A stretch of 64,000 bases of DNA, from assembly GCF_000503055.1 (NCBI RefSeq), contig NZ_AYVY01000008.1, positions 82,725-146,724 of the forward strand, written 5' to 3'. This DNA comes from Mesorhizobium sp. LSHC420B00 (GTDB taxonomy: Bacteria > Pseudomonadota > Alphaproteobacteria > Rhizobiales > Rhizobiaceae). Positions 1 to 64,000 of this stretch are shown here, piece after piece (position 1 is the first letter of the stretch; the number at the start of each line of letters is the position of its first letter). The notes beneath the pieces are model-generated. The model did no database searches. It saw nothing but the letters and a program-made list of their open reading frames with translations, and had not been told where the DNA came from. A program made the translations under genes and the position numbers.

Positions 1-1
1 G

Positions 2-688
2 TTCAATTTCATCGCCGCCAGCGTCATGGTCTATGCGCTGGTGGGCATGCTGAAGCCGCCCGGCTCGATGGCGCCGCAGACGCGCACCTTCCTCGAAGGC
101 GCACAATTGCCGAAGCTCAACTGGATCATCGAATTGTTCGGCGCCAAAATCCGTTCGGCGCCGTTCAACGTCAGCTCGCTGCTGGCGCTGGCCATGGCCT
201 TTCTGGTGTGGGTCCTGATCTGGCGCACCAAGCTCGGCTACGAGATGCGTACCTACGGCCACAGCCCGAAAGCGGCGCGCTATGCCGGGATTTCGGAAAT
301 CCGCATCATCATCATTGCGATGATGATCTCGGGCGCGCTGGCCGGCATGATGGCGCTCAACCCGACGATGGGCGACCAGCACAATGTCGCGCTCGAATTC
401 GTTTCGGGCGCCGGTTTCGTCGGCATCGCGGTGGCGCTGATGGGGCGACTGCACCCGGTCGGCATCGTGCTTGCCGCAATCCTGTTCGGCATGCTCTACC
501 AGGGCGGCGCCGAGCTCGCCTTCGAGATGCCGGCGATCAGCCGCGACATGATCGTCATCATCCAGGGCCTGGTCATCCTGTTCGCCGGCGCGCTCGAGCA
601 TATGTTCCGGCCCTATGTCCAGGCGCTGTTCGCCTCGCTCAGCCCGAGATCGGTCGGCATGGAAGCGGTCAAGGGGAAGGGCGCCTGA
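2..688 (+). CDS. Nucleoside-type ABC transporter permease, 5' truncated by window edge
   Basis: Inner-membrane permease of the BPD_transp_2 (branched-chain amino acid/ribose-like) family, in the subgroup that works with BmpA-type nucleoside-binding lipoproteins. The frame is open from base 2, before the first ATG at 26, so the true start lies to the left of the window. The visible part has several hydrophobic segments and the family-like stretch GFVGIAVALMGRLHP. A second permease starts two bases after its stop, and cytidine deaminase, purine nucleoside phosphorylase and thymidine phosphorylase follow on the same strand. This makes nucleoside uptake the likely role (inference from context). 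The binding protein and ATPase are probably upstream of the window. Confidence 0.88.
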   Translation, partial: FNFIAASVMVYALVGMLKPPGSMAPQTRTFLEGAQLPKLNWIIELFGAKIRSAPFNVSSLLALAMAFLVWVLIWRTKLGYEMRTYGHSPKAARYAGISEIRIIIIAMMISGALAGMMALNPTMGDQHNVALEFVSGAGFVGIAVALMGRLHPVGIVLAAILFGMLYQGGAELAFEMPAISRDMIVIIQGLVILFAGALEHMFRPYVQALFASLSPRSVGMEAVKGKGA

Positions 689-689
689 G

Positions 690-1661
690 ATGGATTTCTT
701 CAACGCCATCGTACAGGTCCTGGACTCGACCATCCGTCTGTCGGTCCCCTTGCTGCTCGCCTGCCTCGCCGGCCTCTATTCAGAGCGGGCCGGCGTCTTC
801 GACATCGGGCTCGAAGGCAAGATGCTGGTTGGCGCCTTCGCCGGTGCCGCCGCCGCCTCGGTCTTCCACTCGGCTTATGTCGGCCTCGGCATGGCCATAC
901 TCATCTCGGTCGCCTTCGCGCTGATCCATGGCTTTGCCTCGATCACCCATCGCGGCAACCAGATCGTTTCCGGCGTCGCGATCAATTTCATCGCCGCCGG
1001 ATCGACGATCATGCTCGGCCAGGCCTGGTTCCAGCAAGGCGGGCGCACGCCGGCGCTGGCCGCCGGCGAGCGCTTCGAGACAATCATCTGGCCGGGCGCG
1101 GATGCGCTCAGGAGCGTGCCGATCCTCGGGCCGATCTATTCGGAACTCATCTCCGGCCACTCAGTGCTGGTCTATCTCGCCTTCCTGGCCGTGCCGTTCA
1201 CCTGGTGGGTGCTGTTCCGCACCCGCTTCGGCTTGCGCCTGCGCGCCGTCGGCGAGAACCCGGCCGCGGTCGATACCGCCGGCATATCGGTCGCCTGGCT
1301 GCGCTATCGGGCGCTGATCTGCACCGGCGTGCTCACCGGCATTGCAGGTGCCTACCTGTCGATGGTGCAGAATGGCGGCTTCGTGAAGGACATGACCGCC
1401 GGCAAGGGCTACATCGCGCTGGCCGCGCTGATCTTCGCCAAATGGAAACCGGTCAACGCCATGTTCGCCTGCCTGCTGTTCGGCTTCCTCGACGCGGCGT
1501 CGATCCGCCTGCAAGGCACGCCGCTGCCGCTGATCGGCAAGGTGCCGGTGCAATTCATGCAGGCGCTGCCCTATGTGCTGACCGTCATCCTGCTTGCAGG
1601 CTTCATCGGCAAGGCAATCCCGCCGCGTGCCGGCGGCGTGCCTTATGTCAAGGAACGCTGA
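690..1661 (+). CDS. Nucleoside-type ABC transporter permease (second subunit)
   Basis: Second inner-membrane permease of the same transporter, 323 aa, mostly hydrophobic. It carries the motif GLEGKMLVGAF near residue 45 and VSGVAINFIAAG near residue 105, both typical of BmpA-linked permeases. The ATG at 690 lies just after the TGA of the first permease, so the two are translationally close. The cytidine deaminase gene begins 6 bases after its stop. A longer in-frame extension to 615 would run through the upstream gene and is not credible. Substrate is inferred from the salvage genes downstream. Confidence 0.9.
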   Translation: MDFFNAIVQVLDSTIRLSVPLLLACLAGLYSERAGVFDIGLEGKMLVGAFAGAAAASVFHSAYVGLGMAILISVAFALIHGFASITHRGNQIVSGVAINFIAAGSTIMLGQAWFQQGGRTPALAAGERFETIIWPGADALRSVPILGPIYSELISGHSVLVYLAFLAVPFTWWVLFRTRFGLRLRAVGENPAAVDTAGISVAWLRYRALICTGVLTGIAGAYLSMVQNGGFVKDMTAGKGYIALAALIFAKWKPVNAMFACLLFGFLDAASIRLQGTPLPLIGKVPVQFMQALPYVLTVILLAGFIGKAIPPRAGGVPYVKER

Positions 1662-1667
1662 TTTATC

Positions 1668-2060
1668 ATGGCTCGTGATCTGTTCGAAGCGGCGAAAGCC
1701 GCCATGGCCAAGGCCTATGCGCCCTATTCGAAATTTCCGGTCGGCGCGGCGTTGCGCACCGAGGACGGCCGTGTCTTCACCGGCGCCAATGTCGAGATCG
1801 CGTCCTATCCGGAGGGCTGGTGCGCCGAAACCACCGCGCTCGGCCACTACATCATGGGTGGCGGCGGCAAGATTACGGAAATCGCCGTGATCGCCGAACG
1901 CGTGGCAAAATGCTCGCCCTGCGGCGGCTGCCGGCAGCGGCTGGCTGAATTCTGCCGGCCGGAAACGAAGTTCTATCTCTGCGATGATAGCGGCGTGGTC
2001 GAGACCGTGACCATGGGCGAGTTGCTGCCATACGGCTTCCAGGGCGATGTGTTGAAATGA
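1668..2060 (+). CDS. cdd: Cytidine deaminase
   Basis: Hydrolytic deamination of cytidine and deoxycytidine to uridine and deoxyuridine, cytoplasmic, pyrimidine salvage. The 130-aa length is normal for the homotetrameric class. The zinc site is visible: Cys52-Ala-Glu54 (Cys ligand and catalytic Glu), then Pro-Cys85-Gly-Gly-Cys88. The substrate-binding N-terminal pattern YAPYSKFPVGAAL is intact. It sits directly after the nucleoside permeases and overlaps the next gene by 4 bases (ATGA), which points to one transcript for uptake plus salvage. Confidence 0.95.
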   Translation: MARDLFEAAKAAMAKAYAPYSKFPVGAALRTEDGRVFTGANVEIASYPEGWCAETTALGHYIMGGGGKITEIAVIAERVAKCSPCGGCRQRLAEFCRPETKFYLCDDSGVVETVTMGELLPYGFQGDVLK

Positions 2061-2875
2061 AGGAAGCACTCGATCACCTCGTCGAAAGGCTGGACGGGCT
2101 GGCGCCGACCACTGCGCTGGTGCTGGGATCGGGGCTTGGCGGGCTTGTCGACAAGGTCGAGGATGCGGTGCGCATTTCCTATGCCGACTTGCAGGGCTTC
2201 CCCAGAAGCGGCGTCAGCGGCCATGCCGGCGAGGTGGTGGCGGGGCTCTTTGCCGGCACGCCGGTGCTGATGCTGTCCGGTCGCGCACACTATTACGAGC
2301 ACGGCAACGCGGCGGCGATGCGGCCTGCACTCGAGGTGCTCGCCGGCCTCGGCATCTCCAGGCTGATCCTCACCAACGCCGCCGGTTCGGTCGATCCCGG
2401 GATGGGCCCGGGCTCGGTGATGCTGATCACCGACCACATCAATTTCTCAGGCTCCAACCCGCTGATCGGCGAGCCGAGCGACCGCCGCTTCGTCGGCCTG
2501 ACCGAAGCATACGACGCCGGTCTCCGCTCCGCCATCGAGCAAGCCGCGAAGGCCACCGGTACCAGGCTGCACAAGGGCGTCTACATGTGGTTCTCCGGCC
2601 CATGCTTCGAGACGCCGGCCGAGATCCGCATGGCTCGCATCATGGGCGCCAACGCGGTCGGCATGTCGACGGTGCCGGAGGTCATTCTCGCCCGCTTCCT
2701 CGGGCTGCGCGTCGCAGCCTGTTCGGTCGTCACCAACCTTGCCGCCGGCATGACCGGAGCCGAGCTGTCGCACCAGGAGACCAAGGACATGGCGCCGGTC
2801 GGCGGCGCGCGGCTGGCGACCATTCTGCAGCGTGTTTTTCAGGACGGGCTTCCGGAGCACAGGGTAGACGCCTGA
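2057..2875 (+). CDS. punA: Purine nucleoside phosphorylase
   Basis: Phosphorolysis of purine (deoxy)nucleosides to base plus (deoxy)ribose-1-phosphate. At 272 aa this is the trimeric, mammalian-like PNP class and not the shorter hexameric DeoD. Motifs seen: LGSGLGGL (phosphate loop, near residue 25), GRAHYYEHG, and TNAAGSVDPGM, followed by the GMSTVPE element of the active site. It overlaps cdd by 4 bases and deoA by 1 base (TGATG), so translation is probably coupled across all three. Confidence 0.93.
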   Translation: MKEALDHLVERLDGLAPTTALVLGSGLGGLVDKVEDAVRISYADLQGFPRSGVSGHAGEVVAGLFAGTPVLMLSGRAHYYEHGNAAAMRPALEVLAGLGISRLILTNAAGSVDPGMGPGSVMLITDHINFSGSNPLIGEPSDRRFVGLTEAYDAGLRSAIEQAAKATGTRLHKGVYMWFSGPCFETPAEIRMARIMGANAVGMSTVPEVILARFLGLRVAACSVVTNLAAGMTGAELSHQETKDMAPVGGARLATILQRVFQDGLPEHRVDA

Positions 2876-4191
2876 TGCTTCCCCAGGAAATCATCCGCCG
2901 CAAGCGCGACGGTCAAAAACTCTCGGCTGAGGAGATATCGGCTTTCATCGAGGGCCTGACCGCCCGCACCGTTACCGACGCGCAGGTCGGCGCCTTCGCC
3001 ATGGCGGTGTTCTTCAACGGTATGAGCCGCGACGAGGTGGTGGCGCTGACTATGGCGATGCGCGATTCCGGCGATGTGCTCGACTGGTCGGATCTGCCCG
3101 GCCCGGTCACCGACAAGCATTCGACGGGCGGCGTCGGCGACAATGTCTCCTTGATGCTGGCACCGATCGTCGCTGCCTGCGGCGCCTATGTGCCGATGAT
3201 TTCCGGCAGGGGCCTCGGCCATACCGGCGGCACGCTGGACAAGATGGATGCCATCCCCGGCTACATCAGCCAGCCGGATGTTGCACGCTTCCGCAAGACC
3301 GTGCTCGAAACCGGCTGCGCCATCATCGGCCAGACCGCCGACCTCGCACCCGCCGACGCCAGGCTCTACGCCATCCGCGATGTGACGGGAACGGTGGAAT
3401 CGGTGCCGCTGATCACCGCTTCGATCCTGTCGAAGAAGCTGGCGGCCGGCATCAATTCGCTGGTGCTCGACGTCAAGGTCGGCAACGGCGCTTTCATGGA
3501 GAAATCGCGCGATGCAACGGTGCTGGCCAACAGCCTGGTCGACGTCGCCAATGGCGCCGGCCTTAGGGCCTCGGCGCTGGTCACCGGCATGAACGAGCCG
3601 CTGGCGTCCGCTGCCGGCAATGCGGTCGAGGTGCGCAACGCCGTCGACTTCCTCACCGGCCGCTTCCGCGACCGGCGGCTGGAGGAAGTGACGCTGGCGC
3701 TGGCCGCCGAGATGCTGCAATCGGCAGGCCTGGTGCCGTCCAACCAGGACGGCCTGCGTCGCGCCGCCGAGACGCTGGCCGGCGGTCGCGCCGCTGCCAT
3801 CTTCGCGCGCATGGTGGCGGCACTTGGCGGTCCCGCCGATTTCATCGAGAATCCGGAAAAATATCTGCCGAAAGCGGCAACGGAATTCGCCGTCAAGGCG
3901 AGCGCGAACGGCTTTGTCACCGGCATAGCAACCCGCGAGATCGGGCTTGCCGTGGTCGGGCTTGGCGGCGGGCGGACGCGGCCGGACGACAGGATCGATC
4001 ACGCCGTCGGCGTCACCAGGCTGCTGCCGGTCGGCGCTGAAGTGCGGACCGGCGAGGCGCTGGCGCTGGTCCATGCCCGCAATGCCGGGGATGCCGAGGC
4101 GGCCGCGGCCGCCGTGCTTTCGGCCTATACGATCGGGACTTCCAAACCGGCCGCGGAGAAAACCGTCATCCGGCGGATCCTGCCGCGCTGA
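2875..4191 (+). CDS. deoA: Thymidine phosphorylase
   Basis: Reversible phosphorolysis of thymidine/deoxyuridine to base and deoxyribose-1-phosphate. At 438 aa it has the length of the NP-II family (helical domain, glycosyltransferase family 3 domain, C-terminal PYNP domain). The signature KHSTGGVGDNVSLMLAP is near residue 80, followed by GRGLGHTGGTLDKMDAIPGY. The ATG at 2875 shares its A with the punA stop, so this start is set by the overlap. Last gene of the rightward salvage operon; the next gene is convergent, 3 bases away. Confidence 0.94.
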   Translation: MLPQEIIRRKRDGQKLSAEEISAFIEGLTARTVTDAQVGAFAMAVFFNGMSRDEVVALTMAMRDSGDVLDWSDLPGPVTDKHSTGGVGDNVSLMLAPIVAACGAYVPMISGRGLGHTGGTLDKMDAIPGYISQPDVARFRKTVLETGCAIIGQTADLAPADARLYAIRDVTGTVESVPLITASILSKKLAAGINSLVLDVKVGNGAFMEKSRDATVLANSLVDVANGAGLRASALVTGMNEPLASAAGNAVEVRNAVDFLTGRFRDRRLEEVTLALAAEMLQSAGLVPSNQDGLRRAAETLAGGRAAAIFARMVAALGGPADFIENPEKYLPKAATEFAVKASANGFVTGIATREIGLAVVGLGGGRTRPDDRIDHAVGVTRLLPVGAEVRTGEALALVHARNAGDAEAAAAAVLSAYTIGTSKPAAEKTVIRRILPR

Positions 4192-4194
4192 TAG

Positions 4195-4755
4195 TCACTG
4201 AACCAGCAGCAGCGTGCCGTCTTCGACCTGATATTTTTCGAGCCGCTGCAGAAAGCTCATGCCGATCAGGTTGGTGTGCAGCGCCCTGTCGTCGAGTACG
4301 ACGGCCTCGACGCCCTCGACGGTGATCCGGCCGATCTGCAGGCGGTCGATCGTCACCACGGCGGCCTTGATCGCACCGTTGGCGGTGTTGACCTGATGGC
4401 TGAAGTCGGTCGAATTGAGCGAGATGCCGATCCTGCGCGCAGTCGAGCTGTTGATGGCGACGAGCGTCGCACCGGTATCGATCATGCCTTCGATCTGGCG
4501 GCCGTTCAACTTGAAGACCGACATGAAATGCCCGCGCGCGTCCGCGGTGACGACGACCTTGCGGCCGAGCGGCTGCGGCGTCGCCGGCCTGTCCGGGACG
4601 GCGGCGAGGTTCAGGTCGGTTTGGGTGTCGGCCGGCTTGGCTCCGATGGCGGATTTCAACAGCCGCTCGATCGTCTGTGGATTCGACTGATAGACGATCG
4701 GCAGCGATGCCGACGTTCCGGCAAACACGCCAAGGATGAGAAGCTTGCGCAGCAT
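4195..4755 (-). CDS. Retropepsin-like aspartic protease, membrane-anchored (TIGR02281 type)
   Basis: 186-aa protein with one N-terminal hydrophobic segment (about residues 4-21, signal or anchor), a spacer, then a single retropepsin lobe. The catalytic triad Asp93-Thr-Gly is in the context MIDTGATLVAIN, and the second half has the LIGMSFLQRL flap-end pattern seen in bacterial clan AA proteases. Single-lobe proteases work as dimers (family knowledge). The natural substrate of this rhizobial group is unknown. It is convergent with deoA and followed at 4856 by upp on the same strand, with no obvious functional link. Confidence 0.85.
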   Translation of the reverse strand: MLRKLLILGVFAGTSASLPIVYQSNPQTIERLLKSAIGAKPADTQTDLNLAAVPDRPATPQPLGRKVVVTADARGHFMSVFKLNGRQIEGMIDTGATLVAINSSTARRIGISLNSTDFSHQVNTANGAIKAAVVTIDRLQIGRITVEGVEAVVLDDRALHTNLIGMSFLQRLEKYQVEDGTLLLVQ

Positions 4756-4855
4756 GGACCGGCCTTTGTGGTTGCCGATCCTTAGTCCGACAAGGTGTTT
4801 GCCGCTTTAACGAATGCGGAAACCAGCCGTTTGCGTAAACAATCGGTAAACGGAC

Positions 4856-5485
4856 CTATTTGGTGCCGTACATACGGTCGCCGGCATCGCCGAGGCCGGG
4901 CATGATGTAGCCCTTCTCGTTGAGTTGGCGGTCGATGGAAGCGGTGAAGACCGGAACATCGGGATGCGCCTGGGTAAAACGCTCGAGGCCCTCTGGTGCC
5001 GCCAACAGGCAGAGGAAGCGGATGTTGGTGGCGCCGCGGCCTTTCAGCTTGTCGATCGCCGCGATCGCCGAATTGGCGGTCGCCAGCATCGGATCGACGA
5101 CGATCACCAGCCGGTCGGCGAGGTCGCCCGGCGCCTTGAAGAAATATTCGACCGCTTCCAGCGTCTCATGGTCGCGGTAGAGGCCGATATGGGCGACACG
5201 CGCCGCCGGCACCAGATCGAGCAGGCCTTCGAGCAAGCCGTTGCCGGCGCGCAGCACAGAGGCGAAGACGAGTTTCTTGCCCTCCAGCGTCGGCGCCTCC
5301 ATCGTCTCGATCGGCGTCTCGATCGTCGTCGTGGTCAGTTCGAGGTTGCGGGTGACCTCATAGCCGAGCAGTAGCGAGATCTCGCGCAGCAGCCGCCGGA
5401 ACCCGGCCGTCGAGGTTTCCTTCTTGCGCATGATGGTCAGCTTGTGCTGGACAAGCGGATGGTCGACGACGGTGACGCCCTTCAT
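4856..5485 (-). CDS. upp: Uracil phosphoribosyltransferase
   Basis: Uracil + PRPP to UMP, cytoplasmic pyrimidine salvage. 209 aa, the usual length. The PRPP-binding stretch [14 protein letters not shown] is present (near residue 125-140), as are [13 protein letters not shown] and the C-terminal uracil-binding region with [18 protein letters not shown]. It consumes the uracil made by the cdd/deoA route on the opposite strand. The 136-bp gap upstream, towards add, holds a cluster of 9-base repeats described separately. Confidence 0.95.
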
Positions 5486-5504
5486 GGTGTTCTCCGAACT
5501 GCGC

Positions 5505-5548
5505 AGGTGAATAGTGAATGGTGTATGGTGAATAGTGAATAGTGAACT
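5505..5548. repeat. Short tandem 9-mer repeats (GTGAATAGT type)
   Basis: The + strand carries imperfect tandem copies of GTGAATAGT / GTGAATGGT / GTATGGT. A complementary copy, CACCATTCAC, lies at about 5616-5625, overlapping the end of add, so the array can fold on itself. It lies between add and upp in the likely 5' leader of upp. Seen directly; function unknown. Confidence 0.7.
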
Positions 5549-5621
5549 GGTTTGCGAGTCCTTGGTTGCGCGGAAAAACTCGCGGTTGACGGACCGAAGC
5601 GCCAGGCTCGCAATTCACCAT

Positions 5622-6596
5622 TCACCTGCCCTTGGCGCCGAGCCTGCCCAGCAGCGCCGCCCTGGTCTTCCTGTCGACGAAAGCTGCCTCGATGGCCGTC
5701 CTGGTGACGGCGGTGAGCGCCTTGTCATCCATCGCAAAATGTTCGGCGGCGATGTCGTATTCGCGCTTCAGCGAGGTCCAGAAATAGGGTGGGTCGTCGG
5801 AGTTGAGCGTCACCTTGCAGCCCGCCGCCCTCAAAGCAGGAAAGGGATGGTTGGCGAAGCTGTCGAAGATTTTCAGGGCGATGTTGGAGCCGGGGCAGCA
5901 TTCGAGCACGACGCCTTCGTCGGCGATGCGCCGCACGAGATCGGGGTTCTCGATGGCGCGCACGCCGTGGCCGATGCGAGAGGGGCGGATATGGTCGAGT
6001 GCCGCCTCGACGCTCTCCCAGCCCATCAATTCGCCTGCGTGCACGGTGATGCCGAGGCCGGCCTCGCGGGCGATCTCGAAGGCCCTGACATAATCTTCCA
6101 AATCGCCAATCCGCTCGTCGCCGGCGACGCCGAAGCCGGTGACCAGCGGATGCCCGCTGCGGGCGGCGAAACGCGCCGCCCGCTCGATCGATTCGACACC
6201 GAAATTGCGCACGCCGGTGACGATCATGCGGCCTTCGATGCCGGTCTTCGCCTTGGCGCGGGCCATGCCTTCGCCGAGCGCATCGGTATAGGCCTTCGGC
6301 GACAGCCCGGCCTTGCCGGCATGGTCGGGCGAGGTGAAAACCTCGGAATAGATGGCGCCGTCGCGGGCGAGGCTGGTCAGGTAGTGATCGGCCAGCCGCG
6401 CATAATCTTCTTCGGTGCGGAACAGGTCGGAGGAGAAGTCGTAGGCGGCGAGGAAGGAGGTGAAATCGTGCCAGGCGAAGGAGCCGTCCCGGATGTAGGG
6501 CGAGGCATCCCTGCCGTATTTCTCGGCCTGGCGGAGGACGAGTTCAGGCGCCGCTGCCCCTTCGATGTGGCAGTGCAGTTCTGCTTTCAAAGGCAT
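5622..6596 (-). CDS. add: Adenosine deaminase
   Basis: Adenosine/deoxyadenosine to inosine/deoxyinosine, zinc hydrolase of the amidohydrolase superfamily. 324 aa. Ligands and catalytic residues are visible: HCHIEG at residues 8-13 (the two His ligands), ITVHAGE (His ligand plus catalytic Glu), RIGHG (catalytic His) and LNSDDPPYF (Asp ligand). Add-family proteins include adenine deaminases, and the sequence alone does not exclude that activity. It transcribes towards upp, and inosine from it would feed the PNP encoded at 2057. Confidence 0.92.
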
Positions 6597-6627
6597 TCAA
6601 TTATCCCGTCAGGCTTTTTCTTATGAC

Positions 6628-6672
6628 GCAGGTTCTTGTCGGAAAACCGTGCGACGCTTTTCCGGAACCTGC
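6628..6672. repeat. Palindromic intergenic repeat, copy 1 (RIME-like)
   Basis: Nested inverted repeat: outer arms GCAGGTTC (6628-6635) and GAACCTGC (6665-6672), inner arms GGAAAA (6641-6646) and TTTTCC (6658-6663), loop CCGTGCGACGC. The core AAAACCG-TGCG-CTTTT resembles the element at 44164-44213, so the two look like one dispersed family. It lies in the divergent intergene of add and ubiE. The RIME comparison is from memory of rhizobial intergenic mosaic elements, not from a search. Confidence 0.7.
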
Positions 6673-6763
6673 TTCGAAGCGCGGCCGAACACCGCGCCTT
6701 AAACAATAGCGCCCGCACCATCGATCGGCTATGGTCCCGCCGATTTTATGGCGGATCAAAACG

Positions 6764-7540
6764 ATGTCGGTTGAAAGAACCACGGCTGCGGGCGGCATGG
6801 AAACCTCCTATGGTTTCAAGCGGGTAGGGCCAGGCGACAAGCAGCCCCTGGTCAATGATGTTTTCCACAAGGTGGCGAACCGCTACGACCTGATGAACGA
6901 CCTGATGTCGGCCGGGTTGCATCGGTTGTGGAAGGACGCCATGGTCGCCTGGCTCAATCCACCGAAGCGGCCGGGCTGGCGCGTTCTCGACGTTGCCGGC
7001 GGCACCGGCGACGTCGCCTTCCGCATCGTCGGGGCGAGCGGCAGGCATGCCCATGCAACGGTTCTCGACATCAACGGCTCGATGCTCGCCGTCGGCCGCG
7101 ACCGAGCCGAGAAAAAGGGCCTGTCGGCAAATACCGATTTCGTCGAGGCCAATGCCGAGGAACTGCCTTTTGCCGACGCTACTTTCGATGCCTACACCAT
7201 TGCTTTCGGCATCCGCAACGTGCCGCGTATCGATGTGGCGCTTGCCGAAGCCTATCGCGTGCTGAAGCCTGGCGGGCGCTTTCTCTGCCTTGAATTTTCC
7301 GAGGTCGAGATGCCGCTGCTCGACAAGGTCTATGAGGCATGGTCGTTCAACGCCATCCCGCGGATCGGCAAGGCGGTGACCGGCGACGGCGAGCCCTACT
7401 CCTATCTGGTCGAATCGATCCGCAAATTTCCCAATCAGCAGAATTTCGCGGCGATGATCTCGCGCGCGGGCTTCGAGCGCGCCTCATTCCGCAACTATTC
7501 CGGCGGCATCGCCGCGCTTCATTCGGGCTGGAAGCTTTGA
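6764..7540 (+). CDS. ubiE: Demethylmenaquinone/ubiquinone C-methyltransferase UbiE
   Basis: SAM-dependent C-methylation of the ubiquinone ring precursor, cytoplasmic face of the membrane. 258 aa from the ATG at 6764; an in-frame ATG lies at 6731 but [11 protein letters not shown] fits the family N-terminus. Family motifs: [20 protein letters not shown] motif [12 protein letters not shown], and [20 protein letters not shown]. The C-terminal [15 protein letters not shown] is the conserved UbiE end. ubiB follows 70 bases downstream, the usual rhizobial order. Confidence 0.95.
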
Positions 7541-7610
7541 GGCTGGCCCGCATTTTCATAGCCCGACGTGCCTTTCGCCAGTTCAGGAAACCGGCAAGGC
7601 AAAGCCAGCC

Positions 7611-9185
7611 ATGAGCAGCATAGGCGCTGGTTTCAGGCTCGTGCGGGCCGGCTGGGTGCTGGTCCGCGAGGGTGTCATCGCGGCGTTGCCCGGCGACGAA
7701 CTCTTCGGCCTGCCGAAATTCGGCTGGCGCATGGCCCGGCTGTTCACCCGTCGCCGCGCGCTTGCCTACGAGCGCGGCGACCGGCTGGCCAAGGCGGTCG
7801 TGCGGCTCGGCCCATCCTACGTCAAGCTCGGCCAGTTCCTGGCGACGCGGCCGGACGTCGTCGGCAACGACATAGCGCTCGATCTCGCCATGCTGCAGGA
7901 CAAGATGCAGACATTTCCGAAAGCCGAAGCCATAGCGGCAATAGAGGCCTCGCTCGGACGCAAGGTCGGCGAGCTCTATGCCAGTTTTGGCGAGGCCGTC
8001 GCCGCCGCCTCGATCGCCCAGGTCCATACCGCCGAAACCCTGCAGGACGGCGTCGTTACCCGGGTGGCGGTGAAGGTCATCCGGCCGGGCGTGCGCCGCC
8101 GCTTCTTTCGCGATCTCGAGAGCTATTTCCTCGCCGCCCGGCTGCAGGAAAAATATATCCCGTCGTCGCGCCGGCTGCGGCCGGTCGAGGTGACGGAGAC
8201 GCTGGCCCAGACCACCAAGATCGAAATGGATTTGAGGCTGGAGGCGGCGGCTTTTTCGGAACTCGGCGAGAACACCAAGGACGATCCCGGCTTTCGCGTG
8301 CCGTCGGTCGACTGGGAGCGCACCGGCCGCGACGTGCTGACCATGGAATGGGTCGACGGCATCAAGTTGAACGATATTGCCGGCCTCGCCGCCGCCGGCC
8401 ACGACCTGAAGGCGATTGCCGCCAACCTGGTCCAGTCGTTCCTGCGCCATACGCTGCGTGACGGTTTCTTCCATGCCGACATGCATCCGGGCAACCTCTT
8501 CGTCGAGGCCGATGGCACCATCGTCGCCGTCGATCTCGGCATTGCCGGCCGGCTCGGCAGGAAGGAGCGCCGCTTCCTCGCCGAAATCCTCTACGGCTTC
8601 ATCACGCGCGATTACCAGCGCGTCGCCGAGGTGCATTTCGAGGCTGGCTACGTGCCGCGCCAGCACAATGTCGCAGCTTTCGCCCAGGCGATCCGGGCGA
8701 TCGGCGAACCGATCCACGGCCAGCCGGCCGAGACCATCTCGATGGCCAAGCTGCTGACGCTGCTGTTCGAGGTGACCGAGCTCTTCGACATGGCGACGCG
8801 ATCCGAGCTGGTGCTGCTGCAGAAGACCATGGTCGTTGTCGAGGGCGTCGCCCGCACCCTCGACCCGGCCTTCAACATGTGGAAGACGTCGGAACCTGTG
8901 GTCAGCGGCTGGATTGCCCGCAATCTCGGCCCGCGCGCTTTGCTGGCCGATGCGCGCGACGGCGCCAACGCGCTGCTGGCGCTGGCCCGCCAGGCGCCGG
9001 ACCTCGCCGCCCGCACCGAGCGGCTGTCGCGCGAGATCGACCTGATGGCCGAACACGGCCTGCGCTTCGACGAAAGGACCGCGCACGCGATCGGCAAGGC
9101 CGAGGCGCGCTACACCCGCTCCGGCCGGCTCGCGCTGTGGGTAATCGCATTGACGCTGGTGTACATCGCCTGGAAGCTGCTCTGA
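7611..9185 (+). CDS. ubiB: UbiB, atypical kinase-like ubiquinone biosynthesis protein
   Basis: ABC1/ADCK-type ATPase needed for ubiquinone synthesis. The family was first annotated as a 2-polyprenylphenol hydroxylase, but is better described as a kinase-like accessory ATPase. 524 aa. The family-specific VKLGQ motif is at residues 71-75. The catalytic-loop pattern HADMHPGNLFVEADG is near residue 285, followed by DLG for Mg binding. A C-terminal hydrophobic segment (ALWVIALTLVYIAW) would anchor it to the membrane. A perfect palindrome begins at the base after its stop codon. Confidence 0.94.
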   Translation: MSSIGAGFRLVRAGWVLVREGVIAALPGDELFGLPKFGWRMARLFTRRRALAYERGDRLAKAVVRLGPSYVKLGQFLATRPDVVGNDIALDLAMLQDKMQTFPKAEAIAAIEASLGRKVGELYASFGEAVAAASIAQVHTAETLQDGVVTRVAVKVIRPGVRRRFFRDLESYFLAARLQEKYIPSSRRLRPVEVTETLAQTTKIEMDLRLEAAAFSELGENTKDDPGFRVPSVDWERTGRDVLTMEWVDGIKLNDIAGLAAAGHDLKAIAANLVQSFLRHTLRDGFFHADMHPGNLFVEADGTIVAVDLGIAGRLGRKERRFLAEILYGFITRDYQRVAEVHFEAGYVPRQHNVAAFAQAIRAIGEPIHGQPAETISMAKLLTLLFEVTELFDMATRSELVLLQKTMVVVEGVARTLDPAFNMWKTSEPVVSGWIARNLGPRALLADARDGANALLALARQAPDLAARTERLSREIDLMAEHGLRFDERTAHAIGKAEARYTRSGRLALWVIALTLVYIAWKLL

Positions 9186-9214
9186 TTGCAATGACAGCAG
9201 TGCTGTCATTGCAA
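9186..9214. promoter_or_regulatory. Perfect 13-bp-arm palindrome, likely toxin-antitoxin operator
   Basis: Arms TTGCAATGACAGC (9186-9198) and GCTGTCATTGCAA (9202-9214) around AGT. No T-run follows, so an operator is more likely than a terminator. The right arm overlaps the putative -35 box of the antitoxin gene, as expected for an autoregulated RHH antitoxin (inference). Confidence 0.65.
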
Positions 9215-9237
9215 GCACGCTGCTTGTCGCTTATGTT
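9209..9237 (+). promoter_or_regulatory. Sigma-70-like promoter of the toxin-antitoxin pair
   Basis: -35 TTGCAA (9209-9214), 17-bp spacer, -10 TATGTT (9232-9237), about 20 bp upstream of the antitoxin ATG at 9257. The -35 lies inside the palindrome. Confidence 0.5.
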
Positions 9238-9256
9238 AACGGCGAGGAGCTACGCT

Positions 9257-9517
9257 ATGAGCACTATCACAATCCGTAATCTTGATGACGAAGTGAAGCA
9301 GGTGCTGCGCGAACGCGCTGCCGCGCGCGGCGTTTCGATGGAGCAGGAAGCGCGGGATGCCTTGCGCAAAGTGACGATCCCCGAGAGCAAGCTCCAGAAC
9401 GGGGAGTGGCGGCTGAAAGCGTCACGTGACGAGATCTTGGCGCTCGGACGGAAATCAGAACACCCCATTAACCTCAAGGCGCTTACTGATCACATGTGGG
9501 ATGAGGGACTTCTGTGA
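9257..9517 (+). CDS. FitA/VapB-like ribbon-helix-helix antitoxin
   Basis: 86 aa. The N-terminus TITIRNLDDEVKQVLRERAA is the RHH DNA-binding fold of FitA-like antitoxins, followed by GVSMEQEARDALR. The C-terminal half is the expected toxin-binding tail. The ATG at 9257 has GAGGAG upstream. The stop overlaps the toxin start by 4 bases (GTGA), a common toxin-antitoxin layout. It would neutralise the PIN toxin and repress the shared promoter; regulation is inferred from the palindrome upstream. Confidence 0.88.
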   Translation: MSTITIRNLDDEVKQVLRERAAARGVSMEQEARDALRKVTIPESKLQNGEWRLKASRDEILALGRKSEHPINLKALTDHMWDEGLL

Positions 9518-9921
9518 CCGTTGCAGTTGATACGTCTGCGTTAATCGCAATCATCGCCGCAGAGCCGGATGCGGCTGCATTCGTCGATGTTTTCGGCACC
9601 TCATCTGCTGTACTGATAAGCACTGCAACACTTCTGGAGGCACATTGTGTGGCGAACCGGTCCAGCGGTGGCATCAACCCCGCCGAACTTCAGGTGCTCA
9701 TCGACCGCCTCGAACTGACGGTCGTTCCTTTTGATCTGGCGCAGCTCGAGGTCGCACGACTTGCCTACTCTCGGTACGGTCGCGGATCCCGCCATCGTGC
9801 TGACCTCAACATGGGCGACTGTTTCGCCTATGCCCTGGCCAAGACCCGAAACCTGCCGCTACTTTTCAAGGGTGACGATTTCATCCATACCGACATCGAA
9901 TCGGCGCTGAAGCCGGCATGA
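9514..9921 (+). CDS. VapC/FitB-like PIN-domain ribonuclease toxin
   Basis: 135-aa PIN-domain nuclease, probably a site-specific RNase held inactive by the antitoxin. The four acidic residues that bind the metal are present: Asp6 (AVDTSAL), Glu42 (LLEAHC), Asp102 (NMGDCF) and Asp121 (KGDDF). The start is GTG at 9514 inside the end of the antitoxin gene; no in-frame ATG gives a complete PIN fold. The active site is intact, so there is no sign of decay. The RNA target cannot be read from sequence. Confidence 0.9.
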   Translation: MTVAVDTSALIAIIAAEPDAAAFVDVFGTSSAVLISTATLLEAHCVANRSSGGINPAELQVLIDRLELTVVPFDLAQLEVARLAYSRYGRGSRHRADLNMGDCFAYALAKTRNLPLLFKGDDFIHTDIESALKPA

Positions 9922-9946
9922 CATTGGACAAGAACTGGCCTCGGGC

Positions 9947-11173
9947 ATGACCCTCTCCGGCAAGCGCATCCTGCTGATCATCGGCGGCGGTATCGCCGCC
10001 TACAAGGCGCTCGACCTGATCCGCCGGCTGCGCGAGCGCGGTGCTTCGGTGCGCGTGGTGATGACCGCCGCGGCGCAGGAATTCGTCACCATGCTGTCGG
10101 CCGGAGCACTGTCCGCCGATCATGTCTTCACCGAGCTGTTCGACCGGCAGGACGAGCACGACATCGGCCACATCAGGCTGTCGCGCGAGGCCGACCTTGT
10201 GGTCGTGGCGCCGGCCACCGCCGACCTGATGGCAAAGCTCGCCAACGGCCACGCCAACGACCTTGCCTCGACGGTGCTCATCGCCACCGACAAGCAGGTT
10301 TTGATGGCTCCGGCTATGAACCCGAAAATGTGGACGCACTCGGCGGTCCGGCGCAACCGCTCGATGCTGGGTAAGGACGGCGTCGCATTCGTCGGCCCGG
10401 CGAAGGGCGAGATGGCCGAAAGCAACGAGGCGGGCGAGGGCCGCATGGCCGAGCCGCTGGAGATCGTCGCCGCGATCGAGGCGCTGCTCGACAGTCGGCC
10501 AAAGCCGCTGGCGGGCAGGAAGATCATTGTCACTTCCGGGCCGACGCATGAACCGATCGACCCGGTGCGCCACATCGCCAACCGTTCGTCGGGCAAGCAG
10601 GGCCATGCCATCGCGGCGGCGCTGGCCAGGCTCGGCGCCGACGTGCGTCTCGTCTCCGGTCCGGTCGGCATTGCGGATCCGGCCGGCGTCGCCACGATGC
10701 ATGTCGAAACGGCCGTCGAGATGAAGGATGCGGTCGAACAGCTGCTGCCGGCCGACGCGGCAGTGTTCGTCGCGGCTGTCGCCGACTGGCGCACTCAAAG
10801 TTCGGCCGGGGAAAAGATCAAGAAGGTGGCGGGCGAGGGGCCGCCGGCGCTGCAGATGGTGGAAAATCCCGATATTCTTGCCGGCGTCGGGCATCACAAA
10901 AAGCGGCCGATGCTGGTGGTCGGTTTCGCCGCGGAGACGCAGGACCTGGTCAGGAATGCCGAGGCCAAGCTTGCGAAAAAGGGTGCCGATCTTATCGTCG
11001 CCAATGATGTCTCGCATGAAGATGGTTCCCCGGGCGTGATGGGCGGCGACCGCAACAAGGTGCGGATCGTCTCGAAGGCCGGCGTCGAGGAATGGCCGGA
11101 GATGAGCAAGGAAGAGGTGGCGACGCGGCTCGCGGCACTGATCGCCGGCCGGCTGAAGACGGTCGTGGTTTAG
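9947..11173 (+). CDS. coaBC: Bifunctional phosphopantothenoylcysteine decarboxylase / phosphopantothenate-cysteine ligase
   Basis: Two consecutive steps of coenzyme A synthesis: CoaB joins phosphopantothenate to cysteine with CTP, and CoaC decarboxylates the product with FMN. 408 aa. The CoaC half (about residues 1-180) shows GGGIAAYKALDLIRRL and the PAMNPKMW substrate-binding motif. The CoaB half shows TSGPTHEPIDPVRHIANRSSGKQG. The gene begins 26 bases after the toxin stop, so read-through from the toxin-antitoxin promoter is possible. Convergent with the MFS gene. Confidence 0.95.
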   Translation: MTLSGKRILLIIGGGIAAYKALDLIRRLRERGASVRVVMTAAAQEFVTMLSAGALSADHVFTELFDRQDEHDIGHIRLSREADLVVVAPATADLMAKLANGHANDLASTVLIATDKQVLMAPAMNPKMWTHSAVRRNRSMLGKDGVAFVGPAKGEMAESNEAGEGRMAEPLEIVAAIEALLDSRPKPLAGRKIIVTSGPTHEPIDPVRHIANRSSGKQGHAIAAALARLGADVRLVSGPVGIADPAGVATMHVETAVEMKDAVEQLLPADAAVFVAAVADWRTQSSAGEKIKKVAGEGPPALQMVENPDILAGVGHHKKRPMLVVGFAAETQDLVRNAEAKLAKKGADLIVANDVSHEDGSPGVMGGDRNKVRIVSKAGVEEWPEMSKEEVATRLAALIAGRLKTVVV

Positions 11174-11191
11174 CGATCTCCCCTCGGGTGT

Positions 11192-12664
11192 TTAGCCGAT
11201 CTCACCTCTCGTGGGGGAGATTGGCAGCTTCGCCAGCCGCGCGTCGTCGCTCGCGCCCGAAATCCGCAAGGCGGCAAGGCATCCCAGGATGCCGAGCGGG
11301 ATGAAGGCGAGGAACAGCCAGGCGGCGACATTTGCCGCGGCCTCGCGGTTCAGGCCTTCGGAAAAGCCGCTGGCGTTGGCGACGATGCCGGTCAGTGCCG
11401 CACCCACGGCATAGCCGATGCGCTGCATGGTCGGCACGGCGGCCGAGGCGATCGTCTGCTCGCCTTCCTTGGCCGATGCCACGATGACACGCGTGACAAA
11501 CGGCCAGGCGATGCCGAAACCGCCGCCTTGCAGCAAGGCACAAAGCAGGATCAACGGGATCGAGCCCGCCGGCACCGTATAGGCGAAACCCGCGACGCCC
11601 GTGGCGATCATCAGCGCCCCGCCGACGATGATCAGCCGCTCGCGCTCCGGCGGGGCATTGGCGACGAGGATCGACAGGATCGACCAGGCGATCGATTCGG
11701 CGGCGATGATGTAGCCGGTGGTGAGGATCGGAATGTCGTGCAGGCTGGTCAGGAGCAGTGGCCCGTAGACCGCAAACGAGCAGGTCGCCACCGAAAACGC
11801 CGCGACCATGGTCATGCCCGCGCCGACCGGCGAGCGCCATGAAAACAGCCGCGACGGGAACAGCCGCGAGCGCGGCTTCAGCGCGTCGATATAGACGAAC
11901 AGCGCCAGGCCGATCATGCCGAGGGTGAGCAGCAGCGACGAGCGCAGCAGGGCGATGTCGACGCCGGCGGTGGCGATCAGCACGACGCTGACGGCAAGAC
12001 AGCCAAGTGCCGCAAACGGGAAGGGCGGCGCCGACCCGCCGGTCGCCTGCGGCCTTGTTGCTTTAGGTGTATCGAGCACGAGGAAGCTTGCCAGCGCCAT
12101 AGCCGTGCCGCCGAGGGTGAAGACGCCGAAGGCCCAGCGCCAGGACAGCAATTCGGTCATGACCGCGCCGAGCACCGGCCCGCTGAAGGCGGCGACGCCC
12201 CAGATCGCCGACATAACGCCGAAAAGCTGCGGCCAGATCGCGCGGGCAAACAGCCGCTCGACCGAGACGAAGGCCAGCGACACCAGCGCGCCACCGCCAA
12301 GCCCTTCGATCAGGCGGCCGGAGAGGAACAGCGGCATCGAAGGCGCGGTGGCGCAGACCAGCGCGCCGGCGGCATAGAGCAGGGCGGCGGTCGTCATGTT
12401 GGTGCGCAGCGCGACATAGCTCACCAGCCGTCCGGCGGCAGCACCTGCGACGATGGCGCCGAGCTCGTAGATCGCCAGCGACCAGCCGACCAGCTGCACG
12501 CCGGCGAGCTCGCCGACCATGGCCGGCATGACCGTTGCCACCATCGTTTCGTTGGTGGCGTGCAACAGGATGCCGAGGCTGATGAAGCAGAAGCGCGCCA
12601 GATCGCCGCTCGCCCACAGCGCACGCCAGTCGACCCTGTTTGTGCTTGTTTTGGTCAAGTCCAC
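11192..12664 (-). CDS. MFS transporter, probable drug exporter
   Basis: 490-aa inner-membrane protein of the major facilitator superfamily with about 14 hydrophobic segments, starting near residue 22. The pattern LSGRLIEGLGGGALVSLAFVSVERLF resembles the conserved region of the DHA2 drug:H+ antiporter group. Direction of transport and substrate are inferred from family only. Upstream, a MerR-type dyad with a 19-bp spacer suggests control by an SoxR/MerR-class activator, which would fit a redox- or drug-responsive pump. No regulator gene is next to it. Confidence 0.85.
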   Translation of the reverse strand: MDLTKTSTNRVDWRALWASGDLARFCFISLGILLHATNETMVATVMPAMVGELAGVQLVGWSLAIYELGAIVAGAAAGRLVSYVALRTNMTTAALLYAAGALVCATAPSMPLFLSGRLIEGLGGGALVSLAFVSVERLFARAIWPQLFGVMSAIWGVAAFSGPVLGAVMTELLSWRWAFGVFTLGGTAMALASFLVLDTPKATRPQATGGSAPPFPFAALGCLAVSVVLIATAGVDIALLRSSLLLTLGMIGLALFVYIDALKPRSRLFPSRLFSWRSPVGAGMTMVAAFSVATCSFAVYGPLLLTSLHDIPILTTGYIIAAESIAWSILSILVANAPPERERLIIVGGALMIATGVAGFAYTVPAGSIPLILLCALLQGGGFGIAWPFVTRVIVASAKEGEQTIASAAVPTMQRIGYAVGAALTGIVANASGFSEGLNREAAANVAAWLFLAFIPLGILGCLAALRISGASDDARLAKLPISPTRGEIG

Positions 12665-12734
12665 CCCCGAATTCCCTGCCGAGCCAGAGCATCTTTGGCA
12701 CTTCAGGCGCGATGCACGCCTTGTTCGCGTGCGG

Positions 12735-12765
12735 TTTGTAAAACCTCAACTGCGGTTGAGCTCAA
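12735..12765 (-). promoter_or_regulatory. MerR/SoxR-type promoter with 19-bp spacer upstream of MFS gene
   Basis: Reading leftwards: -35 TTGAGC (12760-12765), 19-bp spacer, -10 TACAAA (12735-12740). The spacer contains the dyad CTCAAC-TGCG-GTTGAG (12745-12760). A long 19-bp spacer with a central dyad is the hallmark of MerR-family activated promoters. Confidence 0.5.
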
Positions 12766-12897
12766 GCGGTTTTTTGATCGCCGTTAGCGCGGCGGATGCC
12801 AAAGATCATGCGGCGCGAGACAGTCACGAGATGTCGAGATCTTAGTCAGGCCGAAGATGTAAGCAATATTGGATCGCCGCAATCTTCGGTCACGGTA

Positions 12898-12925
12898 ACG
12901 GCATGGATCCTAGGATCCATGCCGT
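12898..12925. repeat. 28-bp perfect palindrome
   Basis: Arms ACGGCATGGATCC and GGATCCATGCCGT separated only by TA, so the whole 28 bp is its own reverse complement. It lies about 135 bp beyond the 3' end of the DUF992 gene. Resembles short palindromes scattered in rhizobial intergenes (recollection, not searched). Confidence 0.8.
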
Positions 12926-13060
12926 GATCTTCGAGCGCTGCAACTTTGAACATCAGGGCGGCCTCTGCGGAGCGGGCCTGCCGGAATCCATGAGCTTTCG
13001 GCAGCTATTCGCAGGCCGACACCTACGCTGCCCGGCTGCTCGGGGAGCCATGCTACGCCG

Positions 13061-13534
13061 CTATTTGAACGAATGGATCAAGTCCAGCGAAGTGACGGCG
13101 ACCGCCAGATTGACGCCGGTCTGCGCCTGGACACTGAGCGGCTGCAGCGAAAAGGCGCTGCCGAGGCCGCCGACCAAAAGGTTGGCGCCGCCACCGGTGA
13201 CCACGCTCGCCTCGGCATTCACGCCATAGTAGCTGCCGGCAAGATCGCCTTCATCGTGGTTGCGGGTTGCCGCCAGAACCGCCCATGCCAGTTGGCCCTG
13301 ATGCGTCCGGCCGACGTCGACGCCGAGCTTGGAAATTACCCCGGTATAGACTTCGGGTGGGCCGCCACGATGCGGACGAAAGACACAGGAAACACCCTTG
13401 TTGGAGGTGACCAGATAGGCCGTGCCACCGTCGATGGTGCAGTCGAGCACGCCGAGCTGGAGCTTGCCGGCGCTGGCGGGAGCGGCAACGACGGTCGTGG
13501 CGAGTGCGGCGGCACAGGCAAGTTGCTTGATCAT
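13061..13534 (-). CDS. DUF992 domain-containing secreted protein
   Basis: 157 aa from the ATG at 13534, which begins a clear signal peptide (MIKQLACAAALATTVVAAPASA, cleavage after ASA). The mature part starts GKLQLGVLDCTIDGG, and GVSCVFRP follows, giving the conserved Cys pair of DUF992. The rest is a compact beta-rich domain with Gly-rich turns. A longer frame to 13615 adds residues that do not look coding. Periplasmic location is likely. The family is common in rhizobia and has no known function. Monocistronic. Confidence 0.88.
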   Translation of the reverse strand: MIKQLACAAALATTVVAAPASAGKLQLGVLDCTIDGGTAYLVTSNKGVSCVFRPHRGGPPEVYTGVISKLGVDVGRTHQGQLAWAVLAATRNHDEGDLAGSYYGVNAEASVVTGGGANLLVGGLGSAFSLQPLSVQAQTGVNLAVAVTSLDLIHSFK

Positions 13535-13670
13535 GGGAGGGTCCTTTCCAAATGGCTTTGAACAACGGCTGACCACGCCGAGCGTTCCGCCGAAAACTTG
13601 GCGCCAGCAAGGCAAGGCTAAACGCAGGGTTGTCGGAGTGCGGAAACGGAGGCCCGATAAACCGGCCCGG

Positions 13671-14516
13671 TCAGCCGGCGCTGGTGCGGGCCAGACCGTC
13701 CTTGGCCGGTTGGTAGTTCGGATTGAGGTGCACTGCCTCGCGGTAGGACTTCGCGGCCCTGACCTTGTCGCCGCGCCGCTCGTAGATCAGCGCCTGGTTG
13801 GACCAGGCCTCGGCGTTCTTGCCGTCGAGCTTGATGGCCATGTTGAAGTCGGCGAAGGCATTGTCCTCGTCGTTCATGGCAAGGTAGGAGAGGCCGCGTC
13901 CGTTGTAAGGCTCGGAAGCATCCGGCGCCAGCGAAATGGCGGTCGAGAAATCCTCGATGGCAAAGGCGTGCTGGCCCTGGCTCTGGTAGATCAGGCCGCG
14001 ATTGTGATAGGCGCGCGCGTCGGTCGTGTCGAGCTGGATCGCTTTCTGGAAATCGTTGAACGCCTCCTGGACCCGGCCTGCCTTGCGGTAGAGATTGCCG
14101 CGGCCGATATAGGCGGCGTCGTAGTTGGAATTGATCTGGATCGAGCGGTTGTAGTCGGCAAGCGCGCTTGCCTGATCACCGAGGAAGCGCTGGATGAGCG
14201 CCCGGTTGGAATAGGCCTGGTAGAAATTCGGATTGAGCTGGATGGCGGTGTTGAAGTCCTTCAGCGCCGCCTGGTACTGGCCGCCGCGGCCATAGGCCGA
14301 GCCGCGCACATTGTAGGCTTCCGGATCCTGGGGGTTGCGCTGGATCACCGCCGACAGCGAGGAGATGTTCTCGGTCGAGGCTTGCGCCTTGTCGATGTTG
14401 TTGAACTCGCCGGTCGGAACGCTCTGGCAGCCGGCAAGCGCCAACCCGGAGAGCAGGGCTGCCGTCAGGGCGAGGCCGCGCCACGCGGTTCTGCGCTTTA
14501 CGGTGATTGCGTCCAT
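13671..14516 (-). CDS. Tetratricopeptide-repeat lipoprotein
   Basis: 281 aa with a lipoprotein signal: hydrophobic stretch at residues 14-29 ending LALAGC, lipidated Cys30. After a short linker come about six TPR units from residue 55 to the C-terminus, with the recurring AY-NRG / A--DF--AI-L-P pattern. TPR proteins scaffold protein complexes, and the lipid anchor places this one on the periplasmic side of a membrane, probably the outer one. It resembles NlpI-like proteins in layout only. The partner is unknown. Confidence 0.88.
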   Translation of the reverse strand: MDAITVKRRTAWRGLALTAALLSGLALAGCQSVPTGEFNNIDKAQASTENISSLSAVIQRNPQDPEAYNVRGSAYGRGGQYQAALKDFNTAIQLNPNFYQAYSNRALIQRFLGDQASALADYNRSIQINSNYDAAYIGRGNLYRKAGRVQEAFNDFQKAIQLDTTDARAYHNRGLIYQSQGQHAFAIEDFSTAISLAPDASEPYNGRGLSYLAMNDEDNAFADFNMAIKLDGKNAEAWSNQALIYERRGDKVRAAKSYREAVHLNPNYQPAKDGLARTSAG

Positions 14517-14578
14517 GTCTGCCCTGTCCTTACTGCGCCGTCTGGTCCGTTCCCCCTCCGAACCGGCATCTCTCCCAA

Positions 14579-14596
14579 CCGGTCCTCTCGGACCGG
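14579..14596. terminator. Short hairpin between rpsU and the TPR gene
   Basis: Arms CCGGTCC and GGACCGG with loop TCTC. Lies downstream of the rpsU terminator in the leftward direction and has no T-run, so it may be a secondary stop or part of the leader of the TPR gene. Confidence 0.4.
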
Positions 14597-14613
14597 GTCG
14601 AAATCACAACAAA

Positions 14614-14645
14614 AAGGTGGCGGCGATTCCGCATCGCGCCACCTT
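14614..14645 (-). terminator. Rho-independent terminator of rpsU
   Basis: Read leftwards: AAGGTGGCGCGAT pairs with ATCGCCGCCACCTT with one bulged base, then TTTTTGTTGTG. Lies 33 bp past the rpsU stop. Confidence 0.8.
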
Positions 14646-14677
14646 GGATATCCTTGGAAAAGGACGAAAAATTGACG

Positions 14678-14950
14678 TCAGAACCGCGGCGGACGCGGAG
14701 CACCGGCACCGGCAGCACCGGCTGCGACCGGACGTGGCGTCATCGGCAGCAGGCCTTCGCGCTGGGCGCGCTTGCGGGCCAGCTTGCGGGCGCGGCGCAC
14801 GGCTTCCGCCTTTTCACGGGCGCGCTTCTCGGAAGGCTTCTCGTAATGTCCGCGCATCTTCATTTCGCGGAAGATGCCTTCGCGCTGCATCTTTTTCTTG
14901 AGCGCGCGAAGCGCCTGATCAACATTGTTGTCGCGGACGAGTACCTGCAC
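14678..14950 (-). CDS. rpsU: 30S ribosomal protein S21
   Basis: Small-subunit protein S21, 90 aa. The start is taken as GTG at 14950: it gives the family N-terminus [21 protein letters not shown], and AGGA stands 6 bases upstream. Frames extending to 15001 add non-homologous residues. The body is highly basic ([20 protein letters not shown]). The last 20 residues form an Ala/Gly/Pro-rich tail that goes beyond the core S21 fold. Its own terminator lies at 14614-14645. Confidence 0.93.
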
Positions 14951-15105
14951 GTGCAATCCTGTCTTTCGGTTTGAAATCAACAGGCAAGCGGCCATAGCCA
15001 CAAGCCTCCGCGGCGCGTTACACCACGAATTGGGGCGGCTGATAGCAGAATCAAGGGGCGCTGTCCACAGCCGATTGAGAGGCGGTGCCGATCACGAAAC
15101 GAAAA

Positions 15106-15124
15106 ACCCGCCTCGGCGGCGGGT
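15106..15124 (-). terminator. Rho-independent terminator of the SET-domain gene
   Basis: Stem ACCCGCC/GGCGGGT, 5-base loop; reading leftwards it is followed by TTTTCGTTTCG. Lies about 90 bp past the stop of the leftward gene at 15216. Confidence 0.75.
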
Positions 15125-15215
15125 CTCTGGTGTGAATCAGCACCATACGCAGTTTAGTAGCATAGCTGCCGGCACAAAGCAAGAACCAAATTCGCCTTGG
15201 GCCAGATAGACGCCG

Positions 15216-15614
15216 CTATGCCGTGGCCAGGGCCGTGGCCAGGTGGAGCTGCTCGAAACCCTCGAAGAACTCGCCGTAGTCGCAGGTTATCTCCTCGCCG
15301 GCGGCGATATCGCGGATCGCCGTGGCCCCGCCATATTGCGAAAAATCGGTGTTCGGCTTATCGGCATGGTTCATGAAGCGGCCATTGTCGACCTCATAGA
15401 CCATGAAGCCCGGCCGGTCCTGGCTGGGATAGGCATATCTGTCGAGCAATTCCTTGAGGTGCGGCGGCGCCGTCTCGTATTTTTCCATCGGGATCAGCCG
15501 GTCGAAGTCCGGATCGAGACGCCAGATCTGCGCGCCTTTCCGGACCGGCTCGGCGGCGAACACGCCGACGCCTTCGATTGCGCTTGCAGCGATATAGGTC
15601 CTGATCAGCAACAT
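15216..15614 (-). CDS. SET-domain protein (putative protein lysine methyltransferase)
   Basis: 132 aa from the ATG at 15614, which starts MLLIRTYIAASAIEGVGVFAAEPVRKG, the usual SET N-terminus. The SAM/active-site motifs are GRFMNHADKPNT (NH core) and EEITCDYGEF (the final Tyr of the fold). Without pre- or post-SET domains it is one of the short stand-alone bacterial SET proteins; methylation targets in bacteria are largely unknown. An upstream extension to 15653 is possible but less family-like. Confidence 0.85.
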   Translation of the reverse strand: MLLIRTYIAASAIEGVGVFAAEPVRKGAQIWRLDPDFDRLIPMEKYETAPPHLKELLDRYAYPSQDRPGFMVYEVDNGRFMNHADKPNTDFSQYGGATAIRDIAAGEEITCDYGEFFEGFEQLHLATALATA

Positions 15615-15723
15615 GTTTCCAACCCGTTTTCGAGGAGAAGACGGAATCGTCAAATCGCCGAAAAAATCAAGGGCCGGTTCGCGACATTTCGGCTGGCGGG
15701 CATGCGTTGCGCCCTCCGAACCC

Positions 15724-16482
15724 TCACGTCCGGGTGATCGAGACGCCGCCGTCGGCGAACAGCGCCGCGCCGGTGGTGAAGCTCGATGCGTCGGACGCCA
15801 GGTAGAGCGCCGAGCGGGCGATCTCCTCAGGCTCGGCGACGCGCTTCAAGGCATGCAGGTTTTCGACGAAGGCTCGCGATTCAGGTGTCTTGAACGTCGC
15901 CGAAGGCGTGTCGGTGCCGCCCGGCAGCAACGCGTTGACTCGAATGCCCTTGGCGCCATATTCGGCGGCCAGCACCTGCGTCAACCCGATCAGTCCGGCC
16001 TTGCTTGCGGCATAGCTGGTCATGCCCGGCATGCCGACGGTGTGGCCGACGAAGGTGGAGGTGAAGATCAGCGAGCCGCCGCCGCGATCGATCATCGCCG
16101 GCACCTGGTATTTCGCGCCGAGAAAGGCGCTGGTCAGATTGGTATCGAGCGTCTCGCGCCAGCCCTCCAGCGACAGCTCCGAAACCGGCCCCATCCTACC
16201 GACCGAGCCGGCATTGTTGAAGGCGATGTCGAGCCCGCCGAATTTCCCGACCGCCAGGTCGACGAGGGCTTTTGCGTAGGCTTCGTCGCGGACATCGCCG
16301 GCAAGAGCGACGGCGGTGCCGTCGGGGTCTTCGATTTCGGCAACCAGCGCATCGAGCTCCGCCTGGCGGCGGGCTGCGACGACCACCTTGGCGCCTTCCT
16401 CCGCAAACACCTTGGCCGTGGCGCGGCCGATGCCGGAGCTGGCGCCGGTGACGATGGCGACTTTGTCGGTAAGTGCGAACAT
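15724..16482 (-). CDS. SDR-family oxidoreductase
   Basis: 252-aa classical short-chain dehydrogenase. Rossmann motif TGASSGIG near residue 13, NNAG near residue 85, catalytic Tyr-x-x-x-Lys in YAASKAG. The ATG at 16482 (MFALTDKVAIV) has AAGGA 8 bases upstream; a second ATG 9 bases earlier is weaker. Adenine-rich dinucleotide choice and substrate cannot be told from sequence. It ends 110 bp from the SET gene on the same strand and is divergent from the sarcosine oxidase operon. Confidence 0.88.
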   Translation of the reverse strand: MFALTDKVAIVTGASSGIGRATAKVFAEEGAKVVVAARRQAELDALVAEIEDPDGTAVALAGDVRDEAYAKALVDLAVGKFGGLDIAFNNAGSVGRMGPVSELSLEGWRETLDTNLTSAFLGAKYQVPAMIDRGGGSLIFTSTFVGHTVGMPGMTSYAASKAGLIGLTQVLAAEYGAKGIRVNALLPGGTDTPSATFKTPESRAFVENLHALKRVAEPEEIARSALYLASDASSFTTGAALFADGGVSITRT

Positions 16483-16750
16483 TTTCTGCATCCTTTTCTT
16501 CGCGCCAGCCCTTGCCGGCAATCGGGATGCTTGGTCGCAGATCGAGGCGGCGCGGGCCACCCGATACCCGCGAGGTGCTTCGGATTTGGTTTGATCGCCC
16601 GTCACGTCGCATACCTCTTTTTCGTCACGGCGCAAAACGGCAAGCGCCGTCGCAAACAGTGCAAGGCTGGCAGTGCGGTTTCGCTAGTGATACAGCTCGC
16701 GCGCCGGGGTTGGCTGATCTGCCCGGCCGCCATTTGCGAGGCCTGCAACG

Positions 16751-18004
16751 TTGAAGAAATACTCGGTATTCGCTATCGCCCGCGAGGCCATGCGCGGCCA
16801 CAAGGGCTGGGAGGAACAGTGGTCCTCGCCGGAGCCGAAGAAGGAGTATGACGTCGTCATCGTCGGCGCCGGCGGCCACGGCCTGGCCACAGCCTATTAC
16901 CTCGCCACCGTGCATGGCATCACCAACGTCGCGGTATTGGAAAAAGGCTGGCTCGGCGGCGGCAATACCGGCCGCAATACCACCATCATCCGCTCGAACT
17001 ATCTCTATGACGAGAGCGCCGGCATCTACGACCATGCGCTGAAGCTGTGGGACGGGCTCAGCCAGGAGCTCAACTACAACGTCATGTATTCGCCGCGCGG
17101 CGTCATGATGCTCGCCCACAACATCCACGACATTCAGGTGCTGAAGCGCCACGTCCATGCTAACCGGCTGAACGGCATCGACAATGAATGGCTGACGCCG
17201 GAACAGGCCAAGGAATTCTGCCCGCCGCTCAACATTTCGCGCGATGCCCGTTATCCCGTGATGGGTGCCGCGCTGCAGCGCCGTGGCGGCACGGCGCGGC
17301 ACGATGCTGTCGCCTGGGGCTATGCGCGCGGCGCCTCGGCGCGCGGCGTCCACATCATCCAGAATTGCGAGGTCACCGGCGTCAAACGGGCGCCGAACGG
17401 CGCGGTTACCGGTGTCGAGACGACGCGCGGCTTCATTGGCGCCAGGAAGGTCGGCGTGGTCGCCGCCGGCCACTCCTCGGTGATCATGAACATGGCCGGC
17501 GTGCGCATGCCGCTGGAAAGCTATCCGCTGCAGGCGCTGGTGTCGGAGCCGGTCAAGCCGGTGGTGCCTTGCGTGGTGATGTCGAACACGGTGCATGCCT
17601 ATATCTCGCAATCCGACAAGGGCGAGCTGGTCATCGGCGCCGGCACCGACCAATATGTCTCCTATTCGCAGACCGGCGGGCTGCACATCCTGCAGCACAC
17701 GCTCGACGCGATCTGCGAGATGTTCCCGATCTTCACCCGCATGAAGATGCTGCGCTCATGGGGCGGCATTGTCGACGTGACGCCGGACCGTTCGCCGATC
17801 CTGGCCAAGACGCCGGTGCCCGGCCTCTACGTCAATTGCGGCTGGGGCACGGGCGGCTTCAAGGCGACGCCGGGTTCGGGCCACGTCTTTGCCCATACGA
17901 TCGCCAGGGACGATCCGCACCCGATCAACGCACCCTTCATCATCGAGCGCTTCCGCACCGGCCGCCTCATCGACGAGGCGGCGGCGGCGGCGGTGGCGCA
18001 CTGA
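16751..18004 (+). CDS. soxB: Sarcosine oxidase subunit beta
   Basis: Flavoprotein subunit of heterotetrameric sarcosine oxidase, which demethylates sarcosine to glycine and passes the one-carbon unit to tetrahydrofolate. 417 aa. FAD-binding [16 protein letters not shown] is near residue 36; [15 protein letters not shown] follows, and the C-terminal [14 protein letters not shown] closes the FAD domain. The N-terminal [24 protein letters not shown] is the conserved SoxB leader. First gene of the operon; the next starts inside its stop (TGATG). Confidence 0.95.
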
Positions 18005-18426
18005 TGATGACCGAGATGGCCGTCGCCATGCCGCTGATGCTCGCCGGCGAGCAAGGCCTGTTTCATTTTCCGTCACCGGACGAGGTGCGCACGCAGCCGA
18101 TCAGTCGCGCCGGGAACGAGGCCGACTGGCCGTTTTCCATCGATGACGGCATGCTGACCTGCGTCTGGAGCGGCGGGCGAAAGATCGTCTTCTTCTTCGA
18201 GGCCCGTCCTTCCGATCTGGATCCGGACGAGCCTTTCCAACCGCGCGGCGTCATCGTCACCACCGATCCAATCCAACTGACCATCGGCAACATGGCCAAT
18301 CGCGCTCTGTTTCGCCCTGCGGCAAGCATCGAGGAGCGCATCCGGCTCGTCGCGCCTTTCGTCACGATGGGTCAGAGGCTTTGCGACCAACCTGCCGGCG
18401 CTCGCGTCGGCCACGGCGAACTGTAG
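18004..18426 (+). CDS. Unrecognised 140-aa protein inside the sarcosine oxidase operon
   Basis: The start ATG at 18004 overlaps the soxB stop and the stop lies 8 bases before soxD, so it is firmly part of the operon. The 140 aa are soluble, without a signal or membrane segment; notable stretches are FHFPSPDE, DDGMLTCVWSGGRKIVFFFEARPSDLD and PFVTMGQRLC. I recognise no domain. Canonical sox operons run soxB-soxD-soxA-soxG without a gene here, so this may be an assembly or accessory factor (inference). Confidence 0.75.
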   Translation: MMTEMAVAMPLMLAGEQGLFHFPSPDEVRTQPISRAGNEADWPFSIDDGMLTCVWSGGRKIVFFFEARPSDLDPDEPFQPRGVIVTTDPIQLTIGNMANRALFRPAASIEERIRLVAPFVTMGQRLCDQPAGARVGHGEL

Positions 18427-18434
18427 GACCAACC

Positions 18435-18731
18435 ATGCTTCTCATCCGCTGCCCCTATTGCGAGGAAGAGCGTCCCGAGCTCGAATTCCGCAACGCCGGT
18501 GAGGCGCATATTGCGCGTTCCCCAAACATCGCCGGCGAGAGCGACGACGACTTCGAAAAGTTCTTCTTCATCCGCTCCAATCCCAAGGGGATCATCTATG
18601 AGCGGTGGCGGCACATGCATGGCTGCGCGCGCTTCTTCAACGCCGTGCGCGACACCGTCAGCGACAGGTTCCTGATGACCTACAAGGCCGGCGAGCCAAA
18701 GCCGGCGAAGCTGCCGGGAGCCGCCAAATGA
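18435..18731 (+). CDS. soxD: Sarcosine oxidase subunit delta
   Basis: 98-aa zinc-binding small subunit of heterotetrameric sarcosine oxidase. N-terminal zinc pair CPYC (residues 6-9) in LLIRCPYCEEERPELEF, then the later ligand region MHGCARFFNAVRD. The ATG at 18435 gives the family start MLLIRCPYC. It overlaps soxA by 4 bases (ATGA). Confidence 0.94.
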   Translation: MLLIRCPYCEEERPELEFRNAGEAHIARSPNIAGESDDDFEKFFFIRSNPKGIIYERWRHMHGCARFFNAVRDTVSDRFLMTYKAGEPKPAKLPGAAK

Positions 18732-21704
18732 GCGCGACGTTCCGCATTGCCGGCGCCGGGCGGCTCAAGCAGGCAAAGATAGCTGGCTTCAGCTTCGACG
18801 GCCGCCCCTATACCGGCATCGAGGGCGACACGCTGGCCTCGGCGCTGCTTGCCAATGGCGTCCATCTCGTCGGCCGCTCGTTCAAATACCACCGGCCGCG
18901 CGGCTTCCTGTCGGCCGGCGCCGAAGAGCCGAACGCGCTGGTCGAGATCAAGCGCGACGCGGCACGCAAGACGCCGAACGTCCGCGCCACGGTGCAGGAA
19001 CTCTATGACGGGCTGACGGCACAGTCGCAGAACCGCTGGCCGTCGCTCGCCTTCGACATCGGTGCGGTCAGCAGCATCGCCTCGCCGATGCTTTCGGCCG
19101 GCTTCTACTACAAGACCTTCATGTGGCCGAAGGCTGCGTGGAAGAACCTCTACGAGCCTAAGATCCGGGCCGCGGCCGGTCTCGGCGTCGCCCCCGACCA
19201 GCCGGATCCCGACCATTATTCGGCGCGCTTCGCCCATTGCGAGGTGCTGGTGCTTGGCGGTGGTGCGGCGGGTATTGCCGCGGCATTGGCTGCCGCCGAA
19301 ACCGGCGTGCGCGTCATCCTTGCCGACGAGCAGGCGGAATTCGGCGGCAGCCTTCGCTTCGAGAGCGGGGCGAAGATCGAAGGCCAGGACGGCTTTTCCT
19401 GGGCGCAATCCGCTCTCGCCAAGTTGAGCGCGATGGACAATGTCCGCGTACTGCCGCGCACCACGGCCTTCGGTTATTACGCGCAGAATTTCGTCGGACT
19501 GGTTGAGCGCGTCAGCGACCATCTGCAGAGCCCCGGCCGCGACCTGCCGCGCGAGCGGCAGTGGCAGGTTCGCGCCAAACGCGTGGTGTTGGCGACCGGC
19601 GCCATCGAGCGCCACATGGTGTTTGCCGACAACGACCGTCCCGGCGTCATGCTGGCGTCGGCGGCGCGCACCTATCTCAACCATTACGGCGTCGCAGTCG
19701 GCAGGAATATCGGCGTCTATACGGCGAACGATTCCGCCTATGCGGCGGCGATCGACCTGAAGAAGGCCGGCATCAACGTGGCGGCGATCGTCGATCTGCG
19801 CGACAATCCGACCGGGCCGGCGATCGACGAGGCGAGGGCGCTTGGCATCGAGGTTAATTTCGGTCGCGCGGTGATCCGCGCCGGCGGCAAGCTGCGGGTG
19901 TCGTCGATGACTGTGCAGCCGAAGAATGGCGGCGGCGAACGCACCATCCCGGTTGACGCGATTCTGATGTCGGCCGGCTGGACGCCATCGGTGCATCTGT
20001 TCTCGCAATCGCGCGGCAAGGTCGCCTTCAACGACGAGACCAAGCGCTTCGTGCCCGGAATTTATGCGCAGGACTGCGTATCGGTCGGCGCCTGCAACGG
20101 CACCGACGGGCTGTCGGCGACGATCGACGAGGCTTATGCAGCGGGCGCCAAGGACGCCGGCAGCAAGCCAGCCAAGGGAACCAAGCCGAAAGTCGATGCC
20201 AGCGAGAGCTGGTCGCGCGGCATGCTGGGTGCGGCGCCCGGCGCCGGGGCGGATGCGACGGTAAAGGCGTTCGTCGACTTCCAGAACGACGTCACCGCCA
20301 AGGACATCCGCCAGGCGGTGCATGAGGGCATGCGCTCGATCGAGCACGTCAAGCGCTTCACCACCAACGGCATGGCGACCGACCAGGGCAAGACCTCCAA
20401 CATGCACGGCCTGGCGATTGCCGCCGAGACGTTGGGCAAGCCGATCCCGCAGGTAGGGCTGACGACGTTCCGTGCGCCCTATACGCCGGTGACGTTCGGC
20501 TCGATCGTCGGGCTCGCGCGGGGTCCCCTGTTCGACCCGACCCGCAAGACGGCGATCCATCCCTGGGCCGAGCGTCAAGGCGCGATGTTCGAGGATGTCG
20601 GCCAGTGGAAGCGCGCCTGGTATTTCCCGAAGCCGGGCGAGGACATACATGCGGCCGTCGACCGCGAATGCGTCACGGTGCGCAAGACGGCCGGCCTGTT
20701 CGACGCGTCAACGCTGGGCAAGATCGAGGTGGTCGGGCCGGATGCGGCCAAATTCATGGAACTGCTCTACACCAATCCATGGGAGAAGCTCGAGCCCGGC
20801 CGCTGCCGCTACGGCATCATGCTGCGCGAGGACGGTTTCATCTATGACGATGGCGTGGTGGGAAGACTCGCTGCGGACCGTTTCCACGTGACGACGACGA
20901 CCGGCGGCGCGCCGCGCGTCATGAACCATATGGAGGACTATCTCCAAACCGAGTTCCCGCATCTCAACGTCTGGCTGACCTCGATCACCGAGCAGTGGGC
21001 GGTCATTGCCGTGCAGGGGCCGAAGTCTCGCGACATCATCGCACCGCTGGTCGAGGGCATCGACATGTCGGATGAGGCGCTGCCGCATATGTCGGTGCGC
21101 GAAGGCCGGATCTGCGGCGTACCGACCAGGCTGTTTCGCATGTCGTTCAGCGGCGAGCGCGGCTTCGAGGTCAATGTGCCGGCCGATTACGGCGAGGCGG
21201 TCTGGGAAGCGCTATGGGCCGAGGGCCAGAAGCATGGCGCCTGTGCCTACGGCACCGAGTCGATGCATGTGCTGCGCGCCGAAAAGGGCTACATCATCGT
21301 CGGCCAGGATACCGACGGCACAGTGACGCCGAACGACGCCGGGCTCGACTGGGCGGTCGGCAAGAAGAAGGCCGACTTCGTCGGCATTCGCGGCATGGCG
21401 CGGCCGGATCTGGTCGCCAAGGGCCGCAAGCAGCTTGTCGGCCTGAAGACCAGGGATCCCAAGGTGGTGCTGGAGGAGGGAGCGCAGATCGTCGCGGACC
21501 CGAAGCAGGCAATCCCGATGAAGATGATCGGCCATGTCACGTCGAGCTATTGGTCGCAAAATTGCGGCCGCTCGATCGCACTGGGGCTGGTCGCCGGCGG
21601 CCGCGATCGCATGGGCGAGACGCTCTATGTACCGATGCCGAACGGGGTGATTGAGGTGGAGGTCACCGGTATGGTGTTCTTCGACGAGAAGGGGGAGCGC
21701 CTCA

Positions 21705-21712
<8 letters not shown>
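18728..21712 (+). CDS. soxA: Sarcosine oxidase subunit alpha
   Basis: Large subunit, 994 aa, normal length. In order: an N-terminal ferredoxin-like/NoxA fold (SFKYHRPRGFLSAG), an NAD-binding Rossmann region (VLVLGGGAAGIAAAL near residue 175), and from about residue 600 a GcvT-like aminomethyltransferase domain that binds tetrahydrofolate (GLFDASTLGKIEVVGPDAAKF). Together with SoxB it oxidises sarcosine and forms 5,10-methylene-THF. Overlaps soxG by 8 bases. Confidence 0.95.
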
Positions 21713-22561
<849 letters not shown>

Positions 22562-22661
22562 TCTGCACGGCGCGATAAAGCAGGGCTGAGGCCGGCAAGA
22601 TAGGCGGCCGGAAATTGCTGCCGCCCTTTCGGTTCATCGCCGCATATTATCGCCGGTCGGC

Positions 22662-22900
22662 TCAGAAGCTGCTGGGCACGATCCACGGGTCGATGCCGAT
22701 GCCGAGCCTCGGGCCCTTGCTGCCGGCCTTGTGGGTCTCGGTATCGGCATTTTCAAGCGATCCGGTCGGCGCGCAATCGAGCTTCACATCGGTCTTGGTG
22801 TCGATGCAGGCCGCTTCTTGCTTGCCTGTCTGATTGCTGCCGGCAATTGCGGCGCCAGAGAGCGCCAGCAGGGCGGCGAGCGTGAGAATTGCCTTCTCAT
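22662..22900 (-). pseudogene. Small secreted protein, frameshifted right after its start
   Basis: The frame read leftwards from 22895 to the stop at 22662 has no stops and encodes a textbook signal peptide (KAILTLAALLALSGAAIAG) followed by a short mature part with two Cys (AACIDTK, KLDCAPTG). The only good start, ATG at 22898-22900 with GGAG 7 bases upstream, is out of frame by one base. One missing base in codon 2 would give MRKAIL... and a 79-aa protein. So either the gene lost a base, or the assembly did, or a rare CTG start at about 22919 is used. I do not recognise a family. Confidence 0.6.
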
Positions 22901-22929
22901 GATCGGTCTCCGGTTCCAGCTAGTGAATT

Positions 22930-22999
22930 CGTACATGTACGGTATTGCGTACAGATACGCCCAAGCTGAGGGAGTTCAAGCAAAAATCGTACACGTACG
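22930..22999. promoter_or_regulatory. Cluster of three GTAC-type palindromic operators
   Basis: CGTACATGTACG (22930-22941, perfect), GCGTA-CAGA-TACGC (22947-22960) and CGTAC-AC-GTACG (22988-22999). The first and third share the 13-mer CGTACAYGTACGG. They stand just upstream of the small secreted protein gene and just downstream of a TetR gene. Confidence 0.6.
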
Positions 23000-23064
23000 G
23001 AGAAATTAGGCGCAGGAATTGCCGGACGCTCGGCACCGGAGCGCGGATCGTTCGGAGAAAGATT

Positions 23065-23829
23065 TTACAGATCGGGAGGAGCGCCGCTCCTCAGCAAGTT
23101 GACCGGCGGGCCGAGGGGCGCAATCTCGTGCGCGGCGATGGCTTCGAGCATGATGTCGCCGATCCGTGTGATGAACGTCGTCTGGTCGCCGAACGGGTAG
23201 AACGGGAAGGTGATCAGCAGCGAGATGGCGCCGTGGCCGACCGCCCACAGCATGGTGGCGATGGCGCGCGGATCGCCCTTGAGCCTGCCGGCGGCAACGC
23301 AGGCCTCGACCCTCTCGATCAGCACTTTCATCGCCGGGTTGCCGCTCTGCATTTCGGCGAACGTCTTGCCGGCCGGCGGCCTGACTTTTTCGGTCATGAA
23401 GACGGTGCGGTATTCGTTGGGATTCTCGAGCCCGAAGGCGGCATATTCGACCAGCACCGCCTTGAGCGCCTCGATCGGGTCGTCGGCCGTATGATTTTCG
23501 ATGTGCCTGGCCAGGGTCTCGAAGGCGTTTTCGGCCAACGCGAACAGGATGTCCTGCTTGTCGGCGAAATAGGAATAGACCGACATCGGCGCATAGCCGA
23601 CGCGCTTGGCGAGCTTGCGGATGGTGAGGCCGTCATAGCCTTCTTCCTGGACAAGCTTGTGCGCGGCGTCGACAAGTTCGGAACGCAGTTCGGCCTTTTG
23701 TTTTTCGCGGCGCTCCTGGACGCTTAGCTGCAATTGTTCGACTGCCTTTAATAACTGATGGCTGGATGCAGCATATATACGCTGTACGACGTCGGGCAAG
23801 GGTGGCACGAAGCAGAAGCTTGACGTCAC
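23065..23829 (-). CDS. TetR/AcrR-family transcriptional regulator
   Basis: DNA-binding repressor. The helix-turn-helix is in AAHKLVQEEGYDGLTIRKLAKRVGYAPMSVYSYFADK, followed by an all-helical ligand domain with the WHG-like C-terminal region. The longest frame starts at GTG 23829 and gives 254 aa, but the first 30 residues are not TetR-like, and a plausible promoter (TTGCCC 23794-23799, TATATG 23772-23777) lies inside them. A TTG at 23733 would give a normal 222-aa TetR. The GTAC palindromes past its 3' end are candidate targets (inference). Confidence 0.85.
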   Translation of the reverse strand: MTSSFCFVPPLPDVVQRIYAASSHQLLKAVEQLQLSVQERREKQKAELRSELVDAAHKLVQEEGYDGLTIRKLAKRVGYAPMSVYSYFADKQDILFALAENAFETLARHIENHTADDPIEALKAVLVEYAAFGLENPNEYRTVFMTEKVRPPAGKTFAEMQSGNPAMKVLIERVEACVAAGRLKGDPRAIATMLWAVGHGAISLLITFPFYPFGDQTTFITRIGDIMLEAIAAHEIAPLGPPVNLLRSGAPPDL

Positions 23830-23926
23830 AAAACGATGTAACCCGGCAATAAAGCCGGCAACATCGGACTGTTACAGACAAACGCTAATTCGCGGCTCTG
23901 CAAGAATTGTGATCTGGGAGGCCAAC

Positions 23927-24628
23927 ATGGCCCTGACTGAGCTTTCGTCCGGCGTGCCGGACGTGAACCCGCTTTCCCATCGCGCCAGGATGGCGCTCAG
24001 GCGCGTCGTCATGGTCGCATGGCTGGCGATCGCGCTCGGCTTCGCCATGGAGGCTCTCATTCTGACCGTCAGATTTGCGGCAGGTTCCTACCCGGCGACG
24101 ACGCTGATCCTGATCGAACTGGCGCAAGGCGTGACCTGGTCGTTCTTCGTCTGCGCCGGCGTCAGCCTCGGCACGGCGCTCGCCAAAGTGCGAGCCTCGC
24201 TCGGCGGCCTGATCGCCGCGATCTCGGCACCGCTGGCCATGGGCATCGCCAAGGGGACGCAAAAGGTCATGGTCAGCGCGCTCGACGCGGCGGCAAAGCC
24301 GGCCATCCTGTCGCTCACGACGCTGGGCGTCCTGCGGGCGATCGAATACGGGCTGCTCGGCTGGATACTGGCGTCGCTGGCATCGAAGGAAGAACCCCGA
24401 CCGCTTCATTTCGCGCTGGCAGGCGCCCTGATAGGCGCGGTATTCGGTGGCGGCATCACGGTGCTGACGATTGAGACGGCCGCGGCGAACGACGCTGCCC
24501 TGGCACTGCCACAGGCTATCGCAACCGGCCTCAACGAGATCGTGTTCCCAATCGGTTGCTCATTGGTCGTCTACATTGCGCTGCAGGTGAGCCGCCACAT
24601 GAAGTACGTCGCGGCCGAAGCCAAATAG
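23927..24628 (+). CDS. Multi-pass membrane protein of unknown function
   Basis: 233 aa from the ATG at 23927, chosen because GGGAGG sits 5 bases upstream; another ATG at 23909 has no such site. About five hydrophobic segments (starting near residues 26, 56, 85, 145, 200) suggest an inner-membrane protein. No family motif recognised. It is divergent from the TetR gene, so it is a candidate target of that regulator. Confidence 0.7.
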   Translation: MALTELSSGVPDVNPLSHRARMALRRVVMVAWLAIALGFAMEALILTVRFAAGSYPATTLILIELAQGVTWSFFVCAGVSLGTALAKVRASLGGLIAAISAPLAMGIAKGTQKVMVSALDAAAKPAILSLTTLGVLRAIEYGLLGWILASLASKEEPRPLHFALAGALIGAVFGGGITVLTIETAAANDAALALPQAIATGLNEIVFPIGCSLVVYIALQVSRHMKYVAAEAK

Positions 24629-24655
24629 ATTTAGGTTCCCAGGCCCGGATGCCAG

Positions 24656-25150
24656 TCAAACCGCTTCCGGCTGGCGTTCGATCAGCGTCAGCGTCAGCCA
24701 GCGCGCGGTCAGCGCCGGTTTTTTCGAGCCCTCGATCTCGATCGTCACGTCGTGCGCAGTCTGCACCCAGCCCGACGGCCTGACCTTGACATCGGCCAGC
24801 ACGAAGCGGGTGCGGATGCGCGAGCCGGTTTTCACCGGCGCCAGGAAGCGCAGCGAATCGAAGCCGTGATTGACGCCCATCTTGCTGTTTTCCAGCGGCG
24901 GCATGGTTTCGAAGGTCATTGCCGACAACAGCGAAAGCGACAGGAAGCCGTGCGCGATGGTGCCGCCGAACGGCGTCTCGCGCCTGGCGCGCTCCGGATC
25001 GCAATGGATGAACTGATGGTCGTCGGTGGCATCGGCGAACTGGTCGATCATGCGCTGCGTGACCACCCGCCATGGCGACACGCCGACTTCCTTGCCGACG
25101 TTGGCCAGAAGCACATCGAGACTGATCGGTTCCACGCTGATGTCCTCCAT
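24656..25150 (-). CDS. MaoC-family (R)-enoyl-CoA hydratase
   Basis: 164-aa single hot-dog domain. The hydratase signature is FADATDDHQFIHCDPERA (catalytic Asp and His four residues apart), followed by PFGGTIAHGFLSLSLLS. It would hydrate trans-2-enoyl-CoA to (R)-3-hydroxyacyl-CoA; NodN-like proteins share the fold. The ATG at 25150 has GGGGGTG upstream; an in-frame ATG lies at 25165. It is downstream of and co-directional with the SDR gene at 25190, a pair often seen in acyl-CoA metabolism. Confidence 0.87.
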   Translation of the reverse strand: MEDISVEPISLDVLLANVGKEVGVSPWRVVTQRMIDQFADATDDHQFIHCDPERARRETPFGGTIAHGFLSLSLLSAMTFETMPPLENSKMGVNHGFDSLRFLAPVKTGSRIRTRFVLADVKVRPSGWVQTAHDVTIEIEGSKKPALTARWLTLTLIERQPEAV

Positions 25151-25189
25151 CTTCACCCCCGGCATTTCACTCGCCGGATGGCGTGCGTC

Positions 25190-26005
25190 TCATTCCTTGA
25201 ACAATGTCAGCCCGTGTTGCACCGACTGCCCGCCATCGATCGGCAGGATGGCGCCGGTGACATAGCTGCCGGCACGGCTGCACAAATAGAGCGTTGCGCC
25301 GGCAATGTCATCCGGCGCGCCGATGCGGCCGATCGGAACGTGGTTGCCGACATGTCTTGCCTGGTCTTCGGTGCCGGTGGCGAAGGCCGTCATCCGGCTC
25401 TGGAAAGGGCCGGGCGCAAAGGCGTTGACGGTGATGCGTCGGGCGGCCAACTCGATCGCCAGGATGCGTGTCAGGTGGTGAACCGCAGCCTTCGAGGCCG
25501 AGTAGGAGTAAGCGTCTTCGGCCAAAGGCTGCGTGCCCATCACCGATCCGAGATTGATCACCCGGGCCGGGTCGGCCTCGCTGGCAGCAGCCTCGAGCAG
25601 AGGCAGCAATTCGCGCGTCACATAGAAGACCGCAGTGACGTTGACGCCGAACACCTTGGCCCAGGCATGATAGGGAAAGCTTTCCAGCGGCGCGCCCCAG
25701 GAGATGCCGGCATTGTTGACCAGGATATGCAGCCGTTCGGTCCGCGCCCTGACCTCGGCGACAAGCGCTGCAATGCCGGCCTCGCTGGAGACGTCGCCGG
25801 CGAAACCCTCGGCCCGGCCGGATGCCCCAAGCCCGTTCAGCTCGTCCGCTACCTTGGCGCAATCCTCGCCCTTGCGCGAGGCAATCATCACCGAGGCGCC
25901 GGCCCTGACCAGAGCGGTCGCCGCCATGCGGCCGATGCCGGTCGCGGCGCCGGTGACCAGCGCCGTCTTGCCGGCGACTGAGAACAGCTCGTCCAGATAG
26001 CTCAT
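25190..26005 (-). CDS. SDR-family oxidoreductase
   Basis: 271-aa short-chain dehydrogenase. TGAATGIG cofactor motif near residue 19, NNAG near residue 95, active-site YSYSASKAA. The C-terminal VTGAILPIDGGQS is the usual SDR end. Together with the MaoC gene 39 bases downstream it could act on 3-hydroxyacyl-CoA, but the sugar-dehydrogenase branch of the family looks the same at this level. Confidence 0.88.
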   Translation of the reverse strand: MSYLDELFSVAGKTALVTGAATGIGRMAATALVRAGASVMIASRKGEDCAKVADELNGLGASGRAEGFAGDVSSEAGIAALVAEVRARTERLHILVNNAGISWGAPLESFPYHAWAKVFGVNVTAVFYVTRELLPLLEAAASEADPARVINLGSVMGTQPLAEDAYSYSASKAAVHHLTRILAIELAARRITVNAFAPGPFQSRMTAFATGTEDQARHVGNHVPIGRIGAPDDIAGATLYLCSRAGSYVTGAILPIDGGQSVQHGLTLFKE

Positions 26006-26185
26006 CGAATTCCTCCGCGCAGTTCACCGCTGTTTGATGGTGGGTCAATGAGCGGCTTCGCGTCGCCAAGGCTAGCCGAACTTCGATCACCCTTGCCACG
26101 GGTAAAGTAGCTGGAGTGGGGCGATGGCACGCCTTGCGGCTGAAATGGTTAAGCCCCAGCAGCAAGGTGGTCATTCGGCCGTGAC

Positions 26186-26317
26186 ATGGGTCGGATGAAT
26201 GATGCAGCCGTCCCCCTAAGCGAGCACCTTGGCCAGCGGTTCATTTCGCGCGTGAAGCAACTCGTCATTACTCCTCCGCCCAAGCCGCAGGCAGATCTTG
26301 AGGACTTGGGACGGTAG
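26186..26317 (+). CDS. Candidate 43-aa small protein
   Basis: ATG to TAG, 43 codons, soluble, with a basic middle (RFISRVKQLVI) and a PPPKPQADLEDLGR tail. The amino-acid pattern looks protein-like, but no good ribosome binding site precedes the ATG. No family recognised. Weakly supported. Confidence 0.25.
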   Translation: MGRMNDAAVPLSEHLGQRFISRVKQLVITPPPKPQADLEDLGR

Positions 26318-26379
26318 CCGAGCGATAGGCAGGACTGACGTTCGTGATCGTGGGGGAGCTATGCCTTCCCGAGGGAGCT

Positions 26380-26487
26380 GTGGGTACGAAACAACGCATC
26401 GTCCTGTTGGCAGCGGTCTTTGCGTCTGTCTTTGGCGTCTTTTTGCTGATCCTGATCCTGCAGATGGTCAGCCTTTTGGTTGACTAG
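26380..26487 (+). CDS. Candidate 35-aa single-span membrane protein
   Basis: GTG start with GAGGGAG just upstream, then GTKQR and one strong transmembrane segment (IVLLAAVFASVFGVFLLILI) to the TAG. In-frame GTG codons further upstream (26350, 26344) could also start it. Micro-proteins of this shape are common but unannotated. No homolog known to me. Confidence 0.35.
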   Translation: MGTKQRIVLLAAVFASVFGVFLLILILQMVSLLVD

Positions 26488-26521
26488 ACCCCAACGAAGA
26501 CCGTTCGCCCGAAGGGCCGCT

Positions 26522-27349
26522 CTACCGTAGGCTTTCCAACTCGCGGATGCGTTTGGTGCCGTCGGCCTCGAGCTGCCTTGTGACGGCGCCGATCAGCGTT
26601 TCGACGACGACGAAAAGTGCGGCGGATGAGTCCCAGGCCGAAGGCACGGCGGTGCGCCCGGCGATGACGTGGCGGGCGAAGCGGGCGATCGGCGACAGCC
26701 ACTGGTCGGTAAACAGCACGATCTGCACGCCACGCTGGTTGGCCGTCTCGGCGAAGCGGACAAGGCTGTCCTGGTAGCGCCTGATGTCGAAGATCACCAG
26801 CACGTCGCGTTTACCCATGTCGATCAGCCGGTCGCGCCAGACGCTTTCCTGCCCGCCGAGGTGAAAAACGTTGGGCTGGATGATGGCGAGGTGGGCGGCC
26901 ATGTAGCGCGCCAGCGGGTCGGTGAAGCGGCCACCGATCAGGAATGTCTTGCCGCGCCGGTCGGCCAGCTTGGCGACGATGTCGGCAAGCTGCTTATCCG
27001 AAAGGTGCCGGAAGGTCTCGCGCATATTGTCGAGCGTCGCTTCCAGCATCGGCGACACGGCGCTGCTGCCCGGCGATGGCGGATTGAGCGTGCGCGAGGC
27101 CGGCGACTGCAATTGCGCCGCCAGTTCGTCTTGCAGCGCCGACTGGAATTCCGGATAGTTCTGGAAGCCGAGCCGGGCGACGAAACGCAGGATCGTCGGC
27201 GACGATACGCCGGCGGCAGCCGAGAATTCGGCGACCGTCTTCAGCCCGATCAGCGGATAGCTGGCGATCAGCGTTTGCGCTGCGCGCCGCTCGCCGGCCG
27301 GCATGGTGCCGATGCGGTCGGAGATCAGTTCGGCAATGCTGGAAACCAT
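26522..27349 (-). CDS. MurR/RpiR-family transcriptional regulator
   Basis: 275 aa. An N-terminal HTH_6 domain (about residues 1-75: AEFSAAAGVSSPTILRFVARLGF is the recognition region) is joined to a C-terminal SIS domain (about 125-250), which in this family binds a phosphosugar or related effector. The ATG at 27349 has GGTGGGG upstream; a GTG lies 12 bases earlier. Divergent from the amidohydrolase gene, so it probably controls the amine locus to its right (inference from layout). Confidence 0.9.
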   Translation of the reverse strand: MVSSIAELISDRIGTMPAGERRAAQTLIASYPLIGLKTVAEFSAAAGVSSPTILRFVARLGFQNYPEFQSALQDELAAQLQSPASRTLNPPSPGSSAVSPMLEATLDNMRETFRHLSDKQLADIVAKLADRRGKTFLIGGRFTDPLARYMAAHLAIIQPNVFHLGGQESVWRDRLIDMGKRDVLVIFDIRRYQDSLVRFAETANQRGVQIVLFTDQWLSPIARFARHVIAGRTAVPSAWDSSAALFVVVETLIGAVTRQLEADGTKRIRELESLR

Positions 27350-27397
27350 GTTTTTCCCCACCCTGGCCGGGCCGTTACCGCATTATCGAAATCGCGT

Positions 27398-27424
27398 TTG
27401 ACAAAGCCGGCCAAACTGTATGAA
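27398..27424 (+). promoter_or_regulatory. Candidate promoter of the amidohydrolase operon
   Basis: TTGACA at 27398-27403 and TATGAA at 27419-27424, spacer 15 bp (short). About 70 bp upstream of the ATG at 27496, in the divergent intergene with the RpiR gene. Confidence 0.35.
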
Positions 27425-27495
27425 ATCATCCGTAGGGACGCAATGAGGCAAAATACGTAACATACGGTACAGCGCTCCCCCGGGGACGGCAGACA

Positions 27496-28320
27496 ATGGA
27501 GACAGCACGGCCCGCCAGCCTTGCATCGCCTGAAACCGTAAGGGTGACGAACCCCGGCGGATTGAGCCCTTTCGTGCTAACCTGCGACCACGCCTCCAAT
27601 TTCCTGCCGCCGGAATTCGGAACGCTCGGACTTGCCGCCGAGGAGCTTTCCCGCCACATCGCCTGGGATCCCGGTGCCTTGCCGGTGGCGCGCCGCATGG
27701 CCGAGGCACTCGATGCGACGCTGGTCGAGACCTGCATTTCGCGGCTCGTCATCGACTGCAACCGCCCGCTCGATGCACCGGACCTGATAGTGACGGTCAG
27801 CGCCAGCGAAAAAACCGTGGTCCCGGCCAATCAGGGGCTTTCGGCCGATCAGCGGGAGGCGCGCATCGCGCTCGCTTGGCGGCCGTTCCACGACCGGATC
27901 GCGACGATCATCGACGAGCGCCTGGCGGCCGGACGGGAGACGCGGCTGGTCTCGGTCCATTCTTTCACCCCGGTCTACAAGGGCGGCAGCCGGCCCTGGC
28001 ATATCGGCGTTATCCACGACGAGGACCGCCGGCTGGCGGCGCCGCTGATCGCGGCGCTGCAGCGGGTCGCCGGCGTCACCGTCGGCGTCAACGAACCCTA
28101 TTCGCCGGCCGACCGCGTCTATTTCACGCTGGAACGCCATGCCCGCTCGCGCGGGCTGCCCTGCGCAATGATCGAAATCCGCAACGACGAGATCTCCGGC
28201 GCAGCCGGGCAGCGGAAATGGGCGGATCTGCTCACGGGTATTTTTCTCAATCTGGAGCCCGAAGCGGCCAAGGCCTCCAGACCAAGCGCAGTCGGAAAGT
28301 CAGTTCAATCGGCCAGCTAA
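27496..28320 (+). CDS. N-formylglutamate amidohydrolase-family protein
   Basis: 274 aa, FGase family (zinc amidohydrolase). Conserved parts: TCDHASNFLPPEFGTLGL near residue 29, LIDCNRPLD-like VIDCNRPLDAPD near residue 85, and VSVHSFTPVYKG near residue 153. The named reaction is N-formylglutamate to glutamate + formate in histidine breakdown, but no hut gene is present. Here it precedes a permease and a glutamine-synthetase-like ligase, so cleavage of a gamma-glutamyl amide is an alternative (inference). Confidence 0.88.
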   Translation: METARPASLASPETVRVTNPGGLSPFVLTCDHASNFLPPEFGTLGLAAEELSRHIAWDPGALPVARRMAEALDATLVETCISRLVIDCNRPLDAPDLIVTVSASEKTVVPANQGLSADQREARIALAWRPFHDRIATIIDERLAAGRETRLVSVHSFTPVYKGGSRPWHIGVIHDEDRRLAAPLIAALQRVAGVTVGVNEPYSPADRVYFTLERHARSRGLPCAMIEIRNDEISGAAGQRKWADLLTGIFLNLEPEAAKASRPSAVGKSVQSAS

Positions 28321-28342
28321 GAAACCAAAAGGGGACTTCAAA

Positions 28343-29911
28343 ATGGTAGCACCGGGTTACAGCGAAGGTGACAAGAAGGAGGACCTGAAAGTTCTCCACG
28401 GAATGGGCTATGCTCAGGAACTGTCGCGAAGCATGAGCCGCTTCTCGAATTTCGCGATCTCGTTCTCGATCATCTGCATCCTCTCAGGCGGCATCAATTC
28501 CTTCGCGCAGGCGACATCGTCCATCGGTGGCGCCGGCGCTGGTATCGGCTGGATCGTCGGGTGCATGGTTTCGGGATTTTTCGCGCTCGCCATGGCCCAG
28601 ATCGCCTCGGCATTTCCGACCGCCGGCGGCCTCTATCACTGGGCATCCATTCTGGGGAACCGTTTCACTGGCTGGCTTACCGCATGGCTCAATTTGCTCG
28701 GCCTGATCACCGTGCTCGGCGCGATCAACATCGGAACGTCTTTGTTTTTCTACGGGACCTTCGGCGCAGGGCTTACCACCGACGGTGTTGCGTTTCCGGC
28801 TCAAGTCGTTGGTTTTGTTGCCATTATCACGGTCCTTCAGGCGCTGTTCAACCATTTCGGCATCAAGCTGACCGCCATGCTGACGGATGCGTCCGGCTTC
28901 CTGATTCTCGGAGCGACGGCGGTGCTGATCGTCGCCTGCCTGGTGTTTGCTCCAGCGATCGACATCACCCGGTTGTGGACGTTCACGAACTATTCGGGCG
29001 ATGCGGGCGGCGGTGTTTTCCCGCAGTCCGATTCCATGACGTATCTCTTCCTGCTCTGCCTGCTGCTGCCGGTTTACACCATTACTGGCTATGATGCGTC
29101 GGCGCATACCTCGGAAGAAACGTTGAGGGCGGCGCACTCGGTTCCGCGGGCAATCGTTTCATCCGTGCTCTGGTCGTCGCTGATCGGCTGGGTGATGCTG
29201 TGCGCGATCGTGCTGGCAATTCCGGATATGGCGGCAGGCGCCAAGCAAGGGTGGGCCGTGTTCTTCGAAACCATGAACGCGATCTTGCCAGGATGGTTAA
29301 AGACACTGCTCTATCTGGCCATCCTGATCTCGCAGTTCCTCTGCGGCCTCGCTACGGTGACCTCGGCCTCGCGCATGCTGTTTGCCTTCTCTCGCGACGG
29401 CGGCATGCCGGTCGGTTCGGCCGGGCTCGCCAAAGTCAGCCCAACCTGGCGCACGCCGGTCAATGCCATCTGGACAGCTGCGATCCTCGAGATCATCTAT
29501 GTCTTTTTTGCCCAGTTCATTTCGATCGGCGGCACCAACATCTACACCATCGTCGTCAATTCGACGCTGGTGTTCCTGTTCCTGTCCTTCACCATTCCGA
29601 TCGCGCTCGGCATGATGGCTTTCGGAACGGCGAAATGGCCGAATCCCGGCCCATGGAATCTCGGTGCCGGCCTGTTCAAGCTGTTTTGCATCCTGTCGGT
29701 CATCGGCATGGCGATCATCTTCTACATCGCCATCCAGCCGCCGAACGACAAAGTGCTCTATATCACCCTGGGCTTCATTGTACTGACTGCGGTGCTTTGG
29801 TTCGGTTTCGAGAACCGCCGCTTCCAGGGTCCGCCCATCGGCGACCAGATCGCGAAGCGCCAGGCGGCGATCAAGGCAGCCGAGATAGCTGTCGGCGAAG
29901 CCGGCGCCTGA
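28343..29911 (+). CDS. APC-family amino acid/amine permease
   Basis: 522-aa inner-membrane transporter with about 12 hydrophobic segments. N-terminal YAQELSRSMSRFSNFAISFSII and the GYDASAHTSEET stretch (near residue 250) match the amino acid/GABA/choline permease branch (ACT). It follows the amidohydrolase by 22 bases with AAAAGGGGA in front of the ATG. A strong hairpin with a T-rich tail follows, so this and the amidohydrolase may form their own transcript. Substrate unknown; an amine or amino alcohol is favoured by context. Confidence 0.88.
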   Translation: MVAPGYSEGDKKEDLKVLHGMGYAQELSRSMSRFSNFAISFSIICILSGGINSFAQATSSIGGAGAGIGWIVGCMVSGFFALAMAQIASAFPTAGGLYHWASILGNRFTGWLTAWLNLLGLITVLGAINIGTSLFFYGTFGAGLTTDGVAFPAQVVGFVAIITVLQALFNHFGIKLTAMLTDASGFLILGATAVLIVACLVFAPAIDITRLWTFTNYSGDAGGGVFPQSDSMTYLFLLCLLLPVYTITGYDASAHTSEETLRAAHSVPRAIVSSVLWSSLIGWVMLCAIVLAIPDMAAGAKQGWAVFFETMNAILPGWLKTLLYLAILISQFLCGLATVTSASRMLFAFSRDGGMPVGSAGLAKVSPTWRTPVNAIWTAAILEIIYVFFAQFISIGGTNIYTIVVNSTLVFLFLSFTIPIALGMMAFGTAKWPNPGPWNLGAGLFKLFCILSVIGMAIIFYIAIQPPNDKVLYITLGFIVLTAVLWFGFENRRFQGPPIGDQIAKRQAAIKAAEIAVGEAGA

Positions 29912-29923
29912 CGCTCTCTCATG

Positions 29924-29952
29924 ACCATGGCCGGCATCGCGCCGGCCATGGT
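29924..29952 (+). terminator. Hairpin terminator between permease and GS-like gene
   Basis: Perfect 12-bp arms ACCATGGCCGGC and GCCGGCCATGGT, 5-base loop, then TTCATTCCCTTTTC. It lies 13 bp past the permease stop. It also rules against the early ATGs at 29921 and 29948 as starts of the next gene. Confidence 0.7.
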
Positions 29953-29995
29953 TTCATTCCCTTTTCAAAACGACAAGCGCTGGAGTGCCGTAAGA

Positions 29996-31366
29996 ATGGC
30001 CGGAAATTTCTCGTTCGATCAGTTGAAGCAAGCGGTCTCCAGCGGCGAGGTCGACACGGTGCTGGCCTGCATCGTCGACATGCAGGGGCGGCTCGCGGGA
30101 AAGCGGTTCCTGGCCCGGTATTTCGTCGATTCCGCGCATGACGAGACGCATGGCTGCAACTACCTGCTGGCCGCCGACATCGATATGGAACCGGTGCCGG
30201 GCTACAAGGCGGCGAGCTGGTCGAAGGGCTATGGCGATTTCGTCATGAAGCCGGACCTTGCGACGCTGCGGCGCGTCCCGTGGCTGGAGAAGACGGCGCT
30301 GGTGATCTGCGACGTGCTCGACCACCATACCCATGATGACCTGGCGCATTCGCCGCGCGCCATGCTGAAGAAGCAGGTCAAGCGGCTGCAGGAACGCGGC
30401 TATATCGGCTATTTCGCGTCCGAGCTCGAATTCTATCTGTTCAGCGAAACCTACGATTCCGCCCGCAAGAAGCACTGGCAGGGCCTCGAGACCGCATCGC
30501 CCTATATTGGCGACTACCAGATCGGCATCACCACCAAGGAAGAAGGCGTCATGCGCCGGCTGCGCAACGAAATGGAGGCGGCCGGCATTCCGATCGAGAA
30601 TTCCAAGGGCGAGTGGGGTCCCGGCCAGGAAGAGATCAATGTCCGCTATGCTGAAGCGCTCGACATGGCCGACCGCCACGTCATCCTGAAGAACGGCGCC
30701 AAGGAAATCGCCGAGTCCGAAGGCAAGGCGATCTCGTTCATGGCCAAGTACAATTACGGGCTCGCCGGCAATTCCAGCCACATCCACAATTCGCTGTGGA
30801 GCGCCGACGGCAAGACGCCGTTGTTCTACGACAAAAATGCCGAGTGGACGCTGTCGACGCTCGGCCAGCAATGGGCAGCCGGCCAGCTCAAATATGCCAA
30901 GGAATTCACCTGGTTCCTGGCGCCCTACATCAACTCCTACAAGCGCTTCCAGGCCGGCACCTTTGCGCCGACCAAGATCATGTGGAGCGAGGACAACCGC
31001 ACCGCCGGTTTCCGTCTTTGCGGCGAGGGCACCAAGGGCATCCGCATGGAATGCCGCATCGGCGGTGCCGATTTGAACCCCTATCTGGCTTTCGCCGCGC
31101 TGATCGCGGCCGGGCTTGCCGGCATCGATGAAAAGCTTGAACTGCAGAAGCCCTTCGTCGGCGACGCCTACCAGGCCTCGCAGTTGCCTGAAATTCCAAA
31201 GACATTGCGCGACGCTACCGCGACGCTGGTGGAATCGAAGATGCTGAGGCAGGCACTCGGCGACGATGTGCTGGAACACTACGTCCACACGGCACACTGG
31301 GAACAGTTCGAATACGACCGCCGGATTACGGACTGGGAACTGCACAGGGGGTTCGAGCGGTATTAA
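29996..31366 (+). CDS. Glutamine synthetase-like gamma-glutamyl-amine ligase
   Basis: 456 aa, glutamine synthetase fold. Visible: Glu-rich metal site ELEFYLF (near residue 143), GEWGPGQEEINVRYAEAL, the NSSHIHNSLW loop, and FAPTKIMWSEDNRTAGFR (ATP/glutamate site). It lacks the adenylylation-loop tyrosine context of GlnA and resembles PuuA/GlnA4-type ligases that glutamylate amines (family knowledge). The chosen ATG has GGAG upstream and lies past the hairpin. Neighbouring ALDH, Fe-ADH and amidohydrolase support an amine-degradation role. Confidence 0.9.
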   Translation: MAGNFSFDQLKQAVSSGEVDTVLACIVDMQGRLAGKRFLARYFVDSAHDETHGCNYLLAADIDMEPVPGYKAASWSKGYGDFVMKPDLATLRRVPWLEKTALVICDVLDHHTHDDLAHSPRAMLKKQVKRLQERGYIGYFASELEFYLFSETYDSARKKHWQGLETASPYIGDYQIGITTKEEGVMRRLRNEMEAAGIPIENSKGEWGPGQEEINVRYAEALDMADRHVILKNGAKEIAESEGKAISFMAKYNYGLAGNSSHIHNSLWSADGKTPLFYDKNAEWTLSTLGQQWAAGQLKYAKEFTWFLAPYINSYKRFQAGTFAPTKIMWSEDNRTAGFRLCGEGTKGIRMECRIGGADLNPYLAFAALIAAGLAGIDEKLELQKPFVGDAYQASQLPEIPKTLRDATATLVESKMLRQALGDDVLEHYVHTAHWEQFEYDRRITDWELHRGFERY

Positions 31367-31503
31367 ATGACCTGGCAATGTCGGCGCCGCCCGTCCCTCA
31401 CCTTTACCCGCTCGCTGTGAAGAACGGGGCCAACGCCGGTGTTTCGTCCCTTCCAGAGCGGCGTGACCAACGAGAATTATTGTAGAATGCGAGGACCCAA
31501 GGC

Positions 31504-32892
31504 ATGACCGAAACGGTCAAGATAAAATCCCCCATCGACGGTTCGATCTATGCCGAACGGCCTCTGGCCACGGACCAGGCGATCGGTGCCGCGGTCGAGC
31601 GCGCCAAGGCGGCGCAGGAGAAGTGGGCGCAGACGCCGGTCGTCGAGCGCGGCAAGTACATGCTTGCCATGCTGGAAGCGCTGGTCGCCATGAGCGACGA
31701 GATCGTGCCGGAGATCGCCTGGCAGATGGGCCGGCCGGTGCGCTATGGCGGTGAGTTCGGCGGCGTCAGGGAACGCGTCAGCTACATGGTCGAGATCGCC
31801 GAGGCGGCACTGAAGCCGGTCATGGCCTCCAACCCGAAGGACAGCTTTCGCCGCTATGTGAAGAAGGTGCCGCTCGGCGTGGTCATGGTGATCGCGCCGT
31901 GGAACTATCCCTATCTCACTGCCGTCAACACGATCGTGCCCGCGCTGATGGCGGGCAGCGCCGTCATCCTCAAGCACGCGGCACAGACATTGTTGGTCGG
32001 CGAACGGTTTCAGCAGGCGTTCGACAGAGCCGGCCTGCCCAAGGGCCTGTTCCAGAACCTCGTTCTGAACCATGCGCAGACCGAAAGGCTGCTCGGCTCC
32101 GGCAAGATCGACCATGTCAACTTTACCGGCTCGGTCGCCGGCGGCCGCGCCATCGAAAAGGCGGCGGCGGGCACCTTCATGACGCTCGGCCTCGAGCTTG
32201 GCGGCAAGGATCCGGCCTATGTGCTGCCGGACGCCAAGATGGACCATGCCGTTGCCAATCTGGTCGACGGCGCCTTCTTCAATTCCGGCCAGTGCTGCTG
32301 CGGCATCGAGCGCGTCTATGTCCACGAGAAGGTCTACGACGAATTCGTCGAAGGCTTCATCGCCGAGACCAGGAACTACGTCGTCGGCAATCCACTCGAC
32401 CAGGCGACCACCATGGGGCCGATGGCGCAGGCGCGCTTCGCCGACCTGATCCGCGAGCAAAAGGCGGAGGCGCTACGCAAGGGCGCCAAGGCGCACATCG
32501 ACACGAAGGTGGCTAACGACAGGCAAGGCTCGCCCTATCTGGCGCCGGAAGTGCTTACCCAGGTCGACCACCAGATGAGCGTGATGCGCGAGGAAAGCTT
32601 TGGCCCGATCGTCGGTATCATGAAGGTGCGCAACGATGAGGAGGCGATCGCGCTGATGAACGACAGCCCCTATGGGCTGACGGCCTCGATCTGGACGCGC
32701 GACACGGACCATGCGGCGGCGATCGGCGACCGCGTCGAGACCGGCACCGTGTTCATGAACCGCTGCGACTATCTCGATCCGGCGCTGGTCTGGACCGGCG
32801 TCAAGGACACCGGCAAGGGCGCGGCACTGTCGGCCATCGGCTACGACAATCTGACCAGGCCGAAATCATACCATCTGCGCGAGGTGATCTAA
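31504..32892 (+). CDS. NAD(P)-dependent aldehyde dehydrogenase
   Basis: 462 aa. Catalytic Glu231 in LELGGKDP and catalytic Cys265 in SGQCCCG; cofactor loop FTGSVAGG near residue 208. Length and motifs are those of the ALDH superfamily. In this locus it would oxidise the aldehyde formed by the iron alcohol dehydrogenase encoded downstream, possibly still gamma-glutamylated (inference). It is 137 bp from the ligase gene. Confidence 0.93.
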   Translation: MTETVKIKSPIDGSIYAERPLATDQAIGAAVERAKAAQEKWAQTPVVERGKYMLAMLEALVAMSDEIVPEIAWQMGRPVRYGGEFGGVRERVSYMVEIAEAALKPVMASNPKDSFRRYVKKVPLGVVMVIAPWNYPYLTAVNTIVPALMAGSAVILKHAAQTLLVGERFQQAFDRAGLPKGLFQNLVLNHAQTERLLGSGKIDHVNFTGSVAGGRAIEKAAAGTFMTLGLELGGKDPAYVLPDAKMDHAVANLVDGAFFNSGQCCCGIERVYVHEKVYDEFVEGFIAETRNYVVGNPLDQATTMGPMAQARFADLIREQKAEALRKGAKAHIDTKVANDRQGSPYLAPEVLTQVDHQMSVMREESFGPIVGIMKVRNDEEAIALMNDSPYGLTASIWTRDTDHAAAIGDRVETGTVFMNRCDYLDPALVWTGVKDTGKGAALSAIGYDNLTRPKSYHLREVI

Positions 32893-32934
32893 GGTGGCGA
32901 TCGGCAAGCCAACGATCGCTGTTGAGAGGGAGTA

Positions 32935-33426
32935 ATGGCGGATACGCAACAATCGGCGCTGCCGGATCGTGAAGGTCCCGAGGGTATCGGCGGTTGGCTT
33001 GTCCTGCCGATGCTCGGGTTGATGCTCACCCCGATACTAGGGTTGGTACAATTGCACAATACCGACTATCTCGGCATGTTACAGAACTGGCAGGCCTTCA
33101 GTTTGTCCCAAGGTGTGCTGATTGTTGCCGAATTGGTGATATCCGGCATACTAAACCTTACGGCCCCGGCCCTATTATTGTTCTTCATGTTCAAGCGCTG
33201 GCAGATATTCCCCGGCTGGTACATGATTTGGGCATTCGCGATGCCGATATATTCCGTTGTCGATTCATGGGCCGGGTATCTGGCTTTTCCCGACAGCTTT
33301 CCATCGCTGGACGATGCGTTCGATAAAGAAACGATGCGCGACATTTACCGTTCGGTCTGGGCCGCAGCCATCTGGATTCCGTACATGATGCGGTCAGACC
33401 GTGTGGCCAATACCTTTGTGAATTAA
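32935..33426 (+). CDS. DUF2569-family membrane protein
   Basis: 163 aa with four hydrophobic segments. Starts with the family pattern GIGGWLVLPMLGLMLTPI near residue 17. Codons are visibly more AT-rich (TTA, CTA, ATA, GTA) than in the genes on both sides, which suggests late arrival. It sits between two genes that belong together metabolically (ALDH and Fe-ADH). Function of the family is unknown. GAGGGAG precedes the ATG. Confidence 0.8.
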   Translation: MADTQQSALPDREGPEGIGGWLVLPMLGLMLTPILGLVQLHNTDYLGMLQNWQAFSLSQGVLIVAELVISGILNLTAPALLLFFMFKRWQIFPGWYMIWAFAMPIYSVVDSWAGYLAFPDSFPSLDDAFDKETMRDIYRSVWAAAIWIPYMMRSDRVANTFVN

Positions 33427-33464
33427 CAACAGCCGAGAGCATGAAAGCAGTCAAGAAGGTCGAA

Positions 33465-34637
33465 ATGACAAAACTCGTTTCCAAATGGAATTACCCGACG
33501 ACCGTCCGCTTCGGCGCCGGACGCATCAAGGAACTGCCGGAGGTGCTGGCGGCGACCGGCATCAAGCGGCCGCTGTTCGTCACCGACCCGGGACTGGCCA
33601 AGCTGCCGGTGGTGGCCTCGACGCTGAAGATCCTCGACGACGCCAAGGTGCCGTATGGCGTGTTTTCCGAGGTCAAGCCGAACCCGGTCGATTCCAACCT
33701 GACCGCCGGCATCGCCGTGTTCAAGAAGGGCAAGCATGACGGCGTCATCGCCTTTGGCGGCGGCTCGGCACTCGACCTCGGCAAGCTGATCGCCTTCCAG
33801 GCCGGGCAGACGCGGCCGGTCTGGGATTTCGAGGATGTCGGCGACTGGTGGACGCGCGCCGATGCCGATGCGATCGCGCCGATCATCGCGGTGCCGACCA
33901 CGGCCGGCACCGGCTCGGAGGTCGGCCGCGCCGGCGTCATCACCAATGAAGCGACCCACACAAAGAAGGTCATCTTCCATCCGAAACTTTTGCCTGCGAT
34001 CGTCATTGCCGATCCGGAACTGTCGGTCGGCATGCCCGGTTTCATCACCGCCGGCACCGGTATGGATGCGCTCGCCCACTGCCTCGAAGCCTATTGCGCG
34101 CCGGGCTATCACCCGATGGCCGACGGCATCGCCGTGGAAGGCATCAGGCTGGTCTTCGAAAACCTGCCGAAAGCCTATGCCAACGGCAAGGATCTGGTCG
34201 CCCGCGCCAATATGATGAGCGCCGCTGCGATGGGCGCGGCCGCCTTCCAAAAGGGCCTTGGCGCCATTCATTCGCTGTCGCATCCGATCGGCGCGCTCTA
34301 CGACACCCACCACGGCATGACCAACGCAGTGTTCATGCCCTATGTGCTGGCCTTCAATCGCGAGGCGATCGAGCCGCGCATCGCCCGGCTCGCCGCCTAT
34401 TGCGGCATCAAGGGCGGTTTCGACGGCTTTGCCAAGGCGATCGTCAAGCTGCGCAAGGAGCTCAAGGTGCCGCACGCGCTGCCCGGCCTGATCAAGGGGC
34501 TCGACATGGACAAGAAGCGCAAGGGCCTGATCGCCGACATGGCGGTGGTCGATCCGACCGCCGGCGGCAACCCGGTCAAGCTGACCAAGAAGGCGGCGCT
34601 GACGCTGCTGGAAAACGCCATCGCCGGCGCCGTCTGA
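33465..34637 (+). CDS. Iron-containing alcohol dehydrogenase
   Basis: 390 aa, family III (Fe-dependent) alcohol dehydrogenase. NAD-binding GGGSALDLGK at residues 98-107, TAGTGSEVGRAGVI next, then metal ligands in GMDALAHCLEAYC and IHSLSHPIGALYDTHHG. ATG at 33465 preferred (AAGG 5 bases upstream, family-like MTKLVSKWNYPT); an in-frame ATG lies at 33441. Likely oxidises an alcohol group to the aldehyde taken by the ALDH upstream. Confidence 0.92.
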   Translation: MTKLVSKWNYPTTVRFGAGRIKELPEVLAATGIKRPLFVTDPGLAKLPVVASTLKILDDAKVPYGVFSEVKPNPVDSNLTAGIAVFKKGKHDGVIAFGGGSALDLGKLIAFQAGQTRPVWDFEDVGDWWTRADADAIAPIIAVPTTAGTGSEVGRAGVITNEATHTKKVIFHPKLLPAIVIADPELSVGMPGFITAGTGMDALAHCLEAYCAPGYHPMADGIAVEGIRLVFENLPKAYANGKDLVARANMMSAAAMGAAAFQKGLGAIHSLSHPIGALYDTHHGMTNAVFMPYVLAFNREAIEPRIARLAAYCGIKGGFDGFAKAIVKLRKELKVPHALPGLIKGLDMDKKRKGLIADMAVVDPTAGGNPVKLTKKAALTLLENAIAGAV

Positions 34638-34881
34638 GGCAACTTCAGCATTGCAAATCCATTTGGGAAAAAAGAGGCGAAGAAAGGGGGAAAGGATGAA
34701 AGGCAAGGCCGAAACTAGTTAGCCGGAAAAATAACGGCGTAGCGATTGCTACAGCCGGTTAAAAAGAGTTTACTTTTTCGTACTGCAGGGCATCGCTTTC
34801 ACAAAGCTTTCATCTGGCTGTCACACGAAAACGATACCGAATCGCAGGCGTCCAACGGCGTCAGTTCAACGGAGAGAACAC

Positions 34882-35988
34882 ATGTTCAAATTCACGGGAA
34901 AACTGCTTTCCCTTTCGGCCGTCGCCCTGATGGCGACCTCTGCCATCTCGTCGGCCCAGTCCATGGATGAACTGGTCGCCGCAGCCAAGGCGGAAGGCCA
35001 GCTCACCACGATCGCGCTGCCGCACAGCTGGTGCGGCTATGGCGACGTCATCGCCGGCTTCAAGGCAAAATATCCGGGGATCACCGTCAACGAACTCAAT
35101 CCCGATGCCGGCTCCGGCGACGAGATCGAGGCGATCAAGGCCAACAAGGACAATAAAGGCCCGCAGGCGCCTGATGTCATCGACGTCGGCCTGTCTTTCG
35201 GCCCGTCCGCCAAGGCAGATAACCTGATCCAACCCTACAAGGTGTCGACCTGGGATACGATCCCTGACAGCGCCAAGGATGCCGATGGCTTCTGGACCGG
35301 CGACTACTACGGCGTGCTCGCCTTCGGCGTGAACAAAGCCGTCGTGCAGAACGCGCCACAGGACTGGGCTGACCTGCAGAAGCCGGAATATGCCAACTCG
35401 GTGGCGCTCGCCGGTGACCCGCGCACGTCGAACAACGCCGTCATGTCGGTCTACGCTTCGGGCCTCGCGGCTGGCGGTACCGGCGGCCAGGACGCCGCCG
35501 CCAAGGGTCTGCAATTCTTCAAGCAGCTCAACGATGCCGGCAACTTCGTGCCGGTCGACGCTGAAGCGGCAGCTGTCGCCCAGGGCACGACGCCGATCGT
35601 GATGAACTGGGACTACAACCTGCTTGCCATGCGCGACAAGATGGCCGGCAATCCGGAAATCGAAATCGTCGTGCCAAAGGGAGCGGTGGTCGCAGGCGTC
35701 TACGTTCAGGCGATCAGTGCCTATGCGCCGCACCCGAATGCCGCCAAGTTGTGGATGGAGTATCTCTATTCGGACGAAGGCCAGCTCGGTTGGCTGAAGG
35801 GCTACTGCCACCCGATCCGCTTCAACGATCTCGCCAAGAAGGGCGTGATCCCGAAGGAGATGCTGGACAAGCTGCCGGCCGCCGAGAACTATGAAAAAGC
35901 GGTCTTCCCTACTTTGGAGGAACAGAACGCTGCCAAGAAGGAAATCAGCACGAACTGGGATGCCATCGTTGGCGCCGTCGTGAAGTAA
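34882..35988 (+). CDS. ABC transporter substrate-binding protein
   Basis: 368 aa, periplasmic, with a signal peptide ending near residue 26 (ISSAQS). Extracellular solute-binding family 1 in style, with ELVAAAKAEGQLTTIALPHSW at the mature start and lone Cys residues near 51 and in KGYCHPIRF. Followed by two permeases and an ATPase. The set has the PotABCD/Fe-type layout, which takes polyamines, amines, opines or iron chelates; context favours an amine. A strong hairpin follows its stop. Confidence 0.9.
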   Translation: MFKFTGKLLSLSAVALMATSAISSAQSMDELVAAAKAEGQLTTIALPHSWCGYGDVIAGFKAKYPGITVNELNPDAGSGDEIEAIKANKDNKGPQAPDVIDVGLSFGPSAKADNLIQPYKVSTWDTIPDSAKDADGFWTGDYYGVLAFGVNKAVVQNAPQDWADLQKPEYANSVALAGDPRTSNNAVMSVYASGLAAGGTGGQDAAAKGLQFFKQLNDAGNFVPVDAEAAAVAQGTTPIVMNWDYNLLAMRDKMAGNPEIEIVVPKGAVVAGVYVQAISAYAPHPNAAKLWMEYLYSDEGQLGWLKGYCHPIRFNDLAKKGVIPKEMLDKLPAAENYEKAVFPTLEEQNAAKKEISTNWDAIVGAVVK

Positions 35989-35990
35989 TT

Positions 35991-36028
35991 CATAGGGCGC
36001 TGGGCGGTTCGCCGCCCGGCGCCCTATG
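35991..36028 (+). other. Intercistronic hairpin after binding-protein gene
   Basis: 17-bp stem (one G-T pair) CATAGGGCGC-TG-GGCGG against CCGCC-CG-GCGCCCTATG with a TTCG tetraloop, 2 bases past the stop and 17 bases before the next gene. No T-run, so probably an mRNA 3'-end stabiliser or partial terminator. Confidence 0.75.
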
Positions 36029-36045
36029 CCAACTTCGGGAACTCC

Positions 36046-36954
36046 ATGGCAGATTCCACAATGTCCCAGACAGCCAGCGTCAGTCCTGGCGCGCCGGAGA
36101 TCAGCCGCCTTCGGCTGCCACTGCATTGGTTAGGCGTAACTCCGTTCTTCATTTTCGCGCTGCTCTTTCTGATCTTGCCCACGGTAGGGCTGATCGCGGG
36201 CGCGTTCAAAAATGCAGCTGGCGACTATACGCTCGATAACATCATAGCGTTGTCGCAACCCAAGCTCGCGGCGGCCTATTGGGTATCCATTCAGATCAGC
36301 TTTGTTTCTGCGATCCTTGGCGCCTTGATCGGCCTGGCAATGGCCGTGGCAGTCGTTCGCGGAGGTTTGCCGTCGTGGTTACGCTCGGCGACCTTGACTT
36401 TCTCGGGCGTCGCCTCGAATTTCGCCGGCGTGCCGCTGGCATTCTCGTTCATCGCGACGCTAGGTCGGCTCGGAGTGGCGACAATCCTGTTGCGAGACAT
36501 TTTCGGCATCAACATCTATTCGCTCGGCTTCAGTATCTTTTCGTTTTGGGGCCTAATCCTCACCTACCTTTATTTCCAGATTCCATTGATGATTGTCATC
36601 ATCACGCCGGCGGTCGATGGGCTGAAGAAGGAATGGGGTGAAGCTGCCGCCACGCTCGGCGCAAGCAATTGGCAATATTGGCGCATGGTGGTCATCCCGG
36701 TCTTATGGCCGAGTTTTCTCGGTACGACGGTCCTCCTCTTTGCCAACGCGTTCGGGGCGGTCGCAACAGCCTATGCACTGACGGGGCCGTCACTCAACAT
36801 CGTGCCCATCCAGCTGTTCGCGCAGATTCGCGGCGACGTGCTTTACAATCCGAATCTAGGCTACGCGCTTGCATTCGGCATGATAGTCATCACCGGCTTG
36901 GCCAACCTCTTCTATATCTTGTTCCAACGGCGAGCCGAGCGGTGGCTGAAATGA
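36046..36954 (+). CDS. ABC transporter permease (first)
   Basis: 302-aa inner-membrane permease with six hydrophobic segments. The EAA motif is in GLKKEWGEAAATLGASNWQYWRMVVIPVLWP. N-terminal LHWLGVTPFFIFALLFLILP is the first span. Overlaps the second permease by 4 bases (ATGA). Confidence 0.9.
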   Translation: MADSTMSQTASVSPGAPEISRLRLPLHWLGVTPFFIFALLFLILPTVGLIAGAFKNAAGDYTLDNIIALSQPKLAAAYWVSIQISFVSAILGALIGLAMAVAVVRGGLPSWLRSATLTFSGVASNFAGVPLAFSFIATLGRLGVATILLRDIFGINIYSLGFSIFSFWGLILTYLYFQIPLMIVIITPAVDGLKKEWGEAAATLGASNWQYWRMVVIPVLWPSFLGTTVLLFANAFGAVATAYALTGPSLNIVPIQLFAQIRGDVLYNPNLGYALAFGMIVITGLANLFYILFQRRAERWLK

Positions 36955-37745
36955 AGCAAGGCAGCCGCTTTTGGGCTTGGCTCGTTTTTGGCGTGGGAAC
37001 CGCCTATTTTGTCCTGCCGCTTTTGGCGACCTTTGAATTCTCCTTGCGTAAGCGGCGCGGGGAATACTCCTTTGACGCCTACCGCTCACTCTTCGAAGAT
37101 CCGAATTTCCAGACGACATTTACCTACTCCGTCGTTGTGGCGGTTTTCACCATTCTTTTGGGCGTGCTCCTCGTTGTCCCGACGGCCTACTGGATTCGGC
37201 TGCGGCTACCGAATCTGCGGCCGCTCGTAGAGTTCATCACTCTGCTGCCGCTGGTTATTCCCGCTATCGTCATCGTCTTCGGCTACATCAGAATGTTCGG
37301 TTCGAATTCAACGCTGCCTTTCCTGGCGACAGCGCGCGGCACCGATGTTCTGCTGGTCATCGGCTATGCAGTGCTGGCGCTGCCTTATATGTACCGGGCG
37401 GTCGATACCGGTCTCAGGACCATCGACGTCAGAACGCTCACCGAAGCCGCACAAATCCTCGGCGCCGGCTGGACCACCATCATCGCCCGCATCATCCTGC
37501 CGAACGTACTGATCGCCGTCTTATCCGGCGCGTTCCTGAGTTTTGCCATCGTCATCGGCGAGTTCACCATGGCCTCGCTGTTGAATCGCCCAGCCTTCGG
37601 CCCCTATCTGCAGAACATCGGCGCCAACAGTGCCTATGAGCCGTCGGCACTGGCGATCATTTCGTTCGCCATCACCTGGGGCTGCATGTCGCTGATCCAG
37701 ATCCTGTCGCGCTTCGCGCCGAAATCGGCAAACCGCCCGAACTGA
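36951..37745 (+). CDS. ABC transporter permease (second)
   Basis: 264-aa permease with six spans. EAA-type contact loop: DVRTLTEAAQILGAGWTTIIARIILP. The ATG at 36951 lies inside the stop of the first permease; the frame's longer extension runs through that gene and is not real. Forms the heterodimeric channel with its neighbour. Confidence 0.9.
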   Translation: MKQGSRFWAWLVFGVGTAYFVLPLLATFEFSLRKRRGEYSFDAYRSLFEDPNFQTTFTYSVVVAVFTILLGVLLVVPTAYWIRLRLPNLRPLVEFITLLPLVIPAIVIVFGYIRMFGSNSTLPFLATARGTDVLLVIGYAVLALPYMYRAVDTGLRTIDVRTLTEAAQILGAGWTTIIARIILPNVLIAVLSGAFLSFAIVIGEFTMASLLNRPAFGPYLQNIGANSAYEPSALAIISFAITWGCMSLIQILSRFAPKSANRPN

Positions 37746-37760
37746 TCGAAAGAAAAAGTC

Positions 37761-38825
37761 ATGGCCGAGCCATTCCTCTCAATACAGCAGGTGCAAAAAT
37801 CCTTCGGCGCCACCACCGTGGTGCAGGATTTCAACCTCGACGTCGAGCCGGGCGAATTCGTCTCTTTCCTCGGGCCATCGGGCTGCGGCAAGACGACGGT
37901 GCTGCGCATGGTCGCCGGCTTCGAGGAGCCGAGCGCCGGCAAGATCGTGGTGGCCGGCAAGGACATCACCCGGCTCAAGCCCAACCAGCGCAATGTCGGC
38001 ATGGTGTTCCAGGCTTACGCGCTGTTTCCGAATCTGACCGTGGCGCAGAACATCGGCTTCGGGCTGAAGGTCGCGGGCATGCCCAAGCCCGATGCCGACA
38101 GGCGCGTTGCCGAGATGCTCGACCTCATCAAGCTGCCGCAGATGGGCGATCGCTATCCCTATCAGCTCTCCGGTGGCCAGCAGCAGCGTATCGCGCTGGC
38201 GCGGGCCATCGCGCCGAAGCCGAAGCTCCTGCTGCTCGACGAGCCGTTGTCGGCGCTCGATGCCAAGGTGCGCGTATCGCTGCGCGAGGAAATCCGCTCG
38301 ATCCAGAAGAAGCTCGGCATCACCACCATCTTCGTCACCCACGATCAGGAAGAGGCGCTGTCGATTTCCGACCGCATCGCTGTGATGTATGGCGGCAAGG
38401 CCGAGCAAGTCGGCACGCCGTTCGAGATCTACAACCGGCCGGCAACCAAATTCGTCGCCAATTTCGTCGGCACGCTGAACGTGCTGGAAGGCACGGTCAC
38501 CGACGCGGCTTCGGGCAAGGTGCGCGTCAACTCGCAAGAGGTCTCGCTCAAGGGCAAGCTCAACGGCTCGAAGTCCGGGGACACGCTGTCGCTGGCGTTG
38601 CGGCCCGAGGCGATCTCGCTCGGCCGCCACCCCGGCCGCGACTCCAGCCTTTCGGGCGAAATCGCCGAGGTGCATTTCCTCGGTTCGGTGATCCGGGTGC
38701 GCGTCGGCATCGGCGGCAGCACGGTCTCGCTAGACACATTCAACAGCCCGGCAACGCCGCCGCCTGCCGTCGGCGAAAAGGCCGAGATTTCGTTCTCGTC
38801 CGGCGACATGCTTGTGCTGCATTGA
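37761..38825 (+). CDS. ABC transporter ATP-binding protein (PotA-like)
   Basis: 354 aa. Walker A GPSGCGKTT (near residue 39), Q-loop GMVFQAYALFPNLTV, signature LSGGQQQR, Walker B LLLLDEPLSALD, His switch THDQEE, then a C-terminal TOBE-type regulatory domain (about 280-350). Energises import of the substrate bound by the protein encoded at 34882. Last gene of the transporter operon. Confidence 0.92.
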   Translation: MAEPFLSIQQVQKSFGATTVVQDFNLDVEPGEFVSFLGPSGCGKTTVLRMVAGFEEPSAGKIVVAGKDITRLKPNQRNVGMVFQAYALFPNLTVAQNIGFGLKVAGMPKPDADRRVAEMLDLIKLPQMGDRYPYQLSGGQQQRIALARAIAPKPKLLLLDEPLSALDAKVRVSLREEIRSIQKKLGITTIFVTHDQEEALSISDRIAVMYGGKAEQVGTPFEIYNRPATKFVANFVGTLNVLEGTVTDAASGKVRVNSQEVSLKGKLNGSKSGDTLSLALRPEAISLGRHPGRDSSLSGEIAEVHFLGSVIRVRVGIGGSTVSLDTFNSPATPPPAVGEKAEISFSSGDMLVLH

Positions 38826-39166
38826 GGCAGTTCTGGAAAAACTGTTCCACATTTTCCTGGGATCGCCTTCAGGCGATCCGCCAATAGACAGGCGGATTTG
38901 CCTCGGCGCGAGCAAAAGAACCGGATCTGCTCAGCCCAAGCTTGGTAGCGTGACAATTGTCGATCGGACGAATATACGGAGGTCGCGACGGTGTGATTTC
39001 CTGTGCTCCACATTTAGTCAGGGAATGTTGCAATCGCGGTCAATCTCATGCGTCAAAAGAGACAAGCAGACCGCCAAGGGAAACCCGCTGGGGAGTGAAG
39101 ATTGATCCTTGAATTGGAATTGTCTGCAGCCGGTTTTGTGACCTGCAGTTTGGGACATTTTGGCTG
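38826..39166. other. Gene-free stretch with two overlapping hairpins
   Basis: GGATCGCC-TTCA-GGCGATCC (38860-38879) and ATCCGCC-AATAGACA-GGCGGAT (38876-38897) share bases, so only one can form at a time. They may end the ABC operon, though no clear T-run follows. I see nothing else coding here. Confidence 0.55.
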
Positions 39167-39553
39167 ATGGGCTCCAGCAATTTCCTTGACTCTGAAGACG
39201 CTGTGCGCAGGTTGCCTGGTCATCCGGAACAGGCCGACTTGGCGCGCGCAGCGTATTTCCATCAACTGAAATCGATGCCGGCGCGCCGCTATCATGGAAG
39301 TGCCGAGTTGCGCCGCAATTTGCCGAAGCAGCTTGGGCGAGCCTTTGATCTCGGGGTGGGCAATGGAACCCTGTCTCTTGCGTCGGCGGCCGATGGATGG
39401 CAGGTCACGGCGGTTGAGCCGGATCCTAGCGCGTTGACCGGAACTGATGCGATTCGGGCGCCCGCCAGAAACACCGGTACGCGCATTGATGTCGTCGAAG
39501 CCGGTCACCTGGTATCGTTCATTTGTGAAAAGGAAGATCGTGATGTCGGCTAA
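39167..39553 (+). pseudogene. Truncated SAM-methyltransferase fragment
   Basis: 128-codon frame. The middle carries a class I methyltransferase motif I and acidic loop (FDLGVGNGTLSLASAADGWQ, then AVEPDPSA), but the protein ends about 50 residues later, before motifs II-IV that complete the fold. It overlaps the start of the next methyltransferase gene by 11 bases. Looks like the front of a decayed methyltransferase gene; a working short protein cannot be excluded. Confidence 0.55.
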
Positions 39554-40325
39554 AGGGGTCGAAGAAGCGCGGCCGATAACAGTCACTGATACCGCGGCTG
39601 ACATCTACTCGGACAGTCAGTACCTTGCCAACAATCCTGACTGGCATCTGGCCGATACAGCCTGGAAGGCGCGCGAGATCGCAAACATCCTGGAGCGCAA
39701 CAATGTTGTCTGGCGCGACGCCGTCGAGGTCGGCTGCGGCAGCGGCGGCATCGTCGGCAAATTGGCCGCGCAATATCCGGGCAGACCTATTCATGGATAT
39801 GATATTTCCGAAGACGCAGCAAAACTCTGGCCGCTGCAAAAGGCGTCTGGCGCGATCTTCCACCACGAGGATTTTCTGGCGACCAAGTCAGTGCATGACC
39901 TTGTCATGCTGATCGACGTCTTCGAACATGTCGAAGACTATATGGGCTTTTTGCGGGCACTGCGCCCGCACGGCCGCTATCATGTTTTTCATATTCCTTT
40001 GGACCTTCACGTCCAGGGACTGGTTCGGCGAGCTTACATGCACGCACGTCAGAAGGTGGGGCATCTCCATTATTTCACGCGCGAGACCGCGCTTGCGACG
40101 CTTGAGGACACGGGTTACACGGTGGTCGATTGGCACTTTACCGACGTGGCGGGCGAAGCCAACGTTTCCACGAGGCCTCTGCGCACCAAATTGCTCAATC
40201 CAGTGCGCAAACTGATAGGCAGCGTTGCCCCCGCTACCAGCGCGCTGCTGCTGGGCGGCTTTTCCCTCATGGTGCTCTGCCGGCCGCGCGATGATCCGTC
40301 CGCCCCGGCTGCCATGCCCTTGTGA
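39543..40325 (+). CDS. Class I SAM-dependent methyltransferase (glycan-associated)
   Basis: 260 aa. Motif I VEVGCGSGGIVGKLA near residue 62, acidic loop GYDISED, and VMLIDVFEHVEDY (the FEHV pattern of sugar- and lipid-modifying methyltransferases). The ATG at 39543 has GGAAG 6 bases upstream. Followed by an epimerase remnant and a glycosyltransferase, so the substrate is probably a surface glycan precursor (inference). Confidence 0.8.
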   Translation: MSAKGVEEARPITVTDTAADIYSDSQYLANNPDWHLADTAWKAREIANILERNNVVWRDAVEVGCGSGGIVGKLAAQYPGRPIHGYDISEDAAKLWPLQKASGAIFHHEDFLATKSVHDLVMLIDVFEHVEDYMGFLRALRPHGRYHVFHIPLDLHVQGLVRRAYMHARQKVGHLHYFTRETALATLEDTGYTVVDWHFTDVAGEANVSTRPLRTKLLNPVRKLIGSVAPATSALLLGGFSLMVLCRPRDDPSAPAAMPL

Positions 40326-40352
40326 ACTTCAGATAGCCGGAGAGAAATCCTG

Positions 40353-41302
40353 ATGACGAATCCCCAACGCGTCCTCGTTACGGGCGGAGCTGGTTTCATA
40401 GGCTGGCGGTGCGCGCGAAATCTCGCCAAGGACGGCGCTCGGGTGTTGATCGCCGATAATCTTTCGGTCGGCATGCCGATGCCTGACATGGACGGATGCG
40501 AGACGCGGGAGATCGACATCCGCGACAAGAGTGGGATGGTAGAGTTGACTGAGGGTTTCAAGCCCGACACCATTATCCACCTGGCGGCTATTCACCACAT
40601 TCCGACATGCGAGCGACAGCGCGCCTATGCGTTGGACGTGAACGTGGTCGGCACCGAAATCGTCCTCGATGCTGCTGAAAAGGCTGGTGTCGGAACGGTC
40701 GTGCTGGCGTCCAGCGGCGCGGTGTACGACTGGGTCGATGCCCGCTCGACGAGGATGCGACCAGGACCTGGCCTTGCGACAACTATGCTCTGTCCAAGCT
40801 GACCAATGAAAGCCAGCTTCGTTTCTGGGCCGACAGGACCGGCGGGAGGGGGCGTGTGGCGCGCATCTTCAACACTATCGGCCATGACGACCCCAATGCG
40901 CATCTCATTCCCGATATTCTCAACCAGCTCTACAATGCCAAGGGCCAGGCCAGGATCGCATTGGGCAATCTGAAACCGCGGCGCGACTACATCCATGCGG
41001 AGGATACCGCTGCCGGGGTGGCGGCTTTGGCCGGCGACACTGGTGAGGCGAGTTTCGATGTCATGAATATCGGTTCCGGCAGGGACGCATCGGTGGAGGA
41101 GCTTGTTCGCCTGATCGGAGCGGCGATGAAGGTCGATATCGAGATCGTCGAGGACAAGGCGCGCTTACGCAGGGTCGACCGCGCAACGCAACTGGCCAAG
41201 GTGGACAAGATCGGAAATCGAGTTGGCTGGTCCGCCAAGATCGAACTTCCAGCCGCCGTGGCCGATATCGTGCGCGGGTTTCCTTTCAAAAAGGCAGGCT
41301 GA
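40353..41302 (+). pseudogene. NAD-dependent epimerase/dehydratase, one-base frameshift
   Basis: SDR-extended nucleotide-sugar epimerase. The first part (40353 to about 40742) has TGGAGFIG at residues 11-18 and reads well to YDWVDA. The second part continues in another frame as LDEDATRTWPCDNYALSKL (catalytic Tyr-x-x-x-Lys) to KKAG at 41302. One extra C in the run at 40741-40743 would join them into a 316-aa protein of normal length. Either a recent mutation or a sequence error. The homology on both sides of the break is uninterrupted, so decay, if real, is young. Confidence 0.85.
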
Positions 41303-41319
41303 GGCATCGAGGGGCGAAG

Positions 41320-42492
41320 ATGATTACCGCGGGCTTCACGCTCATCGGCCGAGGCAACTGGTCAGGTGGGGAGACCTACCTGCGCAACATGCTCGGCGTT
41401 ATTTCCAGCGAATTGGCCGGGAAGTTGCAGGCCAAGCTGTTCTTAACTCCGGCGCAGGCAGAAAAGATCGGCACATCGATGGATGCTTTCCTGGCCGCGC
41501 CGCCGATCGTCGATGCGAAGGTTGCTGATTTTGGCCGCGGTCGCAACGCCATCCGGGCGCTGGCCAGCGGCAGCGACGCCGATGCGGCACGGATACTAAG
41601 CCACGAAGGCGTCGACGTGGTGTTCGAGCCGGCGCAGTTCTACGGCAACCGTTTTCCGATTTCTGTCGTATCGTGGATTCCTGACTTCCAGCACCGACAC
41701 TTGCCACACCTGTTCTCGCGCTCCATGTGGTGGCGTCGCGATTTGGGATACCGTCTGCAGACGTCCGGCAAACGCATCATCCTGTTGTCGAGCGATGACG
41801 CCAGGCGGGACTGCGAGACGTATTATCCCGCAGCACGCGGCAAGACGGCGGTCGTTCGGTTTGCAATCGATCTTGATCCGGCCCCGCATATAGCAAGGCA
41901 GGCGGAGGTGATCGCACGGTATGAACTGCCGCAGCGTTATTTCTACCTACCGAACCAGTTCTGGTCGCACAAGAACCATGGGCTTGTGATCAAAGCATTG
42001 GCGCACATATCGGCAAATGGCGGGCTTGATAAGGTTGCCCCCGTGATCTTGACCGGGCGAACCGAAGACCCGCGCAATCCGCGACATTTCGACCAGTTGC
42101 TGGCTAGCGCCAGGGAGGCCGGCGTGTCGGGTCATTTCCGTCATCTGGGCCTTGTGCCTTACGAGGATGTGTTCGGCCTCAACGCTGCTTCCGATGCTCT
42201 CATCAATCCTTCGCTGTTCGAGGGCTGGTCAACCACGGTCGAGGAAGCCAAGGCGCTCGGCACACGGATGCTCCTCTCGGATATCAGCCTTCATCGGGAG
42301 CAGGCGCCAAACGCGACGTTCTTTCCGGTCGACGATGCCGTGGCGTTAGCGTCCGCCATGGTCACCATGTCTCAGGGACCGGCGCGAACGCATGAAAAGG
42401 CCGAAAAGCTGCGTGCCGATCATGCGGCGCGTCGCCAGATGTATGCGGACGCGCTTCTTGGAGCATTCCAGCGCGCCGCCGCAGTTCGCTGA
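41320..42492 (+). CDS. Glycosyltransferase family 4 protein
   Basis: 390 aa, GT-B fold. The retaining-enzyme E-x7-E motif is in NPSLFEGWSTTVEEA near residue 300; the donor-site loop NQFWSHKNHGLVIKAL is near residue 212. Transfers a sugar from a nucleotide donor, probably in surface polysaccharide synthesis. Starts 17 bases after the broken epimerase, so all four genes of this stretch look like one former operon. Confidence 0.87.
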   Translation: MITAGFTLIGRGNWSGGETYLRNMLGVISSELAGKLQAKLFLTPAQAEKIGTSMDAFLAAPPIVDAKVADFGRGRNAIRALASGSDADAARILSHEGVDVVFEPAQFYGNRFPISVVSWIPDFQHRHLPHLFSRSMWWRRDLGYRLQTSGKRIILLSSDDARRDCETYYPAARGKTAVVRFAIDLDPAPHIARQAEVIARYELPQRYFYLPNQFWSHKNHGLVIKALAHISANGGLDKVAPVILTGRTEDPRNPRHFDQLLASAREAGVSGHFRHLGLVPYEDVFGLNAASDALINPSLFEGWSTTVEEAKALGTRMLLSDISLHREQAPNATFFPVDDAVALASAMVTMSQGPARTHEKAEKLRADHAARRQMYADALLGAFQRAAAVR

Positions 42493-42560
42493 CCGCCCTC
42501 AGTCATGATCGAACCGTCCAGGCCCCTGCCGTCGGTCGCTTTTCACGGTTATAACTGGGC

Positions 42561-44111
42561 ATGGCGCTTTTTGAACTGACCCTTGTTCTTCTCCTGGCCG
42601 CGGTCGCCCTGACGGCGTTGTCACGGCGTCTGCAGATTCCCTATCCTTCGTTGCTGGCGCTGGCCGGCGCCGGCATAGCCTTCCTGCCGTTTGCACCGAC
42701 CATCGAGATCGACCCGGAGCTGGCGCTCGCTCTGTTCATCGCGCCGGTGCTGCTCGACGCGGCCTATGACACGTCGCTGCGCGATCTCAACCGCTACAAG
42801 GTTTCGCTCATCCTGCTGGCGCTCGGCGCCGTCATCTTTACCACCGTGACCGTGGCATTTGTCGGTTGGACGATGGCAGGCCTGCCCATTGCCGCGGCCA
42901 TAGCACTTGGGGCGATCGTGGCGCCGCCCGATGCCGTCGCAGCCGCGGCCGTGCTCGGACAGTTCAAGGTGCCGCACCGCATCACCGCCATCCTGGAAGG
43001 CGAGAGCCTGCTCAACGACGCCACGGCGCTGTTGATCTACAGGATGTCGGTTTCCGCAGCCGCCGGCTCCATCCTGTTCAGCAGTGCCGTACCAATGATC
43101 CTGCTGTCGACGGTTGGCAGCCTTGCCGCAGGCTATGTGCTCGGCCGGTTGTCTCTCGCGATACTCGGCCGCATCGACGACCCGGCGAGCGGCACCGTGG
43201 TGCAATTCGCCTCAACGTTCGGCGTCTGGATCCTGGCCGACAGGATAGGGCTTTCCGCCATCATCACGATCGTCGTCTATGCCATGACGATCGCACGTAC
43301 GTCGCCGCGCCGCATGCCGGCAAGGAATCGTGTCAGTTCCTACTCGGTCTGGGAGACGGCGGTGTTCGTGCTCAATGTCTTGGCCTTCGTTCTGATGGGA
43401 CTTCAGGCACGGTTGATCGTCGGCCGCCTTGCTGAGCAGGGGCAGGTCGAAGCATTCATCTTCGCCGCAGCCGTGCTGGCTGTCGTCATCGTCTCGCGGC
43501 TGGTCTGGGTGCTGGGCTGTGGCGCGATTCTCGGAAGGCTGGCACGTCTGGGCGATGAGGACAGGCGGAGAGACGCTCCGACATTTCGCGGCGGCGTGCT
43601 CATCGGCTGGTGCGGCATGCGCGGCCTGGTGACGCTTGCGGCAGCCTTCGCCTTGCCGGCCGATTTTCCCGGCCGCGACCCGATCGTGCTCGCCGCTTTC
43701 ACTGTCGTGCTCGGCACGCTGGTGCTGCAAGGCGTCAGCCTGAAGCCGTTGCTGCTTCTGCTCAATTTCGACCCCGACCAGACCGTCGACCGGGAGGTCG
43801 CGCAGGCGCGCGTCGCCATCATGCAGGCGGCGCTGGACGTGCTGAGCGGCAAGACATCGAGTGCGGCAGGGGCGGTGCGAGAGCAATATGCGGCGCAGCG
43901 CGCCATCGCCGAAAACCCGGAGGATGCCCAGGCCGCGACCGAGTATGACAGATTGCGTCTTTATGCCATCAAGAGCCAGCGCGATGCGCTGGAGCGTTTG
44001 CGCATCGACGGAACGATCGGCGACGAAGCCTACCACCGCCTTGAGGAAGAAATCGACTGGTCGGAACTGGCAGCATCCCCGCCCGGTCGGTTCCAGCCGC
44101 TGACCACTTAA
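42561..44111 (+). CDS. Na+/H+ antiporter, CPA1 family
   Basis: 516-aa inner-membrane exchanger with about 12 spans (residues 1-400) and a cytoplasmic tail. The ion-binding Asp is in GESLLNDATALLIYR (near residue 150), with GAIVAPPDAVAA before it, as in NhaP/NHE proteins. Exports Na+ (or K+) in exchange for protons. The stop codon lies inside the left arm of a 16-bp terminator stem. Confidence 0.9.
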   Translation: MALFELTLVLLLAAVALTALSRRLQIPYPSLLALAGAGIAFLPFAPTIEIDPELALALFIAPVLLDAAYDTSLRDLNRYKVSLILLALGAVIFTTVTVAFVGWTMAGLPIAAAIALGAIVAPPDAVAAAAVLGQFKVPHRITAILEGESLLNDATALLIYRMSVSAAAGSILFSSAVPMILLSTVGSLAAGYVLGRLSLAILGRIDDPASGTVVQFASTFGVWILADRIGLSAIITIVVYAMTIARTSPRRMPARNRVSSYSVWETAVFVLNVLAFVLMGLQARLIVGRLAEQGQVEAFIFAAAVLAVVIVSRLVWVLGCGAILGRLARLGDEDRRRDAPTFRGGVLIGWCGMRGLVTLAAAFALPADFPGRDPIVLAAFTVVLGTLVLQGVSLKPLLLLLNFDPDQTVDREVAQARVAIMQAALDVLSGKTSSAAGAVREQYAAQRAIAENPEDAQAATEYDRLRLYAIKSQRDALERLRIDGTIGDEAYHRLEEEIDWSELAASPPGRFQPLTT

Positions 44112-44160
44112 AGCGCGTCGCGTCTGGACAGCCTCTTGCGACGCGCTTTAAGTTTTTGTC
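44106..44160 (+). terminator. Long rho-independent terminator of the antiporter gene
   Basis: 16-bp perfect arms ACTTAAAGCGCGTCGC (44106-44121) and GCGACGCGCTTTAAGT (44138-44153), 16-base loop, then TTTTGTC. The TAA stop is part of the left arm. Confidence 0.85.
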
Positions 44161-44163
44161 TCT

Positions 44164-44213
44164 ATGCATGTCGTTATCCCAAAACCGCTGCGCACTTTTG
44201 GGCGACAAGCATT
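44164..44213. repeat. Palindromic intergenic repeat, copy 2 (RIME-like)
   Basis: Outer arms GCATGTCG (44166-44173) and CGACAAGC (44203-44210, one mismatch), inner arms CCCAAAA (44178-44184) and TTTTGGG (44196-44202). Same core plan as the element at 6628-6672. Follows directly on the terminator. Confidence 0.75.
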
Positions 44214-44304
44214 AGCATCTGGCCCAAGCTCCCTCCGCCCGGCTGCACATTGCAAGGCTGTCAGCGAACGGCTACTGCCAGCAGGAAACTGAGCCGGATA
44301 AGCA

Positions 44305-45219
44305 ATGAAGCTGGTCAGCTACAACATCCAGTACGGCTTCGGCAGCGATGGCCGCTACGATCTGGCGCGCTGCGCCAAGGTCGTTGCCGGCGCCGACATC
44401 ATCGCCTTACAGGAAGTGGAGCGGCACTGGTTGCGCAGCAACGAGGACGACCAGCCGGAACTTCTTTCGCAATTGCTGCCCGACTACCATTGGGTCTATG
44501 GCCCGGCCTTCGACATGGATGCCAGCCGACGGCGTGAAGGCCGCATCGTCAACCGGCGGCGGCAATTCGGCACCATGCTTCTGTCGAAGCTGCCGATCGC
44601 CTGGTCGCGGCTGCACACGCTGCCGCTCAGGCGCACGCTGCGGCCGCTCAACACCCGCAATGCCGCACTCGAGTGCATGATCCGCACCCCTGCCGGCCCG
44701 GTGCGGGTGCTGTCGCTGCATCTGGCACATATTGCCGCCGAGGAGCGGCTGGAGCAGATCGAATACCTGCTCGCCGAGCATCACCGGGCGCCGTCCGAGG
44801 GCGGGCCATGGAGCGGTGCCGACGATGAGCCGGCGCGCAACTGGAGCAATGGCGAACAGGAGCCGGAAAGCCCGCTGGCGGCGATCTGGATGGGCGACTT
44901 CAACATGGAGCCGGGCAGCGCCGAGTACCGCCGCATCGCCGGCAGCGCGCCCTATCATCGCGGTGCCGCCTATCTCAACGGTTTTGTCGATGCCGCCGCC
45001 GTCGCCATGGAACCGACAACGGATTTCCATACCCATGTGAAGACCATCGACGGCAGAGTAGCAAAGCGCCGGCTCGACCATTGCTTCGTCGGCGGCATGT
45101 TTGCCGGGCGCGTGCGTTCGGTCAGTGCCGATGTCGGCCAAATCGCCTCCGATCATTTTCCGCTCTGGGTCGATATCGACATGGAAGCGCCGGTAGCCAC
45201 CGGGATCGGCGGCGGATGA
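44305..45219 (+). CDS. Endonuclease/exonuclease/phosphatase-family hydrolase
   Basis: 304 aa, EEP fold. Metal and catalytic elements: SYNIQYGFGSDG (N-terminal Asn), LQEVER (Glu ligand, near residue 36), GDFNMEPGS (near residue 200) and C-terminal SDHFPLWVDI (Asp-His pair). No signal peptide, so cytoplasmic. Members cleave DNA, inositol phosphates or sphingomyelin; the sequence does not decide. The DMT exporter gene follows after 7 bases. Confidence 0.87.
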   Translation: MKLVSYNIQYGFGSDGRYDLARCAKVVAGADIIALQEVERHWLRSNEDDQPELLSQLLPDYHWVYGPAFDMDASRRREGRIVNRRRQFGTMLLSKLPIAWSRLHTLPLRRTLRPLNTRNAALECMIRTPAGPVRVLSLHLAHIAAEERLEQIEYLLAEHHRAPSEGGPWSGADDEPARNWSNGEQEPESPLAAIWMGDFNMEPGSAEYRRIAGSAPYHRGAAYLNGFVDAAAVAMEPTTDFHTHVKTIDGRVAKRRLDHCFVGGMFAGRVRSVSADVGQIASDHFPLWVDIDMEAPVATGIGGG

Positions 45220-45226
45220 GCCGCCG

Positions 45227-46072
45227 ATGAGCCTGTTTGTCTTTTTCGCGGTGCTTGCCGCTGCGGCCATGCATGCGATCTGGAACGCGCTGGTCAAGGT
45301 CCATCTCGACCGTTTCCTGTCGATTACGCTGATGACGGCCGGCATGGGTGCCGCCGCGCTGGTGACGTTGCCTTTCGTCGAGGTGCCGAAGCCGGAAGTG
45401 TGGCCATACATCCTCGCCTCGGTTGTCTTCCACATGGGCTACAGGACGTTCCTGATCGGTGCCTACAAGGCCGGCGATTTCGCCCAGACCTATCCGCTGG
45501 CGCGCGGCACCGCGCCGCTATTGGCTGCTTTGGGGGGCATTGTGGTTGTGGCCGAGATGCCGGCGCCGCTCGCTATCGTCGGCATCGTCTTGTTGTCGGC
45601 GGGCACGCTGGTGCTGTCGTTTCGCGGCGGCGCGCATCTGGAGAAGTTGAACCTGCGCGCCGTCGGCTTCGCGCTGGGCACATCGATCTTCATCGCCAGC
45701 TATACGCTGTCGGACGGCAGCGGCGCGCGGCTCGCCGCCACCGCGTCGAGTTATGCGGCCTGGCTGTTCGTCTGCGACGCGCTGTGGGCGCTGGTGCTGT
45801 GCGTCGTCTTTCGCGGCCCACGGGCGCTGCCGGTGCTGGCGCGCGACTGGAAGGCGGGAATCTATACCGGCGTGCTCAGCGGCGGCGCCTACTGGATCGT
45901 GATGTGGGCGATGACCAAGGCGCCGATCGCCTCGGTGGCGTCGCTGCGCGAAACATCGATCCTGTTCGCCATGATGATCTCGGTGTTCGCGCTCGGCGAG
46001 AAGATGACGGCATGGCGAGGTGCTGCGGTGCTTAGCATCGTCGCCGGCGTCGTTGCGCTGAGACTGGGATAG
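45227..46072 (+). CDS. EamA/DMT-family transporter
   Basis: 281 aa, about ten hydrophobic segments in two EamA-type repeats. Starts FVFFAVLAAAAMHAIWNALVKVH, and TYPLARGTAPLLAALGG is the conserved second-helix region. Exports small metabolites (family knowledge); substrate unknown. Convergent with the Dabb gene with no bases between the stops. Confidence 0.87.
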   Translation: MSLFVFFAVLAAAAMHAIWNALVKVHLDRFLSITLMTAGMGAAALVTLPFVEVPKPEVWPYILASVVFHMGYRTFLIGAYKAGDFAQTYPLARGTAPLLAALGGIVVVAEMPAPLAIVGIVLLSAGTLVLSFRGGAHLEKLNLRAVGFALGTSIFIASYTLSDGSGARLAATASSYAAWLFVCDALWALVLCVVFRGPRALPVLARDWKAGIYTGVLSGGAYWIVMWAMTKAPIASVASLRETSILFAMMISVFALGEKMTAWRGAAVLSIVAGVVALRLG

Positions 46073-46384
46073 TCACGCGATCTCCAGGTCGCACACTATC
46101 AGCCCGTCCGTGCCACCTTCGAGCGCCGCGACCAGTCTCGCGCCGGCTCGCTGGTGCGCTTCATGCTCCAGATAGGCATCGCGTGCCGCCGCATCGCGAA
46201 AGTCGATGGTGAAGCCGTGCGTGAAGCCGCGGGCGAAGGGTTCTGGGCTGGTGTTGGCGCTGAACTCGACCTTGCCCATGCCGTCGATCACCGGCCGCAA
46301 CGCTTCGAGATCGCCATGGATTGCCGCGCGCTCGGCGATGGCGACATCGTTGCGGAATCTGACGAAAACACAGTGCCTGATCAT
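46073..46384 (-). CDS. Dabb-family stress-responsive A/B barrel protein
   Basis: 103 aa from the ATG at 46384 (MIRHCVFVRFRND, the family start). A ferredoxin-like barrel of the Dabb type; FTHGFTIDFRDAAARDAYLEH is the conserved middle. Some family members act as small cyclases or lyases on polyketide-like compounds, others are stress-induced with unknown role. It is the last gene of the long leftward array, 10 bases after the GMC gene. Confidence 0.85.
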   Translation of the reverse strand: MIRHCVFVRFRNDVAIAERAAIHGDLEALRPVIDGMGKVEFSANTSPEPFARGFTHGFTIDFRDAAARDAYLEHEAHQRAGARLVAALEGGTDGLIVCDLEIA

Positions 46385-46394
46385 TCTTTGTCCC

Positions 46395-48023
46395 TCATGC
46401 CGCTCGGTTGGTGGAAAACACCGCCGGCGGCAGCGGCTCCCGGCCAAGGATCAGATCGGCGCCCTTTTCGCCTACCATGATCGTCGGCGCGTTGGTGTTG
46501 GAGGAGGGGATGCGCGGCATCACCGAGGCGTCGCAGACGCGCAGGCCCTCGATGCCGCGCAGCTTGAGATCGGGCGTTACCACGCTCATCGCATCGTGGC
46601 CCATGCGGCAGGTGCCGACCGGGTGGTGGTCGGTCTTGGAACTGCGGCAGGCGTAGTCGAACAGTTCGTCGCCGGTCTGCAGGTCGGGTCCCGGTAGTAC
46701 CTCGCGCAGCACGTAGGGCTGCAGCGCCTTCTGCCGCATGATCTCGCGCGCCAGCCTCAGCCCCTTGATCGACATGTCGCGGTCATAGGGATCGGACCAA
46801 TAGTTCGGATCGATCAGCGGGCGGTCGGCCGGGTCGGCACTGTTCAGCCGCACCGTGCCGCGCGAGCGCGGTGGCAGGAAGGCCGAGTTCAGTGTCACGC
46901 CCGGATTGTTCAGCTTCTCGACGCCGGCCTCGATGCCGGAGCCGAGGCCGAGATGCAGCTGGATATCGGGAGAGGCGGCGGTCGGATCGGCGTACCAGAA
47001 GCCGCCGGTTTCGAACAGGCTGGAGGCCACGGGGCCCTTCTTCAGGAGAAGATACTGCAGGCCGGCCCACGCCGTCCAGTGCAGCTTGGCGTAGTTGTCA
47101 TAGGTGTGGTTGCCGGTGCATTCGGCGATGACGAACAGGTCGAGGTGATCCTGCAGATTGGAGCCGACGCCGGGCAAATCGTGCACCGGCGTCACGCCGA
47201 CCGCCTTCAGATGGTCGGCCGGGCCGATGCCCGACTGCATCAGAAGCTTCGGCGAGCCGATGGCGCCGGACGAGACGATCACCTCGCGTTCGGCGTGCAG
47301 GATCGTTGGCTGGCCGCCCGGCTTGTCGACGATCTCGACGCCGACAGCGCGGCCTTTGTCGACGACGATGCGTGTCACCAGAACGCCGGTCCTGATGGTG
47401 AGATTCTTGCGCTCGCGGATCGGCCTGAGATAGGCGACCGAGGCGGAGGAGCGTTTTGCGTCCTTCTGCGTCAATTGGTAGTAGCCGACGCCCTCCTGGC
47501 TGGCGCCGTTGAAGTCGGGATTAAAGGGAATGCCCATCTCTTGTCCGGCACGGAAATAGGCCTCGCAGATCGGCAGCGGCGCGATCGGGTTCGATACGCC
47601 GAGCGGGCCCTGGTCGCCGTGAAAATCGTTGGCATAGCGCTGGTTGTTCTCGGCGCGCTTGAAATAGGGCAGCACGTCGCGATAGCCCCAACCGGCAAGG
47701 CCTTCTTCCTTCTCCCAGGCATCGTAGTCGCGTGCGTTGCCGCGCGTGTAGATCTGGGCGTTGATCGAAGAGCCGCCGCCGATCACCTTGGCCTGCGTGT
47801 ACCGGAAGACGCGATCGTTCATGTACTTTTGCGGCACCGTCGACCAGCCCCAGGCGGCGATGCCCTTGGTCATCTTGGCAAAACCGGCCGGCATGTGGAT
47901 CAAGGGATGCCAGTCCTTGCCGCCGGCTTCGAGCAGCAGCACCTGATGCGACGGATCTTCGCTCAGCCGATTGGCGAGTACGCAGCCGGCCGGGCCGGCG
48001 CCGACAATTATGTAGTCAGTCAT
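46395..48023 (-). CDS. GMC-family FAD oxidoreductase (choline dehydrogenase-like)
   Basis: 542 aa. FAD-binding YIIVGAGPAGCVLANRL at the N-terminus, GMC signature 1 GGGSSINAQIYTRG near residue 85, signature 2 SGAIGSPKLLMQSGIGP near residue 260, and catalytic His in HHPVGTCRMG with a second His/Asn in NTNAPTIMVGEKGADL. Oxidises an alcohol to an aldehyde or ketone. The choline operon genes betB/betI are absent, so choline is unlikely; the substrate is probably that of the array. Confidence 0.9.
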   Translation of the reverse strand: MTDYIIVGAGPAGCVLANRLSEDPSHQVLLLEAGGKDWHPLIHMPAGFAKMTKGIAAWGWSTVPQKYMNDRVFRYTQAKVIGGGSSINAQIYTRGNARDYDAWEKEEGLAGWGYRDVLPYFKRAENNQRYANDFHGDQGPLGVSNPIAPLPICEAYFRAGQEMGIPFNPDFNGASQEGVGYYQLTQKDAKRSSASVAYLRPIRERKNLTIRTGVLVTRIVVDKGRAVGVEIVDKPGGQPTILHAEREVIVSSGAIGSPKLLMQSGIGPADHLKAVGVTPVHDLPGVGSNLQDHLDLFVIAECTGNHTYDNYAKLHWTAWAGLQYLLLKKGPVASSLFETGGFWYADPTAASPDIQLHLGLGSGIEAGVEKLNNPGVTLNSAFLPPRSRGTVRLNSADPADRPLIDPNYWSDPYDRDMSIKGLRLAREIMRQKALQPYVLREVLPGPDLQTGDELFDYACRSSKTDHHPVGTCRMGHDAMSVVTPDLKLRGIEGLRVCDASVMPRIPSSNTNAPTIMVGEKGADLILGREPLPPAVFSTNRAA

Positions 48024-48052
48024 GGGATGTAGTCGATCATGGCGTCACCTGT

Positions 48053-48814
48053 TCATAGCCTCGGCACGGACAGCGCGCCGTCGACATTGATGACCGAGCC
48101 GGTCGAAAAGCCGAGCTTGCCCCCGGCGAGCGCCGCCACGGCGGCACCGATATCCTTGCTCTCGCCCCAGCGCATTGCCGGCACCAGGCCGCCGTCGATC
48201 AATCCGTCATATTTGGCGGTGACACCCGCGGTCATGTCGGTGCGGATGATGCCCGGCCGCACTTCGAACACGGCGATGTTTTCGGCGGCAAGCCGCAGCG
48301 CCAGGTTCTTCACCCACATCGAAAGCCCGGCCTTGGAAATGCAGTAATCGGAGCGTTCCGGCGAGGCCATGGCGGCACTGACCGAAGTGATGGTGATGAT
48401 CGACCTCGCACCATCGCTCGGCAGGTCGAGCATCGCTTTGGCAACGGCCTGGCTGAGGAATACGGTGCCGCGCAGATTGATGCTGAGCACCCGGTCGAAA
48501 TTTTCCGGCTTGAGTTCAAGCAGGTCGCCGCGCAGGACGGTTCCGATGCCAGCATTGTTGACCAGGCAGTCGATGCGGCCGAAGGCGCTTGTCGCGGCAT
48601 CGATCAGCGCTGCATGGTCGTCGAGGTCGGCGATGTCGCCGCTGACATAGGCGAACTTCGCGCCGCGCCCGGTGATGTCGGCGGCGAGCCCGTCGGCGGC
48701 TTCGTTGGCAAGGTCGGCGACGAGGATGTCGAAGCCGGCGCTGGCCAGCGCCTCGGCGCAGGCAAGGCCGATGCCGCGCGCGCCGCCGGTGACGATCGCT
48801 GCCGGGCGGCTCAT
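48053..48814 (-). CDS. SDR-family oxidoreductase (3-ketoacyl-ACP reductase-like)
   Basis: 253 aa. TGGARGIG near residue 8, NNAG near residue 90, catalytic YCISKAG near residue 160, C-terminal GSVINVDGAL. Overlaps the GMC gene upstream by 4 bases, so it is translated with it. In sugar loci this group oxidises or reduces a keto-sugar or lactone precursor (inference). Confidence 0.9.
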   Translation of the reverse strand: MSRPAAIVTGGARGIGLACAEALASAGFDILVADLANEAADGLAADITGRGAKFAYVSGDIADLDDHAALIDAATSAFGRIDCLVNNAGIGTVLRGDLLELKPENFDRVLSINLRGTVFLSQAVAKAMLDLPSDGARSIITITSVSAAMASPERSDYCISKAGLSMWVKNLALRLAAENIAVFEVRPGIIRTDMTAGVTAKYDGLIDGGLVPAMRWGESKDIGAAVAALAGGKLGFSTGSVINVDGALSVPRL

Positions 48815-50325
48815 GTTGCGAGCTCCGTCTTGCGGATGTGGTCGGCGACGCGCAGCGCCTGTGCGGCGATCGACAGCGCCGGATTGACGGCGGCCGAATT
48901 CGGCAGGAAGCCGGCATCGACGACGAACAAATTGCTGTGGTCGAAGGAGCGGCAGAATGGGTCGAGCGGCGAGGTCGCCGGGTCATTGCCCATCTTCACC
49001 GTGCCGCACTGGTGCGAGGGCGTGCGCTTGTCGAACGGCCGCGACAGGACGATCGGATAGCCGCAGGCGCGGAAATTCTCGCGCATCACCTTGGTCAGCC
49101 CGTCGAGCGACTCCATGTTGGAGCGCCGCCACTGCATGACGATGTCCTTGCCGTCGACCATGATGCGGCTCTCGGGATCGGGCAGGTCCTCGCACATCAG
49201 ATACCAGTCGACGGCGCGGCCGGCCATGAAATCGAGCGCGAATTTGGGCGCGCGCCTGACATTGGCCTTGAGGATGTTGCCGTCGATCTTGCCGAGGAGT
49301 TGGACATTGCCGAGCGGCTTGCCGCCCTTGCCGTCGGACAGATAATAGTCGTTCAGCATCAGCGTCTTCTGGTAGACGGATTTGTTCCGGCGGCGCGGAT
49401 CGATCGCCAGCATGGCGCTCGAATTGTGGTTCATGAAGTTGCGGCCGACCTGGTCGGAGCGGTTGGCCAGGCCTTTGCCGCCGCCTTTGCCGTTGGGGGA
49501 AGGCGAACGCAGCAGGATGGCGGCGGAATTGACCGCGCCGGCCGACAGGATGACCAGCTTCGGCGCGACGCTCTTCAGCGTACCGTTCTGTCGATAATGG
49601 ACGGCGGCGATCGTCCTGGCGTCCGGCGATGCTTCGAGATGTTCGACATGCGCGCCGGTCTCGAGCTTGATGTTCTGGTCGGCAAGGGCCGACGCCAGCG
49701 GCCCCGTTTGCGCGTCGACCTTGCCGGCGCCGGTGTTGGGAAACGCATCCCACGGCGTGCTGCCGTCTTTCAGCCAGGCTTCGATGTCGACGCCGAGCGG
49801 CAGCGATGCCGGATGCAGGCCCAGGCTCTTCAACTCGGCGCGCGCACGCGCGATAGGCGGCTCGTCGGGTACCGGGCCGAAAGGGTAGGGCGTCGAGTGG
49901 AACGGCTCGGTCGGGTCTTCGCCGAGCGCACCACGCACGCGAAAAAGCTGCTCGGCCCTGGAATACCAGGGTTCGAATTCCTCATAGGAAAACGGCCAGG
50001 CCGGCGAGATGCCGCCATAGTGCTCCATCTCCGAAAAGTCTTGCCTGCGGTAGCGGATCAGCACCGCGCCGTAGAATTTCGAATTGCCGCCGACATAGTA
50101 GTAATTGCCAGGGTTGAACGCGGCACCCCCGGCCTCGAGCCACATCTCCTTCGGCCGGTAGTGGCCATCGACGAAGATGGCGCGGGTGTCGCGTGTATGC
50201 GGCGTCGCCGGCAGCGGTTCGCCGCGCTCCAGCATCAGGATCGAGGCGCCACCGCCGGCAAGGCCGGAAGCGATCGTGGCGCCGCCTATGCCGGAGCCGA
50301 TGATGACGATATCTGGATTTGTCAT
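48811..50325 (-). CDS. GMC-family oxidoreductase (sugar-dehydrogenase-like)
   Basis: 504 aa. FAD motif VIIGSGIGGATIASGLA at the N-terminus, then GGNSKFYGAVLIRYR, and near the C-terminus SHQCGTVKMGNDP and NPALSIAAQALRVADHI. The GGNSKFYG and HQCGT patterns place it with the sugar/gluconate dehydrogenase-like GMC branch, apart from the choline-type paralog at 46395. Starts 5 bases after the ATPase gene. Confidence 0.9.
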   Translation of the reverse strand: MTNPDIVIIGSGIGGATIASGLAGGGASILMLERGEPLPATPHTRDTRAIFVDGHYRPKEMWLEAGGAAFNPGNYYYVGGNSKFYGAVLIRYRRQDFSEMEHYGGISPAWPFSYEEFEPWYSRAEQLFRVRGALGEDPTEPFHSTPYPFGPVPDEPPIARARAELKSLGLHPASLPLGVDIEAWLKDGSTPWDAFPNTGAGKVDAQTGPLASALADQNIKLETGAHVEHLEASPDARTIAAVHYRQNGTLKSVAPKLVILSAGAVNSAAILLRSPSPNGKGGGKGLANRSDQVGRNFMNHNSSAMLAIDPRRRNKSVYQKTLMLNDYYLSDGKGGKPLGNVQLLGKIDGNILKANVRRAPKFALDFMAGRAVDWYLMCEDLPDPESRIMVDGKDIVMQWRRSNMESLDGLTKVMRENFRACGYPIVLSRPFDKRTPSHQCGTVKMGNDPATSPLDPFCRSFDHSNLFVVDAGFLPNSAAVNPALSIAAQALRVADHIRKTELAT

Positions 50326-50330
50326 GGCCG

Positions 50331-51446
50331 TCAGACGATGCGTCTCTCGGTCGCCGGATCGAAGAACACCGCCTTGGTCAGGTTGAAGGCGAGCGGCGTG
50401 ACCGTGCCGGGCTGGATGTTGGCGTCGGCGCGCAGCCGCGCCACCACCGCCTTGCCGCCGAGATTGGTGACCGCGAACGTATCCGAGCCGGCCGGCTCGA
50501 TGACCTCGATGTGACAGTCGGCGCGGGCGATGTTCGAGGCGTTGCGTTCGGCCCCTTCGGGATCGGTCAGTGCTTCCGGGCGGACGCCGAAGATGATCGG
50601 TTTTCCCTGGAACGCCGACAGGCCGGCCGGCGCATTGGCCAGCGGCAGCGAGATCGGCTGGCGCGCCTCGCGCTCCATGACGACGGAGAAGCCGCTGCCG
50701 TTGCTGCCGATCGTCGCCGGGATCAGGTTCATCGCCGGCGAGCCCATGAAGTCAGCAACAAACAGGTTGACCGGATTGTTATAGATTTCGGCCGGCGTAC
50801 CGAACTGCTGCACCTCGCCGTCGCGCATCACCGCGATCTTGGTGGCCAGCGTCATCGCCTCGATCTGGTCGTGCGTGACGTAGACGATGGTGGTGCCGGT
50901 GGTGGCGTGCAGGCGCTTGATCTCGATGCGCATGTCGACGCGCAGCTTGGCGTCGAGGTTGGACAAAGGCTCGTCGAACAGGAACAGCTTTGGATCGCGC
51001 ACCAGTGCCCGGCCCATGGCGACGCGCTGGCGCTGGCCGCCGGAAAGCTGGCTTGGCTTGCGCTTCAGCAAATGGCCGATCTGCAGGACCTTCGCCACCT
51101 TGTCGATGGCCTTCTGGCGCTCGTCGGCCGGCACGCCGCGCATCTCCATGCCGAAGGCGATATTGCCGGCGACCGTCATGTTCGGATAGAGCGCGTAGCT
51201 CTGGAAGACCATCGCGATGTCGCGCTTGGAGGGGTGGAGATCGTTGATCGTGCGTCCGTCGACGCGGATTTCGCCTTCGGTGATGGTCTCCAGGCCGGCA
51301 ATGGTGTTGAGCAGCGTGGACTTGCCGCAACCGGAGGGCCCGACCAGCACGAGAAAGCCGCCCTTTTCGAGGTCGAGATCGATGCCTTTCAGGATCTCGA
51401 CCGCTCCGAAACGCTTCTTCAACCCGTCAATTTCCAGAAAAGCCAT
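50331..51446 (-). CDS. Sugar ABC transporter ATP-binding protein (UgpC/MsmK-like)
   Basis: 371 aa. Walker A GPSGCGKST (near residue 36), signature LSGGQRQR, Walker B FLFDEPLSNLDAKLR, His switch THDQIEA, then an OB/TOBE regulatory domain from about residue 240. The CUT1 carbohydrate class. Adjacent permeases and binding protein complete the importer. Confidence 0.93.
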   Translation of the reverse strand: MAFLEIDGLKKRFGAVEILKGIDLDLEKGGFLVLVGPSGCGKSTLLNTIAGLETITEGEIRVDGRTINDLHPSKRDIAMVFQSYALYPNMTVAGNIAFGMEMRGVPADERQKAIDKVAKVLQIGHLLKRKPSQLSGGQRQRVAMGRALVRDPKLFLFDEPLSNLDAKLRVDMRIEIKRLHATTGTTIVYVTHDQIEAMTLATKIAVMRDGEVQQFGTPAEIYNNPVNLFVADFMGSPAMNLIPATIGSNGSGFSVVMEREARQPISLPLANAPAGLSAFQGKPIIFGVRPEALTDPEGAERNASNIARADCHIEVIEPAGSDTFAVTNLGGKAVVARLRADANIQPGTVTPLAFNLTKAVFFDPATERRIV

Positions 51447-51450
51447 GCGA

Positions 51451-52395
51451 TTATCCTTTGACGGCGCCGGCCATCAGGCCGCGCACGAAATAGCGGCCGG
51501 CGAGCACATAGACGAGGAGCGTCGGCAGCGCGGCGATCATCGCCGCCGCCATGTTGACGTTGTATTCGACGACGCCGGTCGAGGTGTTGACGACGTTGTT
51601 CAGCGCCACGGTCATCGGCATCACGTCCCCGGAGCCGGCATAGGCGGAGGCAAAGAGGAAGTCGTTCCAGATATTGGTGAACTGGTAGATCACCGTCACC
51701 ACGATGATCGGCAGCGAGTTGGGCAGCATGATGCGCCGGAAGATCTGGAAGAAGCTGGCGCCGTCGATCTGCGCCGCCTTCACCAATTCATTCGGAAACG
51801 CTTCGTAGTAATTGCGGAAGAACAGGGTGGTGAAGCCGATGCCGTAGACGACGTGGACGAACACCAGGTTCACCGTCGGATTGCCGAAGCCGAAGGTGAG
51901 GCCGGTCGCGTTCTGCAGTTTGACGCCGAATCGGCCGAAGCTGCCGAGGATCGTTGCCATCGGCAAGAGAACCGATTGGAACGGGATGAAGCAGGCAAAC
52001 AGCATCAGCCCGAACACCAGCGTCGCCCCGCGAAAGCGCCACTTCGTCAGCACATAGCCGTTGAGCGCGCCGAGCAGGGTCGAGATGACGACCGCTGGAA
52101 CCACCATCTTGATCGAGTTCCAGAAATAACCCTTCATGCCGACGCAGGTGAGACCCGAGCAGACCTCGCTCCACGCCCTTATCCAGGGTGCGAAAGTCGG
52201 CGCTTGCGGCAGCGCCAGCATGTTGCCGTTCTGGATTTCGTCCATGGTCTTGAACGAGGTCACCAGCATGACGAATAGCGGCATCAGGTAGAACAGCGCG
52301 AACAGCGCCAGCAGCCCGTAGATGACGATGCGGTTGACCGTCCTGGCGCGGATACCGCCAGTGTTCTGGCGAGCAGGAGTGGCCACGGCGCTCAT
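51451..52395 (-). CDS. Carbohydrate ABC transporter permease (MalG type)
   Basis: 314 aa, six spans. EAA loop NELVKAAQIDGASFFQIFRRIMLPNSLP near residue 195. The C-terminus VRGLMAGAVKG is the usual MalG-type end. Overlaps the MalF-type gene by 4 bases. Confidence 0.92.
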   Translation of the reverse strand: MSAVATPARQNTGGIRARTVNRIVIYGLLALFALFYLMPLFVMLVTSFKTMDEIQNGNMLALPQAPTFAPWIRAWSEVCSGLTCVGMKGYFWNSIKMVVPAVVISTLLGALNGYVLTKWRFRGATLVFGLMLFACFIPFQSVLLPMATILGSFGRFGVKLQNATGLTFGFGNPTVNLVFVHVVYGIGFTTLFFRNYYEAFPNELVKAAQIDGASFFQIFRRIMLPNSLPIIVVTVIYQFTNIWNDFLFASAYAGSGDVMPMTVALNNVVNTSTGVVEYNVNMAAAMIAALPTLLVYVLAGRYFVRGLMAGAVKG

Positions 52396-53351
52396 CGCGG
52401 CTTCTCCCGGAGCTCGGAATAGAGATAGGGAACGATGATCGCGGTGATGGTCATCAGCATGATCACGGCGCTGGCCGAGCCGACGGCCATTTCGTTGCGC
52501 TTGAAGGTGTACTCATACATGAAGTTCGACGGCAGCCAAGCCGAGCCGCCCGGCCCGCCGCTGGTCAGCGCGACGACCAGATCGTAGGACTTGATGGCGA
52601 GATGCGCGAGCACGATCAACGCCGAAAGGAAGATCGGCCGCAGCAGCGGAATGACGATGCGGCGGTAGAGCTGGAAGGTGGTGGCGCCGTCGATCTGCGC
52701 CGCCTTCATGATCTCGCCGTCGATCCCGCGCAGGCCGGCCAGGAACATCGCCATGATAAAGCCCGAAGCCTGCCAGACGCCGGCGATGACCACCGTGTAG
52801 ATGACGAAATCCTTGTTCTTGATCCAGTCGAAATGGAAGCTCGTCCAGCCCCACTGGTGCAACGTCTGCTCGAGGCCGAGGCCGGGGTCGAGAAACCATT
52901 TCCAGGCAACGCCGGTGACGATGAAGGACAGTGCCATGGGGTAGAGATAGATCGGCCGCAACATGCCTTCGCCGCGGATCTTCTGATCAAGCAGGATCGC
53001 CAGGAACAGGCCGAGTGCCAAGCAGATGGAAATATAGAGGAAGCCGAAAATCCCCATATTGGTGATCGACGTGTACCAGCTGGACGGCGGATCGCTTTCG
53101 AAGGTCCAGCGCCATAGCCGCTGATAGGCGCGTGGCCCGGTGATGGCGTAGGAGGGAAAGGTCTTGGAGTTGGTGAAGGACAGATAGATCGTCCACAGGA
53201 TGAAGCCGTAGACGAAGACGACGGAGGCGGCAAAGCTTGGCGCTAGCACGAGCTTCGGCAGCGCGTCCTGAAGGCGCGAGCGCACAGAGGCGCCCGGACG
53301 GGCATCGTGCTCCGGCGTCAGCGTGATACTGGTTTCAGCAACTGTACTCAT
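52392..53351 (-). CDS. Carbohydrate ABC transporter permease (MalF type)
   Basis: 319 aa from the ATG at 53351, six spans. EAA loop GEIMKAAQIDGATTFQLYRRIVIPLLRP. A longer frame to 53483 passes through the intercistronic hairpin and is not credible. Pairs with the MalG-type permease. Confidence 0.91.
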   Translation of the reverse strand: MSTVAETSITLTPEHDARPGASVRSRLQDALPKLVLAPSFAASVVFVYGFILWTIYLSFTNSKTFPSYAITGPRAYQRLWRWTFESDPPSSWYTSITNMGIFGFLYISICLALGLFLAILLDQKIRGEGMLRPIYLYPMALSFIVTGVAWKWFLDPGLGLEQTLHQWGWTSFHFDWIKNKDFVIYTVVIAGVWQASGFIMAMFLAGLRGIDGEIMKAAQIDGATTFQLYRRIVIPLLRPIFLSALIVLAHLAIKSYDLVVALTSGGPGGSAWLPSNFMYEYTFKRNEMAVGSASAVIMLMTITAIIVPYLYSELREKPR

Positions 53352-53450
53352 CTGTCCATTCCGTATGGCGGGTCCGGAATTCGGCTGTCGCGGGCTCTGC
53401 GGCACGAAAGCGTGCCGGTCGGCGCAACCGCAAAACCTCGCCGCAGGGAA

Positions 53451-53476
53451 ATCTCCCCGGCTTGCGCCGGGGAGAT
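53451..53476 (-). other. Intercistronic hairpin after sugar-binding protein gene
   Basis: Perfect 11-bp arms ATCTCCCCGGC and GCCGGGGAGAT, loop TTGC, 19 bp past the binding-protein stop. No T-run in the leftward direction. Same placement as the hairpin at 35991. Confidence 0.75.
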
Positions 53477-53495
53477 CATTCACATCGGCGGTGCC

Positions 53496-54749
53496 TTACT
53501 TGGCGTCTTCGATCGCGCTGACCAGTTGGGTCACGGCCTCGTCCGAGGTCTTGATCTGGCCGTGCACGAACTTCGAGACGACATCCTTGTAGGCGTTGGC
53601 AACCGCCGGAGGCGCGCCATAGCCTTGCGCCAGCGAACCGAACAGCGTGCCGCCTTCATTGGCGGCCTTCAAATCGGCCATGCCCTTCTTGCCGCAAGCG
53701 TCGAAATCGGTGTCCGGCACGTCGGTGCGGGCCGGAACAGAGCCCTTGACGACGTTGAAGGCCGACTGGAAGCTCTTCGACAGAGTGGCGGTGGCCAAGG
53801 CGATCTGGGCGGCCTTGCGGTCCTCCGGAACGTTGAACATGCCGAACATGTCGGAGTTGTAGACGACGCTGCCATCGGTGCCGGGGAAGCGGTAGCACAG
53901 GAAGTCGGTGCCGGGGACCTTCTTGGCGGCGTTGAATTCGCCCTTGGCCCAGTCACCCATCACCTGCACCAACGCATCGCCCTTGATGACCATGGCGGTG
54001 GCGAGGTTCCAGTCCCGGCCCGAGAAGTTCGGGTCGACATAGGTGACGAGCTTGGCGAGATTGTCGAACGACTTCTTCATCGTGTCGGACTTCAGCGACT
54101 CCTCGTCGAGGTCGTTGAAGGCCTTCTTGTAGAACTCGGGCCCGCCGGTCGACAGCACGACCGAGTCGAACATGGTGGCTTCCTGCCAATTCTGGCCGCC
54201 CAGCGCGAGCGGGATGACGCCCGCCGCCTTGGCTTTGTCGAGCAGCGCGATGAAGTCGTCGAAGGTCTTGGGCTCGGTGCCGCCGATCTTGTCCATCACC
54301 GCCTTGTTGATCCACAGCCAGTTGACCGAGTGGACGTTGACCGGGGCCGCGACCCACTTGCCGTCATAGACCGAGAATTTCTGCAGGGCCGCGGGAACGG
54401 ACTTGTCCCAGCCTTCCTTTATCGCCGTCTCGGTCAGGTCGCCCATGACGCCGGCTGCGGCGTAGTCGAGCACGGTATAGCCAAGCATCTGCGAGGCGGT
54501 CGGGTAGTTGCCGGCCGCCACCATCGCCTTCAGCGCGGTCATGGCGGCGTCGCCGCCGCCGCCGGCCACCGGCACGTCCTTCCAGGCAAAGCCTTCCTTG
54601 GCCAGATCCTGCTTGAGCACGTTCAGAGCGGCAGCTTCGCCGCCCGACGTCCACCAATGCAGCATCTGGACTTCCTTGACGTCCTCGGCATGGGCCGCGA
54701 ACGCAACGCCCGACGCGAGTGCCGTCCCGATAAGCAGTTTGCGCAACAT
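53496..54749 (-). CDS. Sugar ABC transporter substrate-binding protein
   Basis: 417 aa, periplasmic, signal peptide ending AAHAED near residue 22. Extracellular solute-binding family 1 (CUT1). The mature start [20 protein letters not shown] matches the glucose/mannose- and oligosaccharide-binding members. Further: [16 protein letters not shown] and the [21 protein letters not shown] ligand-pocket region. The exact sugar cannot be told. Confidence 0.92.
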
Positions 54750-54809
54750 GTACTTCCTCCCTTGTTGAACTTACAACGACCGGCGGATGGCCACCGGGTT
54801 CTTCCCAAC

Positions 54810-56321
54810 TCAGCCGACCCACCATCCGGTGCGCTGGCCGCGATGAAACTGGATTGTCTTTTCCTCGGTATAATCCTCGACGGCGCGCTTGCCGAGTTCG
54901 CGTCCCAAACCGGACTGCTTGTAGCCGCCGAAAGGCAGTTCGGGGTAACCCTCCATGAACGTGTTCATCCAAACGGTTCCCGAACGCACATTCCGCGCCA
55001 CCGACATGCACGTATCGATGCTGGCGCTCCACACGCCCGCCGACAGACCATAGGGCGTGTTGTTGGCGATGTGCAACGCCCTTTCAATCGATTCAAAAGT
55101 CAGCACCGAGAGCACCGGACCGAACACTTCCTCGCGCGCAATGGCCATGTCTTCGGTGACGTCGCGAATGATGGTCGGGTCGAGATACTGGCCGGCGCTG
55201 GAAGCAAGTTGCTTGCCGCCAGTATAAATCCGGCTGCCGTCGTTTTCCGCTGCCGTCACGTAGCCGGTGACCTTGGCCACATGGTCGGCGGAGATCATCG
55301 CGCCAACCTTGGTGCGGTCGTCGAGCGGGTCGCCGACAACCACCTTGGCGGTGAGGGCTTTGACGGCGCCGAGGAACTCGTCGGCGATCGCCTCATGGAC
55401 GATCAGCCGGCTGCCGGCATTGCAACATTCGCCGGCATTGAAGAAGCCGCCGAATACCGCCGCGTCGGCGGCGGCCTCGAGGTCGGCGTCGGGAAAGACG
55501 ATCTGGCCGTTCTTGCCGCCGAGCTCCATCGAGACTTTCTTCAGCGAGTTGGCGGCAGACGCCATGGTCATCTTGCCGACGCGGGTGGAGCCGGTGAACG
55601 ACACCATTTCGACCAGCGGATGGCTGACCATCGGTGCGCCGACATCGGCGCCCAGCCCGGCAAGGATGTTGACGACGCCATCGGGCAAGCCGGCCTGCAT
55701 CAGGATCTCGCCGAGCACGAAGGTCGAGGCCGAGGTCATCTCGCTCGGCTTGACCACCGCCGTGCAGCCGGCGGCGAGCGCGAAGGGCAGTTTCTGGCTG
55801 ACGATAAGGAACGGGAAATTCCACGGCGTGATGATCGAGACGACGCCGATCGGTTCGCGCAGCACGACACCGAGCATGGCATCGCCGAGATTGGCGTAGC
55901 TTTCGCCGTGAAGCGTGCGGGCGAGTGCCGCAGCATAGCGCCAGATGTCGATGGCGCCGCCGATCTCGCCGCGCGCCTGGGCAATCGGCTTGCCGGATTC
56001 CAGCGCGTCGAGCCGGGCAATCTCGTCCAGTCGCGCCTCGATCAGGCCAGCCGTCTTGAGCAGGATCGCGGCGCGCTCGGCGGCTTTCATGCGCGGCCAC
56101 GGGCCGGTCTCGAAGGCCTTGTGCGCGGCCTGTACCGCCGCCTCGACGTCCGCCGCGCCGGCTTGCGCATAGCGCGAAACGGTGAAGCCGTGGCCGGGGC
56201 TGCTGCGCTCCAGCGTGCGGCCGTCCTGGGCATCGACGAACTTGCCGTCGATCAGCAGCCGGTAGCTTTTCGGCGCTGCGGCTGCCTCGGCGGGCATAGT
56301 GATGTTAAGAGGCGCGTTCAT
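54810..56321 (-). CDS. NAD(P)-dependent aldehyde dehydrogenase
   Basis: 503 aa. Catalytic Glu in MELGGKNGQIV near residue 268, catalytic Cys in NAGECCNAG near residue 300, cofactor loop FTGSTRVGKMT. Follows the enoyl-CoA hydratase gene by 15 bases. Would turn the aldehyde from a GMC oxidoreductase into an acid for the CoA-transferase (inference). Confidence 0.93.
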   Translation of the reverse strand: MNAPLNITMPAEAAAAPKSYRLLIDGKFVDAQDGRTLERSSPGHGFTVSRYAQAGAADVEAAVQAAHKAFETGPWPRMKAAERAAILLKTAGLIEARLDEIARLDALESGKPIAQARGEIGGAIDIWRYAAALARTLHGESYANLGDAMLGVVLREPIGVVSIITPWNFPFLIVSQKLPFALAAGCTAVVKPSEMTSASTFVLGEILMQAGLPDGVVNILAGLGADVGAPMVSHPLVEMVSFTGSTRVGKMTMASAANSLKKVSMELGGKNGQIVFPDADLEAAADAAVFGGFFNAGECCNAGSRLIVHEAIADEFLGAVKALTAKVVVGDPLDDRTKVGAMISADHVAKVTGYVTAAENDGSRIYTGGKQLASSAGQYLDPTIIRDVTEDMAIAREEVFGPVLSVLTFESIERALHIANNTPYGLSAGVWSASIDTCMSVARNVRSGTVWMNTFMEGYPELPFGGYKQSGLGRELGKRAVEDYTEEKTIQFHRGQRTGWWVG

Positions 56322-56336
56322 GTGAGTTTCAGGTTC

Positions 56337-57105
56337 CTAAGATCTTGAGAACGCCGGCTTCTGCTTGGCTTTGAAAGCCTCGACGCCAGCCCTGAGATCG
56401 CTTGTCAGCGCAATGAAGCCGCTGGCGAGCGCTTCGGTCGCGGCGGCACTCTCCTCGCCTTCGGCAATGGCAATCATCAGCTTGGCAGCCTCGGCCGCCA
56501 GCGGCCCGCGCTCGGCGATCTTGCCGGCCCAGGCCTTGGCTTCGGCGAACGCCTTACCGGTCTCGACCACCCGGTCGACAATCCCCAGAACAAGAGCCTC
56601 GGTAGCCAGAAACACTTCGCCGCCGAGCGCCATCCGCCGCACTGCCTGCGCACCGAAGCGGCGCACGGCGCGCTGGGTGCCGGACCAGCCGGGAACGACG
56701 CCGATCGAGGTTTCGGGGAACCCCAGCTTCACCTGTGTTTCCGCCACGCGGAAGTCTGCAGCCGCCGCCAGTTCCAGCCCGCCGCCCAGCGCATGGCCGG
56801 CAAGCACGGCGATCGTCGGCTGCCGCAGCCGCGCCAGCCGATCAAAGACGCGGTGGCCGTAGCGCACCCATTGCACCTGGAAATCGGCGGCGCTCATTTC
56901 TGCCCAAGCCTCGACATCGCCGCCGGCGCAAAAGCCCTTGCCTTCGCCGCAGATCAGCACGATGCGGACGGTCTGCGCCGCCTCGGCTTCGTCGAGCGCT
57001 GCTTCCAGCGCCCGCAGCATCGGAATATCGAGCGCGTTGAATTTCTCCGGCCGGCGCAGCGTGGCAATGCCTATGGCGCCGTCGGTTTCAAAGGTTACCA
57101 GACGC

Positions 57106-57113
<8 letters not shown>
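56337..57113 (-). CDS. Enoyl-CoA hydratase/isomerase-family protein
   Basis: 258 aa, crotonase fold. Oxyanion hole in GEGKGFCAGGDVEAW (near residue 65) and LAGHALGGGLELAAAAD (near residue 105); the residue at the second catalytic Glu is in FPETSIGVVPGWSG. Overlaps the CoA-transferase gene by 8 bases, so start at 57113 fits translational coupling. Hydrates, isomerises or cleaves an acyl-CoA made by its partner. Confidence 0.9.
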
Positions 57114-60772
<3,659 letters not shown>

Positions 60773-60803
60773 CCAGATCTATCCTCCCGATGGTTTCTTA
60801 TGC

Positions 60804-60822
60804 GATTTATTGGAACGATCTA
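60804..60822. promoter_or_regulatory. LacI operator O1 (candidate)
   Basis: Contains TGGAACGATCTA (60811-60822), imperfect palindrome with central CG, preceded by GATTTAT. Shares the 14-mer GATTTATTGGAACG with O2. Lies 32 bp upstream of the LacI start. Confidence 0.6.
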
Positions 60823-60967
60823 ATCCCTCCTATGGATTTGAGTCAATCGCGTTTTTGCGAATCCGTGAAAATGCGGCTCATGGCGCCCAATTGCGAAGGA
60901 GTGTATGGCTTTCTGCTGTTGCGCTGCCGCAATTCGACCGGCGCACGGCGGAGCGGCAAAGCATCTT

Positions 60968-60990
60968 GATTTATTGGAACGTTCCATTTA
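60968..60990. promoter_or_regulatory. LacI operator O2 (candidate)
   Basis: Perfect 12-bp palindrome TGGAACGTTCCA (60975-60986) within GATTTATTGGAACG, 26-49 bp upstream of the DUF993 ATG. The central CG is the LacI-family norm. The site centres of O1 and O2 are 164 bp apart. Confidence 0.75.
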
Positions 60991-61015
60991 ATAGGCGCTG
61001 GGAAGGGAGAGAGCC

Positions 61016-62170
61016 ATGGACATCACCTTGCCAGGGGAAGGCGGCGGCCGCATCCGCTACCGGCTTGTCGGCCAGCCGGTGCAGCCTGCGGCCGGCGCGC
61101 GGTTCTCGCGCATCGCCTATGCCGCCGCCCATGTGGTCGCCGATCCTGTGGCGATGACCGATCCGTGGTCCCGGCCGGCAGTCGACTGGGACAAGACGAT
61201 GGCGTTTCGCCGTCACCTTTGGCGGCTCGGCTTCCGCGTCGCCGAAGCGATGGACACCTCGCAGCGCGGCATGGGTTTCGACTGGGCAAATGCCAGGGAA
61301 TTAATCCGCCGCTCGATCGCCGAGGCGCGCAGCGTCGACGGCGCCGATCTCGCGTCGGGCGCCGGCACCGACCATCTGGCGCCGGGCGCCGCGAGCACGC
61401 TCGCCGATGTCATCGCGGCCTATGAAGAGCAGCTCGGCTTCATCGAAGGACTTGGCGGCAAGGCGATCATGATGGCCAGCCGTGCACTGGCGGCGGTCGC
61501 CAAAGGGCCCGACGATTATGTCAGTGTCTACGACCGCATCCTGTCCCAGTCCTCCGGCAAGGTCATCCTGCACTGGCTGGGCGATATGTTCGACCCGGCG
61601 CTGAAAGGCTACTGGGGCAGCAGCGATTTCGAAACTGCGCTCGAGACGGTGATCGCGATCATCGAACGCCATGCCGGCAAGGTCGAAGGCATAAAGATAT
61701 CGCTGCTCGATGCCGGCAAGGAGATCGCGCTCAGGGACCGGCTGCCCGAGGGCGTGGTGATGTTCACTGGCGACGACTTCAACTACCCCGAGCTGATCGC
61801 CGGCGACGGCGACAGGCATTCGCACGCGCTGCTCGGCATTTTCGATGCCATCGCGCCCGTCGCCAATGCGGCGCTGGCAAAGCTGGCCGACGGCGACCGC
61901 GCCGGCTATGACGCGCTGATGGTCCCGACAGTGCCGCTGTCGCGCAAGATCTTCGAGGCGCCGACCGAATATTACAAGGCCGGCATCGTTTTCATGGCAT
62001 GGCTTAACGGCCATCAGGAGCACTTTTCGATGATCGGCGGCATGCAATCGGCGCGCGGCATCCGTCACTATGCCGATGTCTTTCGCCTTGCCGATCAGGC
62101 GGGGTTGCTGGCCGAGCCGGAACTCGCCATCGCCAGAATGACAAGCCTCTGCGCAGTAGCGGGTGTCTGA
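61016..62170 (+). CDS. DUF993 / dihydrodipicolinate synthase-family protein
   Basis: 384 aa. I place it in the DUF993 family, TIM-barrel proteins related to DapA/NanA aldolases; GSSDFETALETVIAIIERHAG and the GVVMFTGDDFNYPELIAGDG stretch are typical. The likely chemistry is lysine Schiff-base aldol or lyase cleavage, not shown here. Divergent from LacI and placed under operator O2, so it should be co-induced with the array. GGGAGAG precedes the ATG. Confidence 0.85.
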   Translation: MDITLPGEGGGRIRYRLVGQPVQPAAGARFSRIAYAAAHVVADPVAMTDPWSRPAVDWDKTMAFRRHLWRLGFRVAEAMDTSQRGMGFDWANARELIRRSIAEARSVDGADLASGAGTDHLAPGAASTLADVIAAYEEQLGFIEGLGGKAIMMASRALAAVAKGPDDYVSVYDRILSQSSGKVILHWLGDMFDPALKGYWGSSDFETALETVIAIIERHAGKVEGIKISLLDAGKEIALRDRLPEGVVMFTGDDFNYPELIAGDGDRHSHALLGIFDAIAPVANAALAKLADGDRAGYDALMVPTVPLSRKIFEAPTEYYKAGIVFMAWLNGHQEHFSMIGGMQSARGIRHYADVFRLADQAGLLAEPELAIARMTSLCAVAGV

Positions 62171-62194
62171 TCGCTAGACGATACAGCGTCTGAT

Positions 62195-62211
62195 CCAAAC
62201 GCCTGGTTTGG
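62195..62211 (+). terminator. Weak hairpin after the DUF993 gene
   Basis: CCAAAC-GCCTG-GTTTGG followed by GTGGTTTTGCGATTT. Short stem; possible terminator. Confidence 0.35.
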
Positions 62212-62333
62212 GTGGTTTTGCGATTTGGCTTGTCTGGATAAATCTGTATGCGGTATGCGTCCGGCAACAGAGAAGCCGATCCGGCGCTCCGCCGGCCACT
62301 GGCAAAGCTGCCGTTCTGCATTGGGGTGAGTTG

Positions 62334-63296
62334 ATGACCTTCGACCTTCAGGGCAAGCGCGTTTTTGTCGCCGGGCATCGCGGCATGGTCGGCTCGGCCA
62401 TCCTGCGCAGATTGGCCGACGAGGATTGCGAGGTCCTGACCGCCTCGCGCGCCGAGCTCGATCTTCTCGACCAGGCCGGGGTGCGGCGCTGGATGGCCGA
62501 CCGCAAGCCGGATGCAGTGGTGATGGCAGCGGCCAAGGTCGGCGGTATCCTGGCCAACGACAGGCTTCCGGTCGATTTTCTGCAGGACAACCTCGTCATG
62601 CAGAACAATGTCATCGACAGCGCCTTCCGTAACGAGGTGCAGAAGCTGCTGTTTCTCGGTTCATCCTGCATCTATCCCAAATTCGCGGCGCAGCCGATCT
62701 CCGAGGACGCCTTGCTGAGCGGCCCGCTCGAACCCACCAACGAATGGTATGCGATCGCCAAGATCGCCGGACTGAAACTGTGCCAGGCCTACCGGCGCCA
62801 ATACGGTGTCGACTACATCTCGGCGATGCCGACCAATCTCTACGGCCCGGGCGACAATTTCGACCTCAATTCCAGCCATGTCGTGCCCGCTCTGATGCGC
62901 AAGGCGCACGAGGCCAGGCGCGCCGGCCGCAAGAGCCTGGAGGTGTGGGGATCGGGCACGCCGATGCGCGAATTCCTGCATGTCGACGACGCCGCCGACG
63001 CCCTGGTCTGGCTGTTGAAGAATTATGCCGGCGACAGCCACATCAATGTCGGCTCTGGGGAAGACATCACCATTGCCGACCTTGCCCGCACCATCGTGTC
63101 GGTCGCCGGCGCCGATGCCACGATCACATTCGATCCGACAAAGCCGGACGGCACGCCGCGCAAGCTGATGGACGTATCGCGCCTGTTCGCCACCGGCTGG
63201 CGCCCGCGCTACTCGCTGCGCAGCGGATTGGAACAGACCTATGCGTGGTTTCTCCAGCACGTCGAGACCGGCGATCTCCGCCTCGGCGCGGCCTGA
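62334..63296 (+). CDS. fcl: GDP-L-fucose synthase
   Basis: 320 aa, extended SDR. Converts GDP-4-keto-6-deoxy-D-mannose to GDP-L-fucose (epimerase + reductase) for surface glycans. NADP motif GHRGMVGSAI near residue 13, SSCIYPK near residue 108, catalytic Tyr-x-x-x-Lys in NEWYAIAKIAGLK. The ATG at 62334 has GGGGTGAG 3 bases upstream. The preceding enzyme gene gmd is not in the window. It is the last ordinary gene before the tRNA fragment. Confidence 0.92.
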   Translation: MTFDLQGKRVFVAGHRGMVGSAILRRLADEDCEVLTASRAELDLLDQAGVRRWMADRKPDAVVMAAAKVGGILANDRLPVDFLQDNLVMQNNVIDSAFRNEVQKLLFLGSSCIYPKFAAQPISEDALLSGPLEPTNEWYAIAKIAGLKLCQAYRRQYGVDYISAMPTNLYGPGDNFDLNSSHVVPALMRKAHEARRAGRKSLEVWGSGTPMREFLHVDDAADALVWLLKNYAGDSHINVGSGEDITIADLARTIVSVAGADATITFDPTKPDGTPRKLMDVSRLFATGWRPRYSLRSGLEQTYAWFLQHVETGDLRLGAA

Positions 63297-63387
63297 GGTC
63301 GGTATTGGCGAGCTCGGCGTCAGGATCGGATCAGGCCGAGAACGTCAGCCGATGAAAACACCGACGGCCGATTGAGGGATTGTCTGG

Positions 63388-63433
63388 ATGGTGGGCGTGA
63401 CAGGGATTGAACCTGTGACCCCTGCAATGTCAA
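63388..63433 (-). tRNA. tRNA-Val(GAC) 3' half, 5' half missing (att site)
   Basis: Reading leftwards: anticodon loop TTGACAT (63427-63433, anticodon GAC), stem strand TGCAG, variable loop, T-arm ACAGG-TTCAATC-CCTGT, acceptor CACGCCC, discriminator A and CCA at 63388. The bases that should pair with TGCAG are absent: the next bases are CGCCG. D-arm and 5' acceptor are also absent. This is the usual product of integrase recombination in the 3' half of a tRNA gene. Confidence 0.85.
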
Positions 63434-63792
63434 CGGCGGAGCAATCCAACGAAACCAAGGGGAAACTCTATCAAACGCTATCACGCGCCGTCACGTGAAA
63501 CTAACGATTTTCAGGGTTTAGCATGGGGCCGCGTGTCACTTGTGTGTCACTACTCTCCCGGGAGCGACGCTCCAATGCCGAGTTCAAGGAAAAGGAGCGG
63601 TCGGGGCATCGGATCACAGAATGCTCTGCTGGCGGGCGTCGAACTTCCTCTCATGGCCATATCGGCCCTAGCATACAAAACCGCCACCCTCGGAAAAGGG
63701 CGGCGGTCAAATTGTCGGATGCTCCTTGTCAGAAGCGGTTCTATTTGTACCGCATTTCGCGTCCGACCACAACCAAAGGATCGGACCCGACC
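63434..63792. other. Start of a putative integrated element, no clear gene
   Basis: Base composition changes to AT-richer than the flanking chromosome. It holds the 8-bp direct repeat GTGTCACT at 63533-63540 and 63544-63551 and the hairpin at 63680-63707. No reading frame here looks coding. Confidence 0.55.
63680..63707 (-). terminator. Hairpin terminator-like structure in the element end
   Basis: ACCGCC-a-CCC against GGG-c-GGCGGT with an 8-base loop; reading leftwards it is followed by TTTTGTATGC. It would stop leftward transcripts coming from the element. Confidence 0.5.
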
Positions 63793-64000
63793 ATGCCTAA
63801 AGCAGTCAAACTTTCTCAATCAGCGCGACATGGGAAAAAAGCACGGAAGCCCGGAAACCCGGCGGGTTCCGGCGGGTCGGCACCTGTCCATGTCACGCTC
63901 ACAAGTAAAAAGAAAATGTCGTGTCGCACGGTTGAGAAAACACTGCATGTAAGCACCGAAGGCGATTACATCGTAGACTGTGAAACTCTGCCCACGATGG
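63793..64000 (+). CDS. Partial unknown protein, cut by window end
   Basis: ATG at 63793, open through 69 codons to the last base. N-terminus is basic (KAVKLSQSARHGKKARK), then a Gly/Pro/Ser-rich linker, then VSTEGDYIVDCETLPT. No family recognised. Codons are AT-richer than in chromosomal neighbours, in line with acquired DNA. A weak AAAGGA lies upstream. May be an unreal frame. Confidence 0.35.
   Translation, partial: MPKAVKLSQSARHGKKARKPGNPAGSGGSAPVHVTLTSKKKMSCRTVEKTLHVSTEGDYIVDCETLPTM

What the first reader, a model, noticed from the sequence alone, without database searches (positions are those of the whole stretch)
63388..64000. tRNA-Val(GAC) 3' half marks the left junction of an integrated element
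A 46-nt tRNA 3' half (anticodon loop to CCA) stands alone; its 5' half is replaced by AT-richer DNA. Tyrosine integrases recombine in this part of tRNA genes and leave one such displaced copy, while the element restores an intact gene at the far end. The element body should lie to the right, with an intact tRNA-Val(GAC) at its other end.
Basis: partly seen in the sequence, partly recalled or inferred. Interest (0 to 1): 0.65.

Follow-up and report, generated by a model that had tools for sequence, protein, structure and literature searches.

The report
Defence-gene island inserted in tRNA-Val

Summary
The observation and the prediction both hold. Window 63388-63433 is a 46-bp tRNA-Val(GAC) 3' half on the minus strand. 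The identical 46 bp recur 18,879 bp further right on the same contig as the 3' part of an intact tRNA-Val(GAC) gene. A tyrosine integrase gene runs into that tRNA. A close relative (G017) has the empty site: its unbroken locus matches the left flank at 94% and the right flank at 95%, and the two matches overlap by exactly the 46 bp.

The element is AT-richer than the chromosome (G+C 0.554 against 0.634). Its recognisable cargo is mostly defence: a C5-methyltransferase/HNH/Vsr set and a full-length Dsr1-like SIR2 protein. No conjugation gene appeared among the 22 ORFs scanned with Pfam.

Twelve of 146 genomes of the genus (Mesorhizobium), this one included, have two same-strand core copies on one contig, 2 to 119 kb apart. 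The nearest relative (integrase 87% identical) carries other defence genes; a 58% relative sits on a 119-kb element with trb-type conjugation genes.

This is a new member of a known kind: a tRNA-integrated genomic island. Interest is modest.

The parts
62334..63296 (+). GDP-L-fucose synthase gene (fcl); last chromosomal gene left of the element
   Evidence: NCBIfam GDPFucSynFcl 519.9 bits, cut-off 500; inside the stretch that matches the empty-site locus of G017 at 94%
63388..63433 (-). Displaced 3' half of tRNA-Val(GAC), the 46-bp attachment core at the left end of the element
   Evidence: 100% identical to C8:164991-165036, the 3' part of the intact tRNA
63434..64000 (.). Left end of the integrated element; the element runs on beyond the window to C8:165036 (L004:19537)
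   Evidence: Absent from the empty site in G017; G+C 0.549; L004:610-1044 is 78% identical to the left end of the related element in G096
63793..64000 (+). Start of the first gene of the element, related to a 362-aa protein at the same place in G096; here its two parts lie in different frames, so it looks broken
   Evidence: the downstream part matches PHROG 3377, HNH endonuclease (E 2.3e-8)

Best explanation
An 18.9-kb integrative element inserted by its own tyrosine integrase into the 3' end of the tRNA-Val(GAC) gene of this Mesorhizobium chromosome (the only copy that the core searches found). Recombination took place within 46 bp of identity running from the anticodon loop to CCA. The element carries its own copy of that 3' half, so the gene is rebuilt intact at the right end, where its 5' half and upstream DNA remain. 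The original 3' half is left stranded at the left end (63388-63433). The integrase, probably helped by the small HTH/excisionase-like protein, should be able to reverse the reaction by pairing the two 46-bp copies. The recognisable cargo is mostly phage defence. Shown: the two junctions, the empty site, and an open integrase frame with a family match. Inferred: that the element still excises, how it moves between cells (no conjugation gene found; mobilisation by another element or transduction), and that the defence genes work.
For: Exact 46-bp repeat, 18,879 bp apart on one contig. Intact tRNA-Val(GAC) at the right end that folds as a tRNA. Empty site in G017, with both flanks meeting in exactly 46 shared bp. 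Integrase of 390 aa with Pfam Phage_integrase (E 1.7e-13) and PHROG integrase (3.5e-38), its open frame ending inside the tRNA. Its three closest relatives in the genus, G096 (87%), G165 (58%) and G109 (57%), sit next to tRNA-Val(GAC), as do two of the next six, G114 and G006 (both 38%). Excisionase-like HTH protein. Lower G+C. Defence cargo: Dsr1 model over residues 1-1262 of 1264 (E 9.5e-158), C5-methylase, HNH restriction enzyme, Vsr.
Against: No excised circle or excision junction could be looked for (no reads). One N plus an Illumina adapter remnant lies inside the element at L004:15234-15256, between two copies of a 45-bp sequence; the join there rests on that overlap, not on a clean read-through. 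The leftmost gene looks frameshifted, so some decay is possible. A motif scan found an arginine box (ARPEAI) and the LGH...Y box in the integrase but not the HxxR box; the alignment shows YSLRH there, also in G096, G165 and G109, so it is a family trait and not a private defect. The other four of the nine best relatives are not beside tRNA-Val(GAC): G150 is beside tRNA-Val(CAC), G153 beside tRNA-Thr, G149 and G142 show no tRNA in the fetched locus. So the site preference holds only for the closest group.
Confidence: 0.97

Rival explanations
1. The fragment is an old remnant of a tRNA duplication or a gene conversion, not an integration junction.
For: In G032 two copies of the tRNA-Val gene, each matching over all 76 bases, flank a 12.3-kb segment, so whole-gene duplication does occur at this locus.
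Against: In G000 the identity stops sharply at the anticodon loop, the relative has the empty site with exactly those 46 bp shared, and an integrase gene runs into the intact copy.
Confidence: 0.01
2. The two junctions are brought together by an assembly artefact: a contig misjoined at the N/adapter inside the element.
For: N and adapter sequence at L004:15234-15256.
Against: The two pieces overlap by 45 identical bases. Left and right flanks are neighbours in G017. Related left and right ends occur together, 24.2 kb apart, on one contig of G096.
Confidence: 0.02
3. The inserted element is a decayed prophage or a phage satellite (this concerns what kind of element it is, not the insertion, so it overlaps with the best explanation).
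For: Integrase, Arc-like repressor and excisionase-like protein match phage families.
Against: No structural or packaging family among the 22 ORFs of the element compared with Pfam or the 10 compared with PHROGs; the remaining small ORFs were not compared.
Confidence: 0.1

Closest known systems
tRNA-integrated genomic islands as collected in Islander (PMC4383910; start of the abstract seen in the listings)
   Same: Tyrosine integrase; target tRNA gene split, with a displaced fragment at one end and a restored gene at the other
   Different: Nothing essential; target is tRNA-Val(GAC) and the recognisable cargo is mostly defence
   Same: Same tRNA, same 46-bp core, integrase 87% identical, related left end, same 386-aa/recombinase pair
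   Different: 24.2 kb; other defence genes (type IIG restriction-modification, HNH, PDC candidates; 6 of 9 proteins scanned matched)
119.4-kb element of G165
   Same: Same tRNA, same 46-bp length of the displaced copy, integrase 58% identical
   Different: Carries trb-type conjugation genes and a coupling protein, so ICE-like; a relaxase was not sought. Its integrase has a different tail, read from the tRNA in another frame
Symbiosis islands of rhizobia (Bradyrhizobium islands flanked by tRNA-Val: table passage of PMC11837538)
   Same: Integration at tRNA genes
   Different: 485 kb to over 1 Mb in that table; here 18.9 kb, and no symbiosis or conjugation family among the 22 ORFs scanned with Pfam

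Membership tests
tRNA-integrated genomic island (tyrosine integrase) | Displaced tRNA 3' fragment at one end, intact tRNA at the other, identical repeat | tested here: met
   46 bp, 100%
tRNA-integrated genomic island (tyrosine integrase) | Tyrosine integrase gene at the tRNA end | tested here: met
   390 aa, PF00589 E 1.7e-13; ends in the tRNA. The HxxR box reads YSLR in this subgroup
tRNA-integrated genomic island (tyrosine integrase) | Empty site in a relative | tested here: met
   G017, L007
tRNA-integrated genomic island (tyrosine integrase) | Excises as a circle | not testable with these tools
   needs reads or PCR
Integrative and conjugative element (ICE) | Relaxase, coupling protein and type IV secretion genes | tested here: not met
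   No such family among 22 likely ORFs of the element scanned with Pfam; the other ORFs were not scanned
Integrative mobilisable element (IME) | Relaxase and/or oriT used with a helper's machinery | tested here: inconclusive
   No relaxase in the scanned ORFs; oriT not searched
Dsr1 (defence-associated sirtuin 1) | Full-length match with N-terminal SIR2 domain | tested here: met
   PADLOC Dsr1 residues 1-1262, E 9.5e-158; Pfam SIR2_2; GAGVS, TTNFD and LHG motifs at 28, 120, 158 (their catalytic meaning is recalled)
Dsr1 (defence-associated sirtuin 1) | NCBIfam equivalog cut-off (1400 bits) | tested here: not met
   640 bits, aligned 1-1261 of 1263: Dsr1-like, not filed as a Dsr1 equivalog

The most novel reading that the evidence does not exclude
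The G000 and G096 elements belong to one family of defence islands at tRNA-Val(GAC) with fixed ends (integrase at one, HNH-like gene at the other) and a two-gene module (a 386-aa protein of unknown function overlapping a XerD-like tyrosine recombinase). That module would act as a second recombination system, exchanging the defence cargo beside it while the element stays in place.
Probability: 0.08. Interest if true: 0.5.

Novelty: new member of a known kind. Interest (0 to 1): 0.25.

Why it matters
It gives exact ends for a probably mobile defence island in Mesorhizobium. It also shows that one tRNA-Val(GAC) gene, between fcl and cpdR in this genome, is used repeatedly in the genus: small defence islands and a large conjugative-type element share the attachment site and related integrases. 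That makes it a practical place to look for defence genes in rhizobia and a testable case of helper mobilisation. The principle itself is well known.

Tried and rejected
Considered and rejected: chance match; tRNA duplication; misassembly; prophage (see rivals). Literature searches for tRNA-Val insertions in Mesorhizobium listed, among others, papers on Bradyrhizobium and on Mesorhizobium symbiosis ICEs. I saw listings and abstract starts, and passages of two papers (PMC11837538 on Bradyrhizobium islands, PMC11476347 on Sinorhizobium meliloti); none of what I saw described this site in Mesorhizobium. That is no proof that it is undescribed. (Dsr papers; defence hotspots in rhizobia) were seen as listings only. 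The 386-aa partner protein has only sub-threshold matches to MgsA_C and an AAA ATPase family, so its function stays open.

Caveats on my own work: in the script the two flank markers ('fcl_leftflank', 'RR_rightflank') were translated in wrong frames or taken from the wrong ORF, so they serve only as position markers, not as proteins. The gene picker is crude. 'Two copies' allows up to 3 mismatches, so more diverged copies are missed (G114 is counted there with one copy although one search shows two). The 39.7-kb and 40.3-kb segments of G067 and G102 were fetched only at their ends.

Full report
What is there. The window is G000:C8:82725-146724. Its last 613 bases hold a 46-bp stretch, 63388-63433, that reads on the minus strand from the anticodon loop of tRNA-Val(GAC) through the T arm to CCA. 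ARAGORN reports no tRNA in the window. The same 46 bp, letter for letter, lie at C8:164991-165036, as the 3' part of an intact tRNA-Val(GAC) (L004:19493-19567, minus strand) whose predicted fold is a cloverleaf (-29.6 kcal/mol, z -2.4). Spacing start to start is 18,879 bp.

Empty site. A relative, G017, has one unbroken locus (L007) with an intact tRNA-Val(GAC). Its bases 1-1934 match the window up to 63433 at 94%. Its bases 1889-3432 match the G000 DNA from the intact tRNA rightwards at 95%. The two matches overlap by exactly the 46 bp. Left of the element is fcl, and right of it, beyond the tRNA, a CpdR response-regulator gene. The element is therefore L004:613-19537, in window terms from 63388 to beyond the right edge. 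Its G+C is 0.554, against 0.634 for the window left of the fragment and 0.611 for the right flank.

How it works. The anatomy fits integrase-mediated insertion into the 3' end of a tRNA gene: the incoming element supplies a copy of the 3' half, so the gene is restored at one end, and the old 3' half is displaced to the other. The 390-aa integrase (L004:18342-19514; Pfam Phage_integrase; PHROG integrase) runs towards the tRNA, and its last 22 bases, stop codon included, lie inside the tRNA gene on the other strand. That stop is within the 46-bp core, so the C-terminus should be the same integrated or excised (inference). In G165 and G109 the integrase reads the tRNA in another frame and ends in a tail GWMVGVTGIEPVTPTMST, with a stop beyond the core; the G114 integrase also stops beyond it. 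The HxxR box of the catalytic domain reads YSLR in G000, G096, G165 and G109. A HTH protein overlapping the start of the integrase passes Pfam HTH_17 and scores just under NCBIfam's excisionase cut-off (26.0 against 28.8 bits).

Cargo. From the left end: an HNH-like gene that lies in two frames compared with G096; a 386-aa protein of unknown function overlapping a 347-aa XerD-like tyrosine recombinase; a C5 cytosine methylase, an HNH restriction enzyme and Vsr; a CoiA-like protein; a DUF6946 protein; a 1264-aa Dsr1-like SIR2 protein, which scores below the NCBIfam equivalog cut-off (640 of 1400 bits) but aligns over its whole length; an XRE-type regulator; a sub-threshold GIY-YIG match and an Arc-like repressor. 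Of the 115 ORFs of 60 aa or more on L004, 22 likely ones were compared with Pfam and none matched a relaxase or type IV secretion family. Dsr1-like sequence occurs in 15 of 146 genomes of the genus, G000 included, at E up to 1e-20; the best-scoring one outside G000 is 31% identical.

Relatives and the site. Of 146 genomes of the genus, 137 hold the tRNA core within 3 mismatches and 16 hold two copies. In 12 of those 16 the two copies are on one contig and strand: G093 2.1, G091 5.7, G062 6.9, G095 8.2, G136 10.1, G032 12.3, G074 16.9, G000 18.9, G096 24.2, G067 39.7, G102 40.3, G165 119.4 kb apart. The other four are on different contigs (G109, G006, G014) or 2.5 Mb apart in opposite orientation (G029). 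In 11 of the 12, one copy is an intact tRNA-Val(GAC) and the other matches it over only 46-65 bp; in G032 both match over 76 bp. Of the nine best integrase relatives outside G000, five sit beside tRNA-Val(GAC) (G096, G165, G109, G114, G006) and four do not (G150, G149, G142, G153). A different integrase, that of G032, has relatives in the segments of G062, G074, G095 and G136; in G067 and G102 there is only a 22-23% match to the G165 integrase, and in G091 and G093 none of the four integrases used as queries was found.

Swapped cargo. Comparing 20 ORFs of the G000 element with 22 of the G096 element, matches were the integrase (87%), the left-end gene, the 386-aa protein (66%), the recombinase (57%), the XRE-type regulator (65%) and the Arc-like protein (41%); Dsr1, the methylase and Vsr had none. 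Of nine G096 cargo proteins scanned with PADLOC, six matched: a type IIG restriction enzyme-methyltransferase, an HNH nuclease, and weaker or candidate (PDC, HEC) families; three matched nothing. Of eight G032 proteins, three gave clear matches (two C5 methylases and Vsr), one gave only weak ones and four none. Seven G165 proteins matched T4SS-DNA_transf, T2SSE (TrbB-like), CagE/TrbE, TrbL, VirB8, CagX and TrbI. The 386-aa protein occurs in 10 of 146 genomes at E up to 1e-10; in 6 of the 8 loci fetched, G000 included, the recombinase lies beside it. In G000 the pair has a higher G+C than its surroundings (about 0.60-0.65 against 0.54-0.59).

Weak points. No read data, so excision is untested. 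One N and an adapter remnant inside the element, between two copies of a 45-bp sequence, show that two assembly pieces were joined there. The overlap, the empty site and the G096 parallel make a misjoin unlikely, but the true length is probably some 67 bp shorter (inference).

Verdict. The mechanism is textbook (Islander, PMC4383910, start of abstract seen). The element is a new member of a known kind.

Noticed in passing
L004:15234-15256 (G000:C8 about 160733-160755): An N followed by an Illumina adapter remnant between two copies of a 45-bp sequence: an assembly artefact left in the contig, which makes a false protein end (QTCALPI).
   Followed up: partly
L004:2480-4604; L085, L086, L087, L088, L091: Two-gene module: a 386-aa protein of unknown function overlapping a XerD-like tyrosine recombinase; the protein is in 10 of 146 genomes of the genus and paired in 6 of 8 fetched loci.
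   Followed up: partly
L068:17623-18879, L070:17729-18985, L072:1828-3141: Related integrases take their C-terminal tail from the strand opposite the tRNA-Val gene, in different frames; in G165, G109 and G114 the stop lies beyond the 46-bp core, so excision might change the tail.
   Followed up: no
L074:2645-2720 and 14987-15062 (G032): A 12.3-kb segment with methylases and Vsr flanked by two tRNA-Val gene copies that both match over 76 bases, instead of one intact gene and one fragment.
   Followed up: partly
window 63793-64000 (into L004 about 1700): First gene of the element lies in two frames relative to its G096 relative, a sign of decay at the left end.
   Followed up: partly
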